Shown one piece after another: positions 1 to 64,000 of a DNA stretch of 64,000 nucleotides (the first letter of the stretch is position 1; each line of letters starts with the position of its first letter). Both the position numbers and the translations under genes were made by a program. This DNA comes from Rhodospirillales bacterium. GTDB lineage: Bacteria > Pseudomonadota > Alphaproteobacteria > ATCC43930 > CGMCC-115725. Under the pieces are notes generated by a model, which made no database searches, was not told the DNA's origin, and saw only the letters and a list, made by a program, of their open reading frames with translations. The stretch is from NCBI GenBank assembly GCA_028288725.1, contig JAQGIC010000047.1, forward strand, positions 1 through 64,000, written 5' to 3'.

Positions 1-40
1 GGAAATCCTCAACTTGTGCCCGTCGATCTTGCGCATGGCT

Positions 41-189
41 CTGGATTCCCGCCTGCGCGGGAATGACGGAAGAATTAAACCGGACAGCCGTGGGTCAAGC
101 CCGGCCATGACGATGTAAGACTAACCATCTGAAATGAACCAGAAAGATATGGATATAGCCTAGCGCGCAGGCGGGAATGACGGTGTAAA
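41..189. repeat. Degenerate copies of a short 'ATTCCCGC...GCGGGAATGAC' repeat
   Basis: Two arms of the widespread proteobacterial ATTCCCGC/GCGGGAATGAC palindrome are visible: one complete hairpin at about 44-69 and a lone right arm near 164-181. A GGTCAAGCCCGGCCATGACG-type stretch lies between them. Other copies are near 5918-5935 and 28823-28853. The first 236 bases hold no gene that I can support. Confidence 0.6.
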
Positions 190-236
190 ATGCCGGCTGC
201 GGGTCGTCGTCTCCGACGTTCGCTTTGTTCCAGGGG

Positions 237-956
237 CTACCGCGTGCTGATCGCCGGCAGCGCGTCCAAGGCCGGCTCCGACAATTCCATCATCGGGTTC
301 TGCTCGACCAGCTTCCGGTCCATGCGGACGAAGATCGTGCCGCTGTCGTCGGCGATCAGCGTCAGCGCGCCGTCGGCCGCCGCGATGCGCAGCATCTGGC
401 GTTCCGGGCGGCCGAACCGCAGGATCAGGCTGTCGGCGGTCTCGGCGAACAGCCAGCGCATCATGCCGGCGAACCGCTTGGTCATCCGGTTGGCCTGCTC
501 GATGCCGAGCCAGAATTCGGCGTAAGTGAAGCGCGTCGCCTGCGGCAGCAGGATGCGCACGCCGACCTGGAGCGACAGGCTGCCCTTGGGCTGATTGGTG
601 AGGACGGTCGGGTTCTCGTCGTGCAACTCGTCGTTGATCGGGATCGCGAAGCTGTTGTCGGCGGCGACCGGCACGTCGATCTTGCCGTTCTTGGACAGGA
701 TCGTGATGGTCAACGGCCGGATGGCGAGGTTGCCGCCGTCCGGGCGCAGACTCTGCACCAGCGCCAGCCGGTCGCGCTCGCCCACGGCGACATTCAGAAA
801 CGTCAGCGCGTTCGCGATCATCGCCCGGTAAGGGAGCGTGGCGAATTCGTCGGCGGCCGACGCGGGGCCGGCGAGGGTGCCGCCCGCGAGCAGCGCCAAC
901 AGCCCGATGCCGAAGCTGCGGCGATCGACCTGCCGTTTCAGGGTCCGATGGTTCAA
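237..956 (-). CDS. Exported protein of unknown function with Tat-like signal
   Basis: This 239-residue protein has an N-terminal RRSFGIG motif followed by a hydrophobic stretch and an ASA-type cleavage site near residue 35, which suggests Tat or Sec export. The rest is a soluble domain with no motif I recognise. The start is uncertain. I chose the TTG at 956 because it places the signal peptide at the N-terminus and lies 14 bases after the pyrC stop on the same strand, so the two genes are probably co-transcribed. No function is assigned. The open frame continues upstream into pyrC in another frame, but that part is only its shadow. Confidence 0.6.
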   Translation of the reverse strand: MNHRTLKRQVDRRSFGIGLLALLAGGTLAGPASAADEFATLPYRAMIANALTFLNVAVGERDRLALVQSLRPDGGNLAIRPLTITILSKNGKIDVPVAADNSFAIPINDELHDENPTVLTNQPKGSLSLQVGVRILLPQATRFTYAEFWLGIEQANRMTKRFAGMMRWLFAETADSLILRFGRPERQMLRIAAADGALTLIADDSGTIFVRMDRKLVEQNPMMELSEPALDALPAISTR

Positions 957-970
957 GATGGATGCCGCAC

Positions 971-2020
971 TCAGGGCTCGACCATGCGCCAGCCGATCGT
1001 CTCGCCCGCCCGGAACGGCTTCACGCCGCCGACCGCGGCGCCGACACTGTCCGGGATGATTGTCGGGGCTCGCTCCAGCGTCACGGTGCCCTCGTTCGGC
1101 GACAGACCGTAGAAACGCGGCCCGTTCAGGCTGGCGAAGCCCTCGAACCGATCGAGCGCCCCCAGGTCGTCGAAGATGTCGGCGTAGATTTCCAGCGCGA
1201 ACGGCGCGCAGAACACGCCGGCGGCGCAGCATTCGGCCTCTTTGGCATGGCGCGGGTGCGGTGCCGTATCGGTGCCCAGGAAGAACCGGTCGCTGTCGGA
1301 CGCGACCGCGCGGCGCAGCGCCTGGCGATGGCTCTCGCGCTTGGCGACCGGCAGGCAATAGGCGTCGGGGCGCAGGCCGCCGTTGAAGATCGCATTGCGG
1401 TTGATCAGCAGATGATGTGGCGTAACGGTGGCGGCGATGCCGGCCTCCGCTTGCGCGACATAGGCGGCGGCCTCGGCCGTGGTGATGTGCTCCAGCACGA
1501 TCTTCAGGCCGGGAACGCGCACCCGCAGCGGGATCAGCACCGTATCGACGAACACCGCCTCGCGGTCGAAGATATCGACGGCGGGGTCGGTCACCTCGCC
1601 ATGGATCAAGAGCGGCATGCCGATCTTCGCCATCCGCTCGAACACGGGCGTCAATCTGGTGATGTCGGTGACGCCGAAGGCGGAATTGGTCGTCGCCTTG
1701 GCCGGATACAGCTTGGCCGCGGTAAAGCTGCCGTCGGCGAAACCGGCCGCCAGCGCCGCCGGATCGGTCGCGTCGGTCAGATAGCAGGTCATCAGCGGCG
1801 TGAAGTCGCAACCGTCCGGCAGAACGGCCAGAATGCGCCGGCGATAGGCCGCCGCCGCCTCGGCCGAGGTCACCGGCGGTACCAGGTTAGGCATGACGAT
1901 GGCGCGGGCGAATTGGCGCGCCGTATGGATGGCGACCGCCTCGAGCATCGCGCCGTCTCGCAGATGCACGTGCCAATCGTCGGGGCGTCGGATGGTCAGG
2001 CGGTCGGGGGTCGTCATCAA
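971..2020 (-). CDS. pyrC: Dihydroorotase, class II (PyrC)
   Basis: This cytosolic zinc enzyme cyclises N-carbamoyl-L-aspartate to L-dihydroorotate, the third step of pyrimidine synthesis. The 349-residue length is typical of the homodimeric PyrC type. The metal-binding HVHLRD motif is at about residues 17-22. Further conserved blocks are MPNLVPP near 44, LLIHGEV near 136, the VLEHITT block near 176 and the GTDTAPHP block near 250, which carries the catalytic Asp. It is read toward the exported hypothetical gene and is divergent from the thiolase at 2194. The start is the first of two adjacent Met codons. Confidence 0.95.
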   Translation of the reverse strand: MMTTPDRLTIRRPDDWHVHLRDGAMLEAVAIHTARQFARAIVMPNLVPPVTSAEAAAAYRRRILAVLPDGCDFTPLMTCYLTDATDPAALAAGFADGSFTAAKLYPAKATTNSAFGVTDITRLTPVFERMAKIGMPLLIHGEVTDPAVDIFDREAVFVDTVLIPLRVRVPGLKIVLEHITTAEAAAYVAQAEAGIAATVTPHHLLINRNAIFNGGLRPDAYCLPVAKRESHRQALRRAVASDSDRFFLGTDTAPHPRHAKEAECCAAGVFCAPFALEIYADIFDDLGALDRFEGFASLNGPRFYGLSPNEGTVTLERAPTIIPDSVGAAVGGVKPFRAGETIGWRMVEP

Positions 2021-2193
2021 GGGCCTCGGGTATGCTTAGGTTGCAACTTCGTCGGTCGCGGACCCATCGTCAATATCGGCGCGGGCAGGGCCGTCATTCG
2101 GTCTTGGGCTGCGCCTTTCGGCACACAGGTCGGGGCTCGTCAGGCCGGCCGGATCATGATAAAGTTCCAAAATAGAACTGACAGGAGATCACC

Positions 2194-3360
2194 ATGACCG
2201 CTTGTATCGTCGGCTGGGCCCATAGCCGTTTCGGCAAGCTGCAGGACGAGACGCTGGAAAGCCTGATCACCCGGGTGGCGGCTGACGCTATCGCCGACGC
2301 GGGCCTGGCGCCGGCCGACATCGACGCGATCTATATCGGCACCATGAACGCCGGATTCCAGCGCCAGGAATTCCCGTCCTCGCTCGTGCTGCAGACCGAT
2401 CCGGCCCTGCGTTTCAAGCCCGCGACCCGCGTCGAGAACGCGTGCGCCACCGGCTCCGCCGCGATCCACCAGGCGATCAACGTGATCGAGGCGAAGAAGG
2501 CCAGGCGCGTGCTGGTCGTCGGCGTCGAGAAGATGACCGACGTTTCCGGCCCGGAGGTCGGCGAGATCCTGATCAAGGCCAGCTATATCGCCGAGGAAGG
2601 CGATATTCCCGGCGGCTTCGCCGGCGTGTTCGGCCGCATCACCGACATGTATTTCCAGCGCTACGGCGATCAGTCGGACGCGCTCGCCCGCATCGCCGCC
2701 AAGAACCATTTCAACGGCTCGACCAATCCGCTGGCCCATGTCCAGAAGGACCTGGGCTATGAGTTCTGCCGCACCGTGTCCGACAAGAACCCGTATGTCG
2801 CGGGCCTGCTGCGCCGGACCGACTGTTCGCTCGTGTCCGACGGCGCGGCGGCGGCGGTGCTGAGCGACGTTGATACCGCACTGGCGCTCGACAAGGCGGT
2901 CGTGTTCCGCGCGGCCGTCCAGGTCAACGACTTCCTGCCCATGTCGAAGCGCGACATCGTCGCGTTCGAGGGCGCGCAGCTCGCCTGGAAAAAGGCGTTC
3001 GCCGAGGCGCGCGTCGGCATCGACGATCTGTCCCTGGTCGAGACCCATGATTGCTTCACCACGGCCGAGCTGATCGAGTATGAGGCGATGGGCCTGACCG
3101 AACCGGGCCAGGGTGCCCGCGCGGTCCATGAAGGCTGGACCGAGAAGAGCGGCAAGCTGCCGGTCAACCCGTCGGGTGGGCTGAAGGCGAAGGGCCATCC
3201 GGTCGGCGCCACCGGCGTGTCGATGCATGTCATGGCGGCGATGCAGCTGACCGGCACGGCCGGCGGCATCCAGATCAAGGACGCGACCATGGTCGGCCTG
3301 TTCAACATGGGCGGTGCCGCGGTCGCCAACTTCGTCAGCATCCTCGAGCCGTTGCGCTAG
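2194..3360 (+). CDS. Thiolase-family protein (acetyl-CoA acetyltransferase-like)
   Basis: This 388-residue protein has the thiolase fold, expected to act in CoA-ester condensation or cleavage. The nucleophile Cys84 lies in ENACATGSAA, and the C-terminal NPSGGLKAKGHPVGATG block carries the catalytic His. The usual second Cys (CxGGG motif) is absent: the corresponding stretch reads FNMGGAAV, as in SCP2-type and other atypical thiolases, so I do not claim simple acetoacetyl-CoA chemistry. A GGAG-type ribosome site precedes the ATG. The next gene, an AcuI-type reductase, follows after 103 bases on the same strand, which is consistent with a shared role in acyl-CoA metabolism. Confidence 0.85.
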   Translation: MTACIVGWAHSRFGKLQDETLESLITRVAADAIADAGLAPADIDAIYIGTMNAGFQRQEFPSSLVLQTDPALRFKPATRVENACATGSAAIHQAINVIEAKKARRVLVVGVEKMTDVSGPEVGEILIKASYIAEEGDIPGGFAGVFGRITDMYFQRYGDQSDALARIAAKNHFNGSTNPLAHVQKDLGYEFCRTVSDKNPYVAGLLRRTDCSLVSDGAAAAVLSDVDTALALDKAVVFRAAVQVNDFLPMSKRDIVAFEGAQLAWKKAFAEARVGIDDLSLVETHDCFTTAELIEYEAMGLTEPGQGARAVHEGWTEKSGKLPVNPSGGLKAKGHPVGATGVSMHVMAAMQLTGTAGGIQIKDATMVGLFNMGGAAVANFVSILEPLR

Positions 3361-3463
3361 GGATCGGACGCGACGAAGCCGAGTCCCGCGCCGTATGGCG
3401 CGAGCCAAGGCCGTGGATACGGCCGCCCGGCGCATGAGGGCTTACGAAAAGGAGGGCGGAGAC

Positions 3464-4456
3464 ATGGATGCGTTCAAAGGGATCCTGCTCCGCGAGCAGG
3501 ACCGTAAAGTCTCCTCCGCCGTCGAAACGCTGACCCGCGACCAGTTGCCGCCGGGCGACGTGCTGGTCCGGGTCAGCCATTCGACGCTCAACTACAAGGA
3601 CGGCATGGTGCTGAACGGCATCGGCCGTCTGGTGAAAACCTATCCCCATGTGCCGGGCGTCGATTTCGCCGGCGTGGTCGAAGCCTCGACCAGCCCGGAT
3701 TGGCGGGCGGGCGATCGGGTCGTCCTGACCGGCTGGCGCGTCGGCGAATGGCGCTGGGGCGGCTATGCGCAATACGCCAGGGTTCGCCCGGAATGGCTGG
3801 TCCGGCTGCCCGACGGCATGACGGCGGAGCGCGCCATGGCGATCGGCACGGCGGGCTTCACCTCGATGCTGGCGGTTATGGCGCTGGAGCGGCATGGGCT
3901 GAAGCCGGGCGACGGCGACGTGCTGGTCACGGGTGCCGCCGGCGGAGTCGGCAGCGTCGCGGTGGCGCTGCTCGCCAAACTCGGCCATCGCGTCGTGGCC
4001 GCGACCGGCCGACCGGAGACCCATGAATATCTGGCCGGGCTCGGCGCGTCGGGCTTTGTCGACCGGGCCGAACTGGCGCAGCCGGTGACCAGGCCGTTGC
4101 AAAGCGAACGCTGGGCGGCGGCGGTGGATTCGGTCGGGTCGACCACGCTCGCGACCGTGCTGACCCAATTGCGCTATCGCGGCGCCGTGGCCGCCTGCGG
4201 CCTCGCCGGCGGCGCCGATCTGCCGGCGAGCGTCATCCCATTCCTGCTGCGCGGCGTCGCGCTGCTGGGCATCGATTCGGTGCTGTCGCCGCTGCCGGAA
4301 CGGCGCATCGCCTGGGATCGGCTCGCGCGCGAACTCGATCCGGCGCTGATCGACGGCATGGTCCAGGTGATCGGGCTGGGCGATCTGCCGGCCTATGCCG
4401 ACCGCATTCTCAAGGGCCAGGTGCGCGGGCGCATCGTGGTAGACGTGAACCCTTAG
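3464..4456 (+). CDS. MDR-family quinone/acrylyl-CoA reductase (AcuI/YhdH type)
   Basis: This is a zinc-free medium-chain NADPH oxidoreductase of 330 residues. It matches the YhdH/AcuI group, whose characterised members reduce acrylyl-CoA to propionyl-CoA. Visible marks are the N-terminal SHSTLNYKDGMVL block, HVPGVDFAG, and the Rossmann motif VTGAAGGVGSVAV near residue 150. The frame is open from 3314, but the ATG at 3464 follows an AGGAGG-type site and gives the family start. The TAG stop at 4454-4456 is also the first triplet of a dispersed repeat. The physiological substrate is not shown by the sequence. Confidence 0.85.
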   Translation: MDAFKGILLREQDRKVSSAVETLTRDQLPPGDVLVRVSHSTLNYKDGMVLNGIGRLVKTYPHVPGVDFAGVVEASTSPDWRAGDRVVLTGWRVGEWRWGGYAQYARVRPEWLVRLPDGMTAERAMAIGTAGFTSMLAVMALERHGLKPGDGDVLVTGAAGGVGSVAVALLAKLGHRVVAATGRPETHEYLAGLGASGFVDRAELAQPVTRPLQSERWAAAVDSVGSTTLATVLTQLRYRGAVAACGLAGGADLPASVIPFLLRGVALLGIDSVLSPLPERRIAWDRLARELDPALIDGMVQVIGLGDLPAYADRILKGQVRGRIVVDVNP

Positions 4457-4519
4457 CGCGACGACATGAGGCCGACTCGGCCTCATGTCTGAATCGCACT
4501 CTAAATCATATCTCTCTAG
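4454..4519 (-). repeat. Dispersed TAG-bounded repeat, copy E (reverse orientation, core deleted)
   Basis: Read on the minus strand, this copy shares the block GATTTAGAGTGCGATTCAGAC and the following ATGAGGCC arm with the copy at 29531. Here the second half is a perfect hairpin, GACATGAGGCCGA paired with its complement. Its left TAG is the stop of the EamA gene and its right TAG (plus strand) is the stop of the AcuI gene. It sits between two convergent genes and probably also serves as a transcription terminator. Confidence 0.75.
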
Positions 4520-5406
4520 GTCCCGCGCTGCATCGCTTCGCGATAGACGATATAGAGCCCGCTGGCGATGACCAGTGCCGCACCGGCCAGGACCCAGGCG
4601 GTCGGCATGTCGCCCCAGATCAGATAGCCCAACGCGGTCGCCAGCAGCATGTTGGCATAGTCGAACGGCGCCACGATCACCGGCGGCGCCAGCGAGAAGG
4701 CATGGGTGAAGGCGATCTGGCCGGCGCCGCCCAGCAAGCCCATGGCGACCAGCATGATCCAGTCGGTGCCGGCGGGCGTCACCCAGTAGAACGGCAGCAC
4801 CGCGCCGGTCGCCAGCACGGCGAAGATGGTGAAGGACGCGACGGTCGGCGCGTTGCCGTCGGTCGCGGACAGGCGCCGGATCGTGATGATCGACAGCGCG
4901 TAGGTCAGCGTGCCCAGCAGCGCCACCACGGCCGCGAAACCCAGCAGGCCGGAGCCCGGCCGCACCATGATCAGGACCCCCGCGAATCCGACCAGCACGG
5001 CCGACCAGCGGCGCCAGCCGACATGCTCGCCCAAGAGGGGGACCGACAGGGCGGTAATGAACAGCGGAGCGGCAAAGCCGATCGCGACCACATCGGCCAG
5101 CGGCATCAGCGCGAAGGACTCGAAGAAGCACATCAGCGAGACGAAACCGATCAGCGCGCGAATGACCTGAAGCCGCGGCTGCTTCGTCTTCAGCGCGCGC
5201 CACCCGCCGCCGCGCAGGACCAGCCATCCCAGCGGCACCAGCGCGAACAGACTGCGGAAGAACATCACCTCGACGACGGGATAGCGCGCGGCCTGGAATT
5301 TGATCAGCGCGTCCATGAAGCCGTAGAACAGCACGGCCAGCAGCATGAAGCCGATCGCCGCGCCATTCTGGCGGGCGGTGACGGAACGGGGCAGTGCGAT
5401 GGACAT
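4516..5406 (-). CDS. EamA/DMT-family membrane transporter
   Basis: This 296-residue integral membrane protein has about ten hydrophobic helices arranged as two repeated EamA halves, the fold of the drug/metabolite transporter superfamily. The second half starts near residue 150. Members export or import small metabolites such as amino acids, nucleosides or S-adenosylmethionine; the substrate here cannot be told. The gene is transcribed toward acuI, and a repeat element separates the two. Its TAG stop is formed by the end of that element. A short AT-containing intergenic stretch and another repeat lie upstream. Confidence 0.85.
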   Translation of the reverse strand: MSIALPRSVTARQNGAAIGFMLLAVLFYGFMDALIKFQAARYPVVEVMFFRSLFALVPLGWLVLRGGGWRALKTKQPRLQVIRALIGFVSLMCFFESFALMPLADVVAIGFAAPLFITALSVPLLGEHVGWRRWSAVLVGFAGVLIMVRPGSGLLGFAAVVALLGTLTYALSIITIRRLSATDGNAPTVASFTIFAVLATGAVLPFYWVTPAGTDWIMLVAMGLLGGAGQIAFTHAFSLAPPVIVAPFDYANMLLATALGYLIWGDMPTAWVLAGAALVIASGLYIVYREAMQRGT

Positions 5407-5463
5407 CGAGGAGACTCTGGCGGTCGTTGCCCGCCACTCTAAAGACGAAGCGGCGGCTGTGGC

Positions 5464-5533
5464 TAGAGCCTGATCCGATCAAACCGGCTCGGTTTGATCG
5501 GTGAATCAGTCTCTAAACATATGATTTAGAGTG
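5464..5533 (+). repeat. Dispersed TAG-bounded palindromic repeat, copy A
   Basis: It begins TAGAGCCTGATCC. It contains a perfect 12-bp hairpin, CCGATCAAACCG (5475-5486), loop GCT, CGGTTTGATCGG (5490-5501). It then continues GTGAATCAGTCTCTAAACAT and ends GATTTAGAGTGC. It lies 3' of the yjbR-like gene and 5' of the EamA gene. Confidence 0.85.
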
Positions 5534-5551
5534 CGCACCGTTGCCGGGCGA

Positions 5552-5896
5552 TCAGTAGAGCGTGCCCGGCGGGCGCGGCGGCAGCTTCTTCGGCTGGGCA
5601 TCGGCCCAGGCGCTGCGCAGCGCGCTGTCCAGTTCCGCCTCGCCGAGCTTGTCCAGCGTGGCGTTCGTCCACCCTTGCCGGCCCCAGGCGTTGGCGATCG
5701 CCGTGAAAGCGTCCGGCGCCGTCAGGCATTTCAGCGCCTGATCCTCCGGGGTGAATTTGAAATTCGCGCTCAGGCCGTCGGCGGCGAGCGTGACATAGGT
5801 CCGGGCGACCATGTAGGCGATCCGATCGAAGTGCGATGTCTCGATCGTGCCCTCCAACGCGAGGGCCATGCGGCGCAAATCGTCACCGGTCGCCAT
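5552..5896 (-). CDS. MmcQ/YjbR-family protein
   Basis: This small cytosolic protein of 114 residues has the YjbR (CyaY-like double-wing) fold. The SHFDR motif near residue 21, the FKFTP stretch and the GWTNATLDKL block near 75-85 are typical. Family members have been linked to DNA binding, but their role is unknown. The ATG at 5896 was chosen because the frame upstream to 6106 runs through non-conserved sequence overlapping the divergent pseudouridine synthase gene. A fragment of the ATTCCCGCG repeat lies just upstream. Confidence 0.8.
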   Translation of the reverse strand: MATGDDLRRMALALEGTIETSHFDRIAYMVARTYVTLAADGLSANFKFTPEDQALKCLTAPDAFTAIANAWGRQGWTNATLDKLGEAELDSALRSAWADAQPKKLPPRPPGTLY

Positions 5897-6019
5897 GGAT
5901 GCTGTCCCAATCGTCATTCCCGCGAAGTCGGGCCCCCAGAGTGGCAGCAAAGGCCTAGAAAAGCAGCCCCATTGATCATGCGGCTTGCCGATGCGTTTCG
6001 CCCATGCTTCATCGCGGCC

Positions 6020-6718
6020 ATGACACCCGAGGCGCTCCAGGCGCGCGTGCTGTATCGCGACGCCGATATCCTGATCATCGACAAGCCGGCGGGCTTGGCC
6101 GTCCATGCCGGCCCGAAGACGGTGCAGGACCTGGAGGCCATGCTGCCCGCGCTACGCTTCGACGGGCGCGAGGTGCCGCGGCTGGCCCATCGGCTGGACA
6201 CGGACACGTCCGGGTGCCTGGTGCTGGCGCGCCATGCCAAGGCGCTGACCCGGCTCGGCCGCGCCTTTTCCGGCCGGGACGTCGAAAAGACCTATTGGGC
6301 CGTGGTCGAGGGCGGGCCGGAAGCCGATCTCGGCCGGATCGATCTGCCCTTGAAGAAGGTCACCGACAAGTCCGGCTGGAAGATATTGGTCGATGCCAAG
6401 GGGCAGCCGGCCGTGACCGATTTCCGCGTGCTCGGCCGCGGCGACGGGTTTTCCTGGCTGGAATTGAAGCCCGCGACCGGGCGGACCCATCAGCTGCGCG
6501 TCCATGCGTGCGAGGCCGGTTGGCCGATGGTCGGCGACCCGTTCTACGGCAGCGGCCGGACATCGGACCGGCCGTTGCATCTGATGGCCCGACGCATCGC
6601 CCTGCCGCCGCTCGGAGCAAATCGGCCGGCGGCCAGCGCCGAAGCGCCGCCGCCGGACCATATGCGGGTGCTGCTCGCCGCCTGCGGCTTAGAGTCTGAT
6701 CGCGCGCTAAAGGAATAG
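6020..6718 (+). CDS. RluA-family pseudouridine synthase
   Basis: It isomerises uridine to pseudouridine in rRNA or tRNA. The catalytic HRLDTDTSG motif, with its essential Asp, is near residues 57-65. The IDKPAGLAVH block near 20-29 and the ATGRTHQLRVH block near 155-165 are also RluA hallmarks. At 232 residues without an S4 domain it resembles the short RluA/RluF-like forms. An upstream ATG at 5978 would add 14 residues. I prefer 6020 because the family homology begins right after it. The 3' end overlaps the convergent lyase gene by 12 bases. Confidence 0.85.
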   Translation: MTPEALQARVLYRDADILIIDKPAGLAVHAGPKTVQDLEAMLPALRFDGREVPRLAHRLDTDTSGCLVLARHAKALTRLGRAFSGRDVEKTYWAVVEGGPEADLGRIDLPLKKVTDKSGWKILVDAKGQPAVTDFRVLGRGDGFSWLELKPATGRTHQLRVHACEAGWPMVGDPFYGSGRTSDRPLHLMARRIALPPLGANRPAASAEAPPPDHMRVLLAACGLESDRALKE

Positions 6719-7507
6719 CGCGTTGATCTCCGGATGGGTCATGGCGCCCTCGGCGAGCGGACCGGAGGCGCCTTCGTCCAGGAACGCCTTGGCCAGGCCG
6801 GCGGCGCGGCCCCACAGCGACTGACAGATGCCGGAACCGGCGCTCAGGCGGCGAACGCCCAAGGACGCGAGCTCGGCCGCCGGCGGCAGGCCTTTCCAGG
6901 CCAGGAGATTGACCGGCAGCGGTGTCGCCTCGACCACGCGGCGGATCGCGGCCGGCTCGACCAGGGCCGGCACGAAGATGCCGTCGGCGCCGGCGTCGCG
7001 ATAACGCTGGGCGCGGGCGATGACCTCGGCCACGCGATCGGCCTCGGGTACCAGACCCTTCAGATAGACGTCGACCCGGGCATTGATGAACAGATCGACG
7101 CCCTTGCCGGCGACGATCCGCCGGATGCGCTCGATCTTGGCCGCCAGTAGGTCCGGCGAACCGGCACCGTCCTCGATGTTGATGCCGACGGCGCCGGCAT
7201 CGACGAGCAGGGCGATATTCTCGGCCACGCCGGCCGGCTCCTCGGCATAGCCGCCTTCGGCATCGACCGACAGCGGGATGCGGACGATGCGCGTGATGGC
7301 GGCGACGACGGCGGCCAGATCGCGGATCGGCAGCGCATCGCCGTCCGGATAGCCCAGCGCCCAGGCGACGCCCGCGCTGGTCGTGGCGATCGCGCTGGCG
7401 CCGACGCTCTCGATCAGGCGGGCGCTGCCGGCGTCCCACGCATTGGCCAGGCGCAGCGGCGTCGTGTTCTGGTGCAGCCGGCGGAAAGTGGCGGCAAGAT
7501 CGCTCAT
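6707..7507 (-). CDS. Isocitrate lyase/PEP mutase superfamily protein
   Basis: This is a TIM-barrel carboligase/lyase of 266 residues. The metal-binding SVDAEGGY motif is near residues 80-87 and INIEDGAG is near 108-115. The active-site loop Cys motif of true isocitrate and methylisocitrate lyases (KKCGH) and the EDK...S signature of PEP mutase are both missing, so the reaction is unassigned; oxaloacetate or another 2-oxoacid is likely. A GGAG site precedes tandem ATG codons at 7510 and 7507. The first overlaps the stop of the upstream Ada-AlkA gene as ATGA and the second as TGATG, so translation is coupled either way. Confidence 0.8.
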   Translation of the reverse strand: MSDLAATFRRLHQNTTPLRLANAWDAGSARLIESVGASAIATTSAGVAWALGYPDGDALPIRDLAAVVAAITRIVRIPLSVDAEGGYAEEPAGVAENIALLVDAGAVGINIEDGAGSPDLLAAKIERIRRIVAGKGVDLFINARVDVYLKGLVPEADRVAEVIARAQRYRDAGADGIFVPALVEPAAIRRVVEATPLPVNLLAWKGLPPAAELASLGVRRLSAGSGICQSLWGRAAGLAKAFLDEGASGPLAEGAMTHPEINALFL

Positions 7508-9006
7508 CATAGGCTCCTTTTCAGATAGGCCGGATCGGCGGCCCAGAGATGTTGTGCGGCATAGGCGCGCCAGGGCCGCCAGGGTTCGGCCCGGTCGGTG
7601 AGCGCGGCCGGGCTGGGGCGCGTGCCGTCGGGGGCGGCGGCCCCGCGCAGCAGGCCGATGTCGCTCGCGGGAAAGGCGTCGGTCTCGCGCACGGCGCGGA
7701 GCGCTATGTAATGGGCGGTCCACTCGCCGATGCCCCGGATCGCGCGCAGCCGGGCCAGAGTCTCGTCGATCGTGCCCATCGGCTGGAACAGGTGCGGGTC
7801 GGCGAGCGCCGCCTCGGCCAATGCCGCCAGGGCCGCGCGGCGGGCGCCCGGCATGCCGAGGGACGCGAGATCGGCGGCGATCACCTGGGCCGGGGTCGGA
7901 AAGGCCAGCGAAAGTATCGGATCGATCCGCTGTTCGACCGGCACGGCGTTGCCGCACAGACCGACCAATTGGCTGGCCAGACGCCGGGCGGCCTCGACCG
8001 TGACCTGCTGGCCCAGCACCGCGCGGATGGCCAGTTCGAACCCGCTCCAGCCGCCCGGTGCGCGCAGGCCCGGGCGTTCCGCCACCAGCGGCGCCAGCAG
8101 CGGGTCCTGGGCCAGATGGGCGCCGATCGTCGCGACGTCGGCGCCGAGGTCGAACACGCGGCGCACGCTGGCGACGATCGCGGGCAGGGCACCGACATTG
8201 GGAAAGCGGATGGTGACGAGCAGGCTCTGGCGCTGCGGCAGATCGCGCACCTCGATCGTGCCCAACCCACCCTCGTGCTGGACGGTTCGCCGATAACAGT
8301 CGCCGGTGACCTGCTCGACCCCGCCGATCGCCCGGGTGCCGAGGAACGCCAGCATCGCCGGCCAATCATAGGGCGGCCGATAGCGCAGACGCAGCTCGAC
8401 CCCAGTCTCTGCGACCGAGCCTTCGGGCAGCGCCTGCACCGCCTTGCGCCGGAGCGCGCTCGGTGGCCGGCGGAACAATGCCTGAAAGATCTCGTTGAAC
8501 CGGCGCACGCTGCCGAAGCCGGCCGCCATGGCGATCTCGGTCATCGGCATGCGCGTATCGTGGATCAGCTGCTTGGCGAACAGCACGCGCCGGGTCTGCG
8601 CCACCGCGATCGGCGAGGCGCCCAGATGCTGCGTGAACAGCCGGCGCAGCTGGCGGCTGCCGACGCCCAGGCGTTCGGCCAACTGATCCACGCCCGCCTC
8701 GTCGCCGTCGAGCGCGCCTTCCGCGATCAGCGCCAGCCCGCGCGTCACCGTGTTGGACGTGCCGCGCCAGGCGCCCAGATCCGGCGCGGTTTCCGGCCGG
8801 CAGCGCAGGCAGGGGCGGAAGCCCGCTTCCTGGGCCGCCGCGGCCGACGCGTACCATCGGCAATTCTCGAACTTGGCCAGGCGCGCCGGGCAGACCGGCC
8901 GGCAATAGATCCCGGTCGAGGTCACGCCGACGAAGATGCGCCCATCGAACCGGGGATCGCGGGTCTGCAGCGCCCGATAGCAGGCGACGGGATCAAGCTG
9001 TTCCAT
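7507..9006 (-). CDS. Ada-type regulator/AlkA 3-methyladenine DNA glycosylase fusion
   Basis: This 499-residue DNA-repair protein has three parts. Residues 1-75 are an Ada zinc domain with Cys35, Cys39, Cys66 and Cys69; in Ada the first is the methyl acceptor from phosphotriesters. An AraC-type helix-turn-helix domain follows at about 95-185, with the NEIFQALFRRPPSALR tail. The C-terminal AlkA N-domain and HhH-GPD glycosylase end near IRGIGEWTAHYIALR, with the catalytic Asp in FPASDIG. It should sense alkylated DNA and excise alkylated purines. The start follows the Ada homology. It is coupled to the ICL/PEPM gene. The link between the two is unclear. Confidence 0.92.
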   Translation of the reverse strand: MEQLDPVACYRALQTRDPRFDGRIFVGVTSTGIYCRPVCPARLAKFENCRWYASAAAAQEAGFRPCLRCRPETAPDLGAWRGTSNTVTRGLALIAEGALDGDEAGVDQLAERLGVGSRQLRRLFTQHLGASPIAVAQTRRVLFAKQLIHDTRMPMTEIAMAAGFGSVRRFNEIFQALFRRPPSALRRKAVQALPEGSVAETGVELRLRYRPPYDWPAMLAFLGTRAIGGVEQVTGDCYRRTVQHEGGLGTIEVRDLPQRQSLLVTIRFPNVGALPAIVASVRRVFDLGADVATIGAHLAQDPLLAPLVAERPGLRAPGGWSGFELAIRAVLGQQVTVEAARRLASQLVGLCGNAVPVEQRIDPILSLAFPTPAQVIAADLASLGMPGARRAALAALAEAALADPHLFQPMGTIDETLARLRAIRGIGEWTAHYIALRAVRETDAFPASDIGLLRGAAAPDGTRPSPAALTDRAEPWRPWRAYAAQHLWAADPAYLKRSL

Positions 9007-9138
9007 GGGGCCGAGAATGCCACCGCGCGACGCGGGGCGCTCGCGCTTTTCGGACCTAGTCAGACGGCGTGGAATTCCTTCGCCGCAGTTCCTCGATGGC
9101 GCTTGACGGAGTCCGTCGGTGAGGATCACTCTGGCCCC

Positions 9139-9160
9139 TATGGACCATAATTATGGACCA
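9139..9160 (+). promoter_or_regulatory. Putative VapB/VapBC operator
   Basis: Two direct TATGGACCA copies (9139-9147 and 9152-9160) flank and overlap a perfect palindrome CCATAATTATGG (9145-9156). The AT-rich site lies 12 bases before the antitoxin start and is the expected place for autorepression by the VapBC complex. Confidence 0.55.
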
Positions 9161-9171
9161 AAGGGGGCGAG

Positions 9172-9417
9172 ATGCAGATCGCGGTCAGCGAAGCAAAGGG
9201 TCAGTTGCTGGATCTGGTGCGGCGCGCGGAGGGCGGCGAAGACATCGTGCTGACCCGACATGGTCACCCGATCGCCCGTCTGATCGGCTTGGCGCCCGAC
9301 ATTGCCGAGCGGCGGACGGCGCTGGAGGACGCGCGCGGCGCCGCTTCGACGAAGCCGGGGACTATGGCGGCGCGTAGCCGGGATTTCCTCTATGACGAGA
9401 CGGGCCTACCGCTGTGA
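9172..9417 (+). CDS. Type II antitoxin, Phd/YefM family
   Basis: This 81-residue protein has the Phd/YefM N-terminal DNA-binding fold (MQIAVSEAKGQLLDLV, then VLTRHGHPIARLI near 30-43). Its C-terminal tail, ending SRDFLYDETGLPL, would wrap the toxin. It should neutralise the PIN-domain toxin encoded next and autoregulate through the palindrome just upstream. The stop overlaps the toxin GTG start (GTGA), the standard coupling of such pairs. The upstream gene is divergent, so the pair forms its own operon. Confidence 0.88.
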   Translation: MQIAVSEAKGQLLDLVRRAEGGEDIVLTRHGHPIARLIGLAPDIAERRTALEDARGAASTKPGTMAARSRDFLYDETGLPL

Positions 9418-9794
9418 TCGTGCTCGACACGTCGGCTTTGATGGCTGTGCTGCTCGATGACCCGGAATGCACCCGTTGCATCGAGGCCATGGCGACCGAG
9501 ACGCCGTTGGCGATTTCGGCCGGCACGCTCGCCGAAGCAATGATTGTCGCAGGCCGGTTCGGCGCTCGACCCGCGCTCGAACGACTGATGGCACGGCTGA
9601 AGCCGGAGGTCGTGCCCGTGACCGCGGCCGACGCAAGGCGCGTGGGCGATGCCTACGACCTGTGGGGCAAGGGGGGCCATGCCACCGGTCTCAATTTCGG
9701 CGAGTGTTTCGCCTATGTGCTGGCGACCGGCCGAGGGAGCCCGCTGCTGTATGTCGGCGGCGATTTCTCGAAGACGGACGTGATCGCCGCCTGA
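9414..9794 (+). CDS. vapC: VapC-type PIN-domain ribonuclease toxin
   Basis: This 126-residue PIN-domain protein is expected to cut a specific RNA, in known cases tRNA or rRNA, when free of antitoxin. The acidic metal-binding residues are visible: Asp5 in MIVLDTSALM, Glu41, Glu97 in LNFGECFAYVLA and Asp117 in GGDFSKTD. The usual residue at position 97 is Asp, so Glu is a conservative variant. The GTG start overlaps the antitoxin stop. The gene ends seven bases before the convergent cyclase gene. Confidence 0.9.
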   Translation: MIVLDTSALMAVLLDDPECTRCIEAMATETPLAISAGTLAEAMIVAGRFGARPALERLMARLKPEVVPVTAADARRVGDAYDLWGKGGHATGLNFGECFAYVLATGRGSPLLYVGGDFSKTDVIAA

Positions 9795-9801
9795 CCGGAC
9801 A

Positions 9802-11010
9802 TCAATCCTGCGGCAGCGCCGGCAGCGAGGCGAGCAAGGCCGCGGACGGTTCGACCACCTCGATCGGCAGGTTGATGCCGCGCACCGGGTGGTTGCCGAG
9901 CGAAAGCGTGCCCTCGCCCAGCGCGTCGGCGAAATCCGACGACATCAGCAGCGGCCGGTCCAGGGTCTTGGTCAGTTCCTGGATGCGGGCCGCGCGATTC
10001 ACCGCCGGGCCGACGATGTTGAAGGCCTGGCGATTGCCGCCGCCGACATTGACATGGATGATGTTGCCGAGATCCAGGCCCAGGCCGAACGCGATTTCGC
10101 GGTCCCGGGTCGCCCGGCGCGCCTCGTTCCAGCGGCCGAGTTCGGTGCGCGCCTCGGTCGCGGCCATCAGCGCGCGCCGGCAGGCCTCGGCGTCGCCGCC
10201 CGCTTCATTGACGGCGAAGAACATCAGGATGGCATCGCCGATGAACTGGACGATCTCGCCGTCGTGCCGGTCGGCGGCGGCGCCGGCCAGGCCGAAATAG
10301 ACGTTCAGGATCTGCACGACCTCTTCGAGCGGCGCGCCTTCGGTCAGCTGCGTGAAGCCGCGCAAATCCGAATACCACAGCGCCGCGCGCCGCTGGGTAC
10401 CTTCGCCCAGCGTGACCTGACCCTGGGCCAGCAGCTGGGCCGTCTCGTGCCCCAGATAGGTCTCCAGCAGATTGTCGATGCCGTTCCTGAGCGCCAGGGT
10501 CTCGATCACCGGGGTCGATTTGGTGATGAAGCGGCGCAACAGCTCCATCTGGTCGGGCGTGAAGCCGCCGGGCTGGCGGGTCGCGAAAGACGACGCATGG
10601 ACCTGGCGGTTCGAGAAGACGATGGGGCCGATGGTGTAATGGGTGAAGCCCTGGGCGCGCAGGTCGGTGACGATCGCCCAGCGGTCCTCTTCGCCCGGCC
10701 GGATCGGCACGTCGATCCAAAGGCCGGTCTCCCAGACCTTCTTGACCGGGCTGCGCAGGAAGGCGGGCGTCATTTCGGCGCCGCGCACCGGGCGACGGAC
10801 CTCGAGCGGCTGGTCGCGCTGCCAGACGCGCCAGACCGACATGGTGCGGGGGTGGACGACCTTGATATGGGTCGAGACGCGCTCCAGCGGCAGGCCGTGC
10901 TCGGTCAGGAAGCCGCAGGCCCCGACCAGGAATTCGCCGACATCGGGCACGAAGCGGCCGATCGTCTCGATCCAGGTCGCGTACGCGCGGGTGAGCTCAT
11001 CCACATTCAT
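9802..11010 (-). CDS. Class III adenylate/guanylate cyclase
   Basis: This 402-residue protein has an N-terminal sensory region of about 190 residues without membrane helices, followed by a class III nucleotide cyclase domain (about 200-375). The two metal-binding Asp residues are present: Asp215 in WYSDLRGFT and Asp259 in FIGDAIL. The Asn/Arg transition-state pair is in AVNRAARI. The Lys that normally selects adenine is Gln255, and the partner Thr/Asp position before the VGPAVN turn is Asn, so the product (cAMP, cGMP or other) is uncertain. The ATG overlaps the DUF1045 stop by four bases, which couples the two genes. Confidence 0.88.
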   Translation of the reverse strand: MNVDELTRAYATWIETIGRFVPDVGEFLVGACGFLTEHGLPLERVSTHIKVVHPRTMSVWRVWQRDQPLEVRRPVRGAEMTPAFLRSPVKKVWETGLWIDVPIRPGEEDRWAIVTDLRAQGFTHYTIGPIVFSNRQVHASSFATRQPGGFTPDQMELLRRFITKSTPVIETLALRNGIDNLLETYLGHETAQLLAQGQVTLGEGTQRRAALWYSDLRGFTQLTEGAPLEEVVQILNVYFGLAGAAADRHDGEIVQFIGDAILMFFAVNEAGGDAEACRRALMAATEARTELGRWNEARRATRDREIAFGLGLDLGNIIHVNVGGGNRQAFNIVGPAVNRAARIQELTKTLDRPLLMSSDFADALGEGTLSLGNHPVRGINLPIEVVEPSAALLASLPALPQD

Positions 11011-11702
11011 GACGCGGCGCCCAGGCGGAACCGCCGCGCCAGCCGGAACGGCGTCTCGCGATCCTCCTGGACGAACAGCGCCATCGCCAGCGGGACGGGC
11101 CGGGCGATCGCGGGCGCCAGCAGATCGGTCAGATATGCGGCGATGCGGGCACGTTCGGGATCGGGCAGTCGGGAGGTCAGGGTCATATGGAAACGGTACT
11201 CGTCGAACACATACGGATAGCCCCAGCGGGCGAGATATTCTTCCTGCCGGGTCGAAAGCGGCACCCGGCGCCGGTTGGCCAGTTCGTCCGCGGTCGAGGG
11301 CGCGCGGAAGCGGTCGAACCGTTCGACCGCGAGATCCGCCAGCCGCTTCAGCGCCGCCGAGGGCTCGCGCGGCACGAGCGCCAGGAATCCACCGATCGTC
11401 GCCACCTGCAAGCCCAGCGGTGGCAGGGCCGGGATCTCGGATGCGAATAGCGACAAGGCGGCATTCAGGCCGTCCGATGTCCGGCCGCCGGCAAGCGCCA
11501 TGGGCGGCTTCAACGTGCCATGGAAACCATAGTGCCGCGCGTCCTTCGTGATCTCCCGCCACCGATCCCGCGCCAGCCACAGCGGCAGGTCGGGTATCGC
11601 CTCGGCGCCGGTCTCCGGATCGCGGCCAAGCCAGGTCGATGCCATCCGCCAGAGCGGCTGATCGACTGGCGGAATGGCATAGATCGCGTAGCGAACGCTC
11701 AA
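11007..11702 (-). CDS. DUF1045 protein, 2H phosphoesterase-like
   Basis: This 231-residue protein belongs to the DUF1045 family, often found beside phosphonate genes. Two HxT motifs, FHGTLK near residue 60 and FHMTLT near 170, are the paired catalytic histidines of the 2H phosphoesterase superfamily, whose members open cyclic phosphates. In C-P lyase pathways a cyclic ribose phosphate must be opened, usually by PhnP, which is not in this window, so this protein is a candidate substitute (inference). It is the first gene of a two-gene unit with the nucleotide cyclase and lies 4 kb from the phn operon. Confidence 0.82.
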   Translation of the reverse strand: MSVRYAIYAIPPVDQPLWRMASTWLGRDPETGAEAIPDLPLWLARDRWREITKDARHYGFHGTLKPPMALAGGRTSDGLNAALSLFASEIPALPPLGLQVATIGGFLALVPREPSAALKRLADLAVERFDRFRAPSTADELANRRRVPLSTRQEEYLARWGYPYVFDEYRFHMTLTSRLPDPERARIAAYLTDLLAPAIARPVPLAMALFVQEDRETPFRLARRFRLGAAS

Positions 11703-11898
11703 TCCTGTCTCGCTTTCTTATCTGTCCCGGTCTTGCCGACGCCGGGTTCGGCGGCCGATTGTAGTCGTTCGTCGCGTCGGAGCCTATCCGTATGATGCAG
11801 AACGCCAATCGGGTTCGCCGGCCGTGGGTTTGGTCAATGAAACGTTAATCCGGCCGTGGTTTGCTGGGGGTTATGGTTAGTCGGGATGGGACGGATTC

Positions 11899-13029
11899 AT
11901 GGCGGAGACGACCGTATCGGGCGGGGTGATTGCGCTGGGCGATCCGGTACCCTGGTTCAGCGCCCGGACCATCACCGGCGCGCGGATCGATCTGCATGTC
12001 GACGCCGGCCGCTGGGTCGTGCTGTGCTTCCTGGGTTCGCTCGCGGCACCGCCCTCGACGGCCGATCTGGCTACCATCCTGGGCGAATGCACGGCAGCCT
12101 TCCGCGAGGATCACTGCGTCTTCTACGGCGTGCTGTCGGAAATGCCGGCCGATGCGGCCGTCCTCGCCAGCATCTCCGGGCCCGCGATGGGCTATATCAT
12201 CGATGAGACGGGCGAGGTCGCCCGCGCCTATGGCGCCGAGGGGGCGCGCCGCACCGTCGTGCTCGACCCGATGCTGCGCGCCGTCGCCAATATCGCCTTC
12301 GATCATCCGGACGGCCATGCCGCGGTGGTGGCCGGCTTCCTCAACCACCTGCCCGAGGTCGACGGGCAGGCCGGCGTGCCGTTGACCGCGCCGGTGCTGA
12401 TCGTGCCGCGCGTGTTCGATTTCGACCTGTGCGACGCGCTGATCGATCTCTACAAGCGCCAGGGCGGCGAGGATTCGGGCTTCCTGCTCGACCAGGGCGG
12501 CAAAACCGCGACCGTGGTCGATCATCGGCTGAAGCGGCGGCAGGATCTGGTGCTGGTCGATCCGCAGACCCGGGCGATCCTGCGCGATCAGATCGTGCGG
12601 CGCCTGCTGCCGCCGATCGAGCGCTTCTTCCAGTTCAAGGCGACCCGGATGGATCGCTACATGATCAGTTGCTACGATACCGAGCTCGGCGGTCATTTCT
12701 ATCGCCATCGGGACAATATCAACGCCGGTGCGCGCCATCGCCGCTTCGCGGTGTCGCTCAATCTCAACGGCGACTACGAGGGCTGCGATCTGCGCTGCCC
12801 GGAATTCGGACGCCAGACCTACCGGGCGCCGGCCGGCGGCGCCGTCGTGTTCTCCTGCGGCATGCTGCATGAGGTGACGCCGGTGACGCGCGGCCAACGC
12901 TATGCCTTCGTGCCCTTCCTCTATGGCGAGGAGGACGCGGCCGTGCGCGAGGCGATGAACGCCAATCTGCAAAGCGGCGAGGCCCATTATGTCGGCGGTC
13001 CCGATCGTCTGTTTCCGGATGCCGCCTGA
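11899..13029 (+). CDS. Thioredoxin-fold/2-oxoglutarate-Fe(II) oxygenase fusion
   Basis: The 376-residue protein joins two domains. Residues 1-155 look like an AhpC/peroxiredoxin fold (LGDPVPWFSA...RTVVLDP), but the peroxidatic Cys position reads LAAPPSTADL, so peroxidase activity is unlikely. Residues 160-345 form a prolyl-4-hydroxylase-like jelly roll with iron ligands His270, Asp272 (HRD) and His324 (MLHEV) and the 2-oxoglutarate Arg near 331-334 (RGQR). It probably hydroxylates a protein or peptide side chain. It leads a coupled three-gene unit with the sulfotransferase-like and amidase genes. Confidence 0.82.
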   Translation: MAETTVSGGVIALGDPVPWFSARTITGARIDLHVDAGRWVVLCFLGSLAAPPSTADLATILGECTAAFREDHCVFYGVLSEMPADAAVLASISGPAMGYIIDETGEVARAYGAEGARRTVVLDPMLRAVANIAFDHPDGHAAVVAGFLNHLPEVDGQAGVPLTAPVLIVPRVFDFDLCDALIDLYKRQGGEDSGFLLDQGGKTATVVDHRLKRRQDLVLVDPQTRAILRDQIVRRLLPPIERFFQFKATRMDRYMISCYDTELGGHFYRHRDNINAGARHRRFAVSLNLNGDYEGCDLRCPEFGRQTYRAPAGGAVVFSCGMLHEVTPVTRGQRYAFVPFLYGEEDAAVREAMNANLQSGEAHYVGGPDRLFPDAA

Positions 13030-13030
13030 T

Positions 13031-14029
13031 ATGGAACCCGCAGAACTTGCCCAATGGACGCCGATTCGGCTGACGCTGGAACGGCCGGAACCGGTGGTCG
13101 ACTGGTGCGATCTGCGCGGCATCGCGTTCCGCGAGCCGTTCTTCATGCAGACCATCGCGCGTTGGGCCAACCAGACGGCCGAGGGCGGCGAGGCGCCGCG
13201 GCCGGTCGTCCGCACGGTGCTGTCCGCGCTCGAAGCGGTCGACGGCGTCGGCGAATGCCTGGAGCCTTCGGGCTTCATCTTTCACATGTCGCGCTGCGGT
13301 TCGACCGTGCTGTCGCGCCTGTTCGGCACCGTGCCCGACACGGTGGTGATTTCCGAGGCGGAGCCGATCAACAGCTTCCTCGAGGCCGACCCCGACGAAT
13401 TGAACGAGGAGGCGCTGGTCCATTGCCTGCGCCTGATGATCCGGGCGCTCGGCCGCAAGCGGTTCGGCGAGGAGCGGCACTATGTCGTCAAATTCTCCAG
13501 CTGGAACGTCCGGCGGCTCGACCTGCTGCGCGCGGCCTTTCCGAACACGCCCTGGATTTTCGTCTATCGCCAGCCGATCGAGGTCATCAGCTCGGTGTTG
13601 AAGGGCAGCCCCGGCTGGATGCAATTGCAGCGCTTTCCCGCCCAGGCCGAGCATCTGCTGGGCATTCCCGCCGCGGAATGCGCGGATATGCCGGTGGAGG
13701 CGTTCTGCGCACGCGGTCTGGCCGGCTTTTGCGCAGCGGCGCTCGCGGCCGACGATGGCCGGGCCCTGTTCATCAATTACCGCGACCTGCCCCAGGTGGC
13801 CTGGGGCCCGGTCGCCCATCATTTCGACATCCCGCTCGCCGCCGAACATGTCGCCCGCATGCGCGAAGAGGCGCGTTACTACGCCAAGGATACCGAGCGC
13901 CGGCCGTTCGTCGCGGACGACGCCGAAAAGCGCGGCGCCACGCCGGAAATCAAGGCGCTGTCGGCCCGATGGCTGGGCGCTCCATTCGCAGAGATGCAGG
14001 CGCGGCGGGCCGCCGCGATCGAACCATGA
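13031..14029 (+). CDS. Sulfotransferase-like protein
   Basis: This protein of 332 residues from the chosen start has a PAPS-type phosphate loop, FHMSRCGSTVLSRLF, near residues 85-99. The FVYRQPIEVISSVLK block near 180-195 matches the 3'-phosphate-binding part of sulfotransferases. It would move a sulfuryl group from PAPS to a hydroxyl or amine; the acceptor is unknown. Earlier in-frame ATG codons at 13019 and 12989 overlap the upstream gene. I chose 13031, directly after its TGA. The end overlaps the amidase start as ATGA. The context with an oxygenase suggests hydroxylation followed by sulfation (inference). Confidence 0.75.
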   Translation: MEPAELAQWTPIRLTLERPEPVVDWCDLRGIAFREPFFMQTIARWANQTAEGGEAPRPVVRTVLSALEAVDGVGECLEPSGFIFHMSRCGSTVLSRLFGTVPDTVVISEAEPINSFLEADPDELNEEALVHCLRLMIRALGRKRFGEERHYVVKFSSWNVRRLDLLRAAFPNTPWIFVYRQPIEVISSVLKGSPGWMQLQRFPAQAEHLLGIPAAECADMPVEAFCARGLAGFCAAALAADDGRALFINYRDLPQVAWGPVAHHFDIPLAAEHVARMREEARYYAKDTERRPFVADDAEKRGATPEIKALSARWLGAPFAEMQARRAAAIEP

Positions 14030-15621
14030 GGCTGGTTGAACAGACGATCGACGGGCTGCGCGCCGCGCTCGATGCCCGTCAGATCACGTCGGTCGAGCTG
14101 GTCCAGGCCTATATCGCCCGGATCCAGGCGTTCGACCGGGGCGGCGCCGGCTTGAATTCGGTGCGCGAGGTCAATCCGGACGCGCTGGCGATCGCCCGGC
14201 GCCGGGATCGGCAGCGGTTCCGGCCGGGGGCGAAACGGGGGCCGCTGTTCGGCATTCCCGTCCTGCTCAAGGACAATATCGCCACGGCCGACCGACAGGC
14301 CACCACCGCCGGCAGCCCGGCGCTGGCGGATGCCATCGCGATCCGCGATGCTTTCATCGCGCGCAAGCTGCGCCGCGCCGGGGCCATTCTGCTGGGCAAG
14401 GCCAACCTGACCGAATTCGCCAATTGGGCGGCGATCGGCATGCCGTCCGGCTATAGCGCGCTGGGCGGGCAGGTGCTGAACCCCTACGCACCCGCGGTCG
14501 ATGCGAACGGCATTCCGATCGTGATGCCGGGCGGGTCCAGTTCCGGGTCGGCGGTCGCGGCCGCCGCCAACTTCGCCGCCGTGACGGTCGGGACCGAAAC
14601 GGCGGGCTCGCTGCTCAATCCGGCGTGCAACAACGCGCTGGTCACGGTCAAGCCTACGGTCGGGCTGATCAGCCGCGCCGGCATCCTGCCGATCGCCGCC
14701 AGCCAGGATACCGCCGGCCCGCTCGCCCGCACGGTGCGCGACGCGGCGATCCTGCTGGGCGTGCTGTCCGGCCCGGACCCCCGGGACCCGGCGACCCGTG
14801 CCAGCGGTCGGCATATTCCGGCCGACTATACCGCCTGCCTCGATGCCGACGGGCTGAAGGGCGCCCGGATCGGCGTGCCGAGCGACCCGGCCGATCCGGA
14901 GAACGATGCCTATTGGGGCCAGCTCGAGCCCGACCAGCGCCGGATCATGGCGGATGTGGTCGCACGCCTCAGGGCGATGGGCGCGGTGATCGTCGAGGCC
15001 AACATCCCGACCGCCGGCCGCATCCGCGGTCCCGGCGCGGTGATCCCGGGGGCCGTGATCCAGGTGCCGGTCACCAACCGGTTCAGCCTGCACAACGGCA
15101 AGTTTTTCGCCGTGCCGTCCGTGCTGGTCTATGAATTCAAGCACGGGCTCGCCGCCTATCTGGCGGGCTATGCCCCGAACCATCCGGTGCGCAATCTGGC
15201 CGACGTCATCGCTTTCAACAAGGCGCAAGCCGAGCCGCCGCGCTTCGGTCAGGATCTGTTGCTGTCGGCGCAAGCGACCCGCGGCGATTTGAGCGAGCCC
15301 GCCTATCACCAGGCCCGCGCGATCGATCTGGATCTGTCGCGCGACCAGGGGCTCGACGCCTATTTCGATCGTTGGCACCTGGATGCGGTATTGTTTCCGG
15401 CGGCGCTGGGCAACGGCATCGCGGCCCGCGCGGGCTATCCCAGCGTCGGCGTGCCGGCGGCCTATCGCACCCAGTCCGAGGGTCGGCCGACGCCGCCCTA
15501 TCCTTACGGTATCAGCTTCACCGGCCGCGCCTGGAGCGAGCCCACGCTGCTGAAGCTCGCCTATGCCTGGGAACAGGCCAACCCGGTCCGCCGCCCGCCG
15601 GAAAGCGCGCCGGAGCTTTGA
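14026..15621 (+). CDS. Amidase signature-family hydrolase
   Basis: It hydrolyses an amide bond through a Ser-cisSer-Lys triad. The Lys lies in PVLLKDNI near residue 83, the cis-Ser in the [15 protein letters not shown] block near 170, and the nucleophilic Ser in [14 protein letters not shown] near 195. The 531-residue length is at the long end for the family and resembles amidases annotated as GatA-like or peptide amidases. No signal peptide is visible. The ATG overlaps the sulfotransferase stop. The frame is open far upstream but is only a shadow there. Confidence 0.88.
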
Positions 15622-15673
15622 ACCAAAGCGGTGTCCCTGTGTCGGCCCAGCGGCAAGGGGGCGATCTCGATGG

Positions 15674-16222
15674 TCATGGCGCCAAAGCTCTGACGGGCAC
15701 GGTCGGATAATCGGGGACGGTTCCGGCCAGGTGATTGACCGCATTGGTGAAGACGTTGACGAAAACGATGGCGGTGATTTCCAGGATCGCCGCATCGTCG
15801 AAGCCGGCCGCCCGGATCTCCGCCAGCTGCGCGTCGGAGACATGTCCGACCGCGCGCATCACCGCGATGGCGAAACGCAGTGCCGCGTGGGTCGCCGGGT
15901 CGGCCGACCCGGCATCGCGGGCGGCATCGAGTTCGGCCTCCGGCAGACCTTCCTCCCGCCCGAACGCCGTGTGGGCGGCAAGGCAGGTGTCGCAGCCGTT
16001 CGCTTCGGCCACGGCGATGGCAATCTGCTCCCGCAGCCCCGGCTCGAGCACGCCGTTGCCGAGCGCCGCATGGAAGCTGAAATAGCCGCTGAGGGCCGCC
16101 GGCGTGTTGGCGAGGACCCGGACCATGGCCGGCACGCGCCCGCGTTTGGCCCTGACGCCGTCGAGCAGCGCGCGCAATCGACCGCTCGTCTCCGCCGGAT
16201 CGATCATCGGAATGCGGGTCAT
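15674..16222 (-). CDS. AhpD-like/carboxymuconolactone decarboxylase-family protein
   Basis: This 182-residue all-helical protein has the AhpD CxxC-type motif EANGCDTCLAAHTAFG near residues 73-88, in which the Cys pair and the downstream His are the redox centre of alkylhydroperoxidase D. It probably works in thiol-dependent peroxide reduction. It lies 61 bases after phnM on the same strand and may be the last gene of the phn transcript, but C-P lyase does not obviously need it. It converges on the amidase gene. Confidence 0.85.
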   Translation of the reverse strand: MTRIPMIDPAETSGRLRALLDGVRAKRGRVPAMVRVLANTPAALSGYFSFHAALGNGVLEPGLREQIAIAVAEANGCDTCLAAHTAFGREEGLPEAELDAARDAGSADPATHAALRFAIAVMRAVGHVSDAQLAEIRAAGFDDAAILEITAIVFVNVFTNAVNHLAGTVPDYPTVPVRALAP

Positions 16223-16283
16223 GCTGGCCGTCCCAAGAGGTCTACCGGGGTAAGCGCAGCATATTTACCGGCTGGATGTCTAC

Positions 16284-17435
16284 TCAGATCACCCTGTCGC
16301 CGCGGCTCCAGACGCCGCGCACCAGCGGCATGTCGCCGGTGTCGCGCACCCGGACCAGGTCGGCGCGCAATCCCTCGGCGATGCGGCCGCGGTCGTCGAG
16401 GCCGACGCGGGCCGCCGGCGTGGCGCTGACGGTCCGCACGGCCGCGGGCAGGTCGAAGCCGACGTCGGCGCGGGACAGCAGAAACGCGGCGTGGATCAGG
16501 CTCATCGGCACATAGTCCGACGACAGGATATCGAGCATGCCGCTCCGGGCGAGATCGAGCGCCGAGACGTTGCCGGAGTGCGACCCGCCACGCACCACGT
16601 TGGGGGCGCCCATAAGGATCGCCATGCCCTGATCGCGCGAGGCCTTTGCGGCGTCGATCGTGGTCGGGAATTCGGCGACGAGCATGCCGTCGGCGATCGC
16701 CTCGTCGACATGGGCGACGGTCGCGTCGTCGTGGCTGGCGAGCGTCAGGCCGTTCTCATGGGCGAGCGCCACGATCGTGCGCCGGTTGCTGGCACCGTAG
16801 CGGGCCGACGCCTCGCTCTGCTGGACCACGAATTTCTCGAATTCGGCATCCGACCAGCCGTGCTTCTTGATGTAGTAATAGCGGTATTTCTCGATCGTGG
16901 TGAACTGCCGCTGGCCGGGCGTATGGTCCATGATCGACACGAGGCGCAGGCCCGGATCGCCGATGAATTCCGCGAACAGACTGGCGGTATCCGGATGGCT
17001 GATCTCGCAGCGCAGATGCAGCAGATGCTCGGCGCGCAGCAGGTTCTTCGAGCGCGCCTCGCGGATCGAATTCGCCATGCCTGCCAGGATTTCCAGCCGG
17101 TCGCCGCCCGTCGAAGTCTCGCCGACGCACAGCGCGTCGAACACGGTGGTGATGCCGGCGGAAGCCACCTGGGCGTCGTGGCCGACGATCGCCGCCATGG
17201 CCGGCCAGTGCGTATTCGGCCGCGGGACGAAATGCTTTTCCAGATTGTCGGTATGCAGCTCGACCAGGCCGGGCAGCAGATAGTCGCCCTGCAGATCGAC
17301 CGCGCCGGGCAGGCTCGTGCCGCCTTCGTCGACCCGAATTATCACACCATGCTCGATCACGACCGTACCGTCGACCATCCGGTCCTCGAGCACGAGGCGG
17401 GCATTGGTCAGTACCGCATCCTGTGGTCTTGTCAT
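16284..17435 (-). CDS. phnM: Ribose 1-methylphosphonate 5-triphosphate diphosphatase (PhnM)
   Basis: This amidohydrolase-fold enzyme releases pyrophosphate from alpha-D-ribose 1-methylphosphonate 5-triphosphate, giving the substrate of the radical C-P bond cleavage. The 383-residue length matches the family. The metal motif LVELHTDNLEKHFVPRP is near residues 57-73, and the DHTPGQRQF and SHDDAT blocks (near 168 and 230) are typical PhnM signatures. The ATG overlaps the PhnL stop by four bases. It is the last canonical gene of the operon. Confidence 0.96.
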   Translation of the reverse strand: MTRPQDAVLTNARLVLEDRMVDGTVVIEHGVIIRVDEGGTSLPGAVDLQGDYLLPGLVELHTDNLEKHFVPRPNTHWPAMAAIVGHDAQVASAGITTVFDALCVGETSTGGDRLEILAGMANSIREARSKNLLRAEHLLHLRCEISHPDTASLFAEFIGDPGLRLVSIMDHTPGQRQFTTIEKYRYYYIKKHGWSDAEFEKFVVQQSEASARYGASNRRTIVALAHENGLTLASHDDATVAHVDEAIADGMLVAEFPTTIDAAKASRDQGMAILMGAPNVVRGGSHSGNVSALDLARSGMLDILSSDYVPMSLIHAAFLLSRADVGFDLPAAVRTVSATPAARVGLDDRGRIAEGLRADLVRVRDTGDMPLVRGVWSRGDRVI

Positions 17436-18136
17436 GCCGCCTTCGCTTCCGTCATGTCGTAGAGCCGGCTCGCGACCCGCTCGCGTACTTCCCCGTCATG
17501 GAAGATGCCGACGATCGCCGTGCCGCGCGCCAATACCTCGTCGATCAGGCCGATGACCGAGGTCCGGTTGTCACCATCCAGCGATGCGGTCGGTTCGTCC
17601 AGCAGCAAGATCGGATACTCGACCGCGAAGCCGCGGGCAATATTGATCCGCTGCTGCTCGCCGCCGGAAAAGGTCGCCGGCGCCAGATGCCACAGCCGTT
17701 CCGGCACGTTGAGGCGCGTCAGCAGCGCCGCCGCCCGCTCAAGCGCGGCCTCGGCGCCAAGCCCCCGCGCCCGCATCGGCTCGGCCACGATGTCGAGTGC
17801 CGCCACCCGCGGAATGACGCGCAGGAACTGGCTGACATAGCCGATCGTGCTGCGCCGAAGCTCGATGATCTGGCGGGGGCTTGCCTGGGCCAGATCGATG
17901 CGGGCAGCGCCGTGCCGGACCCAGAGCTCGCCCGACCCGACCCGGTAATTGCCGTAGAGCGTGCGCAGCAGGGTCGATTTGCCGGTGCCCGAGCGGCCAT
18001 GCAGCGCCACGCATTCGCCGGCGCGAACCGAAAGGTCGACCGCCGCCAGCACGGGCAAGGTGACGCCGCCCTGATTGTGCAGGGTGAAGGATTTGGCGAG
18101 GCCGCGGATGTCGAGGAGCGGTTCCATGGCGCTCAT
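17432..18136 (-). CDS. phnL: C-P lyase ABC-type protein PhnL
   Basis: This ABC-type ATPase of 234 residues is part of the C-P lyase machinery and supports ribose 1-phosphonate triphosphate formation with PhnG, PhnH and PhnI. Walker A is LHGRSGTGKSTLLRTL near residues 40-55, the signature is FSGGEQQRINIARGF, and Walker B is PILLLDEPTASLD. There is no membrane partner: in this system the ATPase binds the soluble core, not a permease. It overlaps both phnK and phnM by four bases. Confidence 0.95.
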   Translation of the reverse strand: MSAMEPLLDIRGLAKSFTLHNQGGVTLPVLAAVDLSVRAGECVALHGRSGTGKSTLLRTLYGNYRVGSGELWVRHGAARIDLAQASPRQIIELRRSTIGYVSQFLRVIPRVAALDIVAEPMRARGLGAEAALERAAALLTRLNVPERLWHLAPATFSGGEQQRINIARGFAVEYPILLLDEPTASLDGDNRTSVIGLIDEVLARGTAIVGIFHDGEVRERVASRLYDMTEAKAA

Positions 18137-18930
18137 ACCTGCAGGATCGAAGAGACGAGGAGCTGGGTATAGGGATGCTGCGGATCGTCCAGCACCTGAT
18201 CGGTCAGCCCGCTCTCGACCACCTCGCCGCCGCGCATCACCATCAGGCGATGGGCCAGCAGGCGCGCCACCGCCAGATCATGGGTCACGATGATCGCCGA
18301 CAGCCCCAGATCGGCGACCAGGCCGCGAATGAGATCGAGCAGGCGCGCCTGGACCGAGACGTCGAGCCCGCCGGTCGGCTCGTCCATGAAGACGAGGCGC
18401 GGATTGGTCACCAGATTGCGCGCGATCTGCAGGCGCTGCTGCATGCCGCCGGAAAAGCTCGACGGCCGGTCGTCGATCCGATCCCGGTCGATCTCGACCT
18501 TGCCCAGCCAGTCGAGGGCGCTCCCTCGGATCTCGCCATAATGGCGCGCGCCGATCGCCATCAGCCGCTCGCCAACATTGGCGCCGGCGCTGACCGTCAG
18601 GCGCAGCCCGTCGCGCGGGTTCTGATGCACGACGCCCCAGTCGGTGCGGAGCAGCTGCCGCCGGGCCGCCTCGCTCAAATCGAACAGGTCGGCCATCGTG
18701 CCGTCGCGCAGGCGATAGCGGATGCGGCCCGCGGCGGGCTCGATCTTGGCCGACAGCGCGTTCAGCAGGCTGGTCTTGCCCGAGCCGCTCTCGCCGACGA
18801 TGCCCAGGACCTCGCCCGGCCACAGTTCGAAGCCGACATCGCGGCAGCCGACGCGGGCGCCATAGGCGACGGTCAGACCCTCGACCACCAGCAGCGGCGG
18901 TTCCTCGTCGAGCAGGGGTAGGGCGCTCAT
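18133..18930 (-). CDS. phnK: C-P lyase ABC-type protein PhnK
   Basis: This ABC ATPase of 265 residues is known in E. coli to bind the PhnGHIJ core through PhnJ. Walker A is GIVGESGSGKTSLLNAL near residue 45, the signature FSGGMQQRLQIARNL is near 160, and Walker B is LVFMDEPTGGLD. I chose the ATG at 18930, which overlaps the phnJ stop as ATGA, over an earlier in-frame codon at 19032 that lies inside phnJ and lacks homology. Confidence 0.95.
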   Translation of the reverse strand: MSALPLLDEEPPLLVVEGLTVAYGARVGCRDVGFELWPGEVLGIVGESGSGKTSLLNALSAKIEPAAGRIRYRLRDGTMADLFDLSEAARRQLLRTDWGVVHQNPRDGLRLTVSAGANVGERLMAIGARHYGEIRGSALDWLGKVEIDRDRIDDRPSSFSGGMQQRLQIARNLVTNPRLVFMDEPTGGLDVSVQARLLDLIRGLVADLGLSAIIVTHDLAVARLLAHRLMVMRGGEVVESGLTDQVLDDPQHPYTQLLVSSILQV

Positions 18931-19763
18931 GACGTGCGGCTCCGGCAATAGTCCGTGTCGGAGCAGACGAACATCCGGCCGCCCTGGTCGTCGGTCAGCA
19001 CCTCGTCCAGATAGCTCGTTGTCGAGCCGCACAGGCTGCAGGCCGCGTCCCAGCTCTCGACCGAGAAGGGATGATCGTGGAAATCCAGGCTCTTGACCTT
19101 GGTGAAGGGCGGCACGGCATAGATGCGCTTCTCACGCCCTGCGCCGAACAGCTGCAGGGCCGGGCTCATGTCGAGCTTCTGGTTGTCGAATTTCGGGATC
19201 GGCGAGGGCCGCATCAGATAGCGGTCGTTGACGATGACCGGATAGTCGTAGGTCGTGGTGATGCGGCCGTGATGCGCGATATCCTCGTAGAAGCGGACAT
19301 GCATGGCGCCATATTCGCTCAAGGCATGCATCGTGCGCGTCTCGGTCTCGCGCGGCTCCAGCCAGCGCAGCGGCTCCGGGATCGGCACTTGATAGACCAT
19401 GATCTGGCCGGCCCGGAGCGGCGTTTCCGGAATGCGGTGGCGGGTCTGGATGATAGTCGCCTCCACGGTGCGCTCGGTCGTGGCGACGCCGGCGGTGCGG
19501 GCGAAGAAGCGGCGGATGGAGATCGCGTTGGTGGTGTCGTCGGCACCCTGATCGATCACCTTCAGCACGTCGGCACGGCCGATGATGCTGGCCGTCACCT
19601 GGATGCCGCCGGTGCCCCAGCCATAGGGCAGCGGCATCTCGCGGCTGCCGAAGGGCACCTGATAGCCGGGGATCGCCACCGCCTTCAGGATGGCCCGGCG
19701 GATCATCCGTTTGGTCTGTTCGTCCAGATAGGCGAAATTATAGCCGGCGAGGGTCTGGGTCAT
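18927..19763 (-). CDS. phnJ: Alpha-D-ribose 1-methylphosphonate 5-phosphate C-P lyase (PhnJ)
   Basis: This radical SAM-dependent enzyme breaks the carbon-phosphorus bond and releases methane or another alkane. Its 278 residues include the PhnJ cysteine set Cys242, Cys245, Cys267 and Cys273, offset by one from E. coli, with CSLC near the start of the cluster loop. Gly33 in AIPGYQVPF corresponds to the glycyl-radical residue. All key residues are therefore present and the enzyme should be active. It overlaps phnI and phnK by four bases each. Confidence 0.97.
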   Translation of the reverse strand: MTQTLAGYNFAYLDEQTKRMIRRAILKAVAIPGYQVPFGSREMPLPYGWGTGGIQVTASIIGRADVLKVIDQGADDTTNAISIRRFFARTAGVATTERTVEATIIQTRHRIPETPLRAGQIMVYQVPIPEPLRWLEPRETETRTMHALSEYGAMHVRFYEDIAHHGRITTTYDYPVIVNDRYLMRPSPIPKFDNQKLDMSPALQLFGAGREKRIYAVPPFTKVKSLDFHDHPFSVESWDAACSLCGSTTSYLDEVLTDDQGGRMFVCSDTDYCRSRTS

Positions 19764-20839
19764 TCCGCGGCCGTCTTTCGCTGATCATGTTCGGCGCGCA
19801 GCCGGCGCAGCAGATCCAGTTCGGACTGGAAATCGACGTGATGCGGCAGCTTCAGATGCTGCACGAAGCCCGACGCCTCGACATTGTCGGAATGGGACAG
19901 CACGAATTCCTCGTCCTGGGCCGGTGCCGCGATCGGCTCGCCCAGTTCCCGCGCGCGCAAGGCCCGATCGACCAGCGCCATGGCCATCGCCTTGCGCTCC
20001 GACTGGCCGAACACCAGGCCATAGCCGCGGGTGAAGGCCGGTGCCGCGGTGGCGGAGCCGCCGAATTGATTGACCATGTCGCATTCGCTCACCGTGATCT
20101 CGCCGATCTCGACCGGGAAGCCCAGCTCCTCCGGCACGATTTCGACCGCGACATCAACGATGCGGATCTCGCCGGCGAACGGATGGTTGCGGGCATAGCC
20201 GCGCTGGGTCGAATAGCCCAGCGCCAACAGCCAGCCCTCGTCGCCGCGTGCCAGGTTCTGCAGGCGCAGGGCCCGGTCGGCCGGGAAATCGATCGGCTGC
20301 CGGGTCAGGTCCCCCGGCACGGCATCGCCCGGCGGCGGCGGTTCGATCAACCCGTCCCGGCCCAGCATGTCGGCAACGCGCGGCGCGGCGCCGATCGGCT
20401 CGGACGTGGCGACAGGGTCGGGCAGCGGGGTGCCGGCGGCCAGCGCGAAATCGAGCAGGCGGTGGGTATAGTCGAAGGTCGAGCCCAGTACCTGGCCGCC
20501 CGGCACGTCCTTGAACACGGCCGAGATGCGCCGGCGCACGAGGCCCCGGTCGGTCTCGACCGGTTGCGAGGCGGCCAGGCGGGGCAGGGTGGTGCGATAG
20601 GCGCGCAGCAGAAAGATCGCCTCGACCAGATCGCCCATCGCCTGCTTGATCGCCAGCGCCGCCAGTTCCGGGTCGTAGATCGAGCCCTCGGTCATCACCC
20701 GGTCGACCGCTCGGCCGAGCTGCTGGGCGATCTGGGTCAGATCCAGCGCCGGCACGGCCGGGTCGCCGCGCCGTTCGCGCGCCAGCAGCGCATGGGCCGC
20801 GTCGATCGCCTTTTCACCGCCTTTGACCGCGACATACAT
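19760..20839 (-). CDS. phnI: C-P lyase core subunit PhnI
   Basis: PhnI is the nucleosidase-like subunit that, with PhnG, H and L, transfers the methylphosphonate group onto the ribose of ATP with loss of adenine. The 359 residues start MYVAVKGGEKAIDAAHALL, a typical PhnI N-terminus. The conserved stretches AIKQAMGDLVEAIFLLRAYR (near 64-83) and SECDMVNQFGGSATAAPAFTRGYG (near 250-275) are present. It begins four bases after phnH and overlaps phnJ. Confidence 0.96.
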   Translation of the reverse strand: MYVAVKGGEKAIDAAHALLARERRGDPAVPALDLTQIAQQLGRAVDRVMTEGSIYDPELAALAIKQAMGDLVEAIFLLRAYRTTLPRLAASQPVETDRGLVRRRISAVFKDVPGGQVLGSTFDYTHRLLDFALAAGTPLPDPVATSEPIGAAPRVADMLGRDGLIEPPPPGDAVPGDLTRQPIDFPADRALRLQNLARGDEGWLLALGYSTQRGYARNHPFAGEIRIVDVAVEIVPEELGFPVEIGEITVSECDMVNQFGGSATAAPAFTRGYGLVFGQSERKAMAMALVDRALRARELGEPIAAPAQDEEFVLSHSDNVEASGFVQHLKLPHHVDFQSELDLLRRLRAEHDQRKTAAE

Positions 20840-20843
20840 AGTG

Positions 20844-21440
20844 TCAGCTCCCCCGGACGGTACTGGTGCGCGGGACGGCGACCAGGAGGTCGCCCCGGGT
20901 CAGCAACAGATCGATGCCGCGCGGGAACAGCGCCGCCAGCGCCCGGCGCGCCTCCCAGAATCCCGCGGGCAGACCGGCGACGCCGAGCCTGGCCCGGCCG
21001 TCGATGCCGGGGCCTTCGAGCGACAGCGACCCGTCGGGATCGAGCGCTTGAACCTCGATCACCAGCGTGGCGCCCTGGTCCGGATAGGTGTCGCTGCCGA
21101 GCGGCAGCGTTGCGAGGGCCGGGACCGACGCCGGCTCGGCCGCAAGCAGGAAGGTTGCTTGATCCGGTTTCGAAACGATCGGGCAATTGCAATGGAAACG
21201 CAGGTGCGAGGCGGCCGGGGCTGCCGCCTCGTCGAGCCAGACCGGCGTCTCGAAGTCGGCCAGCGCCATGGCCACGCCGATCGCGGCGCGGCCGAGGCTG
21301 CCGCGGGGGACCCGCGTCGGCCGGGCGATTTCGACGATCCGGCCAGGGTGCGCCAGCGCGTCCAGCACCTGGCGGAACACGGCATTCGCGTCGTCGACCG
21401 GATCGATGAAGCCGGCTTCGATCGCTTGGGTCGGGCGCAT
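20844..21440 (-). CDS. phnH: C-P lyase core subunit PhnH
   Basis: PhnH is a structural subunit of the PhnGHIJ core with a fold related to PLP transferases but no cofactor. The 198-residue protein shows the FIDPVDDANAVFRQVLDALAHPGRI start and the FWEARRALAALFPRGIDLLL end typical of the family. The ATG overlaps the phnG stop by one base and the gene ends four bases before phnI, so the subunits are made in step. Confidence 0.94.
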   Translation of the reverse strand: MRPTQAIEAGFIDPVDDANAVFRQVLDALAHPGRIVEIARPTRVPRGSLGRAAIGVAMALADFETPVWLDEAAAPAASHLRFHCNCPIVSKPDQATFLLAAEPASVPALATLPLGSDTYPDQGATLVIEVQALDPDGSLSLEGPGIDGRARLGVAGLPAGFWEARRALAALFPRGIDLLLTRGDLLVAVPRTSTVRGS

Positions 21441-21910
21441 CAGTCTTCGCCCCGGACGAGCGTAAAGAAATCGACCTTGGTCGCGGCCACTTCGGATGCC
21501 TTGCGGGTTTTCTCGTCCGCCGCGCGGGTCGCGAGCGGCCGGATGACGCCGGCCATCAGCGCCGCGTGCCGTTCCGGGTCCTGCAGCAGGGCGTCGAACA
21601 GGGCGGCGAGCTCCGCATGGCGGGCATTGCGGCCGGCGACATGGCCGAAGCCGGTCGGGCCGTTCTCGATTCGCACGGCGGCGCGCGTCATGGTCATTTC
21701 GCCCAGATTGAACGGTTGTCCGCTGCCCGAGATGCGGCCGCGCACCATAACCAGCCCGGTTTCGGCTGGGCGCAGTCGGGTAAAGGCCGGCTGTAGGCCC
21801 AGATCCGACCAGGCCTGCTCCAGATCGGCCGGCGCCGCCTTGGCGAGCGTGGCCATCCAGAATCGACGCTGATCGATTTTGCCGGACAAGTCAGATATTT
21901 GTCTAGACAT
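21440..21910 (-). CDS. phnG: C-P lyase core subunit PhnG
   Basis: PhnG is the small core subunit needed for phosphonate-ribose formation. The protein has 156 residues with the typical blocks RRFWMATLAKA near 16 and TMTRAAVRIENGPTGFGHVAGRN near 75-100. I chose the ATG at 21910, preceded by a GAGAGG site at good spacing, over a GTG six bases upstream. It is the first gene of the phn operon, about 40 bases downstream of a putative -10 linked to a Pho box. Confidence 0.94.
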   Translation of the reverse strand: MSRQISDLSGKIDQRRFWMATLAKAAPADLEQAWSDLGLQPAFTRLRPAETGLVMVRGRISGSGQPFNLGEMTMTRAAVRIENGPTGFGHVAGRNARHAELAALFDALLQDPERHAALMAGVIRPLATRAADEKTRKASEVAATKVDFFTLVRGED

Positions 21911-21951
21911 CCGCACCTCTCAAGCGACAAGATCGGTCCGGGCCGACCAAA

Positions 21952-21985
21952 AGTAAAGCGGCTTCGTGTGACGTGTTTTTGACAG
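21952..21985 (-). promoter_or_regulatory. Pho box and -10 of the phn operon
   Basis: On the minus strand CTGTCAAAAACACGTCAC (21968-21985) matches 14 of 18 positions of the PhoB consensus, two CTGTCA-like halves separated by an A-rich spacer. Ten bases downstream TTTACT (21957-21952) is a fair -10 at the spacing used by PhoB-activated promoters. The site lies in the phnF-phnG gap, so it may also affect phnF. Confidence 0.65.
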
Positions 21986-22014
21986 TCGCGGGATGATCCG
22001 TGAGAGGGCAGCAC

Positions 22015-22776
22015 ATGATCGACGGTGGCAACGAAGAGGGAGCGATCGAGCGCGGCCACGGCGTGTCGCTCTGGCGCCAGATCGATCGGAGCCTCAGCGC
22101 CGATATCTCAGGCGGCGCCTGGGCGCCGGGCGAGCGGCTGCCGACCGAACAGGCGCTGGCCCAGCGGTTCCAGGTCAATCGGCATACGATCCGCCGCGCG
22201 ATCCAGGCGATGGTTCAGCGCGGCCTGCTGCGGGTCGAGCAGGGGCGCGGCACTTTCGTGCAGGAAGGCGTCATCGACTACATGATCGGCCGCCGCACGC
22301 GCTTCACCGAGAATATCGCCCGCAATCGGCGCGAGGCCCAGCGCATCCTGCTGGATTCGGGCGAGGTGCTGCCGCCGCCGCTGATTGCCCGCCTGCTGAA
22401 GGTGCCGTCGCGCCAGCCGGTCGCGATGCTGGAGACCCTGTCGAGCGCCGGCGGCATGCCGGTCTCGCTCTCGACCAGCTATTTCCCAGGCGGCCGCTTT
22501 CCGGATCTGGCGGCGCAGGTGGCGGAGACGGGCTCGATTACCCAGGCATTGCAACGTTGTGGCCTGAATGACTATGCCAGGGCCACGACCCGCGTGACCG
22601 CGCGCATGCCGACGGCGGAGGAGGCGCGGCGGCTGAAGCAACCGGTCACACGCCCGATCATCCAGACCGAGGCGGTCGACGTCGATGGCGACGCCAGGCC
22701 GATCTCGGTCTCGATCACCCGCTTCGCCAGCGATCGCGTGCAGCTCGTGCTGGACTCCGCAACCAACGCGTCGTAA
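22015..22776 (+). CDS. phnF: GntR/UTRA-family regulator PhnF
   Basis: This transcription regulator has 253 residues. The winged helix-turn-helix spans about 20-80 (GERLPTEQALAQRFQVNRHTIRRAI). The C-terminal UTRA ligand-binding domain spans about 100-250 and ends in the FASDRVQLVLD strand seen in PhnF/HutC proteins. It is divergent from phnG and most likely represses the phn operon or tunes it to phosphonate or phosphate. The ATG at 22015 follows a GAGAGG site; a GTG at 22000 is possible but less likely. Confidence 0.9.
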   Translation: MIDGGNEEGAIERGHGVSLWRQIDRSLSADISGGAWAPGERLPTEQALAQRFQVNRHTIRRAIQAMVQRGLLRVEQGRGTFVQEGVIDYMIGRRTRFTENIARNRREAQRILLDSGEVLPPPLIARLLKVPSRQPVAMLETLSSAGGMPVSLSTSYFPGGRFPDLAAQVAETGSITQALQRCGLNDYARATTRVTARMPTAEEARRLKQPVTRPIIQTEAVDVDGDARPISVSITRFASDRVQLVLDSATNAS

Positions 22777-22938
22777 CGTCGCAATCGCTCTTTTCCTTTC
22801 TATCGCAATTGGATGTGGCGTTCCGTTCGAGTCGAGTCTATAGTCCCGACTCGGGATGGGCGTCGTCGAGTCGGCACCCATCGTTCCCGAGATGCTTCGA
22901 AGGGGTTTCGAAGGCTCTTGGGCTCGGGGGATTAAAGG

Positions 22939-23757
22939 ATGTCGAACGATGCCATCGGCCGCCGCGAGCTTCTGCGCGTCGCCGGTCTCATGGGCCTCGG
23001 CGCCTTTTCGCTGGCGCTGACGCCGGAGGCCCTAGCGCAAGCCCAGGCGCGGGTCTCCAAGTCGCCGGTCCAACGCCGCACCATCGTGATCGACCCGGGG
23101 CATGGCGGCATCGATCCGGGCTGCATCGGCTATAGCGGCACCTATGAGAAGCATATCGCCTTCGACACCGCCCAGGAAATCGCCCGGCTGCTGGAGGCGA
23201 CCGGCCGCTTTCATCCGATCCTGACCCGCACGCGCGACGAGTTCATTCCGCTGCATGACCGCGTGATCCGCGCCCGGGCGGCCCATGGCGACCTGTTCCT
23301 GTCGATCCACGCGGATTCGATCCCCGACCATTCGCTGCGCGGCGCCTCGGTCTTCACCCTGTCGGAAAGGGCGTCGGACGCGCAGTCCGCAGCCCTCGCC
23401 GCCAAGGAAAACCATTCCGACATCGTGGGTGGAGTCAACATGGCCGGCCAGACGCCCGAGGTCAGCAACATCCTGATGGATCTGGCGCGCCGCCAAACCA
23501 ACAACCTGTCGATCGGTCTGGCGCGCGAACTGGTGACCAAGCTCGGCACCGAAGTGCGCATGCTGGACCACAGCCATCGCTCGGCCGGCTTCGCCGTGCT
23601 GAAGGCGCCGGACATCCCGTCGGCCCTGGTCGAGCTCGGCTGCCTGTCGAACCGCGACGAGGACACGCTGCTGCGCACCGCCAGCTATCGCCACAAGCTG
23701 GCGACCGGCATCGTCGGCTCGGTCGATGCCTATTTCACGCATGTGGTTCGGGTCTGA
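22939..23757 (+). CDS. N-acetylmuramoyl-L-alanine amidase, Amidase_3 family, Tat-exported
   Basis: This periplasmic zinc amidase cuts the bond between MurNAc and the stem peptide during cell separation. The N-terminus has a Tat motif, GRRELLRVAG, with a hydrophobic stretch and an ALA-type cleavage near residue 34, as in AmiA and AmiC. Zinc ligands are His in IDPGHGGID near 55, Glu in YEKHI near 70 and His in SIHADS near 124; the catalytic Glu is in ALVELGCLSN near 234. There is no AMIN domain. It stands alone in its operon. Confidence 0.92.
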   Translation: MSNDAIGRRELLRVAGLMGLGAFSLALTPEALAQAQARVSKSPVQRRTIVIDPGHGGIDPGCIGYSGTYEKHIAFDTAQEIARLLEATGRFHPILTRTRDEFIPLHDRVIRARAAHGDLFLSIHADSIPDHSLRGASVFTLSERASDAQSAALAAKENHSDIVGGVNMAGQTPEVSNILMDLARRQTNNLSIGLARELVTKLGTEVRMLDHSHRSAGFAVLKAPDIPSALVELGCLSNRDEDTLLRTASYRHKLATGIVGSVDAYFTHVVRV

Positions 23758-23835
23758 GCAACGCACCCTCTGGTCGCCAGCGCTCAGACGTCGTAAGCTC
23801 GGCACAGGCTTTCGTTTTGGTGGGGGTTTCGTTCG

Positions 23836-24132
23836 ATGCGTTTGCCCGTGATCGCTCTCGTCGCCGTCGGGTTCGCCGCCACGATCGGCAGCGCCCAGGC
23901 CTTTACCCAGGATAACGTCACCAACCGGGCGTCGGATGGCGGCGCCAAGTTTGCGGACAGCGACGTGTCCAGCAAATGGGGCGGCCATCTCACGGTGAAC
24001 GGCAAGAATACCGCCGCGCAGGCGACCGATGCCGACGACGCGCCGACCCATACCTATTCGCAGGTCGAACGCCGCGCGTTCAACAAGACCGGCTATTTCG
24101 AGCCGATCATCCTGCTGCCCGCCAAGGAATAG
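23836..24132 (+). CDS. Small secreted protein of unknown function
   Basis: This 98-residue protein has a clear Sec signal peptide (MRLPVIALVAVGFAATIGSAQA, cleavage after residue 22), leaving about 76 hydrophilic residues with no Cys. The mature part includes VSSKWGGHLTVNG and an aromatic FNKTGYFEP segment. I do not recognise the family. A strong terminator follows at once, so it is expressed as a single gene or together with the amidase 78 bases upstream. Confidence 0.65.
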   Translation: MRLPVIALVAVGFAATIGSAQAFTQDNVTNRASDGGAKFADSDVSSKWGGHLTVNGKNTAAQATDADDAPTHTYSQVERRAFNKTGYFEPIILLPAKE

Positions 24133-24147
24133 GACGTCCCCTTTCGA

Positions 24148-24183
24148 ACGGCCCGGTGAGAGCGATCTCGCCGGGCCGTTTTT
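24148..24183 (+). terminator. Rho-independent terminator
   Basis: A 13-bp stem ACGGCCCGGTGAG / CTCGCCGGGCCGT (one wobble pair) is followed by a run of five T at 24179-24183. It closes the transcript of the small secreted protein. Confidence 0.85.
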
Positions 24184-24206
24184 GTTGAACTGCCGGAGTT
24201 GATGCG

Positions 24207-24965
24207 ATGAGTGACCATGCCTTCCAAGCCGCCCAGTTGTTGATCGCTGCCCATCGGTCGGGCCAGCCGATCGACCGCTTGCCCGACGCGCTGCGCCCCA
24301 TGACGGTCGAGGATGCCTACGCGATCCAGGATCACGTGTCGGCGGCGCTGGGCGCGGTCACCGCGTGGAAGGTCGGGCAGGGCGGTCCGAGCGGGCCGAT
24401 CAGCCTCGCGCCGATCTATGCCGACAAGGTCCATGCCTCCGGCGTGACGCTCGACGCGGCAGCCCTGCATCAGCCGGCGCTGGAGATCGAATTCGCCTTC
24501 CGTCTGGGCCGGGATCTGCCGGACCGGGCGCAGCCCTATTCCTATGACGAGGTGCTGGCCGCGATCGAGGGCTTCTGCCCCTGCATCGAGGTGCTGGGCA
24601 GCCGCTTCAAGGATCGGACCGGCTTCGCGGCGGCGGAAAACCTGGCCGACGGCAATGCCAATGGCGCGCTGGTCACGGCAGGCCCGCTGGCCGAGTGGCG
24701 CGCGCTCGATTTCCTGACCCAGAAGGTCGAGCTGGCGATCGACGGTAAAATCGTGCAGAGCGCGGTCGGGACCCATCCGGCCGGCGATCCGGTCAAGCTG
24801 GTGGTCTGGACCGCCAATCACCTGATGGCGCGCACCGGCGGCCTGAAGCGCGGCGATGTGGTCACGACCGGGTCGCTCGACGGAGCGACCCCGGTCGGAC
24901 CGGGATCGAAGGGGGTTGCGACCTACGGTGCCTTCGGCCGGGTCGAGGTCGCTTTCCGCGGCTGA
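24207..24965 (+). CDS. 2-Keto-4-pentenoate hydratase-family protein (MhpD-like)
   Basis: This 252-residue protein has the fumarylacetoacetate-hydrolase fold of the MhpD/hydratase group, which hydrates 2-oxopent-4-enoate or decarboxylates oxalocrotonate in meta-cleavage of aromatics. Marks are the metal-binding LEIEFAFRLG near residue 93 and IEAIEGFCPCIEV-type sequence near 113, then the C-terminal LKRGDVVTTGSL block. No partner meta-cleavage genes are near, so the substrate is open. Its 3' end overlaps the convergent hypothetical gene by 43 bases. Confidence 0.8.
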   Translation: MSDHAFQAAQLLIAAHRSGQPIDRLPDALRPMTVEDAYAIQDHVSAALGAVTAWKVGQGGPSGPISLAPIYADKVHASGVTLDAAALHQPALEIEFAFRLGRDLPDRAQPYSYDEVLAAIEGFCPCIEVLGSRFKDRTGFAAAENLADGNANGALVTAGPLAEWRALDFLTQKVELAIDGKIVQSAVGTHPAGDPVKLVVWTANHLMARTGGLKRGDVVTTGSLDGATPVGPGSKGVATYGAFGRVEVAFRG

Positions 24966-25594
24966 ACCACCGGCTTCGGCGGCGCTTCCTCGATGCCGCG
25001 TCCCAGACGGCCCATCTCGGCGATCGTGTCGCGCAACGCGGCGTCGGCGAGGTGGGCCATCCGGGCGAAGGAACGCAGGAACGTGTCGGTGCGCGGCAAC
25101 TGGAACAGCGTCTCTTCGGTCTCGGCGCTGTCCACGGGCACGACCACGGCCAGGACCAGCTCATAGGGGATGACGACCAGCTCGGTGATCGGCATGCCGC
25201 CAGGATCGCGAACGTAATCGACGACGCGGGGCGCTTCCGGACGGTCGGGATCGGGGCGGATCGACATGCGGTGGGGCACGCGGGTCGAGGCGGCCTCCAG
25301 CACGGCGCGGGTGAAGGGGCGCAGAAAGCCTTCGTCGAAGCCCAGGAGCGACATGGCATCGCCGGAGCCGCCTTCGTTCCGCGGTTCGCCGCGCATTTCC
25401 AGCGTCGCCCACACCGAGGCGCGGCCGCGATGGAAATCGGCCGAGGCGATATCGAAATTCAACCGGTCGATCGGCTGGGGCACCACGAGCGCGTTGGCGC
25501 ACAGAAAGGCGAAGCAGGCCGGTTCGCGCTGGCACGACATGGCGGTCGCCATATCCAGATGCCGGTCGCATAGCGGCCGGGAGTGATCGAGCAT
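24923..25594 (-). CDS. Hypothetical protein, convergent and overlapping
   Basis: This is a 223-residue soluble protein that I do not recognise. The N-terminus holds several Cys and His (LCDRH, MSCQREPACFAFLC), which might bind metal. The central part reads like an alpha/beta domain (ITELVVIPYELVLAVVVPVD near 140-160). The tail is basic and proline-rich. The ATG at 25594 follows GAGG at eight bases. A GTG at 25609 is less likely. The 43-base overlap with the hydratase 3' end is real in both frames. Codon use is like its neighbours. Confidence 0.6.
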   Translation of the reverse strand: MLDHSRPLCDRHLDMATAMSCQREPACFAFLCANALVVPQPIDRLNFDIASADFHRGRASVWATLEMRGEPRNEGGSGDAMSLLGFDEGFLRPFTRAVLEAASTRVPHRMSIRPDPDRPEAPRVVDYVRDPGGMPITELVVIPYELVLAVVVPVDSAETEETLFQLPRTDTFLRSFARMAHLADAALRDTIAEMGRLGRGIEEAPPKPVVQPRKATSTRPKAP

Positions 25595-25762
25595 GACCGT
25601 CGCCTCCACTAGCCTCGGGGAAGGTCCGCCGAGGTCTCCGACGACTCTGGGAAACCCATCTTAAGAATGGCCTAACGGGTGTCGCCCAATGCGAATTTGT
25701 CGCGGATTCGTCCGGGAGGCCGGAAACCTGTCCCAAGCTTAATTTTTAATTAAGTAGGCCCT

Positions 25763-26368
25763 GTGACAACGGAGCACGGGTTCTGGCAGGAGGAACATTT
25801 GCGCGCTCTCGTCGAGACGATCAATCAGACCTTGCGCAATATCGGCGACGGACCCGGACGCGTGCTGCTGGATACGATCGAATCCTTCGAAGGTCTGCGT
25901 CTGACCGACCAGGAGCGCATCTCGGCGCTCGCCTCGTCCATCGCCAGCAGCGCGCTGGCCTATCACAGCACCCGGGTCTCGGGCTATCTGGATGCGATCG
26001 GCGTCTCGGCCATGGCGATCGCGTTTGAAATCCTGCCGCCACCGCCCGCGGTCGGGGCGTTTCCGACGCTGGGTCATATCGCCGAAGGCGCCGACCTGCT
26101 GTCGGGCGGCCTGAACCTTCTGATCGATGAGCTCTATAGCGAGTCGATCGCGATGGAAGACCGGATCATCGCGGAAATCGCGCTCTATGCCCGGCTGCTC
26201 GGGCGTCACGATCCGAATACGGTGCAGACCGTGCTGCGCGGCATCGACGACGCGCTGCAGCATCCGGATTTCGTCGGAGGCGACCTGGTTGCGGTCTCGC
26301 TGGCCGATCCGACGCGGATCGATGCTGCGATGCCGCTCGAGCAGATGCCGATCCTGGGCGTCGCCTGA
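25763..26368 (+). CDS. Hypothetical protein, mainly helical
   Basis: This 201-residue protein with a GTG start is mainly helical, lacks a signal peptide, and has a hydrophobic segment near 83-125 (AIGVSAMAIAFEILPPPPAVGAF and on) that is too broken for a clear membrane helix. No family is recognised. An AT-rich stretch just upstream, TTAATTTTTAATTAAG around 25738-25754, could carry the promoter. The frame shows good third-position GC, so it is likely real, but the exact start is unsure. Confidence 0.5.
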   Translation: MTTEHGFWQEEHLRALVETINQTLRNIGDGPGRVLLDTIESFEGLRLTDQERISALASSIASSALAYHSTRVSGYLDAIGVSAMAIAFEILPPPPAVGAFPTLGHIAEGADLLSGGLNLLIDELYSESIAMEDRIIAEIALYARLLGRHDPNTVQTVLRGIDDALQHPDFVGGDLVAVSLADPTRIDAAMPLEQMPILGVA

Positions 26369-26473
26369 TCCGCCTCAAGTCATACAATTTCGTCGCACTG
26401 GATTGACAGGCCCGATCGGCCTGGGCTCCCCTCTATCGAAAATCAGATCGACGGATAAGGGAGCGCCTAGGGA

Positions 26474-27571
26474 ATGGCATCGGACGAAATTCTGGTTTCC
26501 GCCGACCTGTTGAAGCGGCAACTGGGCGCGATCTTCACCGCCTGGGGCATGAGCGACGAGCATATCGCGACCACGCTCGATATCATGCTGTGGGCCGACC
26601 TGTCCGGCATCGACAGCCATGGCGCCGGTATGATGCAGCTGTACAACCGCTTTCGCGACCAGGGGAAACTCAGCTTCCGGCCCGAGATCCGCGTCGTGCG
26701 CCAGAACCCGGCGACGGCGCTGGTCGATGGCGGCGGCGGCCTTGGCCATGTGCCCTCGGCGCTGGCCATGAAGCTTGCCTGCGACAAGGCCGCGGCCATC
26801 GGCGTCGGCGTCGTGGCGGTGCGCAATTCCCACCATTATGGCGCCGCCGGCGCCTATGCCGAGATGGCGAGCGACCGCGGTCTGATCGGCATCTCGATGA
26901 CCGCGGTGGCGCGACCGAACGTGGTGCCGATGTTCGGGGCCGACGCCATGTTCGGCACCAATCCGATCGCCTTCGCGGCGCCTGCCAAGCGCAATCCGCC
27001 GTTTCTGCTGGACATGGCGACCAGCACGGCGGCGTTCGGCAAGCTGACCATCGCGTCGCGCGTCGGCAAGCCGATCCCGGAAGGCTGGGCGCTCGATGCC
27101 GGCGGCAAGCCGGTGACCGATGCCAACGAGGGACTGACGCACCGTCGCCTGACGCCACTCGGCACCTCGCGGCCGATGGGCGGCCACAAGGGCTACGGCC
27201 TCGCCATGATGGTCGAGGTGCTGTGCACGACTTTGGGCGGGGCCCAATATGGCGTCCTGCGCGAGAAGCGCGATCCGGACGCGGCGCGCCACGATGTCGG
27301 GCATTTCTTCCTGGCGATCGATCCGACGTCGTTCCGCGAGGATGGCGGGTTCGAGGATGATCTGGACGATATGATCGATGCGCTCCGGGCGACCCGCCCC
27401 GTCGATCCGGCCGAACCGGTCCAGGTCGCCGGCGACCCGGAGGTGCGGGCGCGGATCGAGCGGCGGAAGCACGGCATCCCGCTGTCGGCCCGTCTCGCCC
27501 AGGAACTGCGCGAGATCGCCGAGCATGCCGGCGCGCCCTATCTGATCGGAAATGGCAGCCCTGCGCCTTGA
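26474..27571 (+). CDS. LDH2-family (malate/L-lactate/ureidoglycolate-type) dehydrogenase
   Basis: This NAD(P)-dependent 2-hydroxyacid dehydrogenase of the LDH2/MDH2 fold has 365 residues. The SGIDSHG motif near 42-48, with the catalytic His, and the RNSHHYGAAGAY block near 115-126 identify the family. GHKGYGLAMMVEVL near 236 is also typical. Members oxidise malate, lactate, sulfolactate or ureidoglycolate, so the substrate is not certain. It lies 88 bases before a PhnW-like aminotransferase on the same strand, and a perfect hairpin separates them. Confidence 0.88.
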   Translation: MASDEILVSADLLKRQLGAIFTAWGMSDEHIATTLDIMLWADLSGIDSHGAGMMQLYNRFRDQGKLSFRPEIRVVRQNPATALVDGGGGLGHVPSALAMKLACDKAAAIGVGVVAVRNSHHYGAAGAYAEMASDRGLIGISMTAVARPNVVPMFGADAMFGTNPIAFAAPAKRNPPFLLDMATSTAAFGKLTIASRVGKPIPEGWALDAGGKPVTDANEGLTHRRLTPLGTSRPMGGHKGYGLAMMVEVLCTTLGGAQYGVLREKRDPDAARHDVGHFFLAIDPTSFREDGGFEDDLDDMIDALRATRPVDPAEPVQVAGDPEVRARIERRKHGIPLSARLAQELREIAEHAGAPYLIGNGSPAP

Positions 27572-27583
27572 GCAGAGGGATCT

Positions 27584-27617
27584 GCACAGAAGCCGCTTCG
27601 CCGCGCGGCTTCTGTGC
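27584..27617 (+). repeat. Perfect 13-bp inverted repeat between LDH2 and phnW-like genes
   Basis: GCACAGAAGCCGC (27584-27596) pairs perfectly with GCGGCTTCTGTGC (27605-27617) around an eight-base loop. There is no T run, so it may be a weak or Rho-aided terminator, an RNA-stability hairpin or an operator. Confidence 0.6.
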
Positions 27618-27659
27618 CGGATGCTCTAGGTTTCGGCAATCCGTTCAAATGGTCCCCTA

Positions 27660-28811
27660 ATGAAGTTGTTGATCCCTGGTCCGGTCATGACCCATCCCTC
27701 CGTCCGCGCGGCGATGGTCGAGGATTATGCGCCCTGGGACAACGACTTCCGCGCCGTCTATGCCGGCGTGTTCCGGCGCCTGCTGCCGATCGCCGGCGGT
27801 ACGCCCGATCGGCACGCGGTGCTGCCGCTGCAGGGCTGCGGCCATTTCGCCATGGAAGCGGCCGTCCGCACCTTCGTGCGCCCCGGTGACAAGCTGTTGC
27901 TGCCGATGACCGGCGCCTATGCCGATCGGCTGGCGCGCCTGGCCGAGGAGGCGGGGCGCACAATCGTCAGGCTGCCGGTGCCGGCCGGTACCCGCACCGA
28001 TGTCGAGGCGGTGATCGCGGCCTTGGAGGCGGATCCCTCGATCGGCCATCTGGCGCTGGTCTATAGCGAAACCGGCTCCGGCCTGATCCATGACGTGCCG
28101 GTGCTCGCCGCCGCCGCCGGTAGTCTCGGCCGCCGCGTGCTGGTCGACGCGGTCAGCGCGTTCGGCGCGCTGCCGTTCGACATCAGCAAGCTCGACATGG
28201 TCGATGCCATCAGCTTCACCTCGAACAAGGCGCTGGAAGCGCTGCCGGGCATGAGCTTCACCGTATCGCCGATCGAGCGGCTCGACGCCTGCCACGGCAA
28301 TGCCGGCAGCTGGTCGTTCGACCTCTGCGACGTGTGGGACCATCAGAGCGGCGGGGCCACGCCCGGCGCGCGGCGCAACGCCCGCAGCACGCCCGGTGCC
28401 GCGCGCTTCACGCCGCCGGCCCAGGTCGTGGCGGCCTTGGCCGTGGCGCTGGATCGCTATGAGGCCGAGGGGCGCGTGGCCCGGCTCGCGCGCTATACCG
28501 AGAACAAGCGGGTGCTGTACGAGGGTGTGAAGGCCCTGGGCCTGACGCCCTGCCTGCCCGAGCATCTGCAGGGACCGATCATCGTCAATGTCGCGGCCCC
28601 GAACGATCCGGCCTGGGACCTTCAGCGCTTCGTCGACGCGCTGAAGACGCGCGGCTTCGTCATCAGCAATTTCTACAATACGCCCGAGCCGAGCTTCCGC
28701 GTCGGCTGCATCGGTGCGATCACGCCCGAGGATATGGCCGAGGCGGTGCGGGCGATCGACGAGGCGTTGAGCGAGATGGGTATCAGGGAACGGGCGGGGA
28801 CGCCGTCTTAA
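27660..28811 (+). CDS. Class V aminotransferase, 2-aminoethylphosphonate transaminase (PhnW)-like
   Basis: This PLP enzyme of 383 residues resembles PhnW, which converts 2-aminoethylphosphonate and pyruvate to phosphonoacetaldehyde and alanine. Family features are LLIPGPVMTHPSVRAAM at the start, LPLQGCGHFAMEAAV near 60, YSETGSGLIHD near 139, VDAVSAFGALPFDI near 160 and the PLP-binding Lys in TSNKALEALPGM near 190. Length and order fit PhnW better than serine-glyoxylate or ureidoglycine transaminases, but those remain possible. No phnX or phnA gene lies nearby. The C-P lyase operon is 5 kb away. Confidence 0.7.
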   Translation: MKLLIPGPVMTHPSVRAAMVEDYAPWDNDFRAVYAGVFRRLLPIAGGTPDRHAVLPLQGCGHFAMEAAVRTFVRPGDKLLLPMTGAYADRLARLAEEAGRTIVRLPVPAGTRTDVEAVIAALEADPSIGHLALVYSETGSGLIHDVPVLAAAAGSLGRRVLVDAVSAFGALPFDISKLDMVDAISFTSNKALEALPGMSFTVSPIERLDACHGNAGSWSFDLCDVWDHQSGGATPGARRNARSTPGAARFTPPAQVVAALAVALDRYEAEGRVARLARYTENKRVLYEGVKALGLTPCLPEHLQGPIIVNVAAPNDPAWDLQRFVDALKTRGFVISNFYNTPEPSFRVGCIGAITPEDMAEAVRAIDEALSEMGIRERAGTPS

Positions 28812-28822
28812 GTTTTCTTCGT

Positions 28823-28853
28823 CATTCCCGCGAAGGCCTGCGCGGGGAATGAC
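28823..28853. repeat. ATTCCCGCG/CGGGGAATGAC repeat
   Basis: A copy of the GTCATTCCCGCGaaggcctgCGCGGGGAATGAC hairpin, common in proteobacterial intergenic DNA and related to copies near 44-69 and 5918-5935. It lies between convergent genes. Confidence 0.7.
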
Positions 28854-28869
28854 GGGATAAAAATGTAAA

Positions 28870-28895
28870 AAGGGGAGCCGTTTCGGGCTCCCCTT
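28870..28895. terminator. Bidirectional terminator between phnW-like gene and dps
   Basis: AAGGGGAGCC (28870-28879) pairs with GGCTCCCCTT (28886-28895). T-rich sequence follows on both strands (CTTTC on plus; CCTTTTTAC on minus), fitting termination of both convergent transcripts. Confidence 0.8.
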
Positions 28896-28916
28896 CTTTC
28901 GTTCCGGTAGAAAATC

Positions 28917-29399
28917 CTACGAGTCCGCCTGGCGATGGGCTTCGACCATCCAGAGCCACTTGTCGATGCCCCGGCCGACGCCGGTCAGGAGGTCGGCGGT
29001 GATGGCGTCGCCCAGCTCGTCGGTCGCGTCGATGCCGGCGCGGATATGCTTGCCGTAGGTCGCGAGCGCGGTGCTCAGCGCTTCGACATGGTTGGCGCCC
29101 GACGCGATATCGGTCGGATAGGCCGGCAGGCGGGTCTTGGCGACCGCCTGCTGAACCGTGCCCAGCGCGGTGCCGCCGAGCGTCACGATGCGTTCGGCGA
29201 TTTCGTCGGTGAAGGTGCGGACGTCGATCGCGATCTGGTCGAACAGCTCATGCAACGCGATGAAGCTCGGGCCCTTCACGTTCCAATGGGCCTGCTTGAC
29301 CTGGGCCGAGAGATCGACGGAATCGGCGAGGGCCGCGCTCAACTCGCCGATGATGGCGGCGCGCACATTGTCGGCCAGATCGATCTTGGTGCGGTGCAT
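28917..29399 (-). CDS. dps: DNA-protecting ferritin-like protein Dps
   Basis: This 160-residue Dps protein forms a dodecamer that binds DNA and oxidises and stores iron using hydrogen peroxide. The intersubunit ferroxidase residues are present: His in QAHWNVKGP near 38 and the Asp/Glu in ELFDQIAIDVRTFTDEIAERI near 50-70. The C-terminal half holds the HxEALST and WLWMVEAH helices usual for the alphaproteobacterial branch. It is a single gene in front of a terminator. It is usually induced in stationary phase or oxidative stress. Confidence 0.93.
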   Translation of the reverse strand: MHRTKIDLADNVRAAIIGELSAALADSVDLSAQVKQAHWNVKGPSFIALHELFDQIAIDVRTFTDEIAERIVTLGGTALGTVQQAVAKTRLPAYPTDIASGANHVEALSTALATYGKHIRAGIDATDELGDAITADLLTGVGRGIDKWLWMVEAHRQADS

Positions 29400-29530
29400 T
29401 GGAACCTCTCAGGTGGGATTTCGGTGGCCGGTGCCAGCAGCGGCCCGCCGGACGAAAGATGGGGTATGCACCTGCGTAAGCAAGCGCGGCTCGATGACGC
29501 AATCGCCTGAGATACCCTGGTAGTTCCGCC

Positions 29531-29662
29531 TAGAGCCTGATCCGATCAAGCCGGCTCGGTTGATCGGATCAGGCTCTAAATATTTGATTTGGAGTGCGAT
29601 TCAGACATGAGGCCGATCAGCCGCGAGCGAAGCTCGTCGGCAGGCCTCATATCATCGCGCTA
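29531..29662 (+). repeat. Dispersed TAG-bounded palindromic repeat, copy B (longest)
   Basis: A 48-base palindrome opens the element: TAGAGCCTGATCCGATCAA (29531-29549) and its perfect complement at 29560-29578. Then come GATTTGGAGTGCGATTCAGAC and an ATGAGGCC...GGCCTCAT hairpin, ending TCATCGCGCTA at 29662. Its right end supplies the stop codon of the ABC-F gene on the minus strand. Confidence 0.85.
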
Positions 29663-31549
29663 GGCGGCGGCGGCTTCGAGCGCTTCCGCCGCTTCGAGCC
29701 AGGCTTCCTCGGCCCGCGCCACCGCGGTGGCGAGCTCGGCCTGGCGCCGCATCAGCTGGCCGCGCTTGCCACCTTCCAGATAGGGCTCCAGCAGGGATTT
29801 CTCGACCGACGCCTTGTCCTGGATCAGGCGGCCGAGGGCGGCCTCGGCTTCCCGCGACAGCTTGCGCAGCGCGTCCATTTCCTTGCGCCGATCGCCGCCG
29901 CGCGGCCGGTCCGGCTGGTGTTCCACCGGCTCGGCCGGCTTGTTCTTCGATTTCTTGTCCTTGGGGATCTTGGTATTGCCGCTGCCGGACTTGCCCAGCA
30001 TCAGCTTGCGATAATCCTCCAGATCGCCGTCGAACGGCTTCACCTTGCCGTCGCCGACCAGCCAGAGCTGATCCGCCGTCAGCTCCAGCAGATGCCAATC
30101 ATGGCTGATCAGGATGACGGCGCCCTTGTATTCGTTGATCGCGACGGCCAGCGCCTCGCGGCTTTCGATGTCCAGATGGTTGGTCGGCTCGTCGAAGATC
30201 AGCATGGGCGGGGCGTTGTGCGTGATCAGCGCGAAGTTGAGCCGCGCGCGCTCGCCGCCGGACAGGGACTTGACGAGCGTGTTCGCCTTTTCCTGGCCGA
30301 AGCCGAACCGGCCGAGCCGTGCGCGCACCTGCGGCTCGCGCCCGCCGGGCATCAGCTCGGCCATCAGCTTGAACGGTGTCGACTCGCCGTCCATGTCCTC
30401 GACCTGGTGCTGGGCGAAGAAGCCGGTGAACAGCTTGCCCGAGCGATGATGGTGTCCGTCCATCGGCTGCAGCCGGCCGGCGACCAGCTTGGCGAAGGTC
30501 GATTTGCCGTTGCCGTTCGAGCCCAGGAGCGCGATGCGGTCTTCCGGATCGATACGCAGGTCGATGTCGCGCAGCACCGGCTTGCCCGGCGCATAGCCGA
30601 CCGAGACCTTGTCGAACGACAAGAGCGGCGGCGACAGTTCGGCCGGCTCCGGAAAATCGAAGCTGACGGTCGGGTCGTCGCGCATGACCGAGACGGAGCC
30701 CAGCTTTTCCAGCATCTTCATGCGGCTCTGCGCCTGGCGCGCCTTGCTCGCCTTGGCCTTGAACCGGTCGACGAAGCTCTGCAGATGCTTGCGCTTGGCA
30801 TCGACCTTGGATGCCTCCGCCTTCGATTGCGCCATGCGCTCGGCGCGCATCTTCTCGAACCAGTCGTAGTTGCCGCTGTAGAAGGTCAGCTGCTTGCTAT
30901 CGAGATGCAGGATGTGATCGACGCAGGCGTTCAGGATCTGCCGGTCATGGCTGATCACCAGGAGCGTATGCGGATATTTCTGCAAATAGGCTTCGAGCCA
31001 GACCGTCGCTTCCAGATCGAGATGGTTGGTCGGCTCGTCGAGCAGCAGCAGTTCCGGCTGGGCGAACAGCGCCGCCGCCAGCGCCACGCGCATGCGCCAG
31101 CCGCCGGAGAAGCTCGACATCGGCTGCTGCTGCATGTCTTCGCTGAAACCGAGACCGGCCAGGATTTCGGCCGCCCGCATCGGCGCGGTATGGGCGTCGA
31201 TATCGACCAGGCGCATATGCACCTCGGCCAGCCGCTCGCCGTCGTCCGACGTATCGGCTTCCAGCATCAGGGCGGCCCGCTCCAGATCGGCGGCCAGCAC
31301 CACATCCTGCGGGGTCATGTCGCCACCCGGCGCTTCCTGGGCGACGATGCCGATGCGCACGCCGCGCTGGATCTCGACCTCGCCCTGGTCGGGCTGCAGC
31401 TCGTTCAGGATCAGGCCGAACAGCGTCGACTTGCCGGCGCCGTTGCGGCCGACGAGACCGACGCGGTGACCGGCGGAAATGCTCGCGGTGGCGTTCTCGA
31501 GCAGAACGCGGCCGGCGACACGATAGGTAATGTTGGAAATGGAAAGCAT
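29660..31549 (-). CDS. ABC-F family ATPase (YheS/Uup-like)
   Basis: This soluble 629-residue protein has two ABC domains and no membrane part, the ABC-F layout of ribosome-acting translation factors. Walker A motifs are GLVGRNGAGKSTL near residue 34 and ALLGSNGNGKSTF near 345. Signatures are SFSGGWRMRVALA near 145 and LSGGERARLNFA near 430. A basic linker with the SKVDAKRKHLQSFVDRFKAKASKARQAQS stretch lies near 245-275. The charged C-terminal tail (540-629) looks like a coiled coil. Closest type is YheS. The TAG stop is the end of a dispersed repeat. Confidence 0.92.
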   Translation of the reverse strand: MLSISNITYRVAGRVLLENATASISAGHRVGLVGRNGAGKSTLFGLILNELQPDQGEVEIQRGVRIGIVAQEAPGGDMTPQDVVLAADLERAALMLEADTSDDGERLAEVHMRLVDIDAHTAPMRAAEILAGLGFSEDMQQQPMSSFSGGWRMRVALAAALFAQPELLLLDEPTNHLDLEATVWLEAYLQKYPHTLLVISHDRQILNACVDHILHLDSKQLTFYSGNYDWFEKMRAERMAQSKAEASKVDAKRKHLQSFVDRFKAKASKARQAQSRMKMLEKLGSVSVMRDDPTVSFDFPEPAELSPPLLSFDKVSVGYAPGKPVLRDIDLRIDPEDRIALLGSNGNGKSTFAKLVAGRLQPMDGHHHRSGKLFTGFFAQHQVEDMDGESTPFKLMAELMPGGREPQVRARLGRFGFGQEKANTLVKSLSGGERARLNFALITHNAPPMLIFDEPTNHLDIESREALAVAINEYKGAVILISHDWHLLELTADQLWLVGDGKVKPFDGDLEDYRKLMLGKSGSGNTKIPKDKKSKNKPAEPVEHQPDRPRGGDRRKEMDALRKLSREAEAALGRLIQDKASVEKSLLEPYLEGGKRGQLMRRQAELATAVARAEEAWLEAAEALEAAAA

Positions 31550-31816
31550 GGCGCCGCCCTCTTAGCATGAGCGGGGGCGGTCTGGCGATGCATTGCGGTG
31601 CAGCAAAGGCCGCGAGCATGGCAGCCGACCGCTCCTGCGCTATCATCGGAGGAAAAAGTGCCTGTAAGGCCGCCCGGTCGCACGCGAGGGCTCGACATTC
31701 GTCGTACAAGTTGGTTGACTGGGCGCCGACGAACCAAGCCCGGCCAGCAAGGATCCGGACTTTAAATCGATAGCGGGGGAGGGCGTGCGCGTGCCGAGAC
31801 GGCCTGACCGGGATTC

Positions 31817-32503
31817 ATGCCCGGCATGAATTACATCTTCCAATTCGGCGAGATCCTGAAGCCCGTCAATTTCGACGAGCTGCTGTGGGGCATGTCCAAC
31901 ACGCTGCGCCTGTCGGCGCTGGCGATGGTGCTGAGCCTCGCTTTCGCCATCGTCGGCGCCATGCTGCGCACATCGGGTCCGAAATGGGCCCAGGCCCTGA
32001 TCGCCGCCTATGTCGAGATCATCCGGAACACCCCGTTCCTGGTGCAGATCTTCATGATCTTCTTCGGGCTGCCGACCGTCGGCCTCCGTCTGGATGCCAA
32101 TGGCGCCGCCCTGGTCGCCATGGTGCTGAACGGCAGCGCCTATACGATCGAGATCGTGCGCGCCGGCATCGAAAGCATCACCGCCGGCCAGATGGACGCG
32201 GCCAAGGCGATCGGGCTCCGGCAAATGCAGAGCTTCCGCCTAGTCGTGCTGCCCCAGGCCTTGAAGGTCATGCTGGCGCCGCTCGGCAGCCAGTTCATCC
32301 TGCTGATGCTGAATTCCAGCATCGTCTCGGTCGTGTCGGCCGACGAACTGATGGCCGCCGCCCAGGATGTGCAGTCGCGCACCTTCCGGCCGTTCGAGAC
32401 CTATATCATCGTGTTCGTGATCTATTTCGGCCTGTCGATGGCGTTTCAGGCCGCGTTTGCGCTGATCGATCGCTGGGCGTTCGCCCGGGCGGAGCACCGC
32501 TGA
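31817..32503 (+). CDS. Amino-acid ABC transporter permease (HisM/GlnP type), first subunit
   Basis: This inner-membrane permease of 228 residues has about five helices and the EAA-like loop DAAKAIGLRQMQSFRLVVLPQALKVMLAP near 130-160, the contact with the ATPase. The IIRNTPFLVQIFMIFFGLP block near 60-78 is typical of polar amino-acid uptake systems. A second ATG at 31826 is an alternative start. Its stop overlaps the next permease start by one base (TGATG). The ATPase subunit of this importer is not in the window and may be shared. Confidence 0.9.
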   Translation: MPGMNYIFQFGEILKPVNFDELLWGMSNTLRLSALAMVLSLAFAIVGAMLRTSGPKWAQALIAAYVEIIRNTPFLVQIFMIFFGLPTVGLRLDANGAALVAMVLNGSAYTIEIVRAGIESITAGQMDAAKAIGLRQMQSFRLVVLPQALKVMLAPLGSQFILLMLNSSIVSVVSADELMAAAQDVQSRTFRPFETYIIVFVIYFGLSMAFQAAFALIDRWAFARAEHR

Positions 32504-33156
32504 TGCGCACGCTCACCCTTTCGGACATCGAATTCCTCATCTTCGCCGTGCGCTGGACGCTGCTGCTGTCGGCGCTGGCCTTTGCCGGCGGTGGGCTGGT
32601 CGGCATCATCATCGCGCTGCTGCGCACCTCGCAGCAGCCGCTGCTGCGCATGCTCGCCATCGCCTATATCCGGGTGTTCCAGGGCACGCCGCTGTTGCTG
32701 CAGCTGTTCCTGGTGTTCTTCGGCGGCGATCTCCTGGGCTTCGGGCTCGGGCCGTGGCTGTCGGCCATGCTGGGGCTCAGCCTGAATGCCGGCGCCTTCC
32801 TGGGCGAGATCTGGCGCGGCGCCATCCAGGGCGTGCCCCGGGGCCAGATCGAGGCGGCGCGGTCGCTCGGCCTCGGCTATGGGCCGACCATGGGCAAGGT
32901 CGTGCTGCCCCAGGCGCTGCGGCTCGCCGTGGCGCCGACCGTGGGCTTCCTGGTCAATCTGGTCAAAAGCACGTCGCTCGCCTCGATCCTGGGCTTCGTC
33001 GAGCTGATCCGGGCCGGGCAATTGCTCAACAACGCGACCTTCCGGCCGTTCCTGATCTTCAGCACGGTGGCGCTCATCTATTTCGTGATCTGCTGGCCGC
33101 TGACCATGGCGAGCCGGCGGCTGGAGGCCCGGCTGGCGCAGGCCTATCGGCGCTAA
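32503..33156 (+). CDS. Amino-acid ABC transporter permease, second subunit
   Basis: The partner permease of 217 residues has the same family layout: YIRVFQGTPLLLQLFLVFFGG near 45-66 and the EAA loop EAARSLGLGYGPTMGKVVLPQALRLAVAP near 115-145. Together with the upstream subunit it forms the membrane channel. The start at 32503 shares its first base with the stop of the first permease. The longer open frame upstream is only a shadow. Confidence 0.92.
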   Translation: MRTLTLSDIEFLIFAVRWTLLLSALAFAGGGLVGIIIALLRTSQQPLLRMLAIAYIRVFQGTPLLLQLFLVFFGGDLLGFGLGPWLSAMLGLSLNAGAFLGEIWRGAIQGVPRGQIEAARSLGLGYGPTMGKVVLPQALRLAVAPTVGFLVNLVKSTSLASILGFVELIRAGQLLNNATFRPFLIFSTVALIYFVICWPLTMASRRLEARLAQAYRR

Positions 33157-33209
33157 ATCATGTGTTTAGACAAGATCGACAACAACAACGAACCTGGGGA
33201 GAGACGGCG

Positions 33210-34001
33210 ATGAGATTTCTGAGATATGCGGCGGCGGCCCTCGCGGTACTGGGACTGGCCACCCTCGCGCGACCGGTGGCGGCGCAGACTGTCGACGAGA
33301 TCCTGAGCAAGGGCGAGATCAATATCGGCGTGCTGGTCGATCTGCCGCCCTACGGCGTCCTGAACGACAAGCAGGAGCCGGACGGCTACGACATCGACGT
33401 GGCCAGGCTGCTCGGCAAATACATGGGCGTGAAGGTCAACCTGGTTCAGCTGACCAGCCCGAACCGCATTCCGTTCCTGGTCACCAACAAGGTCGACCTG
33501 ATCGTCGCCACCTTCGGCGTGACGCCGGAGCGCGCCAAGACCGTGCTGTTCTCGATCCCCTACAGCGCCATCGAAAATGTCGTGTTCGCGCCCAAGGACA
33601 AGAAGATCGCCACGCTGGACGATCTGAAGGGCCTCAAGGTCGGCGTGCCGCGCGGCACGGTGCAGGACGTGATCTTGAGCTCGACCTTGGGCGACAAGGT
33701 CAAGATGGCCCGGTTCGACGATGATCCGAGCACGTACCAGGCGCTGATCACCCATCAGGTCGATGCGATCGCCGAGACCGGCCTCACCGGCGATACGATC
33801 TTCGCCAAGAACCCGGAAGCCGGGATCGAGCGCAAGTTCATCCTGCTGCAGCAGCCGAACGGCATCACCATGCGCAAGGACCAGTGGAACCTGCATCAGT
33901 GGGTCAATACCTTCGTCTATTTCGTGAAGAACAATGGCGAGCTGAATGCCATTCACGAAAAGTGGTTCCACAAGCCGCTGCCGAACCTGCCGACCTTCTA
34001 G
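33210..34001 (+). CDS. Amino-acid ABC transporter substrate-binding protein
   Basis: This periplasmic binding protein of 263 residues belongs to the family-3 (SBP_bac_3) fold. A signal peptide ends near ARPVAAQT (residue 25). Conserved elements are INIGVLVDLPPYGVLNDKQEPDGYDIDVARLLGKYM near 38-73 and LVTNKVDLIVATFGVTPERAKTVLFSIPY near 90-118. The ligand is probably a polar amino acid. It follows the two permeases after 53 bases and precedes a hairpin and a strong terminator, so it ends the operon. Confidence 0.92.
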   Translation: MRFLRYAAAALAVLGLATLARPVAAQTVDEILSKGEINIGVLVDLPPYGVLNDKQEPDGYDIDVARLLGKYMGVKVNLVQLTSPNRIPFLVTNKVDLIVATFGVTPERAKTVLFSIPYSAIENVVFAPKDKKIATLDDLKGLKVGVPRGTVQDVILSSTLGDKVKMARFDDDPSTYQALITHQVDAIAETGLTGDTIFAKNPEAGIERKFILLQQPNGITMRKDQWNLHQWVNTFVYFVKNNGELNAIHEKWFHKPLPNLPTF

Positions 34002-34013
34002 TGGTCCGATCCT

Positions 34014-34101
34014 GACGCTTGCTTCCCAAGCGTCGGGTGAACCGGTCCACCAGATAATGGGCTGTGATAAAATCGGACGGATGGATCCGTCTGATTTTAT
34101 C
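34014..34101. repeat. Two hairpins after the amino-acid transporter operon
   Basis: GACGCTTG (34014-34021) pairs with CAAGCGTC (34027-34034). Further on GATAAAATCGGACGGA (34066-34081) pairs with TCCGTCTGATTTTATC (34086-34101) with one mismatch and a four-base loop. They precede the terminator at 34128. The layout looks like a REP-type composite element. Confidence 0.6.
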
Positions 34102-34127
34102 CAGCAGTCGCGGACGAGACAGCGGCG

Positions 34128-34169
34128 GGCCCGTCCGGGGTATGGGGACTTCGGACGGGCCGTTTTTTT
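34128..34169 (+). terminator. Strong Rho-independent terminator
   Basis: GGCCCGTCCG (34128-34137) pairs with CGGACGGGCC (34152-34161) and is followed by seven T (34163-34169). It ends the amino-acid ABC operon. From here to 34388 I see no gene. This stretch should hold the promoter of the next gene, but no clear box stands out. Confidence 0.9.
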
Positions 34170-34388
34170 ATTGGGTGCCGCGGATGCGGTATCCAAGGCC
34201 GCAGGCTTGCGGTATGGTCGCGGCCGTTCCCGAACATTCAGAGCCGTTCTTAAGCGCACATTAAAGCCCAGGCTCCGCCCGGGCGGGCCGGTTTGCCGGG
34301 CGATGAACGCTGCCCCGGCGCGGATGCTCTGAAGCAACGCCTCCGTCGCACCTTCCGGCGTTTCCAAAAAGAAAACAGGGAGGAACGG

Positions 34389-35861
34389 ATGCTCTTGCTT
34401 CGTCTCGCCGGATGGGGCGGCCTCGCCGCGCTCGTCTTCGCCGCCTACGGACCCTCGACGGCGCTCGCAGCCGGCCGATGCGATCGGTTGGTGGCCATGC
34501 TCCACGGTCAGATCGCTGACGCGGTCTGCACCGAAAGCACCGATCTCACAACGGCCAACCCCGCAACGACGCCGGCCAACAATTCGCTCGCGGGATTGCC
34601 GGCCTTTGCCTTTACGCCGCAGACCGATCGCAACACGATCGCGCCCAGCGCGCCGAACCGCACGCCGATCACCCATGCGGTTCCCGGCATCCAGCTTCAG
34701 GCGCGCTTCGCCAAGGACCCGTTGGGCGAGGCGCGCATCCTCATCCGCCTGCCCGATAGCTGGAACGGCAGGCTGGTGGTCGCGGGCGCTTCGGGCACGC
34801 GCAGCGAATTCAACGGCGACTTCGCCTGGAGCGACTATGTCGTCCAGAAGGGCTATGCCTATGTTTCGCAAAACAAGGGCATCGACAATTTCTATCTGTC
34901 CAGCGCCGCCGATCCCCTCGCGTGCCGGCTCAATCCCGCCTCGACGCTCTACGTCCATTTCTACGACGATGATCCGGGCGCTCCGTTCACCCGCTGGAAC
35001 CAGTCGATGCAGGCCGCGGCACGGGTCGGCCGCGAGGCGCTGCAGTTCCACTACGGACGGCTGCCGGCGCGGACCTACGCGGTCGGCACCTCGAACGGCG
35101 GCTATCAGGTCCGCCGCGCGGTCGAAACCGCGCCGGACCTGTTCGACGGCGGGGTCGATTGGGAAGGGACCTTTATCGATCCGGTGGCGTCCAACATCCT
35201 CGCCACCCTGCCGCCGGCGCTGCTGAACTACCCCGACTATGTGGCCTCCGGCTTCGATCCGAACAGCACCGCCGCCAAGAATATCCTGGGTGCCGGCTAT
35301 CCGCCCGACATCGTCTCGGGCACGAATTCGCTCTGGGGCTTGTATTGGGCCCAATTTTGGGAAGTGACCCAGTGCCAATGGCAGAAGCGCCTGGACCCGA
35401 GCTACAATACCTACGGCGCGGGGCTGGCGAATTACGTCTATGTCGATCGGCTCGCCGCCTCGGATGTCGCCGCCGATCTCACGCCGATCACGACGACGGG
35501 GCGGATCAAGCGGCCGCTGATCACCGTCGCCGGAACCATGGATGCGTTGCTGCCGATCAACGATCAGGCCCGCGCCTATGCCCGGGCGGTCCGGCGCAAT
35601 GCCGAGGATGCGTCGGACGACGACCGCCGCCCGGCCTATCGCCTGTACGAGGTCCAGAACGGCAACCACATCGAAACCTTCAAGGACAGCTTTCCGCAGT
35701 TGGAGCTGATCGAGCCGCATGCGCAGAAGGCGTTCGATCTGCTCGTGGCCCATGTTGAACAGGGCACCGGCTTGCCGCCCGATCAATGCGTCCCTCGCGG
35801 CGGCTCGATCGCGACGCAGGCGGCGCAACCCGGATCCTGCACCGCCTTGTTCGTGCCATGA
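34389..35861 (+). CDS. Secreted alpha/beta hydrolase (esterase/tannase-like)
   Basis: This 490-residue exported protein has a signal peptide ending near STALAA (residue 27) and then an alpha/beta-hydrolase. The nucleophile Ser is in AVGTSNGGYQVRRAVE near 235. A plausible acid is the Asp in VAGTMDALLP near 380 and the His is in VQNGNHIET near 425. The length and the cysteine-containing mature part resemble tannase/feruloyl esterase-like enzymes, but the usual CSxGGR box is absent, so the substrate is open. The ATG at 34389 follows GGGAGGAACGG. The gene stands alone between a terminator and a convergent gene. Confidence 0.72.
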   Translation: MLLLRLAGWGGLAALVFAAYGPSTALAAGRCDRLVAMLHGQIADAVCTESTDLTTANPATTPANNSLAGLPAFAFTPQTDRNTIAPSAPNRTPITHAVPGIQLQARFAKDPLGEARILIRLPDSWNGRLVVAGASGTRSEFNGDFAWSDYVVQKGYAYVSQNKGIDNFYLSSAADPLACRLNPASTLYVHFYDDDPGAPFTRWNQSMQAAARVGREALQFHYGRLPARTYAVGTSNGGYQVRRAVETAPDLFDGGVDWEGTFIDPVASNILATLPPALLNYPDYVASGFDPNSTAAKNILGAGYPPDIVSGTNSLWGLYWAQFWEVTQCQWQKRLDPSYNTYGAGLANYVYVDRLAASDVAADLTPITTTGRIKRPLITVAGTMDALLPINDQARAYARAVRRNAEDASDDDRRPAYRLYEVQNGNHIETFKDSFPQLELIEPHAQKAFDLLVAHVEQGTGLPPDQCVPRGGSIATQAAQPGSCTALFVP

Positions 35862-35906
35862 GGGCGCGCCGGGTGGCGACCTTCGCGGGCCGCCGCCCGG
35901 CGTTCG

Positions 35907-36419
35907 TCAGTCGGCCAGCCGACTGCCCGCGGCTTTGTCTCCGAGATTGACAAACCGGCCGCGGCAGAAGCCGAGCGGTTCGCGCGGGCGAATGGCAAAA
36001 TCCTCGACCCGCCCGATCAGGATGACGTGATCGCCGGCGATGACGCGCTGATGCAGCGAGCAGTCGAACCAGCTCAGGCAATCGGCCAGCACCGGCGCGC
36101 CCGTGGCGGCTTCGAGGCAGTCGATCGTCGCGAACCGGTCGACGCCGCGTGCCGAGAAGACCGTCGCGACCTCGCTCTGGTCGTCGCCCAGGATATTGAC
36201 CGCGAAGCGATCGGCGGCCTCGAAGACGGCGATGTTCGACGAGCCTTTGCCGATGCAGACCAGGACGAGCGGCGGTTCGAGCGAGACGGAGGTGAACGAG
36301 TTCGCCGTCATGCCGCACGGTATTCCGGCCGCATCCCGCGTGGTCACGACCGTGACGCCGGTAAGAAAAGTCCCGAATGCCCGCCTGAGATCCGCGGTAT
36401 CAAAATCCGTCTGCCGCAT
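35907..36419 (-). CDS. Flavin reductase-family protein (HpaC/NtaB-like)
   Basis: This 170-residue protein has the split-barrel fold of NAD(P)H:flavin reductases that feed reduced FMN to monooxygenases. The blocks GVTVVTTRDAAGIPCGMTANSFTSVSLEPPLVLVCI near 20-57 and FAVNILGDDQ near 75 are typical. The ATG at 36419 follows GGGAG at six bases and was preferred over 36446. It lies next to a PucR regulator and 2 kb from an NtaA-type monooxygenase, its likely partner. Confidence 0.88.
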   Translation of the reverse strand: MRQTDFDTADLRRAFGTFLTGVTVVTTRDAAGIPCGMTANSFTSVSLEPPLVLVCIGKGSSNIAVFEAADRFAVNILGDDQSEVATVFSARGVDRFATIDCLEAATGAPVLADCLSWFDCSLHQRVIAGDHVILIGRVEDFAIRPREPLGFCRGRFVNLGDKAAGSRLAD

Positions 36420-36510
36420 GGGTCGCTCCCGATGCTTCCTGTCCATCGTCCGAGCTTGGCACAGTTCGATGGACCGGCTCCTCCTCTGAACCCGAGGAAG
36501 GATTTCCCTT

Positions 36511-38304
36511 CTACTGCGAGCCTTCTGTGGGCGGCGGCATCAGGATCTGTTGGAATTGCAACGCCAGCTGCAGCGCGAAACGCTGCTCGGACGTATCGGT
36601 CGCCAGATCGAACAGATCCTTCAGCCGCTCCAACCGATAGCGCAGGGTCGTGACATGGATGCCGAGCGCATCGGCGCAGGGCTGACTGCGGCAGCCGTGA
36701 TCCAGGAAGGCGGACAGGGTCCGCAGATAGGCCGTTCCATGCGTGGCGTCATGCGCCGCGACGGCGCCGATCGATCGGTCGACGAAGCTGCGCATCTCGC
36801 CTGAATCGACGGCCGACATCAGGACGGGGAAGGGACCGAAATCTTCCGCGCTGACCAGGCCGCTGCGCCCGAACCGGCGGGCGAGGGTGCACAGCCGGTC
36901 GCACTCGCGCCAGGCCGGCAGATAGTCGGTCGGCTGACGGCAGAAATTGCTCAGCACGGCGACGGGCAGTGCGCCGGTCAGTGCCTTCGTTTCGGCGATC
37001 ATGCTTTGGATCAAACCCGCAAGACCATCGTCCTGCTTGCGATCGACGGGGCAGAGGACCACCACGGCACCGGCCCTGAGCGCCAGCGTCGCGCGCGTGT
37101 CGAACCGCTCGATGATGTGCGTGAGGTCGCGGCGGAGCTCGAGCGCCGTGGCCGCCGGGAACTTCGTCCCCGCCGTCACGACGATGAGACGCGCGGGCTT
37201 GCTGAGATCGATATTCAGCCGTTCCGCCCGCTCGACGATGTCGGCGAGCGGGCGGGTCCCGTCGAGCAGGTCGGCGAACAGCTCTTCGAGATTGCGCGCT
37301 TCGGTGACGAAGGCCACATACGACCGCATCATCTGGACGCTGAGGCCGAACCGGGCGCTGTCCAGCAACAGATGATCGAGATCGCCGGAGCCGGGCGTCG
37401 GCGAGAACACCACGAGCGCACCGACCCGGGTCCGGTCGACGGTCAGCGGACAGACGATCGCCGGCACCCGCAAAATCCGGCCGCCGATCGACAAGCCCAG
37501 TTCCTGGGTATCGAACCGGTGACGCCGGTCCGGCCCGCCGGCGATCTCCAGGAATTGGCGGCCGAGATCGCCGGCGAGGGCCGCGTGCCAGGCCTCGTCG
37601 TCCACCAGGGCCGGCACCGGCGACCGCTCCGACATCACGCGCCGCGCTGTCAGGTCGACGATCACCGGCGGATGGGGCAGCAGCGAGGCCACCATGGTCG
37701 CAGCGGCCGCGACGGACTCGTCGGCCAACACCTGGTCGAGCAGCGCGCCATGGGCCGCCAGCGCGCCGCGCAGACGCTCTCCGAACGCCTGTTCCTCGGC
37801 CAGGGATCGCGCCTTGTCCATGGCGATCTGCCCGAGATGCACGACGAATTGCAGGAACGCCAGTTCGTCCGCGGTTACGTCGATCCGTTCGCGGGAACGG
37901 ACCGACAGCACGATGCGGTGACCGGCCGCGTCGCGATATTCCATCGGCAGGACGATGACGGTGCGGTAGCCGCGCTCGATCGCCTCGCGCCGATAGCCCG
38001 GAAACGCTTCGGACTCCTGGGCATCGGGAATAATGACCGGCTCGTTGCGCGCCATGGCGATCAGCGCCGGGCTTTCGGCCAGTGGCCAGCGTCCCTCCAA
38101 GCCGGCGCCCAGATCGCTCGGCCCGTGGCGCGCCACGGTCTGGGCGAAGCCGCCCGCGCTGTCGATGCGCATGATCGCGCCGGACGACCAGGGCGGGCGC
38201 TGGCACACCGCCGCCAGCAAATGCTGCAGCGTCTGGTCCAGATTGCTGCTGGCGTTGATTTGGCTCGCGACCGCGCCCAACGACTTGAACAGCGAATGAT
38301 CCAT
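36511..38304 (-). CDS. PucR-family transcription regulator with GAF domain
   Basis: This 597-residue regulator has an N-terminal GAF-like sensor (about 20-175), a central CdaR/GGDEF-like region (about 340-470) and the C-terminal PucR helix-turn-helix (about 535-590), with the family marks YLRTLSAFLDHGC near 530 and ALGIHVTTLRYRLERLKDLF near 552. Such proteins usually activate catabolic genes in response to the substrate. It is divergent from the monooxygenase/transporter operon at 38459 and shares its strand with the flavin reductase, so it likely controls both. Confidence 0.9.
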   Translation of the reverse strand: MDHSLFKSLGAVASQINASSNLDQTLQHLLAAVCQRPPWSSGAIMRIDSAGGFAQTVARHGPSDLGAGLEGRWPLAESPALIAMARNEPVIIPDAQESEAFPGYRREAIERGYRTVIVLPMEYRDAAGHRIVLSVRSRERIDVTADELAFLQFVVHLGQIAMDKARSLAEEQAFGERLRGALAAHGALLDQVLADESVAAAATMVASLLPHPPVIVDLTARRVMSERSPVPALVDDEAWHAALAGDLGRQFLEIAGGPDRRHRFDTQELGLSIGGRILRVPAIVCPLTVDRTRVGALVVFSPTPGSGDLDHLLLDSARFGLSVQMMRSYVAFVTEARNLEELFADLLDGTRPLADIVERAERLNIDLSKPARLIVVTAGTKFPAATALELRRDLTHIIERFDTRATLALRAGAVVVLCPVDRKQDDGLAGLIQSMIAETKALTGALPVAVLSNFCRQPTDYLPAWRECDRLCTLARRFGRSGLVSAEDFGPFPVLMSAVDSGEMRSFVDRSIGAVAAHDATHGTAYLRTLSAFLDHGCRSQPCADALGIHVTTLRYRLERLKDLFDLATDTSEQRFALQLALQFQQILMPPPTEGSQ

Positions 38305-38458
38305 CCCGGTTCTCCTGCGCCCTCAGATTCTACGAGGAAACATCGGATCGATGAACGATGTCTTCCTATGAACCATAGGATGCGAATGGCCGGAGCGGGG
38401 GTGATACTCGTCGTTAACGCAGAGCTTCGCGCAGCTGTACCGGTTGGAGGGCTTACCC

Positions 38459-39766
38459 ATGGGTCAACGTCAGATGCATCTGGTCGCCTATCTGAAGACC
38501 GGCCCGACGGCGATGCATGTCGGCGGATGGCGGCATCCGGAAGCGACGCTCGACGATATCCTGCACCCCAGCCGGTATGAACATATCGCGCGGGTGCTCG
38601 AAGCCGGCCGCTTCGACGGTTGCTTCTTCGCCGACCTGTTCGGTCTCTACGACATCCACGGCGGCAGCTACGATCCCTACGTTCGCCGCGGCGGCCAGAT
38701 CAGCTTTCTCGACCCCACGGTCGTGTTGCCGATCATGGCGGCGGCGACCAAGCATCTGGGCCTGGGCGCCACGCTCTCGACCAGCTTTCACACGCCCTAT
38801 CACCTGGCGCGCTGGCTGGGTTCGCTCGACGTGCTGAGCGGCGGCCGCGTTGCCTGGAACGTCGTGACCTCGGCAACCGATCTCGAAGCGCAGAACGCCG
38901 GCATGGACGAATTGCCGCCGCGCGAGCAGCGCTACGACCGCGCCGACGAGGTGCTGGAAGCCTGCTTCGCGCTGTGGAACAGTTGGGACGAGGGCGCCTT
39001 CGTGCTGGACAAGGCCTTGGGCGTGTTCGCCGATCCGGCCAAGGTCCATTATGCGAATTACGAGGGCCGCTGGGTCAAGACGCGCGGACCGCTATCGATC
39101 CCGCGCAGCCCGCAGGGCCGCCCGGTGATCATGCAGGCCGGCAGCTCGGACCGCGGCCGCGAGTTCGCGGCCAGATGGGCCGAGGTCGTCTTCACCGTGC
39201 AGCGCGGGCAGGACGAGATGCGGGAATTCTACCAGGATCTGAAGTCGCGCATGGAGCTGGTCGGCCGCAAGCCGAACGAATGCGCGGTTCTGCCGGCGAT
39301 CTCCGTCGTGCTGGGCGAAACCGCATCGATCGCCGAGGAACGGGCGGACTATCTCAACAGCCTGATCGATCCCGAACTGAGCGTCGCCGCCTCGTCGAGC
39401 GGGCTCGGTGCCGATCTCACGAAACTGAAGTCCGAAGCGGCGCTGCCCGAGCTGCAGGGCAATCAGGGCATGAAAGGCACCGAGCAGGTGCTGCGCCAGA
39501 CGATGCAGGCCGATGGGATCACGCTCGCCCAGGCCGCGGTGAAGCGCAACAAGGGGCGTGAGCTGGTCGGCACGCCGGTGATGATCGCCGATCGCCTGCA
39601 GGAAATGTTCGAGGCCGGCGTCTGCGACGGATTCGTGCTGGCGCCGACCATGTTCCCCGGCATGTTCGAACAATTCTGCCGTGGCGTGGTGCCGGAATTG
39701 CAGCGCCGCGGCATCTTCCGTACGGAATATACCGGCCGCACCTTGCGCGAGAACCTGCAGGGCTGA
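38459..39766 (+). CDS. NtaA/SnaA/DszA-type FMN-dependent monooxygenase (LLM class)
   Basis: This bacterial luciferase-like monooxygenase has 435 residues. Features are the start MGQRQMHLVAYLKTGPTAMHVGGWRHP, the LGLGATLSTSFHTPYHLARWLGSLDVLSGGRVAWNVVTS stretch near 98-140 and the VIMQAGSSDRGREFAA block near 222. It uses reduced FMN and oxygen to cleave or oxidise N- or S-containing compounds such as nitrilotriacetate, EDTA, dibenzothiophene sulfone or dimethyl sulfide; which one is not shown. The ATG at 38459 follows GGAGG. It is followed by a PotDBCA-type importer that probably brings in its substrate. Confidence 0.9.
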   Translation: MGQRQMHLVAYLKTGPTAMHVGGWRHPEATLDDILHPSRYEHIARVLEAGRFDGCFFADLFGLYDIHGGSYDPYVRRGGQISFLDPTVVLPIMAAATKHLGLGATLSTSFHTPYHLARWLGSLDVLSGGRVAWNVVTSATDLEAQNAGMDELPPREQRYDRADEVLEACFALWNSWDEGAFVLDKALGVFADPAKVHYANYEGRWVKTRGPLSIPRSPQGRPVIMQAGSSDRGREFAARWAEVVFTVQRGQDEMREFYQDLKSRMELVGRKPNECAVLPAISVVLGETASIAEERADYLNSLIDPELSVAASSSGLGADLTKLKSEAALPELQGNQGMKGTEQVLRQTMQADGITLAQAAVKRNKGRELVGTPVMIADRLQEMFEAGVCDGFVLAPTMFPGMFEQFCRGVVPELQRRGIFRTEYTGRTLRENLQG

Positions 39767-39814
39767 ACCGAACATCCGTCGTCCTATCAACCTCGCAGCA
39801 GGTGGGAAATCAGC

Positions 39815-40891
39815 ATGGTGGCGATCTCTGTGGCACGGCCGACGCGCCGGACGGTTCTACGCGGTTCCCTGGGCGTGGCGGGAACGGTGATGCTGGGTGC
39901 CGGCGGACGGGCGCTGGCCGCCGACGAGCTCAAGGGCAAGACGGTCGTCTTCGCCAGCTGGGGCGGCGCCTATCAGGATGCCGAGAAGACCTGCTATTGC
40001 GATCCGTTCGTCCAGGCGACCGGCGCCAAGGTGCTGCAGGACGGGCCGATGAATTCCGCCAAGTTCCGCACCATGATCGAAGGCGGCGCGCCCGATTGGG
40101 ACGTGACCGACATCACGATCGATTTCCTCTATGCCGGCATCGGCGACCAGCTGTTCGAGAAGATCGACAAGAGCATCGTCAATACCAGCCGGCTCGATCC
40201 GCGCTTCGTCAACGACTATGGCGTCGGCTGTATCGTCTGGTCCTACAATCTCGGCTATAGCACCAAGGCGTTCCCGGGCAAGGATGTGCCGCGGACCTGG
40301 GCCGACATGTTCGATCTGAAGCGCTTTCCGGGCAAGCGCACCTTCGGCGACAATGTCGTGGCGACGATCGAGGCGGCGCTGATGGCCGACGGGGTGGCGC
40401 CGGACAAGCTCTATCCGCTCGATGTCGAGCGGGCGCTGCGCAAGCTCGACACGATCAAGGCCGAGACGGTGTTCTGGAGTTCCAATTCCCAGTCGCAGCA
40501 GTTGTTTGTCGATGGCGAGGTGGTGATGGGCCTGATCCTGAACGGTCGGGCCTATGACGCGGCCAAGAAGGGCGCCCCCATCGCGGTCTCCTGGGAGCAG
40601 AATATCCAGTCGGTCGACTATCTGGTCGTGCCGCGCGGCAGCAAGAGCCGCGAGGCGGCGATGAAGCTGATCGACGTGATGACACAGCCGGAGAATCAGG
40701 CAAAGCTGGCCAACATGATCGCCTACGCGCCCACCAATCCGGCCGCTTTCAGCGGGATCGATCCGCAGATCGCCCCCTGGCTGTCGACCGCGCCCGACAA
40801 TATCAAGCAGGGCTTCCTGATCGACGCCGAATATTGGCGCGACAATCTGAAGAGGCTGCAGGAGCGGTGGACCGCCTGGAAGCTTGCCTGA
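39815..40891 (+). CDS. PotD-type ABC transporter substrate-binding protein, Tat-exported
   Basis: This periplasmic binding protein of 358 residues is of the spermidine/putrescine/opine family. Its Tat signal contains TRRTVLRGSLGVAG near 10-23 and cleaves near ALAAD (residue 36). The mature protein starts LKGKTVVFASWGGAYQDAEK and contains DWDVTDITIDFLY near 93, both usual for this group. It is the first gene of a complete importer and follows the monooxygenase by 48 bases, which suggests that the pair shares a substrate. Confidence 0.9.
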   Translation: MVAISVARPTRRTVLRGSLGVAGTVMLGAGGRALAADELKGKTVVFASWGGAYQDAEKTCYCDPFVQATGAKVLQDGPMNSAKFRTMIEGGAPDWDVTDITIDFLYAGIGDQLFEKIDKSIVNTSRLDPRFVNDYGVGCIVWSYNLGYSTKAFPGKDVPRTWADMFDLKRFPGKRTFGDNVVATIEAALMADGVAPDKLYPLDVERALRKLDTIKAETVFWSSNSQSQQLFVDGEVVMGLILNGRAYDAAKKGAPIAVSWEQNIQSVDYLVVPRGSKSREAAMKLIDVMTQPENQAKLANMIAYAPTNPAAFSGIDPQIAPWLSTAPDNIKQGFLIDAEYWRDNLKRLQERWTAWKLA

Positions 40892-40910
40892 CGCCCGACG
40901 CATCATCGCC

Positions 40911-41741
40911 ATGAGCAGCCCACTTTTCGGGCGGCGCGCGCTGCTGCTGGTGCCGGCCCTGCTGGTGCTGCTGCTGGCCTTCGTGGGGCCGGTCGGCTGG
41001 CTGCTCGCGCGGGCCTTCACCCAGCCGCAGCCGGGCCTGCAGAATTTCGAGGCCCTGTGGCAGCGCCAGGGTTATCTGCAGGTGCTCTGGAACACGATCG
41101 AGATCAGCGCGATGGTGACGCCGGTCTGCGTGCTGCTGGGCTTCCCGATCGCGCACGCCATGGCCACGGGATCGTCGCGGGTGCGACGTTGGCTCGTCTT
41201 CATCGTCCTGCTGCCCTTCTGGACCAGTCTGCTGGTTCGGACCTTCGCGACCGTGATCCTGCTGCAGCGGACCGGCCCGGTGAACGCCATCCTGATCGGC
41301 CTCGGCCTTGCCGCCGAACCGCTGCCACTGCTCTACAACATGACGGGCGTGATGGCGGGCGCGCTCCAGGTGCTGCTGCCCTTCGTGATCTTTCCGCTGC
41401 ACGCGGCGATGGCACGGATCGATCCGGCGTTCATGCAGGCGGCTCTGACGCTGGGCGCCGGCCCGCTCCGCGCGTTCTTTCGGGTCTATCTGCCGCTGAC
41501 CATGCCGGGGCTGCTGACCGGGGCGACGCTCGTGTTCATCAGCACGCTCGGCTATTTCGTGACGCCGGCCATGCTGGGCGGCCCGCGCCAGACCATGGTC
41601 GCGCAACTGATCCAGGATCAGATCGCGCAATTCGGCAATTGGGGCATGGCCGGCGCCTTGTCGCTGCTGCTGTTGCTCGTGTCCGGGCTGATGCTCCTGC
41701 TGCTGCACCTGACGGTCGGCCTCAGGGCGGCGGCGCGATGA
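40911..41741 (+). CDS. PotB-type ABC transporter permease
   Basis: This 276-residue inner-membrane permease has about six helices and the loop AALTLGAGPLRAFFRVYLPLTMPGLLTG near 178-205, the EAA contact with the ATPase. The HAMATGSSRVRRWLVFIVLLPFWTSLLVRTFA region near 80-110 is typical of PotB-like proteins. I chose the ATG at 40911 over a TTG at 40884 that overlaps the upstream gene. Its end overlaps the next permease start as ATGA. Confidence 0.92.
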   Translation: MSSPLFGRRALLLVPALLVLLLAFVGPVGWLLARAFTQPQPGLQNFEALWQRQGYLQVLWNTIEISAMVTPVCVLLGFPIAHAMATGSSRVRRWLVFIVLLPFWTSLLVRTFATVILLQRTGPVNAILIGLGLAAEPLPLLYNMTGVMAGALQVLLPFVIFPLHAAMARIDPAFMQAALTLGAGPLRAFFRVYLPLTMPGLLTGATLVFISTLGYFVTPAMLGGPRQTMVAQLIQDQIAQFGNWGMAGALSLLLLLVSGLMLLLLHLTVGLRAAAR

Positions 41742-42541
41742 GGGGCGACGGGATGGACCTCTGGCGCCGCCTGCGCGGTGTCGTCTGCGCGCTGGTGGCG
41801 CTCTATCTGATCGCGCCGCTCGTCATCGTCGTGATCATCTCGTTCAGCGCCGCGTCGTTTCTGCAGTTCCCGCCGCCGGGATTTTCGCTGCGCTGGTACG
41901 TCAATCTGTTCGGCGATCCCGCCTGGACCGACGCGCTGACGGTCAGCATCCAGATCCTGATCCCGTCGGCGACGCTCGCCACGCTGCTGGGCACGGCCGC
42001 CGCCTACGCGCTCGTGCGCGGCCGCATACCCGGCGCCTCGATCGTCGGGGCGGCGTTGATGCTGCCGATCATCGTGCCGGGCATCATCACGGCTGCGGCG
42101 CTGTTCGGCGTCTATCGCAGTCTGGGGCTGAACGGCACCCTGACCGGCCTCATCATCGGCCATGTCGTCATCACCATGCCCTATGTCGTGGCGACGGTCA
42201 GTTCGGGACTTCGGACGATGGACCCGCGGCTCGATGATGCCGCGGCCACGCTGGGCGCGCCGCCGCTGGCCGCGTTCCGGCGCGTCACGCTCCCCCTGCT
42301 GCTGCCGGCCATTCTGTCGGGGCTGCTGTTCGCCGCGGTCGCTTCGTTCGACGAACTGATCGTATCGCTGTTCGTCAGCACGGCGCGGGTGAGGCCCGTC
42401 GCCGTCCAGATGTGGTCGAACATCCGCGGCGACGTCGATCCGACCATCGCGGCCATCGCCTCGCTTTGCTTCGCCTTCGCGTTCTTGGCCCTGCTGGCCG
42501 AGGGCGTTCTGCGACGCCGTACCGGAACCGAAGGACCGTGA
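41738..42541 (+). CDS. PotC-type ABC transporter permease
   Basis: This second permease of the importer has 267 residues and about six helices. The EAA loop DDAAATLGAPPLAAFRRVTLPLLLPAILSG is near 167-195. FPPPGFSLRWYVNLFGDPAWTDAL near 43-66 is the PotC-type N-terminal signature. It overlaps PotB by four bases and shares one base with the ATPase start, so the subunits are translated in series. Confidence 0.92.
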   Translation: MRGDGMDLWRRLRGVVCALVALYLIAPLVIVVIISFSAASFLQFPPPGFSLRWYVNLFGDPAWTDALTVSIQILIPSATLATLLGTAAAYALVRGRIPGASIVGAALMLPIIVPGIITAAALFGVYRSLGLNGTLTGLIIGHVVITMPYVVATVSSGLRTMDPRLDDAAATLGAPPLAAFRRVTLPLLLPAILSGLLFAAVASFDELIVSLFVSTARVRPVAVQMWSNIRGDVDPTIAAIASLCFAFAFLALLAEGVLRRRTGTEGP

Positions 42542-43617
42542 TGACCCAGCCCGTGCTCGAACTCAGCGGCATCCGAAAGAGCTACGGCAGTCATGTCGCG
42601 GTCGAGAATGTCGATCTGTCGCTCGACCCGGAGGAATTCGTGACCTTCCTCGGGCCGTCGGGCTCCGGCAAGACGACGACCCTGATGATGGTCGCGGGGC
42701 TGCAGCAGCCCGACGGCGGCTCGATCCGGCTGGGCGGCGCGCCGATCGAGCGCCAGCCGCCCTACCGGCGCGATATCGGCATGGTGTTTCAGCATTATGC
42801 GCTGTTCCCGCACATGAGCGTGCGCAAGAACGTGGCCTTTCCGCTGGAGATGCGCGGCGTGGCCGCTGCGGAGATCGCGCGGCAGGTCGCCGACGCGCTC
42901 GAACTGGTCGGTCTCGCCGAGTACGGCCATCGCCTGCCGCGCCAATTGTCGGGCGGCCAGCAGCAGCGGGTGGCGCTGGCGCGGGCGATGGTCTACCGGC
43001 CGGCCCTGCTGCTGATGGACGAGCCTCTGGGCGCGCTCGACAAGAAGCTGCGCGAACAGATGCAGCGCGAGATCAAGCGCGTGCATCGCGAACGCCGCAT
43101 TTCGGTGCTCTACGTCACCCACGACCAGGAAGAAGCGCTGACGATGAGCGATCGGATCGCGGTGTTCAACCGGGGCAGGATCGAGCAGATCGGCACGCCC
43201 AGCGAACTGTATGAGCGGCCGGCGACCCGCTTCGTCGCCGATTTCCTGGGCGACACGAATTTCTTTCCCGGATGCGTGCTGGGCTCGTCGGGCGGGCATT
43301 GCCTGGTCGAGGTGCTCGGACGCCGCGTCGAGGCAATGTCGCCGACGCCGATCGCGGACGGCAGCGCAATCGTGGTGGCGGTCCGTCCGGAAAGGGTCCG
43401 ATTGCAGAGGGCGGGGAGCCAAGCCGACGGGCTGACCGGCCGACTGGCCGAGGTCATCTATCTGGGCGCCGCCCGCCGCTGCGTCGTTCGGCTGGCCGAC
43501 GGCGGCGACTATTTCGCACTGCAGCCCGCCGGCGATGCCGAGGCGTCCGGCCCGCAGCCCGGCGAGGAGGTCAGCCTGTCGTGGGATCTCCGCCACGCGA
43601 CCGTGTTTCCGTTATGA
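42541..43617 (+). CDS. PotA-type ABC transporter ATPase
   Basis: This 358-residue ATPase powers the importer. Walker A is [13 protein letters not shown] near 39-51, the Q loop is [13 protein letters not shown] near 80, the signature [17 protein letters not shown] near 137 and Walker [14 protein letters not shown] near 157. A C-terminal TOBE/MalK-like regulatory domain follows after residue 240. The start shares its first base with the stop of the PotC-type permease. It ends the monooxygenase operon. Confidence 0.94.
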
Positions 43618-43720
43618 CCGCCCTGGGTCGGATCGGCATCATGGCCGGGACCGGGACATGCGCCCGGCGGGCGAGCGGGGCTGTCCCCCATGCGAGAGGG
43701 CTCGATTTTCGGGGGCGGGG

Positions 43721-45592
43721 ATGGCAGTGTCCGCTCCGCCCATGTCCTCGTCGTCCCCACCCCTGACCCAGCCCAACGCCGCGCATCAGCGCGCGCAGGA
43801 TCTGCTGCGCGAGATTTTCGGCTACGGCCACTTCCGCGGCCAGCAGCAGGCGATCATCGAACATGTGATCGACGGCGGCGACGGGCTGGTGCTGATGCCG
43901 ACCGGCGGGGGCAAGTCGCTGTGCTATCAGATCCCGGCGCTGGTCCGGCCCGGCCTCGGCATCGTCGTCTCGCCGCTGATCGCGCTCATGAAGGATCAGG
44001 TCGATGCGCTGCGTCAGGCCGGCGTGCGCGCGGCCTATCTCAATTCCTCGCTCAATCCCGGCGAATCCCGCCGGCTCGAGGAGGAGATGCGCGACGGCGC
44101 GCTCGACCTGGTCTATGTCGCCCCGGAACGGCTGGTCATGCCGTATTTCCTCGACATGCTGGGCCAGCTGAAGATCGCCCTGTTCGCGATCGACGAGGCC
44201 CATTGCGTCTCGCAATGGGGTCATAATTTCCGCCCCGAATATCGGGGCTTGAGCATCCTGCACGAACGGTTTCCGGACGTGCCGCGCGTGGCCTTGACCG
44301 CGACCGCGGATGGGCCGACGCGCAAGGATATCGTCGACCGGCTGCAACTGGGCCAAGCCCGGGTGTTCGTCTCGGGCTTCGACCGGCCGAACATCGGCTA
44401 TCGCGTGGTCGAGAAGAAGGACGCGCGCAATCAGCTGCTGAATTTCCTCAAGACCGAACATCCGGACGACGCCGGCATCGTCTATTGCCTGTCGCGCCGC
44501 AAGGTCGACGAGATCGCCGACTTCCTGTCGCAGCATGGGCGTCTGGCGCTGCCCTACCACGCCGGGCTCGACGCCGAGACGCGCCAGCGCCATCAGGACC
44601 GGTTTCTGAAGGACGAGGGCGTGGTGGTCGTGGCCACCGTCGCGTTCGGCATGGGCATCGATAAGCCGAACGTCCGTTTCGTCGCCCATTTGGACGTGCC
44701 GCGCAGCCTGGAAGCCTATTACCAGGAGACCGGCCGCGCCGGCCGCGACGGGCTGCCGGCGACCGCCTGGATGGCCTATGGGTTGGCCGACGTCATCTCG
44801 TGCAAACAGATGGTCCAGGGTTCCGAGCTCGACGACCGGCAGAAGCGGGTCGAGCTGCAGAAGCTCGACGCGCTGCTCGGCTATTGCGAAACCTCGACCT
44901 GCCGGCGTCAGGTCCTGTTGAATTATTTCAACGATTCGCTGCCGGGCCCGTGCGGCAACTGCGACGTCTGCGCCAATCCGGTCAAGAGCTGGGACGGGAC
45001 GGTCGCGGCGCAGAAGGCGCTGTCGGCGGTCTATCGCACCGGGCAGCGGTTTGGCGTGCAGCATCTGGTCGACCTGCTGACCGGCAAGGAAACCGACAAG
45101 ATCATCGAGCGCGGCCATAACGCGCTGAAGACTTTCGGGGTCGGCCGGGACATCGGGCGCAACGCCTGGGCCGCGATCTTCCGGCAGCTGGTCGCCGGCG
45201 GCTATCTGGCCGTCGATGTCGAGGGCCATGGCGGGCTGCTGTTCGGCCCGAAGGCGACCGCCGTGGTCAAAGGCGAAGAGACCGTCGAGTTCCGCGAGCA
45301 TAAGGAAGAAAAGACGCCGCGCCGTCCGTCCGGCGGTGCCCGGCGCGGCACCGCGGCGCTCGAACTCGAAGGCAGCGACGCCACGCTGTTCGAGGCGCTC
45401 AGGCACTGGCGGCTGGAGCTGTCGCGCGAGCAGGGCGTGCCGCCCTACGTCATCCTGCACGACGCCACGCTGGTGGCGCTCAGCGTCGAACGGCCGAGCA
45501 ATATCGAGGAGCTGGCCGCCATCCCGGGCGTCGGCCGGTCGAAGCTCGACCGCTACGGTCAGGCGATTCTGGAGATCGTCGGGCGGGGCTGA
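43721..45592 (+). CDS. recQ: ATP-dependent DNA helicase RecQ
   Basis: This 3'-5' helicase of 623 residues acts in recombination and repair. The order is helicase I Walker [14 protein letters not shown] near 60, DEAH in [19 protein letters not shown] near 150, motif [15 protein letters not shown] near 340, the zinc cluster in CETSTCRRQ...CGNCDVC near 390-420, the winged helix, and a C-terminal HRDC domain (about 535-610). All RecQ elements are intact. The ATG at 43721 is preferred; another at 43742 is possible. A TAG-bounded repeat begins one base after its TGA stop. Confidence 0.95.
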
Positions 45593-45593
45593 C

Positions 45594-45665
45594 TAGAGCC
45601 TGATCCGATCAAACCGGCTCGGTTTGATCGGTGAATCAGTCTCTAAGTATTTGATTCAGAGCGCG
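45594..45665 (+). repeat. Dispersed TAG-bounded palindromic repeat, copy C
   Basis: It begins TAGAGCCTGATCC one base after the recQ stop. It contains the same perfect CCGATCAAACCG hairpin as copy A, then GTGAATCAGTCTCTAAGTAT and TTGATTCAGAGCGC. Two GANTC sites (the CcrM methylation target of many alphaproteobacteria) are present. Confidence 0.85.
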
Positions 45666-45781
45666 CTTTCCGGTTTGGATCGCTTGATCCAAACTGTTCG
45701 AACGGACTCATTCGAACGACGAGGGCCGAAGGCAACGCCCGCCGGACGGTATTTCGCGCCAGATCAATAACGTCTGAGCGA

Positions 45782-46219
45782 TCAGAAATGATCGTGCAGC
45801 TGAATCCCGAACTCGTGCCGATCGATGAAGCTGCCGCGGTCGCCGAAGCTCTCGGGAATCGAGGTTTCGCGCAGCAGCGGCGCCAGACGCGCGTGGCCCC
45901 GATCATCGCCGGTTTTCGTCGTCGGCGGCAGTTTGCTGGTCACCACAGGCTGATAGGGCACGGACGGCTCGGCCTTCAGGATTACCCGCTTCATCGGATC
46001 GAAATTGAGTTCGAGCGGTGCGACATATTCCTCGGCGGGGCTTGGTTTTCTGGCTTGCTGCTTCGGCACGCGCTTGTGCGCTTTCGGCTTCGGCGTATCG
46101 CTCGTCTGAAGCCGGGTGCCCCTCGTCTGCGCCTCGTCGGCGCGGGCAGGCGCGGCACCGGCGGCCCCGAGCAGGCCGATCAACGCGAAGACAACAGTGG
46201 CGAGGCGCGCAGCGTTCAT
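45782..46219 (-). CDS. Small secreted basic protein of unknown function
   Basis: This 145-residue protein has a Sec signal peptide (MNAARLATVVFALIGLLGAAGAAPARA, cleavage near residue 27). A Lys/Pro-rich stretch (TPKPKAHKRVPKQQARKPSP) follows, then a short domain ending in FIDRHEFGIQLHDHF. I do not recognise a family. The ATG at 46219 places the signal at the N-terminus; the frame is open further upstream without a signal. It is divergent from the BenE gene. Confidence 0.6.
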   Translation of the reverse strand: MNAARLATVVFALIGLLGAAGAAPARADEAQTRGTRLQTSDTPKPKAHKRVPKQQARKPSPAEEYVAPLELNFDPMKRVILKAEPSVPYQPVVTSKLPPTTKTGDDRGHARLAPLLRETSIPESFGDRGSFIDRHEFGIQLHDHF

Positions 46220-46435
46220 CGAGATACTATCGCGGAGAATTGATGTATTTGGAAGCAAAACCGACAACAAACGCTTGTGTGTCACAAAATTGTACCGTCG
46301 TTTTACGGCTTTGGCGGGTTATATTCAAATGATCGACAGCCATCCCGCGCAGGCTGTCCCTCGCAGCCACGCCCATCAGCCGTTGATTCTCAACTTTTTC
46401 CCGTCAATCATGCCGCCCGGTTTTGGGGAGGGATG

Positions 46436-47635
46436 ATGGGATCGAGCCGCACAATGCAGCCGCCGGGGCGGATTTCGCGCCAGGCGGTCGCGATCGGCAT
46501 CGTCACGGCGCTGGTCGGCTACGGCAGTTCGGTGACGGTGGTGGTCAATGGCCTGGTCGCGATGGGCGCCTCGACCGAGCAGGCCGCATCCGGTCTGCTG
46601 GCCTTGGGCGTGACGATGAGCGTGACGGCCATTCTGCTCAGCCTCTTCTCGCGCATGCCGATCAGCATCGCCTGGTCGACGCCGGGCGCGGCCCTGCTGG
46701 CCACGACCGGGCCGGTTGCGGGCGGCTTCGCGGCGGCGGAAGGCGCGTTCGCGATCGCCGGCCTGCTGGTGATCGTCGCCGGGCTTTGGCGGCCGATCGG
46801 CCGGATGGTGGCCGCGATCCCGGCGTCGCTCGCCAATGCCATGCTGGGCGGCATTCTGCTCAACTTATGCCTGGCGCCGTTTCACGCGCTGGCGACCATT
46901 CCCGCGCTGGCCTTTCCGGTCGTCCTGACCTGGCTGCTGGTCGCCCGGTTCGCGCGGCTCTATGCCGTGCCGGCGGCGGCGATCGTCACGCTCGCGCTGC
47001 TGGGCCTCGATGTCGGCGGGGCCGGCCCACATGGCTTGATGGCGGAGCATCTGTGGCCCCGCTTCGTCCTGACCGCGCCGGTGTTCTCGTGGGGCGCGCT
47101 CGTCGGTCTGGCGCTGCCGCTGTTCGTCGTCACCATGGCGTCGCAGAACGTGCCGGGCCTGGCCGTGCTCGCGACCTATGGCTTCCGGCCGGCGCCGCGC
47201 CCAATCTTCCTGGCGACCGGTGTCGCCTCGCTGCTGTCGGCGCCGTTCGGGGCGCTCTCGGTCAATCTCGCCGCGGTCACCGCGGCGCTCTGCGCCGGGC
47301 CGGATGCGGATCCGGCGCCGGAGCGGCGCTACGTCGCCGCCATCGCCGCCGGCATGGGCTATCTGGTGCTGGGATTGCTGTCCGCCGCCGCCGCCGCCGT
47401 TGTGGCGGTAGCACCACCGCTGCTGATCGAGGCGGTCGCCGGTCTGGCCCTGCTGGGCGCGTTCGGCGCGTCCGTTTCGGCCGCGCTCAAGGACGAGGGG
47501 GACCGCAGCGCGGCGCTCGTCACTTTCCTGCTTTCGGCGTCCGGCCTCAGCTTCTTCGGCACCGGCTCGGCCTTCTGGGGCCTCGTCGGCGGCTTGGCCG
47601 TGATGGGCCTGACGCGGCTCAGATTTTCAGAATGA
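46436..47635 (+). CDS. BenE-family transporter (benzoate/H+ symporter-like)
   Basis: This 399-residue membrane protein has about twelve hydrophobic helices and the BenE family layout: an N-terminal half with SMPIAWSTPGAALLATTGPVAGGFAAAEGAFAIAGLL-like repeat (near 78-110) and a second repeat near 225-260 (MASQNVPGLAVLATYGFRP). Characterised BenE members import benzoate with protons, but the true substrate here is not known. Tandem ATG codons occur at 46433 and 46436; GGGAGG spacing favours 46436. No benzoate degradation genes lie nearby. Confidence 0.88.
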   Translation: MGSSRTMQPPGRISRQAVAIGIVTALVGYGSSVTVVVNGLVAMGASTEQAASGLLALGVTMSVTAILLSLFSRMPISIAWSTPGAALLATTGPVAGGFAAAEGAFAIAGLLVIVAGLWRPIGRMVAAIPASLANAMLGGILLNLCLAPFHALATIPALAFPVVLTWLLVARFARLYAVPAAAIVTLALLGLDVGGAGPHGLMAEHLWPRFVLTAPVFSWGALVGLALPLFVVTMASQNVPGLAVLATYGFRPAPRPIFLATGVASLLSAPFGALSVNLAAVTAALCAGPDADPAPERRYVAAIAAGMGYLVLGLLSAAAAAVVAVAPPLLIEAVAGLALLGAFGASVSAALKDEGDRSAALVTFLLSASGLSFFGTGSAFWGLVGGLAVMGLTRLRFSE

Positions 47636-47636
47636 T

Positions 47637-47669
47637 GCCGCGCCGGAGGTAAAACGCCGCGGCTTTTTC
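47637..47669 (+). terminator. Putative terminator after the BenE gene
   Basis: CCGCG near 47639 and CGCGG near 47658, with flanking pairs, form a GC-rich hairpin followed by five T (about 47661-47665). The stem is short and the loop large, so the strength is moderate. Confidence 0.5.
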
Positions 47670-47773
47670 CTCCCCTAGAAGGGAGACAAGTCTGAGTTAA
47701 TCGCCTAACCTCCCGCTCAAGACCAAAACCCGAGACTTCAAACTCGCTGTATGACTGAGGGGGATAACACCAG

Positions 47774-48622
47774 ATGAAGCTGTTGCGTTACGGCCCGGTG
47801 GGCCAGGAAAAGCCGGGCATGCTCGATGCCGCCGGCAAGATTCGCGACCTGTCCGGCACGGTCGGCGACATCGCGGGCGACACCCTGTCGCCGGCCGCTC
47901 TCGCCAAGCTGAAGGCGCTCGATCCGGCCAGCCTGCCGCTCGTGTCAGGCAATCCGCGGATCGGCCCCTGCGTCGGCGGCGTCGGCAAGTTCATCGCCGT
48001 GGGCCTCAATTATTCCGACCATGCCGCCGAGACCGGCGCCAAGGTGCCGGAAGAGCCGATCCTGTTCATGAAGGCGACCAGCTCGATCGTCGGCCCGAAC
48101 GACACGGTCGTCATCCCGCGCAAATCGGTCAAGAGCGATTGGGAAGTCGAGCTGGCGATCGTGATCGGGACCCGGGCCAAGTATGTGGACGAGGCTGACG
48201 CGCTCAGCCACGTCGCGGGCTATTGCATCGTCAACGATGTGTCCGAGCGCGAATTTCAGACCGAACGCGGCGGCCAATGGACCAAGGGCAAGAGCGCCGA
48301 CACGTTCGGCCCGATGGGCCCGTGGCTGGTGACGCCGGACGAGATCGCCGACGTTCAGGCGCTCGACATGTTCCTCGATGTTTCGGGCCTGCGTCGCCAG
48401 ACCGGCACGACCAAGACCATGATCTTCGGCGTCAGGTTCCTGGTCCATTACATCAGCCAGTTCATGACGCTGCATCCGGGCGACGTCATCACCACCGGCA
48501 CGCCGCCGGGCGTCGGCCTGGGGATCAAACCGGTACCGGTGTTCCTGAAGCCGGGTGACGAAATGCACTTGGGTATCCAGGGATTGGGCGAGCAGCGGCA
48601 GAAGGTTGTTGCCTCCGATTGA
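47774..48622 (+). CDS. Fumarylacetoacetate hydrolase-family protein (ureidoglycolate lyase-like)
   Basis: This 282-residue metal enzyme has the FAH C-terminal fold. The metal-binding Glu/Asp set is in SDWEVELAIVIG near 115-126 and the ISQFMTLHPGDVITTGTPPGVG block near 225-248. It resembles proteins annotated as ureidoglycolate lyase or 2-keto-3-deoxy-L-fuconate hydrolase; the family is too broad to fix the substrate. It is preceded by a GGGGG-type ribosome site and followed by a hairpin before the cold-shock gene. Confidence 0.88.
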   Translation: MKLLRYGPVGQEKPGMLDAAGKIRDLSGTVGDIAGDTLSPAALAKLKALDPASLPLVSGNPRIGPCVGGVGKFIAVGLNYSDHAAETGAKVPEEPILFMKATSSIVGPNDTVVIPRKSVKSDWEVELAIVIGTRAKYVDEADALSHVAGYCIVNDVSEREFQTERGGQWTKGKSADTFGPMGPWLVTPDEIADVQALDMFLDVSGLRRQTGTTKTMIFGVRFLVHYISQFMTLHPGDVITTGTPPGVGLGIKPVPVFLKPGDEMHLGIQGLGEQRQKVVASD

Positions 48623-48650
48623 TGCTCGGCTGAAAATTAGGCGATTTTGA

Positions 48651-48705
48651 CGAAGAAACCCGGCGCAACGGCCCTGCGGAGGACTGTTGCGACGGGTTTT
48701 CTTCG
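48651..48705 (+). promoter_or_regulatory. Long hairpin in the leader of the cold-shock gene
   Basis: CGAAGAAACCCG at 48651 pairs with CGGGTTTTCTTCG ending at 48705, and the inner CGCAAC pairs with GTTGCG, giving a long stem around a GC-rich loop. It ends 46 bases before the cold-shock start, so it could terminate the upstream transcript, fold the cspA-like leader, or both. Confidence 0.5.
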
Positions 48706-48751
48706 GTTATGCTCTTGAACTCTTGGTGACAAATCCGAGCATAGGGCCGCC

Positions 48752-49285
48752 ATGTACGACCATCGTCCGGGCTTTTTCCGCACCGAAGATCCACCTTCCG
48801 GCCGTCGGTGCGACGCCAAGGTGAAATGGTTCAACGCCAGCAAGGGTTTCGGTTTCGTCACCCCCTCCGATGGGACGCAGGATGCGTTCCTGCCCATGGC
48901 GACGCTGCGTCGCGCCGGGTTCGAGGATGTCAGTGAGGGTGCGTCGCTCGTCTGCGAGATCGGTGACGGGGCGAAGGGCCCGCTGGTCGTCAATGTCATC
49001 GATGTCGATCTCACCACTGCCGTGGCCCCTTCGGGACCGCGCGGCGGTTATGATCGCGACACGCCGCAGACGCCGTCGGGCTCGCTCGACGGCGCCGTGA
49101 AGTGGTTCGAGCCGGGCAAGGGCTACGGCTTCATCTCGCCCGACGGTGGCGGCAAGGACGTCTTCATCCATATCACTGCGCTGCGCCGCAGCGGCCTGCA
49201 AGGGCTGGACCCGGGCGTGCGCGTGCGCGTCGAGGTGATCGACGGCAAGAAGGGCCTGGAAGCGTTCGGCATCACGATCATCTAG
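48752..49285 (+). CDS. Double cold-shock-domain protein
   Basis: This 177-residue cytosolic protein has two cold-shock domains that bind single-stranded nucleic acid and melt RNA structure. Domain 1 (about 21-88) has RNP1 KGFGFVTP and an altered RNP2 DAFLP. Domain 2 (about 112-177) has RNP1 KGYGFISP and the normal RNP2 DVFIH. Tandem-CSD proteins are common in alphaproteobacteria. A long hairpin lies in the leader. The TAG stop (49283-49285) is the first triplet of a dispersed repeat. Confidence 0.94.
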   Translation: MYDHRPGFFRTEDPPSGRRCDAKVKWFNASKGFGFVTPSDGTQDAFLPMATLRRAGFEDVSEGASLVCEIGDGAKGPLVVNVIDVDLTTAVAPSGPRGGYDRDTPQTPSGSLDGAVKWFEPGKGYGFISPDGGGKDVFIHITALRRSGLQGLDPGVRVRVEVIDGKKGLEAFGITII

Positions 49286-49353
49286 AGCCTGATCCGATCG
49301 ACCCGGCTCGGTTTGATTGGTGAATCAGTCTCTAACCATATGATTTAGAGTGC
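49283..49353 (+). repeat. Dispersed TAG-bounded palindromic repeat, copy D
   Basis: TAGAGCCTGATCC begins at the cold-shock stop codon. The hairpin arms are slightly degraded (CGATCGACCCGG/CGGTTTGATTGG). The tail GTGAATCAGTCTCTAACCATATGATTTAGAGTGC matches copy A closely. Confidence 0.85.
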
Positions 49354-49367
49354 CGAAATACGGCATC

Positions 49368-49403
49368 GGCCGACCGCAGCGTGACGCTGCGGCCGGCCGT
49401 TTT
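49368..49403. terminator. Terminator between convergent genes
   Basis: GGCCGACCGCAGCG (49368-49381) pairs with CGCTGCGGCCGGCC (49385-49398) with one wobble, followed by four T. It serves the cold-shock gene and probably the convergent hypothetical gene. Confidence 0.8.
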
Positions 49404-49413
49404 CACGTTCGGG

Positions 49414-49764
49414 CTATTGCTTCTTGTTCAGCCGTTCCGCGGCCGCCTTGGCGTCGACCGATAGCTTATCGAAGGCGGCCTGCAGCTGATGCTGTTGGTC
49501 CTGCGTCGCGGCGTTGATGATGGTGCTGTCGGCCTGCGCCTCCTTGAAATAGCAATCCTCGTACTGTTTGGCCACCGTCTGAAAACTCTGGGCCTGCTTG
49601 ATGCTGGCCTCGTAGGCGGGGCGGCTCGACCCGTTGATCGCGGGCGGCGTCGGCTCCGTGCCGCAGCCGGTGGGGGCCCAGGTGCCGCTTTTCAGGGCGC
49701 CGGCGTCAGCGCCGCCGGCGAAGGACGACAATAGAAGCAACGTCGCGATAGCTCGTCTGATCAT
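49414..49764 (-). CDS. Small secreted protein of unknown function
   Basis: This 116-residue protein has a Sec signal peptide (MIRRAIATLLLLSSFAGGADA, cleavage near 21). The mature part is helical, with two Cys (GCG near 34 and DCY near 70) that could form a disulfide and a Gln/Ala/Lys-rich end resembling a short coiled coil. I do not recognise the family. It lies 22 bases after the other secreted gene on the same strand and is likely co-transcribed. Confidence 0.65.
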   Translation of the reverse strand: MIRRAIATLLLLSSFAGGADAGALKSGTWAPTGCGTEPTPPAINGSSRPAYEASIKQAQSFQTVAKQYEDCYFKEAQADSTIINAATQDQQHQLQAAFDKLSVDAKAAAERLNKKQ

Positions 49765-49786
49765 CTGGTTCTCTCGAGGGTTCACG

Positions 49787-50260
49787 TCAGGTCGGCGGCC
49801 CGTTTTGGGGCGAGGCGCCGGGCACGGTTGGTTGCGGCGGCACAGGCGGTGCCGCCGGCGTTGCGGGAGCGGGCGGCTGTGCCGGACTGCCCGGCCGCGT
49901 CTGGCCGGGGAGCGGGACCTTGCGCCCGCCGACGAAAACCTGGCAGGCGCTCGTGCCATCCAGGCGGAACATATAGTCCTCGGTCGCGACCGCCAGCTTG
50001 TCGGGGTCCCAGAGATTGAGGCCGGTGCCCTTGGCGACGCCCAGCACCGCCGCCCCACCGGCCTTGGCGTGCAGGCGCACGACATAGCGGCCCATCTGGC
50101 GCTCGTTGAACCGGCCGAGCGAGCAGGCCTGGCTCAGCTTCGGATCGCGCGGACCGGCCTCCCAGTACGGCGACTGGGAATCGAGCATATTCTCGGTCGC
50201 CATGGCCGCTGTCGGCAGGGCCAGCAGGGCCAACAACAATGCAGTGCCTTGTCTCGACAT
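49787..50260 (-). CDS. Secreted protein with proline-rich tail
   Basis: This 157-residue exported protein has a signal peptide MSRQGTALLLALLALPTAAMA. A compact domain with two Cys (near 46 and 106) follows, then a Pro/Ala-rich tail from about 120 (PGSPAQPPAPATPAAPPVPPQP). Such tails often span the periplasm or bind peptidoglycan. No family is recognised. It leads a two-gene unit with the small secreted protein downstream and is divergent from the aldolase gene. Confidence 0.65.
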   Translation of the reverse strand: MSRQGTALLLALLALPTAAMATENMLDSQSPYWEAGPRDPKLSQACSLGRFNERQMGRYVVRLHAKAGGAAVLGVAKGTGLNLWDPDKLAVATEDYMFRLDGTSACQVFVGGRKVPLPGQTRPGSPAQPPAPATPAAPPVPPQPTVPGASPQNGPPT

Positions 50261-50330
50261 GGGTTCCGCTTCTAGGGTCCACCTGAAATCGAGCTTACCA
50301 TGGCCGCGTGCGTCGCGGCAGGAGAGGGTT

Positions 50331-51422
50331 ATGTCGACCGCCCATACCGAAATTCGCGATCTGTGCCGTCGCGCTCTGTCGGGTCACCGCCGCCAGAGCG
50401 TCCGCGAGACCTTGAGCCGGCTCGGAGACTCGGCACTCGCCGATCTGCCGCGCGACGTCTATGGCGAGGGTGCGGCGATGCAGGCGCTCGAACGCGATGT
50501 CGCGGCGTTGCTCGGCAAGCCGGCGGCGGTCTTCATGCCCAAGGGCGTGATCGCGCAGCAGGCGGCGCTCAGGGTCTGGACCGACCGCTCCGGCCTGAAG
50601 ACCGTCGGGCTGCATCCGAAATGCCACATCGATCTGGACGAGCGGTCGGCCTACGAGCGTCTGCACGGGCTCCAGGCGGTGCGGCTGGGTTCGGATCATC
50701 AGCCGTTCGGGAGGGCGGAACTCGATGCCGCGGCCGAGGAATTCGGCGCGGTCACGGTCGAGCTGCCGCTGCGCCGCGCCGGCTTCAAGCTGCCGGAGTG
50801 GGACGAGTTGGTCGCAATCTCCGACTGGTGCCGTGCCCAGGGCGTGCCGCTGCATTTCGACGGCGCGCGGCTGTGGGAGGCGCAGCCGCATTATGATCGT
50901 CCGCTCGCCGAGATCGCCGGTCTCGCCGATTCGACCTATGTCTCGTTCTACAAGGGGCTGGGCGGGCTCGGCGGCTCGATCCTGGCCGGACCGACCGATT
51001 TCATCGCGGCCGCGCGCGTCTGGCAGGGCCGCCATGGCGGCACGCTCTGGACCGCGTTTCCGTTCGTCATCAGTGCCGCGGAGGGCCTGAAGCGTTACCT
51101 GCCCCGGATGCCGGCCTATCGCGAGCGGGCGCGCGGACTGGCCGCGGTACTGGCGCAATTGCCGGGTATCCGTGCCGTGCCGGCGCCGCCCCAGACCAAC
51201 GCGTTCCAGCTCTATCTGCCGGCGTCGGCCAAGGCGCTGGACGCGGCCCATCTGGCGCAGGCGCGCGACAGCGGGGTCTGGCTGTTCGGCCGCTTCGCCG
51301 AGACCATGCTGCCCGACCTTACCATGGCCGAGATCAACATCGGCGACGCGGCCGAGGATCTGAGCGATGGGGAGATCGCCGATCTGGTCGGCAAGCTGGT
51401 CGCGATGGCTCGATCGCGATGA
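50331..51422 (+). CDS. Threonine aldolase-like PLP lyase
   Basis: This fold-type I PLP enzyme of the beta-eliminating lyase/threonine aldolase family has 363 residues and would split a beta-hydroxy amino acid into glycine and an aldehyde. The PLP Lys is in STYVSFYKGLGGLGGSIL near 213, and PLHFDGARLWEAQ near 180 holds the conserved Asp. The typical SFSKGL is here SFYKGL. The ATG follows AGGAGAGGG. Its stop overlaps the start of the binding protein of a branched-chain amino-acid importer, so transport and lysis may be linked. Confidence 0.85.
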   Translation: MSTAHTEIRDLCRRALSGHRRQSVRETLSRLGDSALADLPRDVYGEGAAMQALERDVAALLGKPAAVFMPKGVIAQQAALRVWTDRSGLKTVGLHPKCHIDLDERSAYERLHGLQAVRLGSDHQPFGRAELDAAAEEFGAVTVELPLRRAGFKLPEWDELVAISDWCRAQGVPLHFDGARLWEAQPHYDRPLAEIAGLADSTYVSFYKGLGGLGGSILAGPTDFIAAARVWQGRHGGTLWTAFPFVISAAEGLKRYLPRMPAYRERARGLAAVLAQLPGIRAVPAPPQTNAFQLYLPASAKALDAAHLAQARDSGVWLFGRFAETMLPDLTMAEINIGDAAEDLSDGEIADLVGKLVAMARSR

Positions 51423-52525
51423 GGCTGTTTGCCGTCCTGCTGCTGACGCTGGTTGCGACAAAGGCCCTGGCCGAGCCGGTGCGCCTGCCGATCCTGGTGC
51501 CGGTCACCGGTTTCCTGTCGCTCGAAGGAACCAGCCAACGCAACGGGGCGCTGCTGGCACTGAAGCAGGCGCCGCCGGGCCTGGCGACGGGCGAGGTGAG
51601 CGATACCGCGACCGCGCCCGAGAACGCGGTCAATGCCCTGCTGCGCGTGCTGGACCAGGGGCCGGTGCCGGCGATCGTGGCGCCGATGCTGGGCACCCAG
51701 ATGCTGGCGCTGATGCCGACGGCGGTCGAGGAGAAGCTGGCGCTGCTGACCGTCTCCGGCACGGCGTCGCTGACGGAGCGGGGCAATCCCTGGGTGTTTC
51801 GCTTCTTCCCGTCCGACCGGCTCGCCAAGGAGGCCCATGTCCGGTACGCGGTCGAGCAATTGGGCAAGCGCAAGCTGGCGCTGATCTATCAGACCACGGC
51901 CTATGGCCAGAGCGGTGCGAGTTATATCGCGGCCTCGGCCAAGCGCCATGGGGCGGAACTGCTGTTCAGCGAAGGCATCGATACCGACGTGAAGGATCTG
52001 GCACCGATCCTCGGCCGGGCCGCGGCGTCGGGGGCCGATGTGCTGCTGTTCCATCTCCACGCCGGATCGACCGCGCTCGCCGTCCGGCAGGTCGCCGCCC
52101 TCGGCATCACGCTCCCCGTCATCGCCGGATCCGCGCTGCATCAGCCCGCGACGGCGGCCTTGCTCGAGCCGATGGAGCTGAAAGGCGTCTGTGCCGAATC
52201 CGGGTCCTCGCCCGTTTCGGGCGGTTCGCCCCGGCTCGACCGGTTCCTGGCCGAGTATCGCCAGGCGTTCGGCGCGGACCCCGATGCCTATGCGCTGGCG
52301 CAATATGACGCGACGCAGATGCTGCTCGACATTCTGGCCCGGGGTGCGCGGACCGGCGAGCAGGTGCGGGCTGCCCTTGCCCAAGGGCAATGGGATGGCG
52401 TCGCCATGCATTACGCCTCCGACGGGCGCGGCGACATGGCCCATAGCGCCCTTATCCTGTGCTACGACGGGCTGACGCGGGTCCCCAGGATCGTTCAGCG
52501 CTACGACGGGCTCGATGCCGGCTGA
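51419..52525 (+). CDS. Branched-chain amino-acid-type ABC substrate-binding protein (LivK-like)
   Basis: This periplasmic binding protein of 368 residues has the Leu/Ile/Val-binding fold (Peripla_BP_6). It has a signal peptide ending near ALAEP (residue 19) and then PVRLPILVPVTGFLSLEGTSQRNGALLAL. Pairs of Rossmann-like lobes are visible, with KLALIYQTTAYGQSGASYIAASAK near 145. Its ligand may be an amide or amino acid other than leucine. It overlaps the aldolase stop by four bases and the LivH start by 11, so the whole operon is translated in series. Confidence 0.88.
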   Translation: MRLFAVLLLTLVATKALAEPVRLPILVPVTGFLSLEGTSQRNGALLALKQAPPGLATGEVSDTATAPENAVNALLRVLDQGPVPAIVAPMLGTQMLALMPTAVEEKLALLTVSGTASLTERGNPWVFRFFPSDRLAKEAHVRYAVEQLGKRKLALIYQTTAYGQSGASYIAASAKRHGAELLFSEGIDTDVKDLAPILGRAAASGADVLLFHLHAGSTALAVRQVAALGITLPVIAGSALHQPATAALLEPMELKGVCAESGSSPVSGGSPRLDRFLAEYRQAFGADPDAYALAQYDATQMLLDILARGARTGEQVRAALAQGQWDGVAMHYASDGRGDMAHSALILCYDGLTRVPRIVQRYDGLDAG

Positions 52526-53402
52526 GCTGCTGACGTTCGCGCAGCTGGTGCTGAACGGGCTGGCGTTGGGGGCCGCCTATGCGCTGGTGGCTTTGGGCTT
52601 CGTCCTGGTGCTGAACGCGACGGGTGCGGTCAATTTCGCGCAAGGCGACATGGTCATGCTCGGCGGCTATGCCGCGGTGGCGCTGGCCCGCGCGCTGCCG
52701 GTGCCGGGACTGCTCCTGCTGCCGCTGGTCATGGCCGCGATGGCCGGGTTCGGGCTGCTGTTCTCGGCGCTCGCCTGGCGACCGTTCCGGCATCGGCCGC
52801 CGATTTTCGGCCTGCTCGCGACGGTGGCGCTGGGCCTGGCCCTGCAGGAAGCGATGAACGCGCTCGAAGGGGCGGGGCCCCAGGCCGGTCCTGCCCTGCT
52901 CGGCGTCGGCGAGATCCGGCTCGGCCCGCTCGGCCTGTCGCGCGCCTCGCTCGGTATTCTGCTCGCCTGTCTCGGGCTGGGGCTGGCCCAGGGCTGGCTG
53001 CTCGGGCGGACGCAGTTCGGCCGGCGTCTGAGGGCAAGCGCCCAGGACCCGGTGACGGCGCGGGCGCTCGGCATTCCGGTCGACCGGCTGATCGCCGTCA
53101 GTTTCATGCTGGCGGCCGCCCTCGCCGGGGCGGTCGGGCTCTTGCTGTCGGGGCCCTATTTCGTCACGCCGACTTCGGGCACCGATCTGATCCTGCGCGC
53201 CTATATCGCCGTCGCCATCGGCGGCTGGGGCTCGCTCAGGGGCGCCGTCGTGGGCGCGCTGCTGATCGCCCTGTTCGAGAGCGTCGTCGCCGGCTATGCG
53301 AGTTCGGTCGCGGCGACCGCCGCGCTCTATGGTGCCGTGCTGCTGCTGTTGATGGTGCGGCCGTCCGGCCTGTTCCCGGCACCGCTGGGGCGGCGGGCAT
53401 GA
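52515..53402 (+). CDS. LivH-type ABC transporter permease
   Basis: This 295-residue inner-membrane permease of branched-chain amino-acid importers has about eight helices. Family marks are LAYALVALGFVLVLNATGAVNFAQGDMVMLGGYAAV near 18-55 and the EAA-type loop ASAQDPVTARALGIPVDRLIAVSFMLAAALAG near 173-204. It overlaps livK by 11 bases and the fused LivM-LivG start by four bases. Confidence 0.92.
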   Translation: MPAELLTFAQLVLNGLALGAAYALVALGFVLVLNATGAVNFAQGDMVMLGGYAAVALARALPVPGLLLLPLVMAAMAGFGLLFSALAWRPFRHRPPIFGLLATVALGLALQEAMNALEGAGPQAGPALLGVGEIRLGPLGLSRASLGILLACLGLGLAQGWLLGRTQFGRRLRASAQDPVTARALGIPVDRLIAVSFMLAAALAGAVGLLLSGPYFVTPTSGTDLILRAYIAVAIGGWGSLRGAVVGALLIALFESVVAGYASSVAATAALYGAVLLLLMVRPSGLFPAPLGRRA

Positions 53403-55036
53403 TGCGGCCGGCCTCGCTCGTCGGGTTGGCGATCGCCCTCTGGCTGCTCGTCGTGCTGCTGCTGGGCTCCGGCTATGAACAGCGGCTGATGGCGCTCGCC
53501 GCCGGCTATGCGCTGATGGCGATCGGCTATCAGCTCGTGTTCGGGCAGGCCGGCGCCTTGTCGCTGGCCCAAGGCGCCTGTTTCGCGATCGGCGCCTATA
53601 CGGCTGGGATCCTTGGCGGCAGATTGGGCTGGCCGCTGTGGGCGGAGCTGCCGGCGGTCGTGCTGGTGCCGGCGGCGCTGGCGGGTCTGGCCCATACGCC
53701 GGTCCGGCGGCTCGACGGTCATTTTTTCGCGCTGGCGACGTTGGGGTTCGCGGTGCTGGTCCGGCTCGTCGCGGTCGATGCCCAGGGCCTGACCGGCGGC
53801 GCCAACGGGCTGGTTGGCGTGCCGGCATTCGGTCGGGGCCCCGGCGCGATGCTGGTCGGCTGGAGCCTGGTCGGGCTTGGCGCGGCGCTGGCCCTGTGGC
53901 TGACGCGCGGCGGCAACGGACCGGCCCTGGCGTTGGTGCGGGGCGACGCGGATCTCGCCCGGGCGAGCGGCCTCGATCCGGAGCGCATCCGCGCGCGCGG
54001 CTTTGTGCTGGCCGCGGGCTTTGCGGGGGCTGGCGGCGCCTTGCAAGCCCATGTGCTGGGTCTGGTCTCGCCGGACGTGGCCGAATTCTCGGTCATGGTC
54101 GGGTGCCTCGCCATGGTGGTCATCGGCGGTCGCGGCTCCGTCATGGGCGCCGTCCTGGGTGCCTTGCTGATCGGACATCTGCCGGAATGGCTGCGGCCGT
54201 TGGGGGCCTCCTATCGCGTCGCCTACGGGCTCGGCCTATTCGCCTGTCTGCTGGTTGCGCCGGCGGGACTGATCGGATCGCTGGAACGGTTCTGGCCGAT
54301 GCGCCGGGCCGCGCGTCCGGTGGCGGGGCAGCGAGCGGCGCCCGCCGTCGCCACCCTGCGGATCGACGGCGTCGAGAAATCCTATGGCGGCATCGCCGTG
54401 CTGCGGGACGTGACGCTCGAGGTCCGGCCGGGCGAAATCGTCGGGCTGATCGGTCCGAACGGTTCGGGCAAGACGACGCTGGTCAATCTGATCAGCGGCC
54501 TCGACCGTCCCGATCGAGGGACGATCAGCCTCGGCGAGCGCCGGCTCGACCGCCTGTCACCCGACCGGATCGCGCTGGCCGGTGTCGCCCGCAGCTTCCA
54601 AACCCCGGCACCGCCGGATGGCATGGCGCCGCTCGATCTGGTCACCGCAGCCCTGGCGGCGAAGCGCGGGTGCGCCGGGTTCGGGGCGGCGGCCGAACTC
54701 GAACCGCTGCAGGGCCGGGCCGCCGACCTGCTGCAGCGGGCCTGGTCGACCGACATCGCCCGCGCGCTGGCGCTCGATCCCGCCGTCCTGCTGCTCGACG
54801 AGCCGGCGGCCGGATTGGATGCCGGCGAGCGCGACCGGCTGGGCCTGCTGCTGCGCGCTTTGGCGGCGGAGGGCCGCGGTCTGCTCGTGATCGAGCATGA
54901 CATGGGTTTCCTGATGGGGCTGGTCGACCGGGTCGCGGTGCTGCTCGACGGACGCATCGCGCTGATCGGCACGCCGGACGCGGTGCGGGCCGACCCCGGC
55001 GTGCGCGCGGCCTATCTGGGGACGGTGCCATGCTGA
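53399..55036 (+). CDS. LivM-LivG fusion: permease joined to ABC ATPase
   Basis: The 545-residue protein fuses a LivM permease (about 1-300; LSLAQGACFAIGAYTAG near 55 and GGANGLVGVPAFG near 135) to a LivG-type ATPase (about 318-545). The ATPase has Walker A GLIGPNGSGKTTL near 350 and Walker B VLLLDEPAAGLD near 465, followed by the H-loop IEHDM. But the LSxGQ signature is missing: between the Q loop (SFQTPAPP) and Walker B the sequence runs LQGRAADLLQRAWSTDIARAL, about 25-30 residues shorter than usual. The partner LivF keeps a normal signature, so only one composite ATP site would work. Confidence 0.9.
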   Translation: MMRPASLVGLAIALWLLVVLLLGSGYEQRLMALAAGYALMAIGYQLVFGQAGALSLAQGACFAIGAYTAGILGGRLGWPLWAELPAVVLVPAALAGLAHTPVRRLDGHFFALATLGFAVLVRLVAVDAQGLTGGANGLVGVPAFGRGPGAMLVGWSLVGLGAALALWLTRGGNGPALALVRGDADLARASGLDPERIRARGFVLAAGFAGAGGALQAHVLGLVSPDVAEFSVMVGCLAMVVIGGRGSVMGAVLGALLIGHLPEWLRPLGASYRVAYGLGLFACLLVAPAGLIGSLERFWPMRRAARPVAGQRAAPAVATLRIDGVEKSYGGIAVLRDVTLEVRPGEIVGLIGPNGSGKTTLVNLISGLDRPDRGTISLGERRLDRLSPDRIALAGVARSFQTPAPPDGMAPLDLVTAALAAKRGCAGFGAAAELEPLQGRAADLLQRAWSTDIARALALDPAVLLLDEPAAGLDAGERDRLGLLLRALAAEGRGLLVIEHDMGFLMGLVDRVAVLLDGRIALIGTPDAVRADPGVRAAYLGTVPC

Positions 55037-55722
55037 GGCTCGATCGGGTTGGGATCCTGCGCGGCGGCGCTGTCGACGTCGACCTGGCCGCGGGCATCAC
55101 CGCCTTGCTCGGCCCGAACGGTGCCGGCAAGACCGAGCTGCTGGAGGCGGTGATGGGCTTGCGCCGCCCGCTCGCCGGATCGATCTATTTGGACGGCGCC
55201 GATATCGCTCGCTGGACGCCGGAGCGGCGGTCGCGCGCCGGCATCGGCTGGTGCCCGGAGGGGCGACGGATCTTCCCCGGGCTGAGCGTCATGGAAAATC
55301 TGGAGCTGGTCGCGACCGTCGGCCGGATGGAACGGCGACGACGCCTCGATCGGGTGCTGGGCTATCTGCCGGCGCTTGCCGACAAACGCGGGGCCGCGGC
55401 CTGGACCTTATCGGGCGGTCAGCAGCAGATGCTGGCGATCGGCAGAGCGCTGATGACCGCGCCGCGGATCCTGCTGCTGGACGAGCCGTCGCGGGGCCTG
55501 GCACCGGTGCTGGTCGCCGACCTGTTCGCGCTGCTGCGGATGCTGGCGGATGACGGCCTGACGATATTGCTGGCGGAGCAGGCGGTCGCCGCAGCCTTGA
55601 ACATCGCCGACCGTGGCTTGGTGTTGGAGCATGGGAGGCTGCAGGCGAGCGGCACGGCTGCGGAAATTCGCACCCATGCAGCACTGGAGCGCAGCTTGCT
55701 GGGTGCAGGCCGCTACAGTTAG
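55030..55722 (+). CDS. LivF-type ABC transporter ATPase
   Basis: This 230-residue second ATPase of the branched-chain amino-acid-type importer has Walker A ALLGPNGAGKTELLEA near 28-42 (Glu after Lys-Thr instead of the usual Thr/Leu), the LivF block GWCPEGRRIFPGLSVMENLELVA near 75, the signature TLSGGQQQMLAIGRAL near 128 and Walker B RILLLDEPSRGLAP near 148. It overlaps the fusion protein by seven bases. Its 3' end overlaps a convergent hypothetical gene by four bases. Confidence 0.93.
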   Translation: MLRLDRVGILRGGAVDVDLAAGITALLGPNGAGKTELLEAVMGLRRPLAGSIYLDGADIARWTPERRSRAGIGWCPEGRRIFPGLSVMENLELVATVGRMERRRRLDRVLGYLPALADKRGAAAWTLSGGQQQMLAIGRALMTAPRILLLDEPSRGLAPVLVADLFALLRMLADDGLTILLAEQAVAAALNIADRGLVLEHGRLQASGTAAEIRTHAALERSLLGAGRYS

Positions 55723-56072
55723 GCCTGCAGCCGGCGTTCGGGCATCACCGCCGCCGGTTCGATCTTGCGGGCGGCGAGGAAGGCGGCGAAGTCTTTTGGC
55801 GACAGCCAGGCAGCGGTGCATTCCGCGGGCAGCGCGATCGTGTCGAACTGGTCCGGCGCGGTCTCGCCCAGCGGCTGCCAGGCCGCGTCCGTCAGCACGA
55901 TCTTGCCGGCCGGCAATCCGGCGTTGATGCGGATCGTAAGGCCGCGATATTCCACCACCTTTGGTCGGCCGCCGAGCTTGACCCAGACATAACCGACCAG
56001 ACCGAAGACGCAGGCCAGCAGAATCCCGAACAGGATCATGCTGAAAACGTCGCCTGACGGGGGCATGGACAT
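55719..56072 (-). CDS. Membrane-anchored protein of unknown function
   Basis: This 117-residue protein has one N-terminal membrane helix near 12-32 (MILFGILLACVFGLVGYVWV) and a soluble domain containing RGLTIRINAGLPAGKIVLTDAAWQPLGE. No family is recognised. The ATG at 56072 was chosen over a TTG upstream. It overlaps the convergent livF end by four bases. The 216-base region upstream is AT-richer than average and contains a long-range inverted repeat. Confidence 0.6.
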   Translation of the reverse strand: MSMPPSGDVFSMILFGILLACVFGLVGYVWVKLGGRPKVVEYRGLTIRINAGLPAGKIVLTDAAWQPLGETAPDQFDTIALPAECTAAWLSPKDFAAFLAARKIEPAAVMPERRLQA

Positions 56073-56245
56073 GAGGCTCAACCTTTTCGCTTAACCGAGG
56101 GCGGGTTCGACCCCGACGAGATCTCTGTTGCTCAAAAAGTTCGGGAGGCTCCAAAAGTGCGCTTCGGCATCTCGGCCTACCGCACTTGCCGGATTCTACC
56201 GGCGAAGCGAAAACAAAAGCTTTACGTTGAAAAGAAAATGCCAGG

Positions 56246-56308
56246 CCAAGCGACTTAATGCTTTGGATTTTAGAAAACTTCCATCTGTTTAACCGAAAAG
56301 TCGCTTGG
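56246..56308. repeat. 11-bp perfect inverted repeat with 41-base spacer
   Basis: CCAAGCGACTT (56246-56256) is repeated in inverted form as AAGTCGCTTGG (56298-56308). The right arm lies inside the last codons of the DUF2177 gene. It may be its terminator stem or a regulatory site. Confidence 0.45.
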
Positions 56309-56687
56309 CTATAACAACCGCGAGACCGCAGGCGCTCGCGGTAATCGCGCCGCCCCACAGGATATCGACGATCGCGAAGCTGACCGGCACGCCCTTGAGC
56401 GTGGCGAGGTTGCTGAGGTCGTAGGTGAGGTAGGCGAACAGCCCAAGCAGGCCGCCGCGGAGGGCCGCGGACTGCCAGTCGCCCGTCTCCAGCATTGGCC
56501 GGACCGCCATGACCAGCAGGCCGGCGGCATAGAGCAGGTAGAAGGCGACGGCCGCGGCGACGTTTATCTTCTCCGCCATGAGATGGCCGATGCTGCGCTG
56601 GTAGAAATCCTTGGCGATGAAGCCCAGCCAGCAGCCGTCGAGCACGGCCATGGCGACAAGCAGGCTGAGATACGCGGTTGCGAGCAT
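56289..56687 (-). CDS. DUF2177-family membrane protein
   Basis: This 132-residue integral membrane protein has about four helices. The family start YLSLLVAMAVLDGCWLGFIAKDFYQRSIGHLM near 5-37 and YLTYDLSNLATLKG near 85-98 match DUF2177. The role of the family is unknown. The ATG at 56687 gives the usual length. It lies 117 bases downstream of a 52-residue glycine-rich membrane protein on the same strand, with a hairpin between them. Confidence 0.85.
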   Translation of the reverse strand: MLATAYLSLLVAMAVLDGCWLGFIAKDFYQRSIGHLMAEKINVAAAVAFYLLYAAGLLVMAVRPMLETGDWQSAALRGGLLGLFAYLTYDLSNLATLKGVPVSFAIVDILWGGAITASACGLAVVIAKRLFG

Positions 56688-56743
56688 CGCCAAGGTGGAT
56701 CTCCGATCGGGTTCGAGCGTGTGGCCGACATCCAGATATGGCA

Positions 56744-56776
56744 ACGCCCCCGAAGCGCAAGGCTTCGAGGGCGTGA
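56744..56776 (-). terminator. Hairpin after the small Gly-rich gene
   Basis: ACGCCC.CGAAGC pairs with GCTTCG.GGGCGT around a short loop. No clear T run follows on the minus strand, so termination strength is doubtful. Confidence 0.45.
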
Positions 56777-56803
56777 TCGTCATGCCGGGAGGGTTCCGGC
56801 CGG

Positions 56804-56962
56804 TCAACCCATATGAGGGCTGCCGAACAGCGCCAGCACGATCAGCACGATGATGACCACGCCGATGATGCCGATCCCGCCGCCGCCGTAGTAGTTCCGG
56901 CGATAGCCGTAGAAGCCGCCGCCGCCGAACAGCAGGATAAGGATGATGAGAAGTATCAACAT
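56804..56962 (-). CDS. 52-residue Gly-rich membrane protein
   Basis: This is a short gene. The product begins MLILLIILILLFGGGGFYGY, continues with an Arg-Arg-Asn-Tyr-Tyr-Gly stretch, and has a second hydrophobic run (GIGIIGVVIIVLIVLALFGS) that could span the membrane. GGAGA precedes the ATG at six bases. Similar tiny Gly/Tyr proteins occur in many alphaproteobacteria, often near stress genes. Function is unknown. It was found by reading the sequence because it is too short for the usual length cut. Confidence 0.7.
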   Translation of the reverse strand: MLILLIILILLFGGGGFYGYRRNYYGGGGIGIIGVVIIVLIVLALFGSPHMG

Positions 56963-57031
56963 GACCGTTCTCCGAGTTCTTTTGTCTGCATCTCAATCCG
57001 GGCGGCCCGGATCGGTTCCATTTTTCGACGA

Positions 57032-58528
57032 TCAGGCTGCCTCGGGCGCCAACTCCTCGTAGAGCCTGCGGTATTGGGCGGCGGGGCCACGCCAGGAGAA
57101 ATCGCGGGTCATGCCGTTGCGTTGCAGCTGACGCCAGGAGTCCGGGCGCGCGTAGAATTCCAGCGCAGTGTCGATCGCATCCAGCATGCCGACGGCATTG
57201 GCCTCGTCGAACTGGAAGCCGCTCGCCTTGCCGCCGGCGATGGGCGTGGCCCCGACCGCGGTCACCGAGTCCCTGAGACCGCCCACGGCCCGCACGATCG
57301 GCACGGTGCCATAGCGCATCGCATAGATCGGCGTCAGGCCGCAGGGCTCGAACCGGGCGCCATGGATCAGCATGTCGCCGCCGGCCATCAGCTGATGCGC
57401 CCAATTCTCCCGATAGCCGATTCGCACGGCGATGCGCCCCGGCGCCCGGGCCGGCCAGGCGGCGAAGCCGTCCTGCAACGGGATCGCGCCCTTGCCCGTG
57501 ATCGCGACCTGAACCTGCGGCCGCTCCATCAGATCGGGTATCAGCTCCAGCAAAGTGTCGGCCATCTTCTGGCTCTCCAACCGGGCCGCGAACACGAACA
57601 GCGGCGCGGTCGGGTCTTCGGCTAGGCCCCATTCCCGCTGCAGGACCGCCTTGCAGCGCGCCTTGTCGGCGATATCGTCGGCCGAATAGGAACAATCGAT
57701 CATCGGGTCTTCGGCCGGGTTCCACAGCATCTCGTCGATCCCGTTCATGATGCCAATCAGATCGGTCTGGCGGCGGGCCAGCACGCCTTCCAGCCCCATG
57801 CCGAATTCTGGCGTCACGATCTCGCAGGCATAGCTCGGGCTGACGGTGGTCAGCTTGTCGGCGAAATTGATGCCGCCCTTCAGGAACGAAATCTGGCCGA
57901 AATATTCGACGCCCTCGACCGAGAAGCAGCCGCGGGGCAGGTCCAGTTGCGGCAGCATGCAGGGTGGGAACAGGCCCTGGAAGGCGAGATTATGGAGCGT
58001 CATGATCGTGCGCGGCCGATGCCCGGGCTGGGCGGCGATCAGCACTGGAACGAGACCGGTATGCCAGTCGTTGCAATGGACGATATCGGCACGCCAGTTC
58101 GGCAGGACACGGCCCATGGCCATCTCGACCACGGCATGGGCGAGGGCGGCGAAGCGGATCGCATTGTCCGCCCATTCGCGCCCGTCTTCATCGATATACA
58201 GGCCGCCGGGACGCCTGAACGAGCTGGGCTGGTCCAACAGCACCACCTCGATATCGCTGCCGGGCATCATGCCGATCAGCAGCCGCGCCGGTCCGCCGGG
58301 CAGGTTCGGCAGCACGGCGATCTCCGTGGCGTCGCCGACCGCCGCGATGGCGCTGTCGTAGCCGGGCAGCATCAGCAGCATATCCACGTCACCATCCCTG
58401 GCCAGGGCCAGGGGGAGTGCGCCGCACACGTCGGCCAATCCCCCCGTCTTGGCCAGCGGATAGATCTCCGACGACACGAACAGGACACGGACGCGATTGG
58501 CAATCGCTCGGGCGGATTGTGGCTTCAT
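57032..58528 (-). CDS. glgA: Glycogen synthase (ADP-glucose type), GlgA
   Basis: This GT5 enzyme adds glucose from ADP-glucose to glycogen. It has 498 residues from the chosen ATG at 58528. The nucleotide-sugar motif PLAKTGGLADV near 24-34, the HCNDWHTGLVP block near 153 and the RFEPCGLTPIYAMRYGTVPIV block near 392-412 are typical. The frame is open to 58630 but the extra N-terminal part is not conserved. It is alone on its strand, but lies near a GH15 enzyme and a GH13 enzyme. Confidence 0.94.
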   Translation of the reverse strand: MKPQSARAIANRVRVLFVSSEIYPLAKTGGLADVCGALPLALARDGDVDMLLMLPGYDSAIAAVGDATEIAVLPNLPGGPARLLIGMMPGSDIEVVLLDQPSSFRRPGGLYIDEDGREWADNAIRFAALAHAVVEMAMGRVLPNWRADIVHCNDWHTGLVPVLIAAQPGHRPRTIMTLHNLAFQGLFPPCMLPQLDLPRGCFSVEGVEYFGQISFLKGGINFADKLTTVSPSYACEIVTPEFGMGLEGVLARRQTDLIGIMNGIDEMLWNPAEDPMIDCSYSADDIADKARCKAVLQREWGLAEDPTAPLFVFAARLESQKMADTLLELIPDLMERPQVQVAITGKGAIPLQDGFAAWPARAPGRIAVRIGYRENWAHQLMAGGDMLIHGARFEPCGLTPIYAMRYGTVPIVRAVGGLRDSVTAVGATPIAGGKASGFQFDEANAVGMLDAIDTALEFYARPDSWRQLQRNGMTRDFSWRGPAAQYRRLYEELAPEAA

Positions 58529-58703
58529 CCTGGACGCCTTCCGATATTGGAAACCGCATCCAAAACACCGCCGGGTCAGGTTGGTTGCAGCGCAATATCC
58601 CTTTTTGGACACTTTCAAAAATCGAAACATCGATGGCTCGGAACCGCAGGGTGTCGTGGCGGGTTATGTGCGGTGGCTCCATCGCCATGAAGGAGTGCTG
58701 ACC

Positions 58704-59018
58704 ATGCGAAATTCTTTGCTGGCACTTGCCGCCCTCGCTCTGGTGCCCATCGGTGCGGTAGCCCAGGTCGCCGGCACGCCGCCCGCCGCCGCCGTCGGAC
58801 CCGCGCCCGCGCCCAGCGGCCCGGACACGCCGGTCGCGACCGTTCCCGGCACGGTCCGCGCAGCACCGCCCACCTCGAACGAGAGCCTGCCGTTGCCGTC
58901 GGTCGATAGCAGCGGCGCCAATCGCTCCAACGAATCGATCACCGGCCAAGTCAAGGCGCCGATCGGCGCACCGCGACTGCCGGGCGAGCCGTCCAACCCG
59001 CCGACCGGTCCGGACTAA
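58704..59018 (+). CDS. Small secreted Pro/Ala-rich protein
   Basis: This 104-residue protein has a Sec signal peptide (MRNSLLALAALALVPIGAVAQ, cleavage near 20). The mature region is low-complexity and rich in Pro, Ala, Ser and Gly, so it is probably disordered. The ATG follows AAGGAG. A perfect 13-bp hairpin follows the stop. No function is assigned. Confidence 0.6.
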   Translation: MRNSLLALAALALVPIGAVAQVAGTPPAAAVGPAPAPSGPDTPVATVPGTVRAAPPTSNESLPLPSVDSSGANRSNESITGQVKAPIGAPRLPGEPSNPPTGPD

Positions 59019-59045
59019 TAGTCCCGGACGGCCGACGGACCTGAA

Positions 59046-59077
59046 AACAGGGCGGCCGTAGTTGCGGCCGCCCTGTT
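59046..59077. terminator. GC-rich hairpin after the small secreted gene
   Basis: AACAGGGCGGCCG (59046-59058) pairs perfectly with CGGCCGCCCTGTT (59065-59077). It lacks a long T run but the position right after a stop codon supports a terminator. Confidence 0.65.
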
Positions 59078-59232
59078 CGCTTGTGTGGACTTCGCCGGCG
59101 GCCTTCTGCTTCCAGTCATCGAGATGCCCTTCAAGCTTCCGGCAACCTTCGTTCGCATGCGGTGTGACAACGCGTGAGGGAACAGGTGTTCGCAAGCCGC
59201 TGTTCGCAGAAGACAAATCCGAGGAGAACTGC

Positions 59233-61017
59233 GTGACCCAACTCGCCGATCAGCCGCTACCCATCGAAGATTATGCGTTGATCGGGGACTGCAGAACGGC
59301 GGCGCTCGCCGGCCGCGACGGTTCCATCGATTGGCTTTGCTGGCCGCGCTTCGACAGCGGCGCGTGCTTTGCGGCCTTGCTCGGCACATCCGAGAACGGA
59401 CGCTGGCGCATCGCGCCCGCGGCGGCCGGCGCCACGGTCCACCGATCCTACCGGGACGGCACGATGGTGCTGGAGACGGTGTTCGATACCGAGGATGGCC
59501 AAGTCGCGATCATCGATTTCATGGCGATGGGCGCAGACGATTCCTCGCTCGTCCGGCTGGTGGAGGGCCGGCGTGGCCGGGTCGCCATGCGGCTCGATCT
59601 CAGCGTGCGCTTCGACTACGGCATCACGGTGCCGTGGGTCACCCAGTTGGCGGACAAATCGGGCCTGAGCATCATCGCCGGGCCGAACGGCATCACGCTG
59701 CGCTGCCCGGTCGACCTCAGGGGCGAAGGCCTGTCGACTGTCGCCGATTTTACCGTCGAGGCCGGCCAGACCGTGTCGTTCGTCATGACTTATGCCGCAT
59801 CGCACCTGCCGCTCCTGCTGCCGCTCGACGGGCGCGCCGCCCTTGCCTCGACCGAGCAGGCGTGGCGCGAGTGGAGCGGGCGCTGCAGCTACCGGGGCGA
59901 ATTTCGGGAGCCCGTGCTGCGCTCGCTCCTGACCCTGAAGGCGCTGACGTTCGGTGCGACCGGCGGCATCGTCGCGGCGCCGACCACCTCGCTGCCGGAG
60001 CAATTGGGCGGGCGGCGCAACTGGGATTATCGCTTCTGCTGGCTGCGCGACGCGACGCTGACCTTGATGGCGCTGATGCGGGGCGGCTATTTCGACGAGG
60101 CGCAGGCCTGGCGCGACTGGCTGCATCGCAGCATCGCGGGCGCGCCCGACCAGTTGCAGATCATGTACGGCATCGCCGGCGAGCGCCAATTGATGGAGTG
60201 GGAGGTGCCCTGGCTCATGGGCTATCAAGGTGCCGTGCCGGTCCGTGTCGGCAATGCGGCGGCGGGGCAGGTCCAGCTCGACGTCTATGGCGAGGTGATG
60301 GGGGCGCTGCACCGCGCGCGGGAAAGCGGGCTCGCCGCACCTCCGTCGGCCTGGGATCTGCAGCGGACCATGATCGACCATCTGGCCGTGATCTGGGATC
60401 AGCCGGACGAGGGTATCTGGGAAGTGCGCGGCGGCCGGCGCAATTTCACTTTTTCCAAGATCATGGCCTGGGTCGCGATGGATCGCGCGATCAAGGATGC
60501 CGAGACCTATGCGCTGGAGGCACCGATCGACGACTGGTGCGCGCTGCGCGACCTGATCCATGAGACGGTCTGCCGCGAGGGCTTCGATCCCGTTCAGAAC
60601 AGCTTCACCCAAGCCTTCGGCCGCGCTCCGCTCGACGCGAGCCTGCTGCTGATCGCGACGGTCGGCTTCCTGCCGGCGGACGATCCGCGGGTCATCGGCA
60701 CGATCGCCGCGATCGAACGCGATCTGCTGGTCGATGGCTTCGTGCTGCGCTATCGCACTGAAACCGCCGTCGATGGCCTGCCACCCGGCGAAGGCGTGTT
60801 TCTGCCCTGCAGCTTCTGGCTGGTCGACGTCTACCTGCAGCAGGGCCGTACGGACGAGGCGCGCGCCCTGTTCGTGCGGTTGCTCGGCCTCTGCAACGAC
60901 GTCGGACTGATCTCCGAGGAATATGACCCGGCGACCAAGCGTCTGGTCGGCAATTTCCCTCAGGCCTTCACCCACGTGGCCCTGATCGCCGCCGCGCTCG
61001 ATCTGGTGAAAATCTAG
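59233..61017 (+). CDS. Glycoside hydrolase family 15 protein (glucoamylase/trehalase-like)
   Basis: This 594-residue GH15 enzyme releases glucose from alpha-glucosides or trehalose. The catalytic and substrate-binding blocks NWDYRFCWLRDATLTLMAL near 264-282, RQLMEWEVPWLMGYQG near 317 and VGLISEEYDPATKRLVGNFPQAFTHVALI near 557-585 (with the catalytic Glu of SEEYDP) are present. The N-terminal PIEDYALIGDCRTAALAGRDGSIDWLCWPRFD block is typical of bacterial GH15. A GTG start at 59233 fits a GAGGAG site. No signal peptide is seen, so it is cytosolic. Confidence 0.93.
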   Translation: MTQLADQPLPIEDYALIGDCRTAALAGRDGSIDWLCWPRFDSGACFAALLGTSENGRWRIAPAAAGATVHRSYRDGTMVLETVFDTEDGQVAIIDFMAMGADDSSLVRLVEGRRGRVAMRLDLSVRFDYGITVPWVTQLADKSGLSIIAGPNGITLRCPVDLRGEGLSTVADFTVEAGQTVSFVMTYAASHLPLLLPLDGRAALASTEQAWREWSGRCSYRGEFREPVLRSLLTLKALTFGATGGIVAAPTTSLPEQLGGRRNWDYRFCWLRDATLTLMALMRGGYFDEAQAWRDWLHRSIAGAPDQLQIMYGIAGERQLMEWEVPWLMGYQGAVPVRVGNAAAGQVQLDVYGEVMGALHRARESGLAAPPSAWDLQRTMIDHLAVIWDQPDEGIWEVRGGRRNFTFSKIMAWVAMDRAIKDAETYALEAPIDDWCALRDLIHETVCREGFDPVQNSFTQAFGRAPLDASLLLIATVGFLPADDPRVIGTIAAIERDLLVDGFVLRYRTETAVDGLPPGEGVFLPCSFWLVDVYLQQGRTDEARALFVRLLGLCNDVGLISEEYDPATKRLVGNFPQAFTHVALIAAALDLVKI

Positions 61018-61086
61018 CCGCCCGAGCGAACCCTGCCGGCGGATGCGTGTTGAGACACATGGTCCACGCTCGCGAGGAGACGCAAA

Positions 61087-61269
61087 ATGGCTACCGAGAC
61101 CGCCAAGCCGAACCCGAAGAAGGAAGAGGCTCTGGACGACGCGCTCGCCGACAGCTTTCCGGCCAGCGACCCCATCTCGCCCGGCGCGCCGCATCGCTCG
61201 ACCCGCGCTGACGAGAAGCACATCGCCGAGCATATCGCCAGTCGCGACGGCACCGCAGACGACAAGTAG
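61087..61269 (+). CDS. Small acidic protein with SFPASDP motif
   Basis: This 60-residue hydrophilic, charged protein carries DDALADSFPASDPISP near 17-32, a motif shared by many tiny alphaproteobacterial proteins of unknown role, often near stress genes. It has no signal peptide. A GCGAGGAGA-type site precedes the ATG. It stands between the GH15 gene and a PRC-barrel gene on the same strand. Confidence 0.75.
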   Translation: MATETAKPNPKKEEALDDALADSFPASDPISPGAPHRSTRADEKHIAEHIASRDGTADDK

Positions 61270-61354
61270 TTCGGAAATAAGCGGAACCGGATATGGGGTC
61301 ATCGGTTATTACCCCGTCCGTCCGCTGGACGGTTAGATAAGAATGGAGATTAAA

Positions 61355-61771
61355 ATGAACAAGATCATCGCGGCGACGGGGCTTGCTATAGTCATGGCCG
61401 CGTCGCTCGGATCGAGTGCATTTGCTGCCGATACTATGATTCAGGCGGATCAGATGCGTGCCAACAAGATCATTGGCTCGTCCGTCTACGATCGCCAAAA
61501 CCAGAATGTCGCCAGCGTCAAGGATCTGATCCTCGACAAGGACGGCAAGATCGTCGATGTGGTGCTGAGCTATGGCTCGACCGCTGGGATCGGCGGCAAG
61601 TATGTCGCCGTGTCGTTCGGCAGCCTGAAACTCAACAACAACCGTCTGACCCTGGACCAGACCAAGGACCAGCTGGCGGCCCTGCCGCAGTATAAGCTGG
61701 AAGACAAGGCGACCGGCAGCGGCGAGGGTGCGGTCCCGCCGACCGGCGGCCACGCCAGCAAGCCGAACTGA
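61355..61771 (+). CDS. Exported PRC-barrel domain protein
   Basis: This 138-residue protein has a signal peptide ending near ASLGSSAFA (residue 25) and a PRC-barrel domain (about 40-105) with RANKIIGSSVYDRQNQNVASVKDLILDKDGKIVDVVLS and a Gly-rich turn. PRC-barrels bind RNA, reaction centres or other partners; the exported form is often a stress protein. The ATG at 61355 follows GGAG at six bases and was preferred to 61343. The tail is Gly/Pro-rich. A perfect 13-bp terminator hairpin lies between this and the convergent gene. Confidence 0.85.
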   Translation: MNKIIAATGLAIVMAASLGSSAFAADTMIQADQMRANKIIGSSVYDRQNQNVASVKDLILDKDGKIVDVVLSYGSTAGIGGKYVAVSFGSLKLNNNRLTLDQTKDQLAALPQYKLEDKATGSGEGAVPPTGGHASKPN

Positions 61772-61795
61772 GCGGCTTTCGTTCGGGATGAGATG

Positions 61796-61825
61796 ACGCC
61801 GCCGGCGAGCAATCGCCGGCGGCGT
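61796..61825. terminator. Terminator hairpin between convergent genes
   Basis: ACGCCGCCGGCGA (61796-61808) pairs perfectly with TCGCCGGCGGCGT (61813-61825) around a GCAA tetraloop. No T run follows, but the place between convergent genes favours termination. Confidence 0.7.
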
Positions 61826-61839
61826 TAGCCGTTGTGCCT

Positions 61840-62469
61840 TTAGGCCGGGAGCGCGCTTGTGACCGTCCTGGCCAGTTCCGCCATGCGGAATGGCTTACGC
61901 AGGAACGGTGCCGCGCGGAGCCGCGGGTCCAAGGACCGGACCTCGCTATAGCCGGTCGCGAAGACGATCGACAACTCCGGGCGTCGATCGAGCAACCAGC
62001 CGGCCACGTCGAGCCCGCTCTCGCCGGCGAGTTCGCAATCGACGATCGCGAGATCTGGCTGCTGCTCCAGTCCGGCCAGCGCCTCGGCGCCGTCGGCGGC
62101 TTCGATCAGACGATAGCCCAGCGCTCGCAGCAGTTCGACCAGCACGAGACGGACATCGAGATCGTCGTCTATGATCAGAATGGTCCGTTGCCGCGCCGCC
62201 GCTTCCGGCCGGAGCATCGGATCGACGGGACGTTCGTCTCGCTGCATGATGCCGCCGAGGGCCAATATGCGGTCGACCAGCCCTGTGCCGCGGCCGATCG
62301 TGTCCAGCCCATGCTCGGCGATATCGATGATCCGCGCTTCGGCCGATCGGCTGCGGATCAGTTCCAGGCAAGCGGTCATCGCCAGCAGCAGATTGTTGAA
62401 ATCATGCGCCAGGCCCGCAGCCTGCTTGCCGATGTCCGGATCCTGCTCGTGTCTGGGTGGCGCGGGCAC
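61840..62469 (-). CDS. DHp-REC protein lacking an ATPase domain
   Basis: This 209-residue protein combines a histidine-kinase dimerisation helix pair (about 10-75), with a phospho-acceptor His22 in GLAHDFNNLLLAM, and a C-terminal receiver domain (about 95-209) with Asp144, an acidic cluster IIDDDLD near 100-105, Thr172 and Lys192. The CA (HATPase) domain that normally sits between is absent, with only about 20 residues of linker. It could pass phosphate between His and Asp, or be a remnant of a hybrid kinase. It lies three bases after a stand-alone receiver gene. Confidence 0.8.
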   Translation of the reverse strand: MPAPPRHEQDPDIGKQAAGLAHDFNNLLLAMTACLELIRSRSAEARIIDIAEHGLDTIGRGTGLVDRILALGGIMQRDERPVDPMLRPEAAARQRTILIIDDDLDVRLVLVELLRALGYRLIEAADGAEALAGLEQQPDLAIVDCELAGESGLDVAGWLLDRRPELSIVFATGYSEVRSLDPRLRAAPFLRKPFRMAELARTVTSALPA

Positions 62470-62472
62470 GCT

Positions 62473-62844
62473 TCAGCGGGCACAGACGGCGTTGACCGTC
62501 TCCAGCAGGTCGCCGGCAAGGAACGGCTTCTTCAGTACCGGAGTGTCGACGCTGGCGGGTAAATGCGCGGTTTCCTCGCGCCCGGTCATGATGATGAACG
62601 GTATGTTCCGCTCGGCCAGGATCACGGTGACCTCGCTGGCATCGCTGCCGTCCAGCATCAGGTCGACAAGCGCCCCCGCCCCCTCGAAGCGATGGGCGGC
62701 CTCGATCGCGCTCGCCACCGTCTCGCACGGTCCGACCGTGCGATATCCGGCGCGCGTCAGCGCATCCTCGATATACATCGCGATCAGAGGTTCGTCCTCG
62801 ATGATAAGGATTTCCGGTGCATCGATCGATCGGGATTCCATCAT
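62473..62844 (-). CDS. Single-domain response regulator
   Basis: This 123-residue CheY-like receiver has an acidic pocket in LIIEDEP near 14-20, the phospho-Asp in ALVDLMLDG near 61, Thr in IIMTGRE near 86 and Lys in VLKKPF near 103. It has no output domain. It begins with one of three tandem start codons (TTG at 62847, ATG at 62844 and 62841). It leads a two-gene unit with the DHp-REC protein, so the two likely exchange phosphate. Confidence 0.88.
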   Translation of the reverse strand: MMESRSIDAPEILIIEDEPLIAMYIEDALTRAGYRTVGPCETVASAIEAAHRFEGAGALVDLMLDGSDASEVTVILAERNIPFIIMTGREETAHLPASVDTPVLKKPFLAGDLLETVNAVCAR

Positions 62845-62951
62845 CAACCCGCAGTTTCCCCGACAAACGGAGGGCTTTACAGAAACGTTCCCCAGGAATT
62901 GTGACGGAAGTTCCGCACTTTTCAGTGGAAGTTTCGTCCTTCCGGACCGGC

Positions 62952-64000
62952 TCAGGCGGCGATCGAGCGAATCGCGCGGCCGGCGGTCAGCACCATCGTA
63001 CCCCAGGCCGGCAGCAAAAGATCATTTTCTTCGCGATCCCAGGCACAATAGGCGAAACGCGCCGGGGTTGATGACAAATTGAACACGCACAGGACGCGCT
63101 CGTGGCCCAGGCGTCGCACGAAGCTCAGCACGTCGCCGTTGCGATGGATTTCGTCGATGCCGCCGCGCAGCAGGGCGGGCATCGCCTTGCGCGCCTTCAG
63201 GAACCGGCGCCAATGGGCGAGCGCGCTGTCGGAATCCCGTTCCTGGACATCGACCGCCCGGGCGCGATGCTCGGCCGGTACCGGCAGCCATGGCGTACCG
63301 GTGGTGAAGCCGCCGGCAGGGGCCGCCTCCCGCCAGGGCATCGGCGTCCGGCCGCCGTCACGGCCGCGGAATTCCGGCCAGAAGGCGATGCCGAACGGAT
63401 CGCGCAACTGATCATGGGAGAGATCCGCCTCGGGCAGGCCCAACTCGTCGCCCTGATACAGGCAGATCGGGCCGGGTAGGCAGCCCAGCAGGGTCATGAA
63501 CGCGCGTTCCGCGGCCGGATCGGCACCGCCCCAGCGACTGGCGAGCCGGACGACATCGTGATTGCCGAAGGCCCAGCACAGGCCATTGCCCTCGATCGCG
63601 CTCTTGGCCTCGACCAGGGTTGCTTCCAGGATCGCGGCCGAGACGCCGCTGCGCAGCAGGCGAAGCGTATAGGCCAGATGCAGCCGGCCCGGCCGGGTAT
63701 ATTCGGCGATCCGCTCGAACGCGCCCGGCTGGCTCGACACCTCGCCCAGCGTCACGGTGCCGGGGTATTCGTCGGTCAGTGCCCGGATGCGAGCCATGAT
63801 GGCGAGCGCGTCGGCATGCAGCATGTCGTGGTCGTGGCGCTGGAGTGCGAACGGCTTCGACGGGATCTTGCCATCGGCGGGTGGCAACGGCGGATTGCCG
63901 CGCAGAGCCGGGTCATGCGCCATGAAATCGATCGCATCCAGACGGAAGCCGTCGACCCCGCGATCCAGCCAGAAGCGGCCGGTCGCCAGGATCGCATCGA
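62952..64000 (-). CDS. Alpha-glucosidase, GH13 family (cut by window end)
   Basis: The C-terminal 349 codons of a GH13 alpha-amylase-family enzyme are present; the 5' end lies beyond 64000. The nucleophile Asp is in GVDGFRLDAIDF near the window edge, the acid/base Glu is in VTLGEVSS near 63820-63840, and the transition-state Asp is in FGNHDVVR near 63550-63570. These are typical of alpha-glucosidase or oligo-1,6-glucosidase. It presumably acts on maltodextrins or glycogen fragments. The ATG at 63923 is internal. Confidence 0.92.
   Translation of the reverse strand, partial: DAILATGRFWLDRGVDGFRLDAIDFMAHDPALRGNPPLPPADGKIPSKPFALQRHDHDMLHADALAIMARIRALTDEYPGTVTLGEVSSQPGAFERIAEYTRPGRLHLAYTLRLLRSGVSAAILEATLVEAKSAIEGNGLCWAFGNHDVVRLASRWGGADPAAERAFMTLLGCLPGPICLYQGDELGLPEADLSHDQLRDPFGIAFWPEFRGRDGGRTPMPWREAAPAGGFTTGTPWLPVPAEHRARAVDVQERDSDSALAHWRRFLKARKAMPALLRGGIDEIHRNGDVLSFVRRLGHERVLCVFNLSSTPARFAYCAWDREENDLLLPAWGTMVLTAGRAIRSIAA

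Follow-up and report, generated by a model that had tools for sequence, protein, structure and literature searches.

The window, a 64,000-nucleotide stretch of DNA from a Rhodospirillales bacterium whose draft genome (5.54 Mb in 146 contigs) is 99.66% complete, carries a run of five overlapping genes on the forward strand. Successive genes overlap by 4, 11, 4, and 7 nucleotides, and all five reading frames are open. These genes and the ATPase motifs of the fourth one are listed in Table 1.

Table 1. Genes of the importer locus and motifs of the LivG half, in positions of the window.
Feature	Positions	Strand	Basis or remark
PLP-dependent threonine-aldolase-like gene, first of the run	50331-51422	+	Beta_elim_lyase, 5.8e-35
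Periplasmic substrate-binding protein	51419-52525	+	Peripla_BP_6, 1.2e-44; overlaps the LivH gene
LivH-type permease	52515-53402	+	BPD_transp_2, 1.2e-35
LivM-LivG fusion, 545 aa, single open frame, fourth gene	53399-55036	+	Domain matches
LivG Walker A GPNGSGKTT, intact	54452-54478	+	Lys in 57/57 fusions
LivG Q-loop SFQT, intact	54593-54604	+	Gln in 57/57 fusions
LLQRAWSTDIARAL, expected place of the LSxGQ signature loop, before Walker B	54728-54769	+	Motif reading, profile, and model
LivG Walker B and D-loop LLLDEPAAGLD, intact	54788-54820	+	Asp-Glu in 57/57 fusions
LivG H-loop VIEHD, intact	54887-54901	+	His in 57/57 fusions
LivF ATPase, 230 aa, separate gene	55030-55722	+	Domain matches and motifs

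From its genes, the operon is predicted to encode an ABC importer of the Liv/HAAT type, composed of the binding protein, LivH, the LivM-LivG fusion, and LivF. The features by which this class is recognized are all found here, namely LivH/LivM-type permeases, two Liv-type ATPases (LivG with a BCA_ABC_TP_C tail), and a binding-protein gene in the operon. The initial annotation had described the fourth gene as a LivM-LivG fusion, and its single frame indeed encodes both domains, with matches to BPD_transp_2 at residues 30-285 (the LivM half, 4.1e-31), to ABC_tran at 335-390, and to BCA_ABC_TP_C at 524-542. For the two ATPases, the top NCBIfam models are UrtD/LivG and UrtE/LivF, both with scores below the curated cut-offs. 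The gene set is that of E. coli LivFGHM (HAAT), except that LivM and LivG are separate genes in E. coli and fused in the window. LivMG-type fusions on three Azospirillum plasmid records share the fused architecture and are 46.6 to 48.1% identical to that of the window.

Every ABC ATPase motif tested in the LivG half is present save the signature, for which an alignment of fusions has a gap at all five columns. A profile of the signature region, run over the three frames of positions 54600-54800, likewise found none; its best score was -1.1, and 0.8 such matches are expected by chance. In a leave-one-out check on whole proteins, 27 relatives and a congener (one other species of the genus was compared) reach scores of 7.3 to 46.9 with this profile. 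Thus, the motifs and the three-frame search both bear out the original reading that the LivG half keeps Walker A, Walker B, and the H-loop and lacks the signature. Because no signature lies in any of the three frames, a single frameshift error would not restore one. One frameshifted reading of the region gave an off-frame peptide that by eye resembled that of the congener; the profile gave it no support, and it was rejected.

The window has 65 residues between the Q-loop and Walker B; E. coli LivG has 90, the congener has 78, and 57 LivMG fusions have 65 to 90 (median, 75). The 25 residues fewer than in E. coli LivG agree with the 25 to 30 first estimated to be lost from this interval. By these counts, the shortening is partly general to the fusion group, and the two congeners differ by 13 residues. 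An AlphaFold2 model of the LivG domain (mean pLDDT, 89.5) places a helix at residues 431-448, then two residues, and then a helix at 451-458, with no loop between them. In this model, the signature helix is reduced to the short second helix. The model is of a single chain with no nucleotide, was built from a 17-row alignment without near relatives, and has pLDDT values of 69 to 85 in the part of the helical subdomain that precedes the junction. It keeps a normal ABC fold, and its closest structural match is ATP-bound LptB (4p33; Z, 29.2; rmsd, 1.8; 217 residues aligned).

The congener carries the same gene order, from an FAA-hydrolase gene through LivF, and its fusion is 77% identical to that of the window. 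Its LivG half also lacks LSxGQ and instead reads PAAGA, in a register set by ungapped right-anchored alignment, and it has 13 residues more than the window at this place. The profile does not recognize a signature in the congener either, since its best match there (9.5) is to the upstream helix and not to the PAAGA stretch. The LivF proteins of both species have GKTE at the end of Walker A. Because this GKTE and a degenerate signature are common to the two congeners, degeneration began before the species split. Absence of the deletion from close relatives, which would have counted against the original reading, holds only by half: the congener does not have the 13-residue gap, but it has no proper signature of its own. 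With one genome per species for this pair, the extra 13-residue gap could be strain specific or an assembly error, which would hardly apply to the changes common to both.

These comparisons also bear on whether the signature region dropped out of this genome through an error in sequencing or assembly. Such an error would be in keeping with an assembly that is a draft in many contigs and the only one for its species, and the region can be aligned with that of the congener at the nucleotide level by means of indels that first shift and then restore the frame. It would leave unexplained the lack of LSxGQ and the GKTE of the congener, and the profile reveals no hidden signature above chance in any frame. 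Furthermore, no tandem repeat was found in positions 54400-55000, the frame stays open, and GC3 is unremarkable across the region. We therefore regard an error as very improbable.

The LivF partner had been called normal except for a Glu in place of the Thr after the Walker A Lys-Thr. The Glu is there (GPNGAGKTE from 55111), and the signature (LSGGQ from 55408) and Walker B (LLLDEP from 55471) are indeed normal, but two further positions depart from the consensus: the Q-loop position holds Glu (PEGRR from 55255) and the H-loop position Gln (LLAEQ from 55567), as is usual among the LivF proteins compared here. Among 56 LivF partners of LivMG fusions, all have LSGGQ or LSGGE; the H-loop position is never His (Gln in 55, Asp in 1), and the Q-loop position is Glu in 53 and Gln in 1. 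GKTE is found only in the LivF proteins of the two congeners. The Walker A Lys and the Walker B Asp-Glu are kept in 55 of the 56, including the window. E. coli LivF resembles that of the window at both loop positions (Q-loop Glu, H-loop Gln), and its signature is MSGGE.

The one LivF that departs from this pattern, encoded after the fusion of locus L090 (G478:C238:40724-42406), has an open frame in which the Walker A Lys is replaced by Arg and the Walker B Glu by Ser, with Asp at the H-loop position. This is the only loss of the catalytic Walker B Glu among the 56 partners. As judged from these motifs, the changes represent a separate loss on the composite site that LivF forms with the LivG signature.

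In a head-to-tail dimer of the nucleotide-binding domains, one composite site (site G) would consist of the Walker A, Q-loop, Walker B, and H-loop of LivG together with LSGGQ of LivF, and it would be canonical. The other (site F) would combine Walker A and Walker B of LivF with the signature of LivG. Given this arrangement, the missing LivG signature, the Glu after Lys-Thr in LivF Walker A, and the Gln and Glu at the LivF H-loop and Q-loop positions all fall on site F, and site G is complete. Hydrolysis would most likely occur at site G, with LivF acting as signature donor and scaffold. Site F would be unable to clamp ATP in the usual manner and at most would hold a nucleotide on its LivF side; import might then be driven by one ATP per cycle. 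We consider it probable that the operon encodes a working Liv/HAAT-type pump with an unequal ATPase pair, in which site G is consensus and likely hydrolyzing and site F is degenerate.

The main reservation is that LivF keeps its Lys and Asp-Glu, and site F may therefore still bind or hydrolyze ATP. If ATP were bound through these LivF residues while the shortened LivG helix made a new contact, two ATPs could still operate, and the retention of the same residues in nearly all LivF partners is consistent with this. In the model, however, the helices follow one another with hardly a break at the expected place of the signature loop, as far as a single chain with no nucleotide can indicate. The residue after the Walker A Lys-Thr contacts the alpha-phosphate, and a Glu there looks unfavorable. 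An active site F is thus an unlikely alternative to the unequal pair.

The alignment with the LivMG fusions of relatives that had been proposed as a check was made with 57 fusions: 2 from the genus, 4 from the family, 2 from the order, 20 from across the class, and 29 from the order of genome G368. For this last set, 30 loci of 48 matches were used, of which 29 were new, and these 29 come from one family-level group. A separate search of genome contigs for relatives returned nine loci, encoding ABC proteins of Halobonum, Anaerolineae, and Streptomyces, and no near relative of the fusion. The LivF partners number 56 because no LivF adjoins the fusion in genome G037. At that locus (L102, G037:C2:4500-14500), a frame read as a GntR-type regulator comes after the fusion instead.

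Among the fusions compared, complete absence of the signature loop was seen in the window alone (0 of the 56 others). Lesser changes are widespread: at the LivG signature, Ser is present in 1 of 57 fusions, Gln in 2, and Gly in 29 (27 of the others have Ala and 1 a gap). The Gly is thus missing in 28 fusions, a count inflated because 29 rows are near relatives from one family-level group. Twenty-four of these 28 belong to the family-level group f50, which probably comprises Azospirillum and its kin; the main f50 group lacks the Gly in 24 of 26 fusions, compared with 4 of 26 outside f50. The f50 fusions retain a full-length signature helix, most often reading LPAAL, in contrast to the short, loopless helix of the window, and their LivF Walker A ends in KST or KSS (KTT in one row, L086) rather than KTE. 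On a tree of the fusions, built with the signature columns included, L003 left out, and L002 as the outgroup, the state of the signature Gly requires five changes, four of them forced by well-supported branches. A long branch (1.04) leads to the two congeners, which do not group with the rest of their family; support for this placement is weak (83/59). Across the fusions, the motif comparison indicates that the lesions fall on one composite site, with the residues of site G kept and those of site F drifting.

A milder form of this asymmetry is found beyond the fusions. LivG of E. coli K-12 keeps the residues of its own site and has the non-canonical signature LAYGD, and its signature loop is full length with the Gly kept; the E. 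coli LivF Walker A is GKTT, compared with no loop and GKTE in the window. In a phylum-wide sample restricted to the best 30 loci (104 of 120 genomes matched) and therefore biased toward E. coli-like LivG, the own-site residues and the signature Gly are present in 29 of 29 LivG proteins and the Ser in only 4; among the 28 LivF proteins of the same loci, the H-loop position is Gln in all and the Q-loop position Glu in 27. In an archaeal locus (L012), LivG carries LSGGQ, and the Q-loop position of LivF is Gln.

The window genome itself yielded 22 loci with 21 LivG-like and 20 LivF-like proteins, assigned by best score to E. coli. LSGGQ occurs in 2 of the 21 LivG-like paralogues, and the signature Gly is missing in 3 or 4 of them, with one row perhaps misassigned. 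The H-loop position of the LivF-like proteins is Gln in 18 of 20, and the Q-loop position is Glu in 16 and Gln in 4. Some rows may be misassigned: at the H-loop position, one LivG has Gln and two LivF have Lys, and one row has the signature LTLPE. The LivG-like paralogues L003, L052, and L060 (contigs C132, C32, and C77) lack the Gly and read LQHSE, LPFAD, and ITQEE, respectively. From these alignments, the LivF/LivG asymmetry is frequent without being universal; set against the relatives examined, the window is the extreme case, and milder forms occur elsewhere.

Another possibility is that the operon is decaying and the LivG lesion is the first step in pseudogenization of a redundant transporter. 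The genome does hold about twenty LivG-like loci, a long branch leads to the genus, and the helical subdomain is the fastest-evolving part of LivG. Between the window and the congener, dN/dS within LivG is 0.37 for this subdomain, compared with 0.31 for the N-terminal core and 0.11 for the C-terminal core, and against 26 diverse relatives the subdomain of the window is the least conserved (0 of 26 lower). On the other hand, dN/dS for the transporter genes is 0.17 for LivM, 0.24 for LivG, 0.25 for LivF, 0.25 for LivH, and 0.18 for the binding protein. The two core parts of LivG are ordinary in their conservation (8 and 16 of 26 relatives lower), and the LivM half is rather divergent (4 of 26 lower). 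The dN/dS values and the core conservation argue against decay and are not expected of a wholly dying gene. Since the five frames also remain open and overlapping and the congener keeps the same gene order, we judge decay improbable relative to a working pump with one consensus site.

One degenerate nucleotide-binding site is assigned where a fully consensus site is paired with a second site of altered signature, and the sequence has both here. Loss of the catalytic Walker B Glu at the second site, a frequent but not universal mark of such transporters, is not seen. The original proposal of a single degenerate ATP site accordingly fits, since the LivG loss and the LivF Glu are predicted to affect one and the same composite site; the congener shares the Glu and has a degenerate signature. 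Its further claim that this is rare in such importers does not hold, because 56 of the 57 fusions lack the signature Ser, about half lack the Gly, and LivG-like paralogues in the same genome also lack the Gly. Literature on LivF/LivG asymmetry or on a signature-less LivG was absent from the matches listed, which cover subscription papers thinly.

Degenerate importers outside this family also speak against rarity. RbsA and NupO of Bacillus subtilis are described as importers with one degenerate ATP site, altered in signature and Walker A (PMC11466899). In these proteins, a single chain carries both nucleotide-binding domains, and the Lys is missing from the second Walker A (PMC11466899). In the window, LivG instead shares a chain with LivM, and LivF is a protein of its own that keeps the Lys. 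The permeases that work with RbsA and NupO share PF02653 with those of the window. Degenerate sites are well described in the exporter-type ABCB2/B3 (TAP), ABCC1, Pdr5, and ABCG5/G8; every degenerate site encoded in the human genome is reported to have a changed signature, and in ABCG5/G8 Walker A is changed too (PMC7756269). Likewise, TM287/288 is presented as an exporter-type protein with one degenerate site (PMC7756565). These exporters share with the window the combination of one consensus and one degenerate composite site; they differ in that their signature is altered, while in the window the loop is missing, the Walker B Glu is kept, and the transporter is of the importer type.

A Liv importer under purifying selection with a signature-stripped composite site would offer a natural test of whether one ATP is enough for import, and the series from LxxG through PAAGA to no loop would provide material for it. 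Importers are usually described as two-ATP machines. In E. coli, as in most of the sampled relatives, LivF has a sub-canonical site that faces a LivG signature without Ser, and for this reason the Liv/HAAT importers as a group might be one-consensus-site ATPases, of which the genus of the window would have dispensed with the second site to run on one ATP per cycle with no second ATP sandwich. We advance this broader view tentatively and lean against it at present.

Sequence searches of a 2026 copy of the PDB gave no match to the LivH of the window at E ≤ 0.01 and none to its LivM at E ≤ 1, and E. coli LivH matched only an uncharacterized 232-residue protein (E, 0.4). By such sequence searches, no solved relative of LivH/LivM-type permeases was found.

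The first gene of the run may give a clue to the substrate of the importer. The threonine-aldolase-like enzyme matches a GntG-family aldolase model with a score below the cut-off of that model, and its gene overlaps that of the binding protein by 4 nucleotides; the substrate might accordingly be a beta-hydroxy amino acid. Of 15 other regions, only that of the congener (G001) was found to have such a gene next to the operon. A small open reading frame on the reverse strand after LivF (55722-56081), with no Pfam match, has a 47% counterpart adjoining the operon in the congener.
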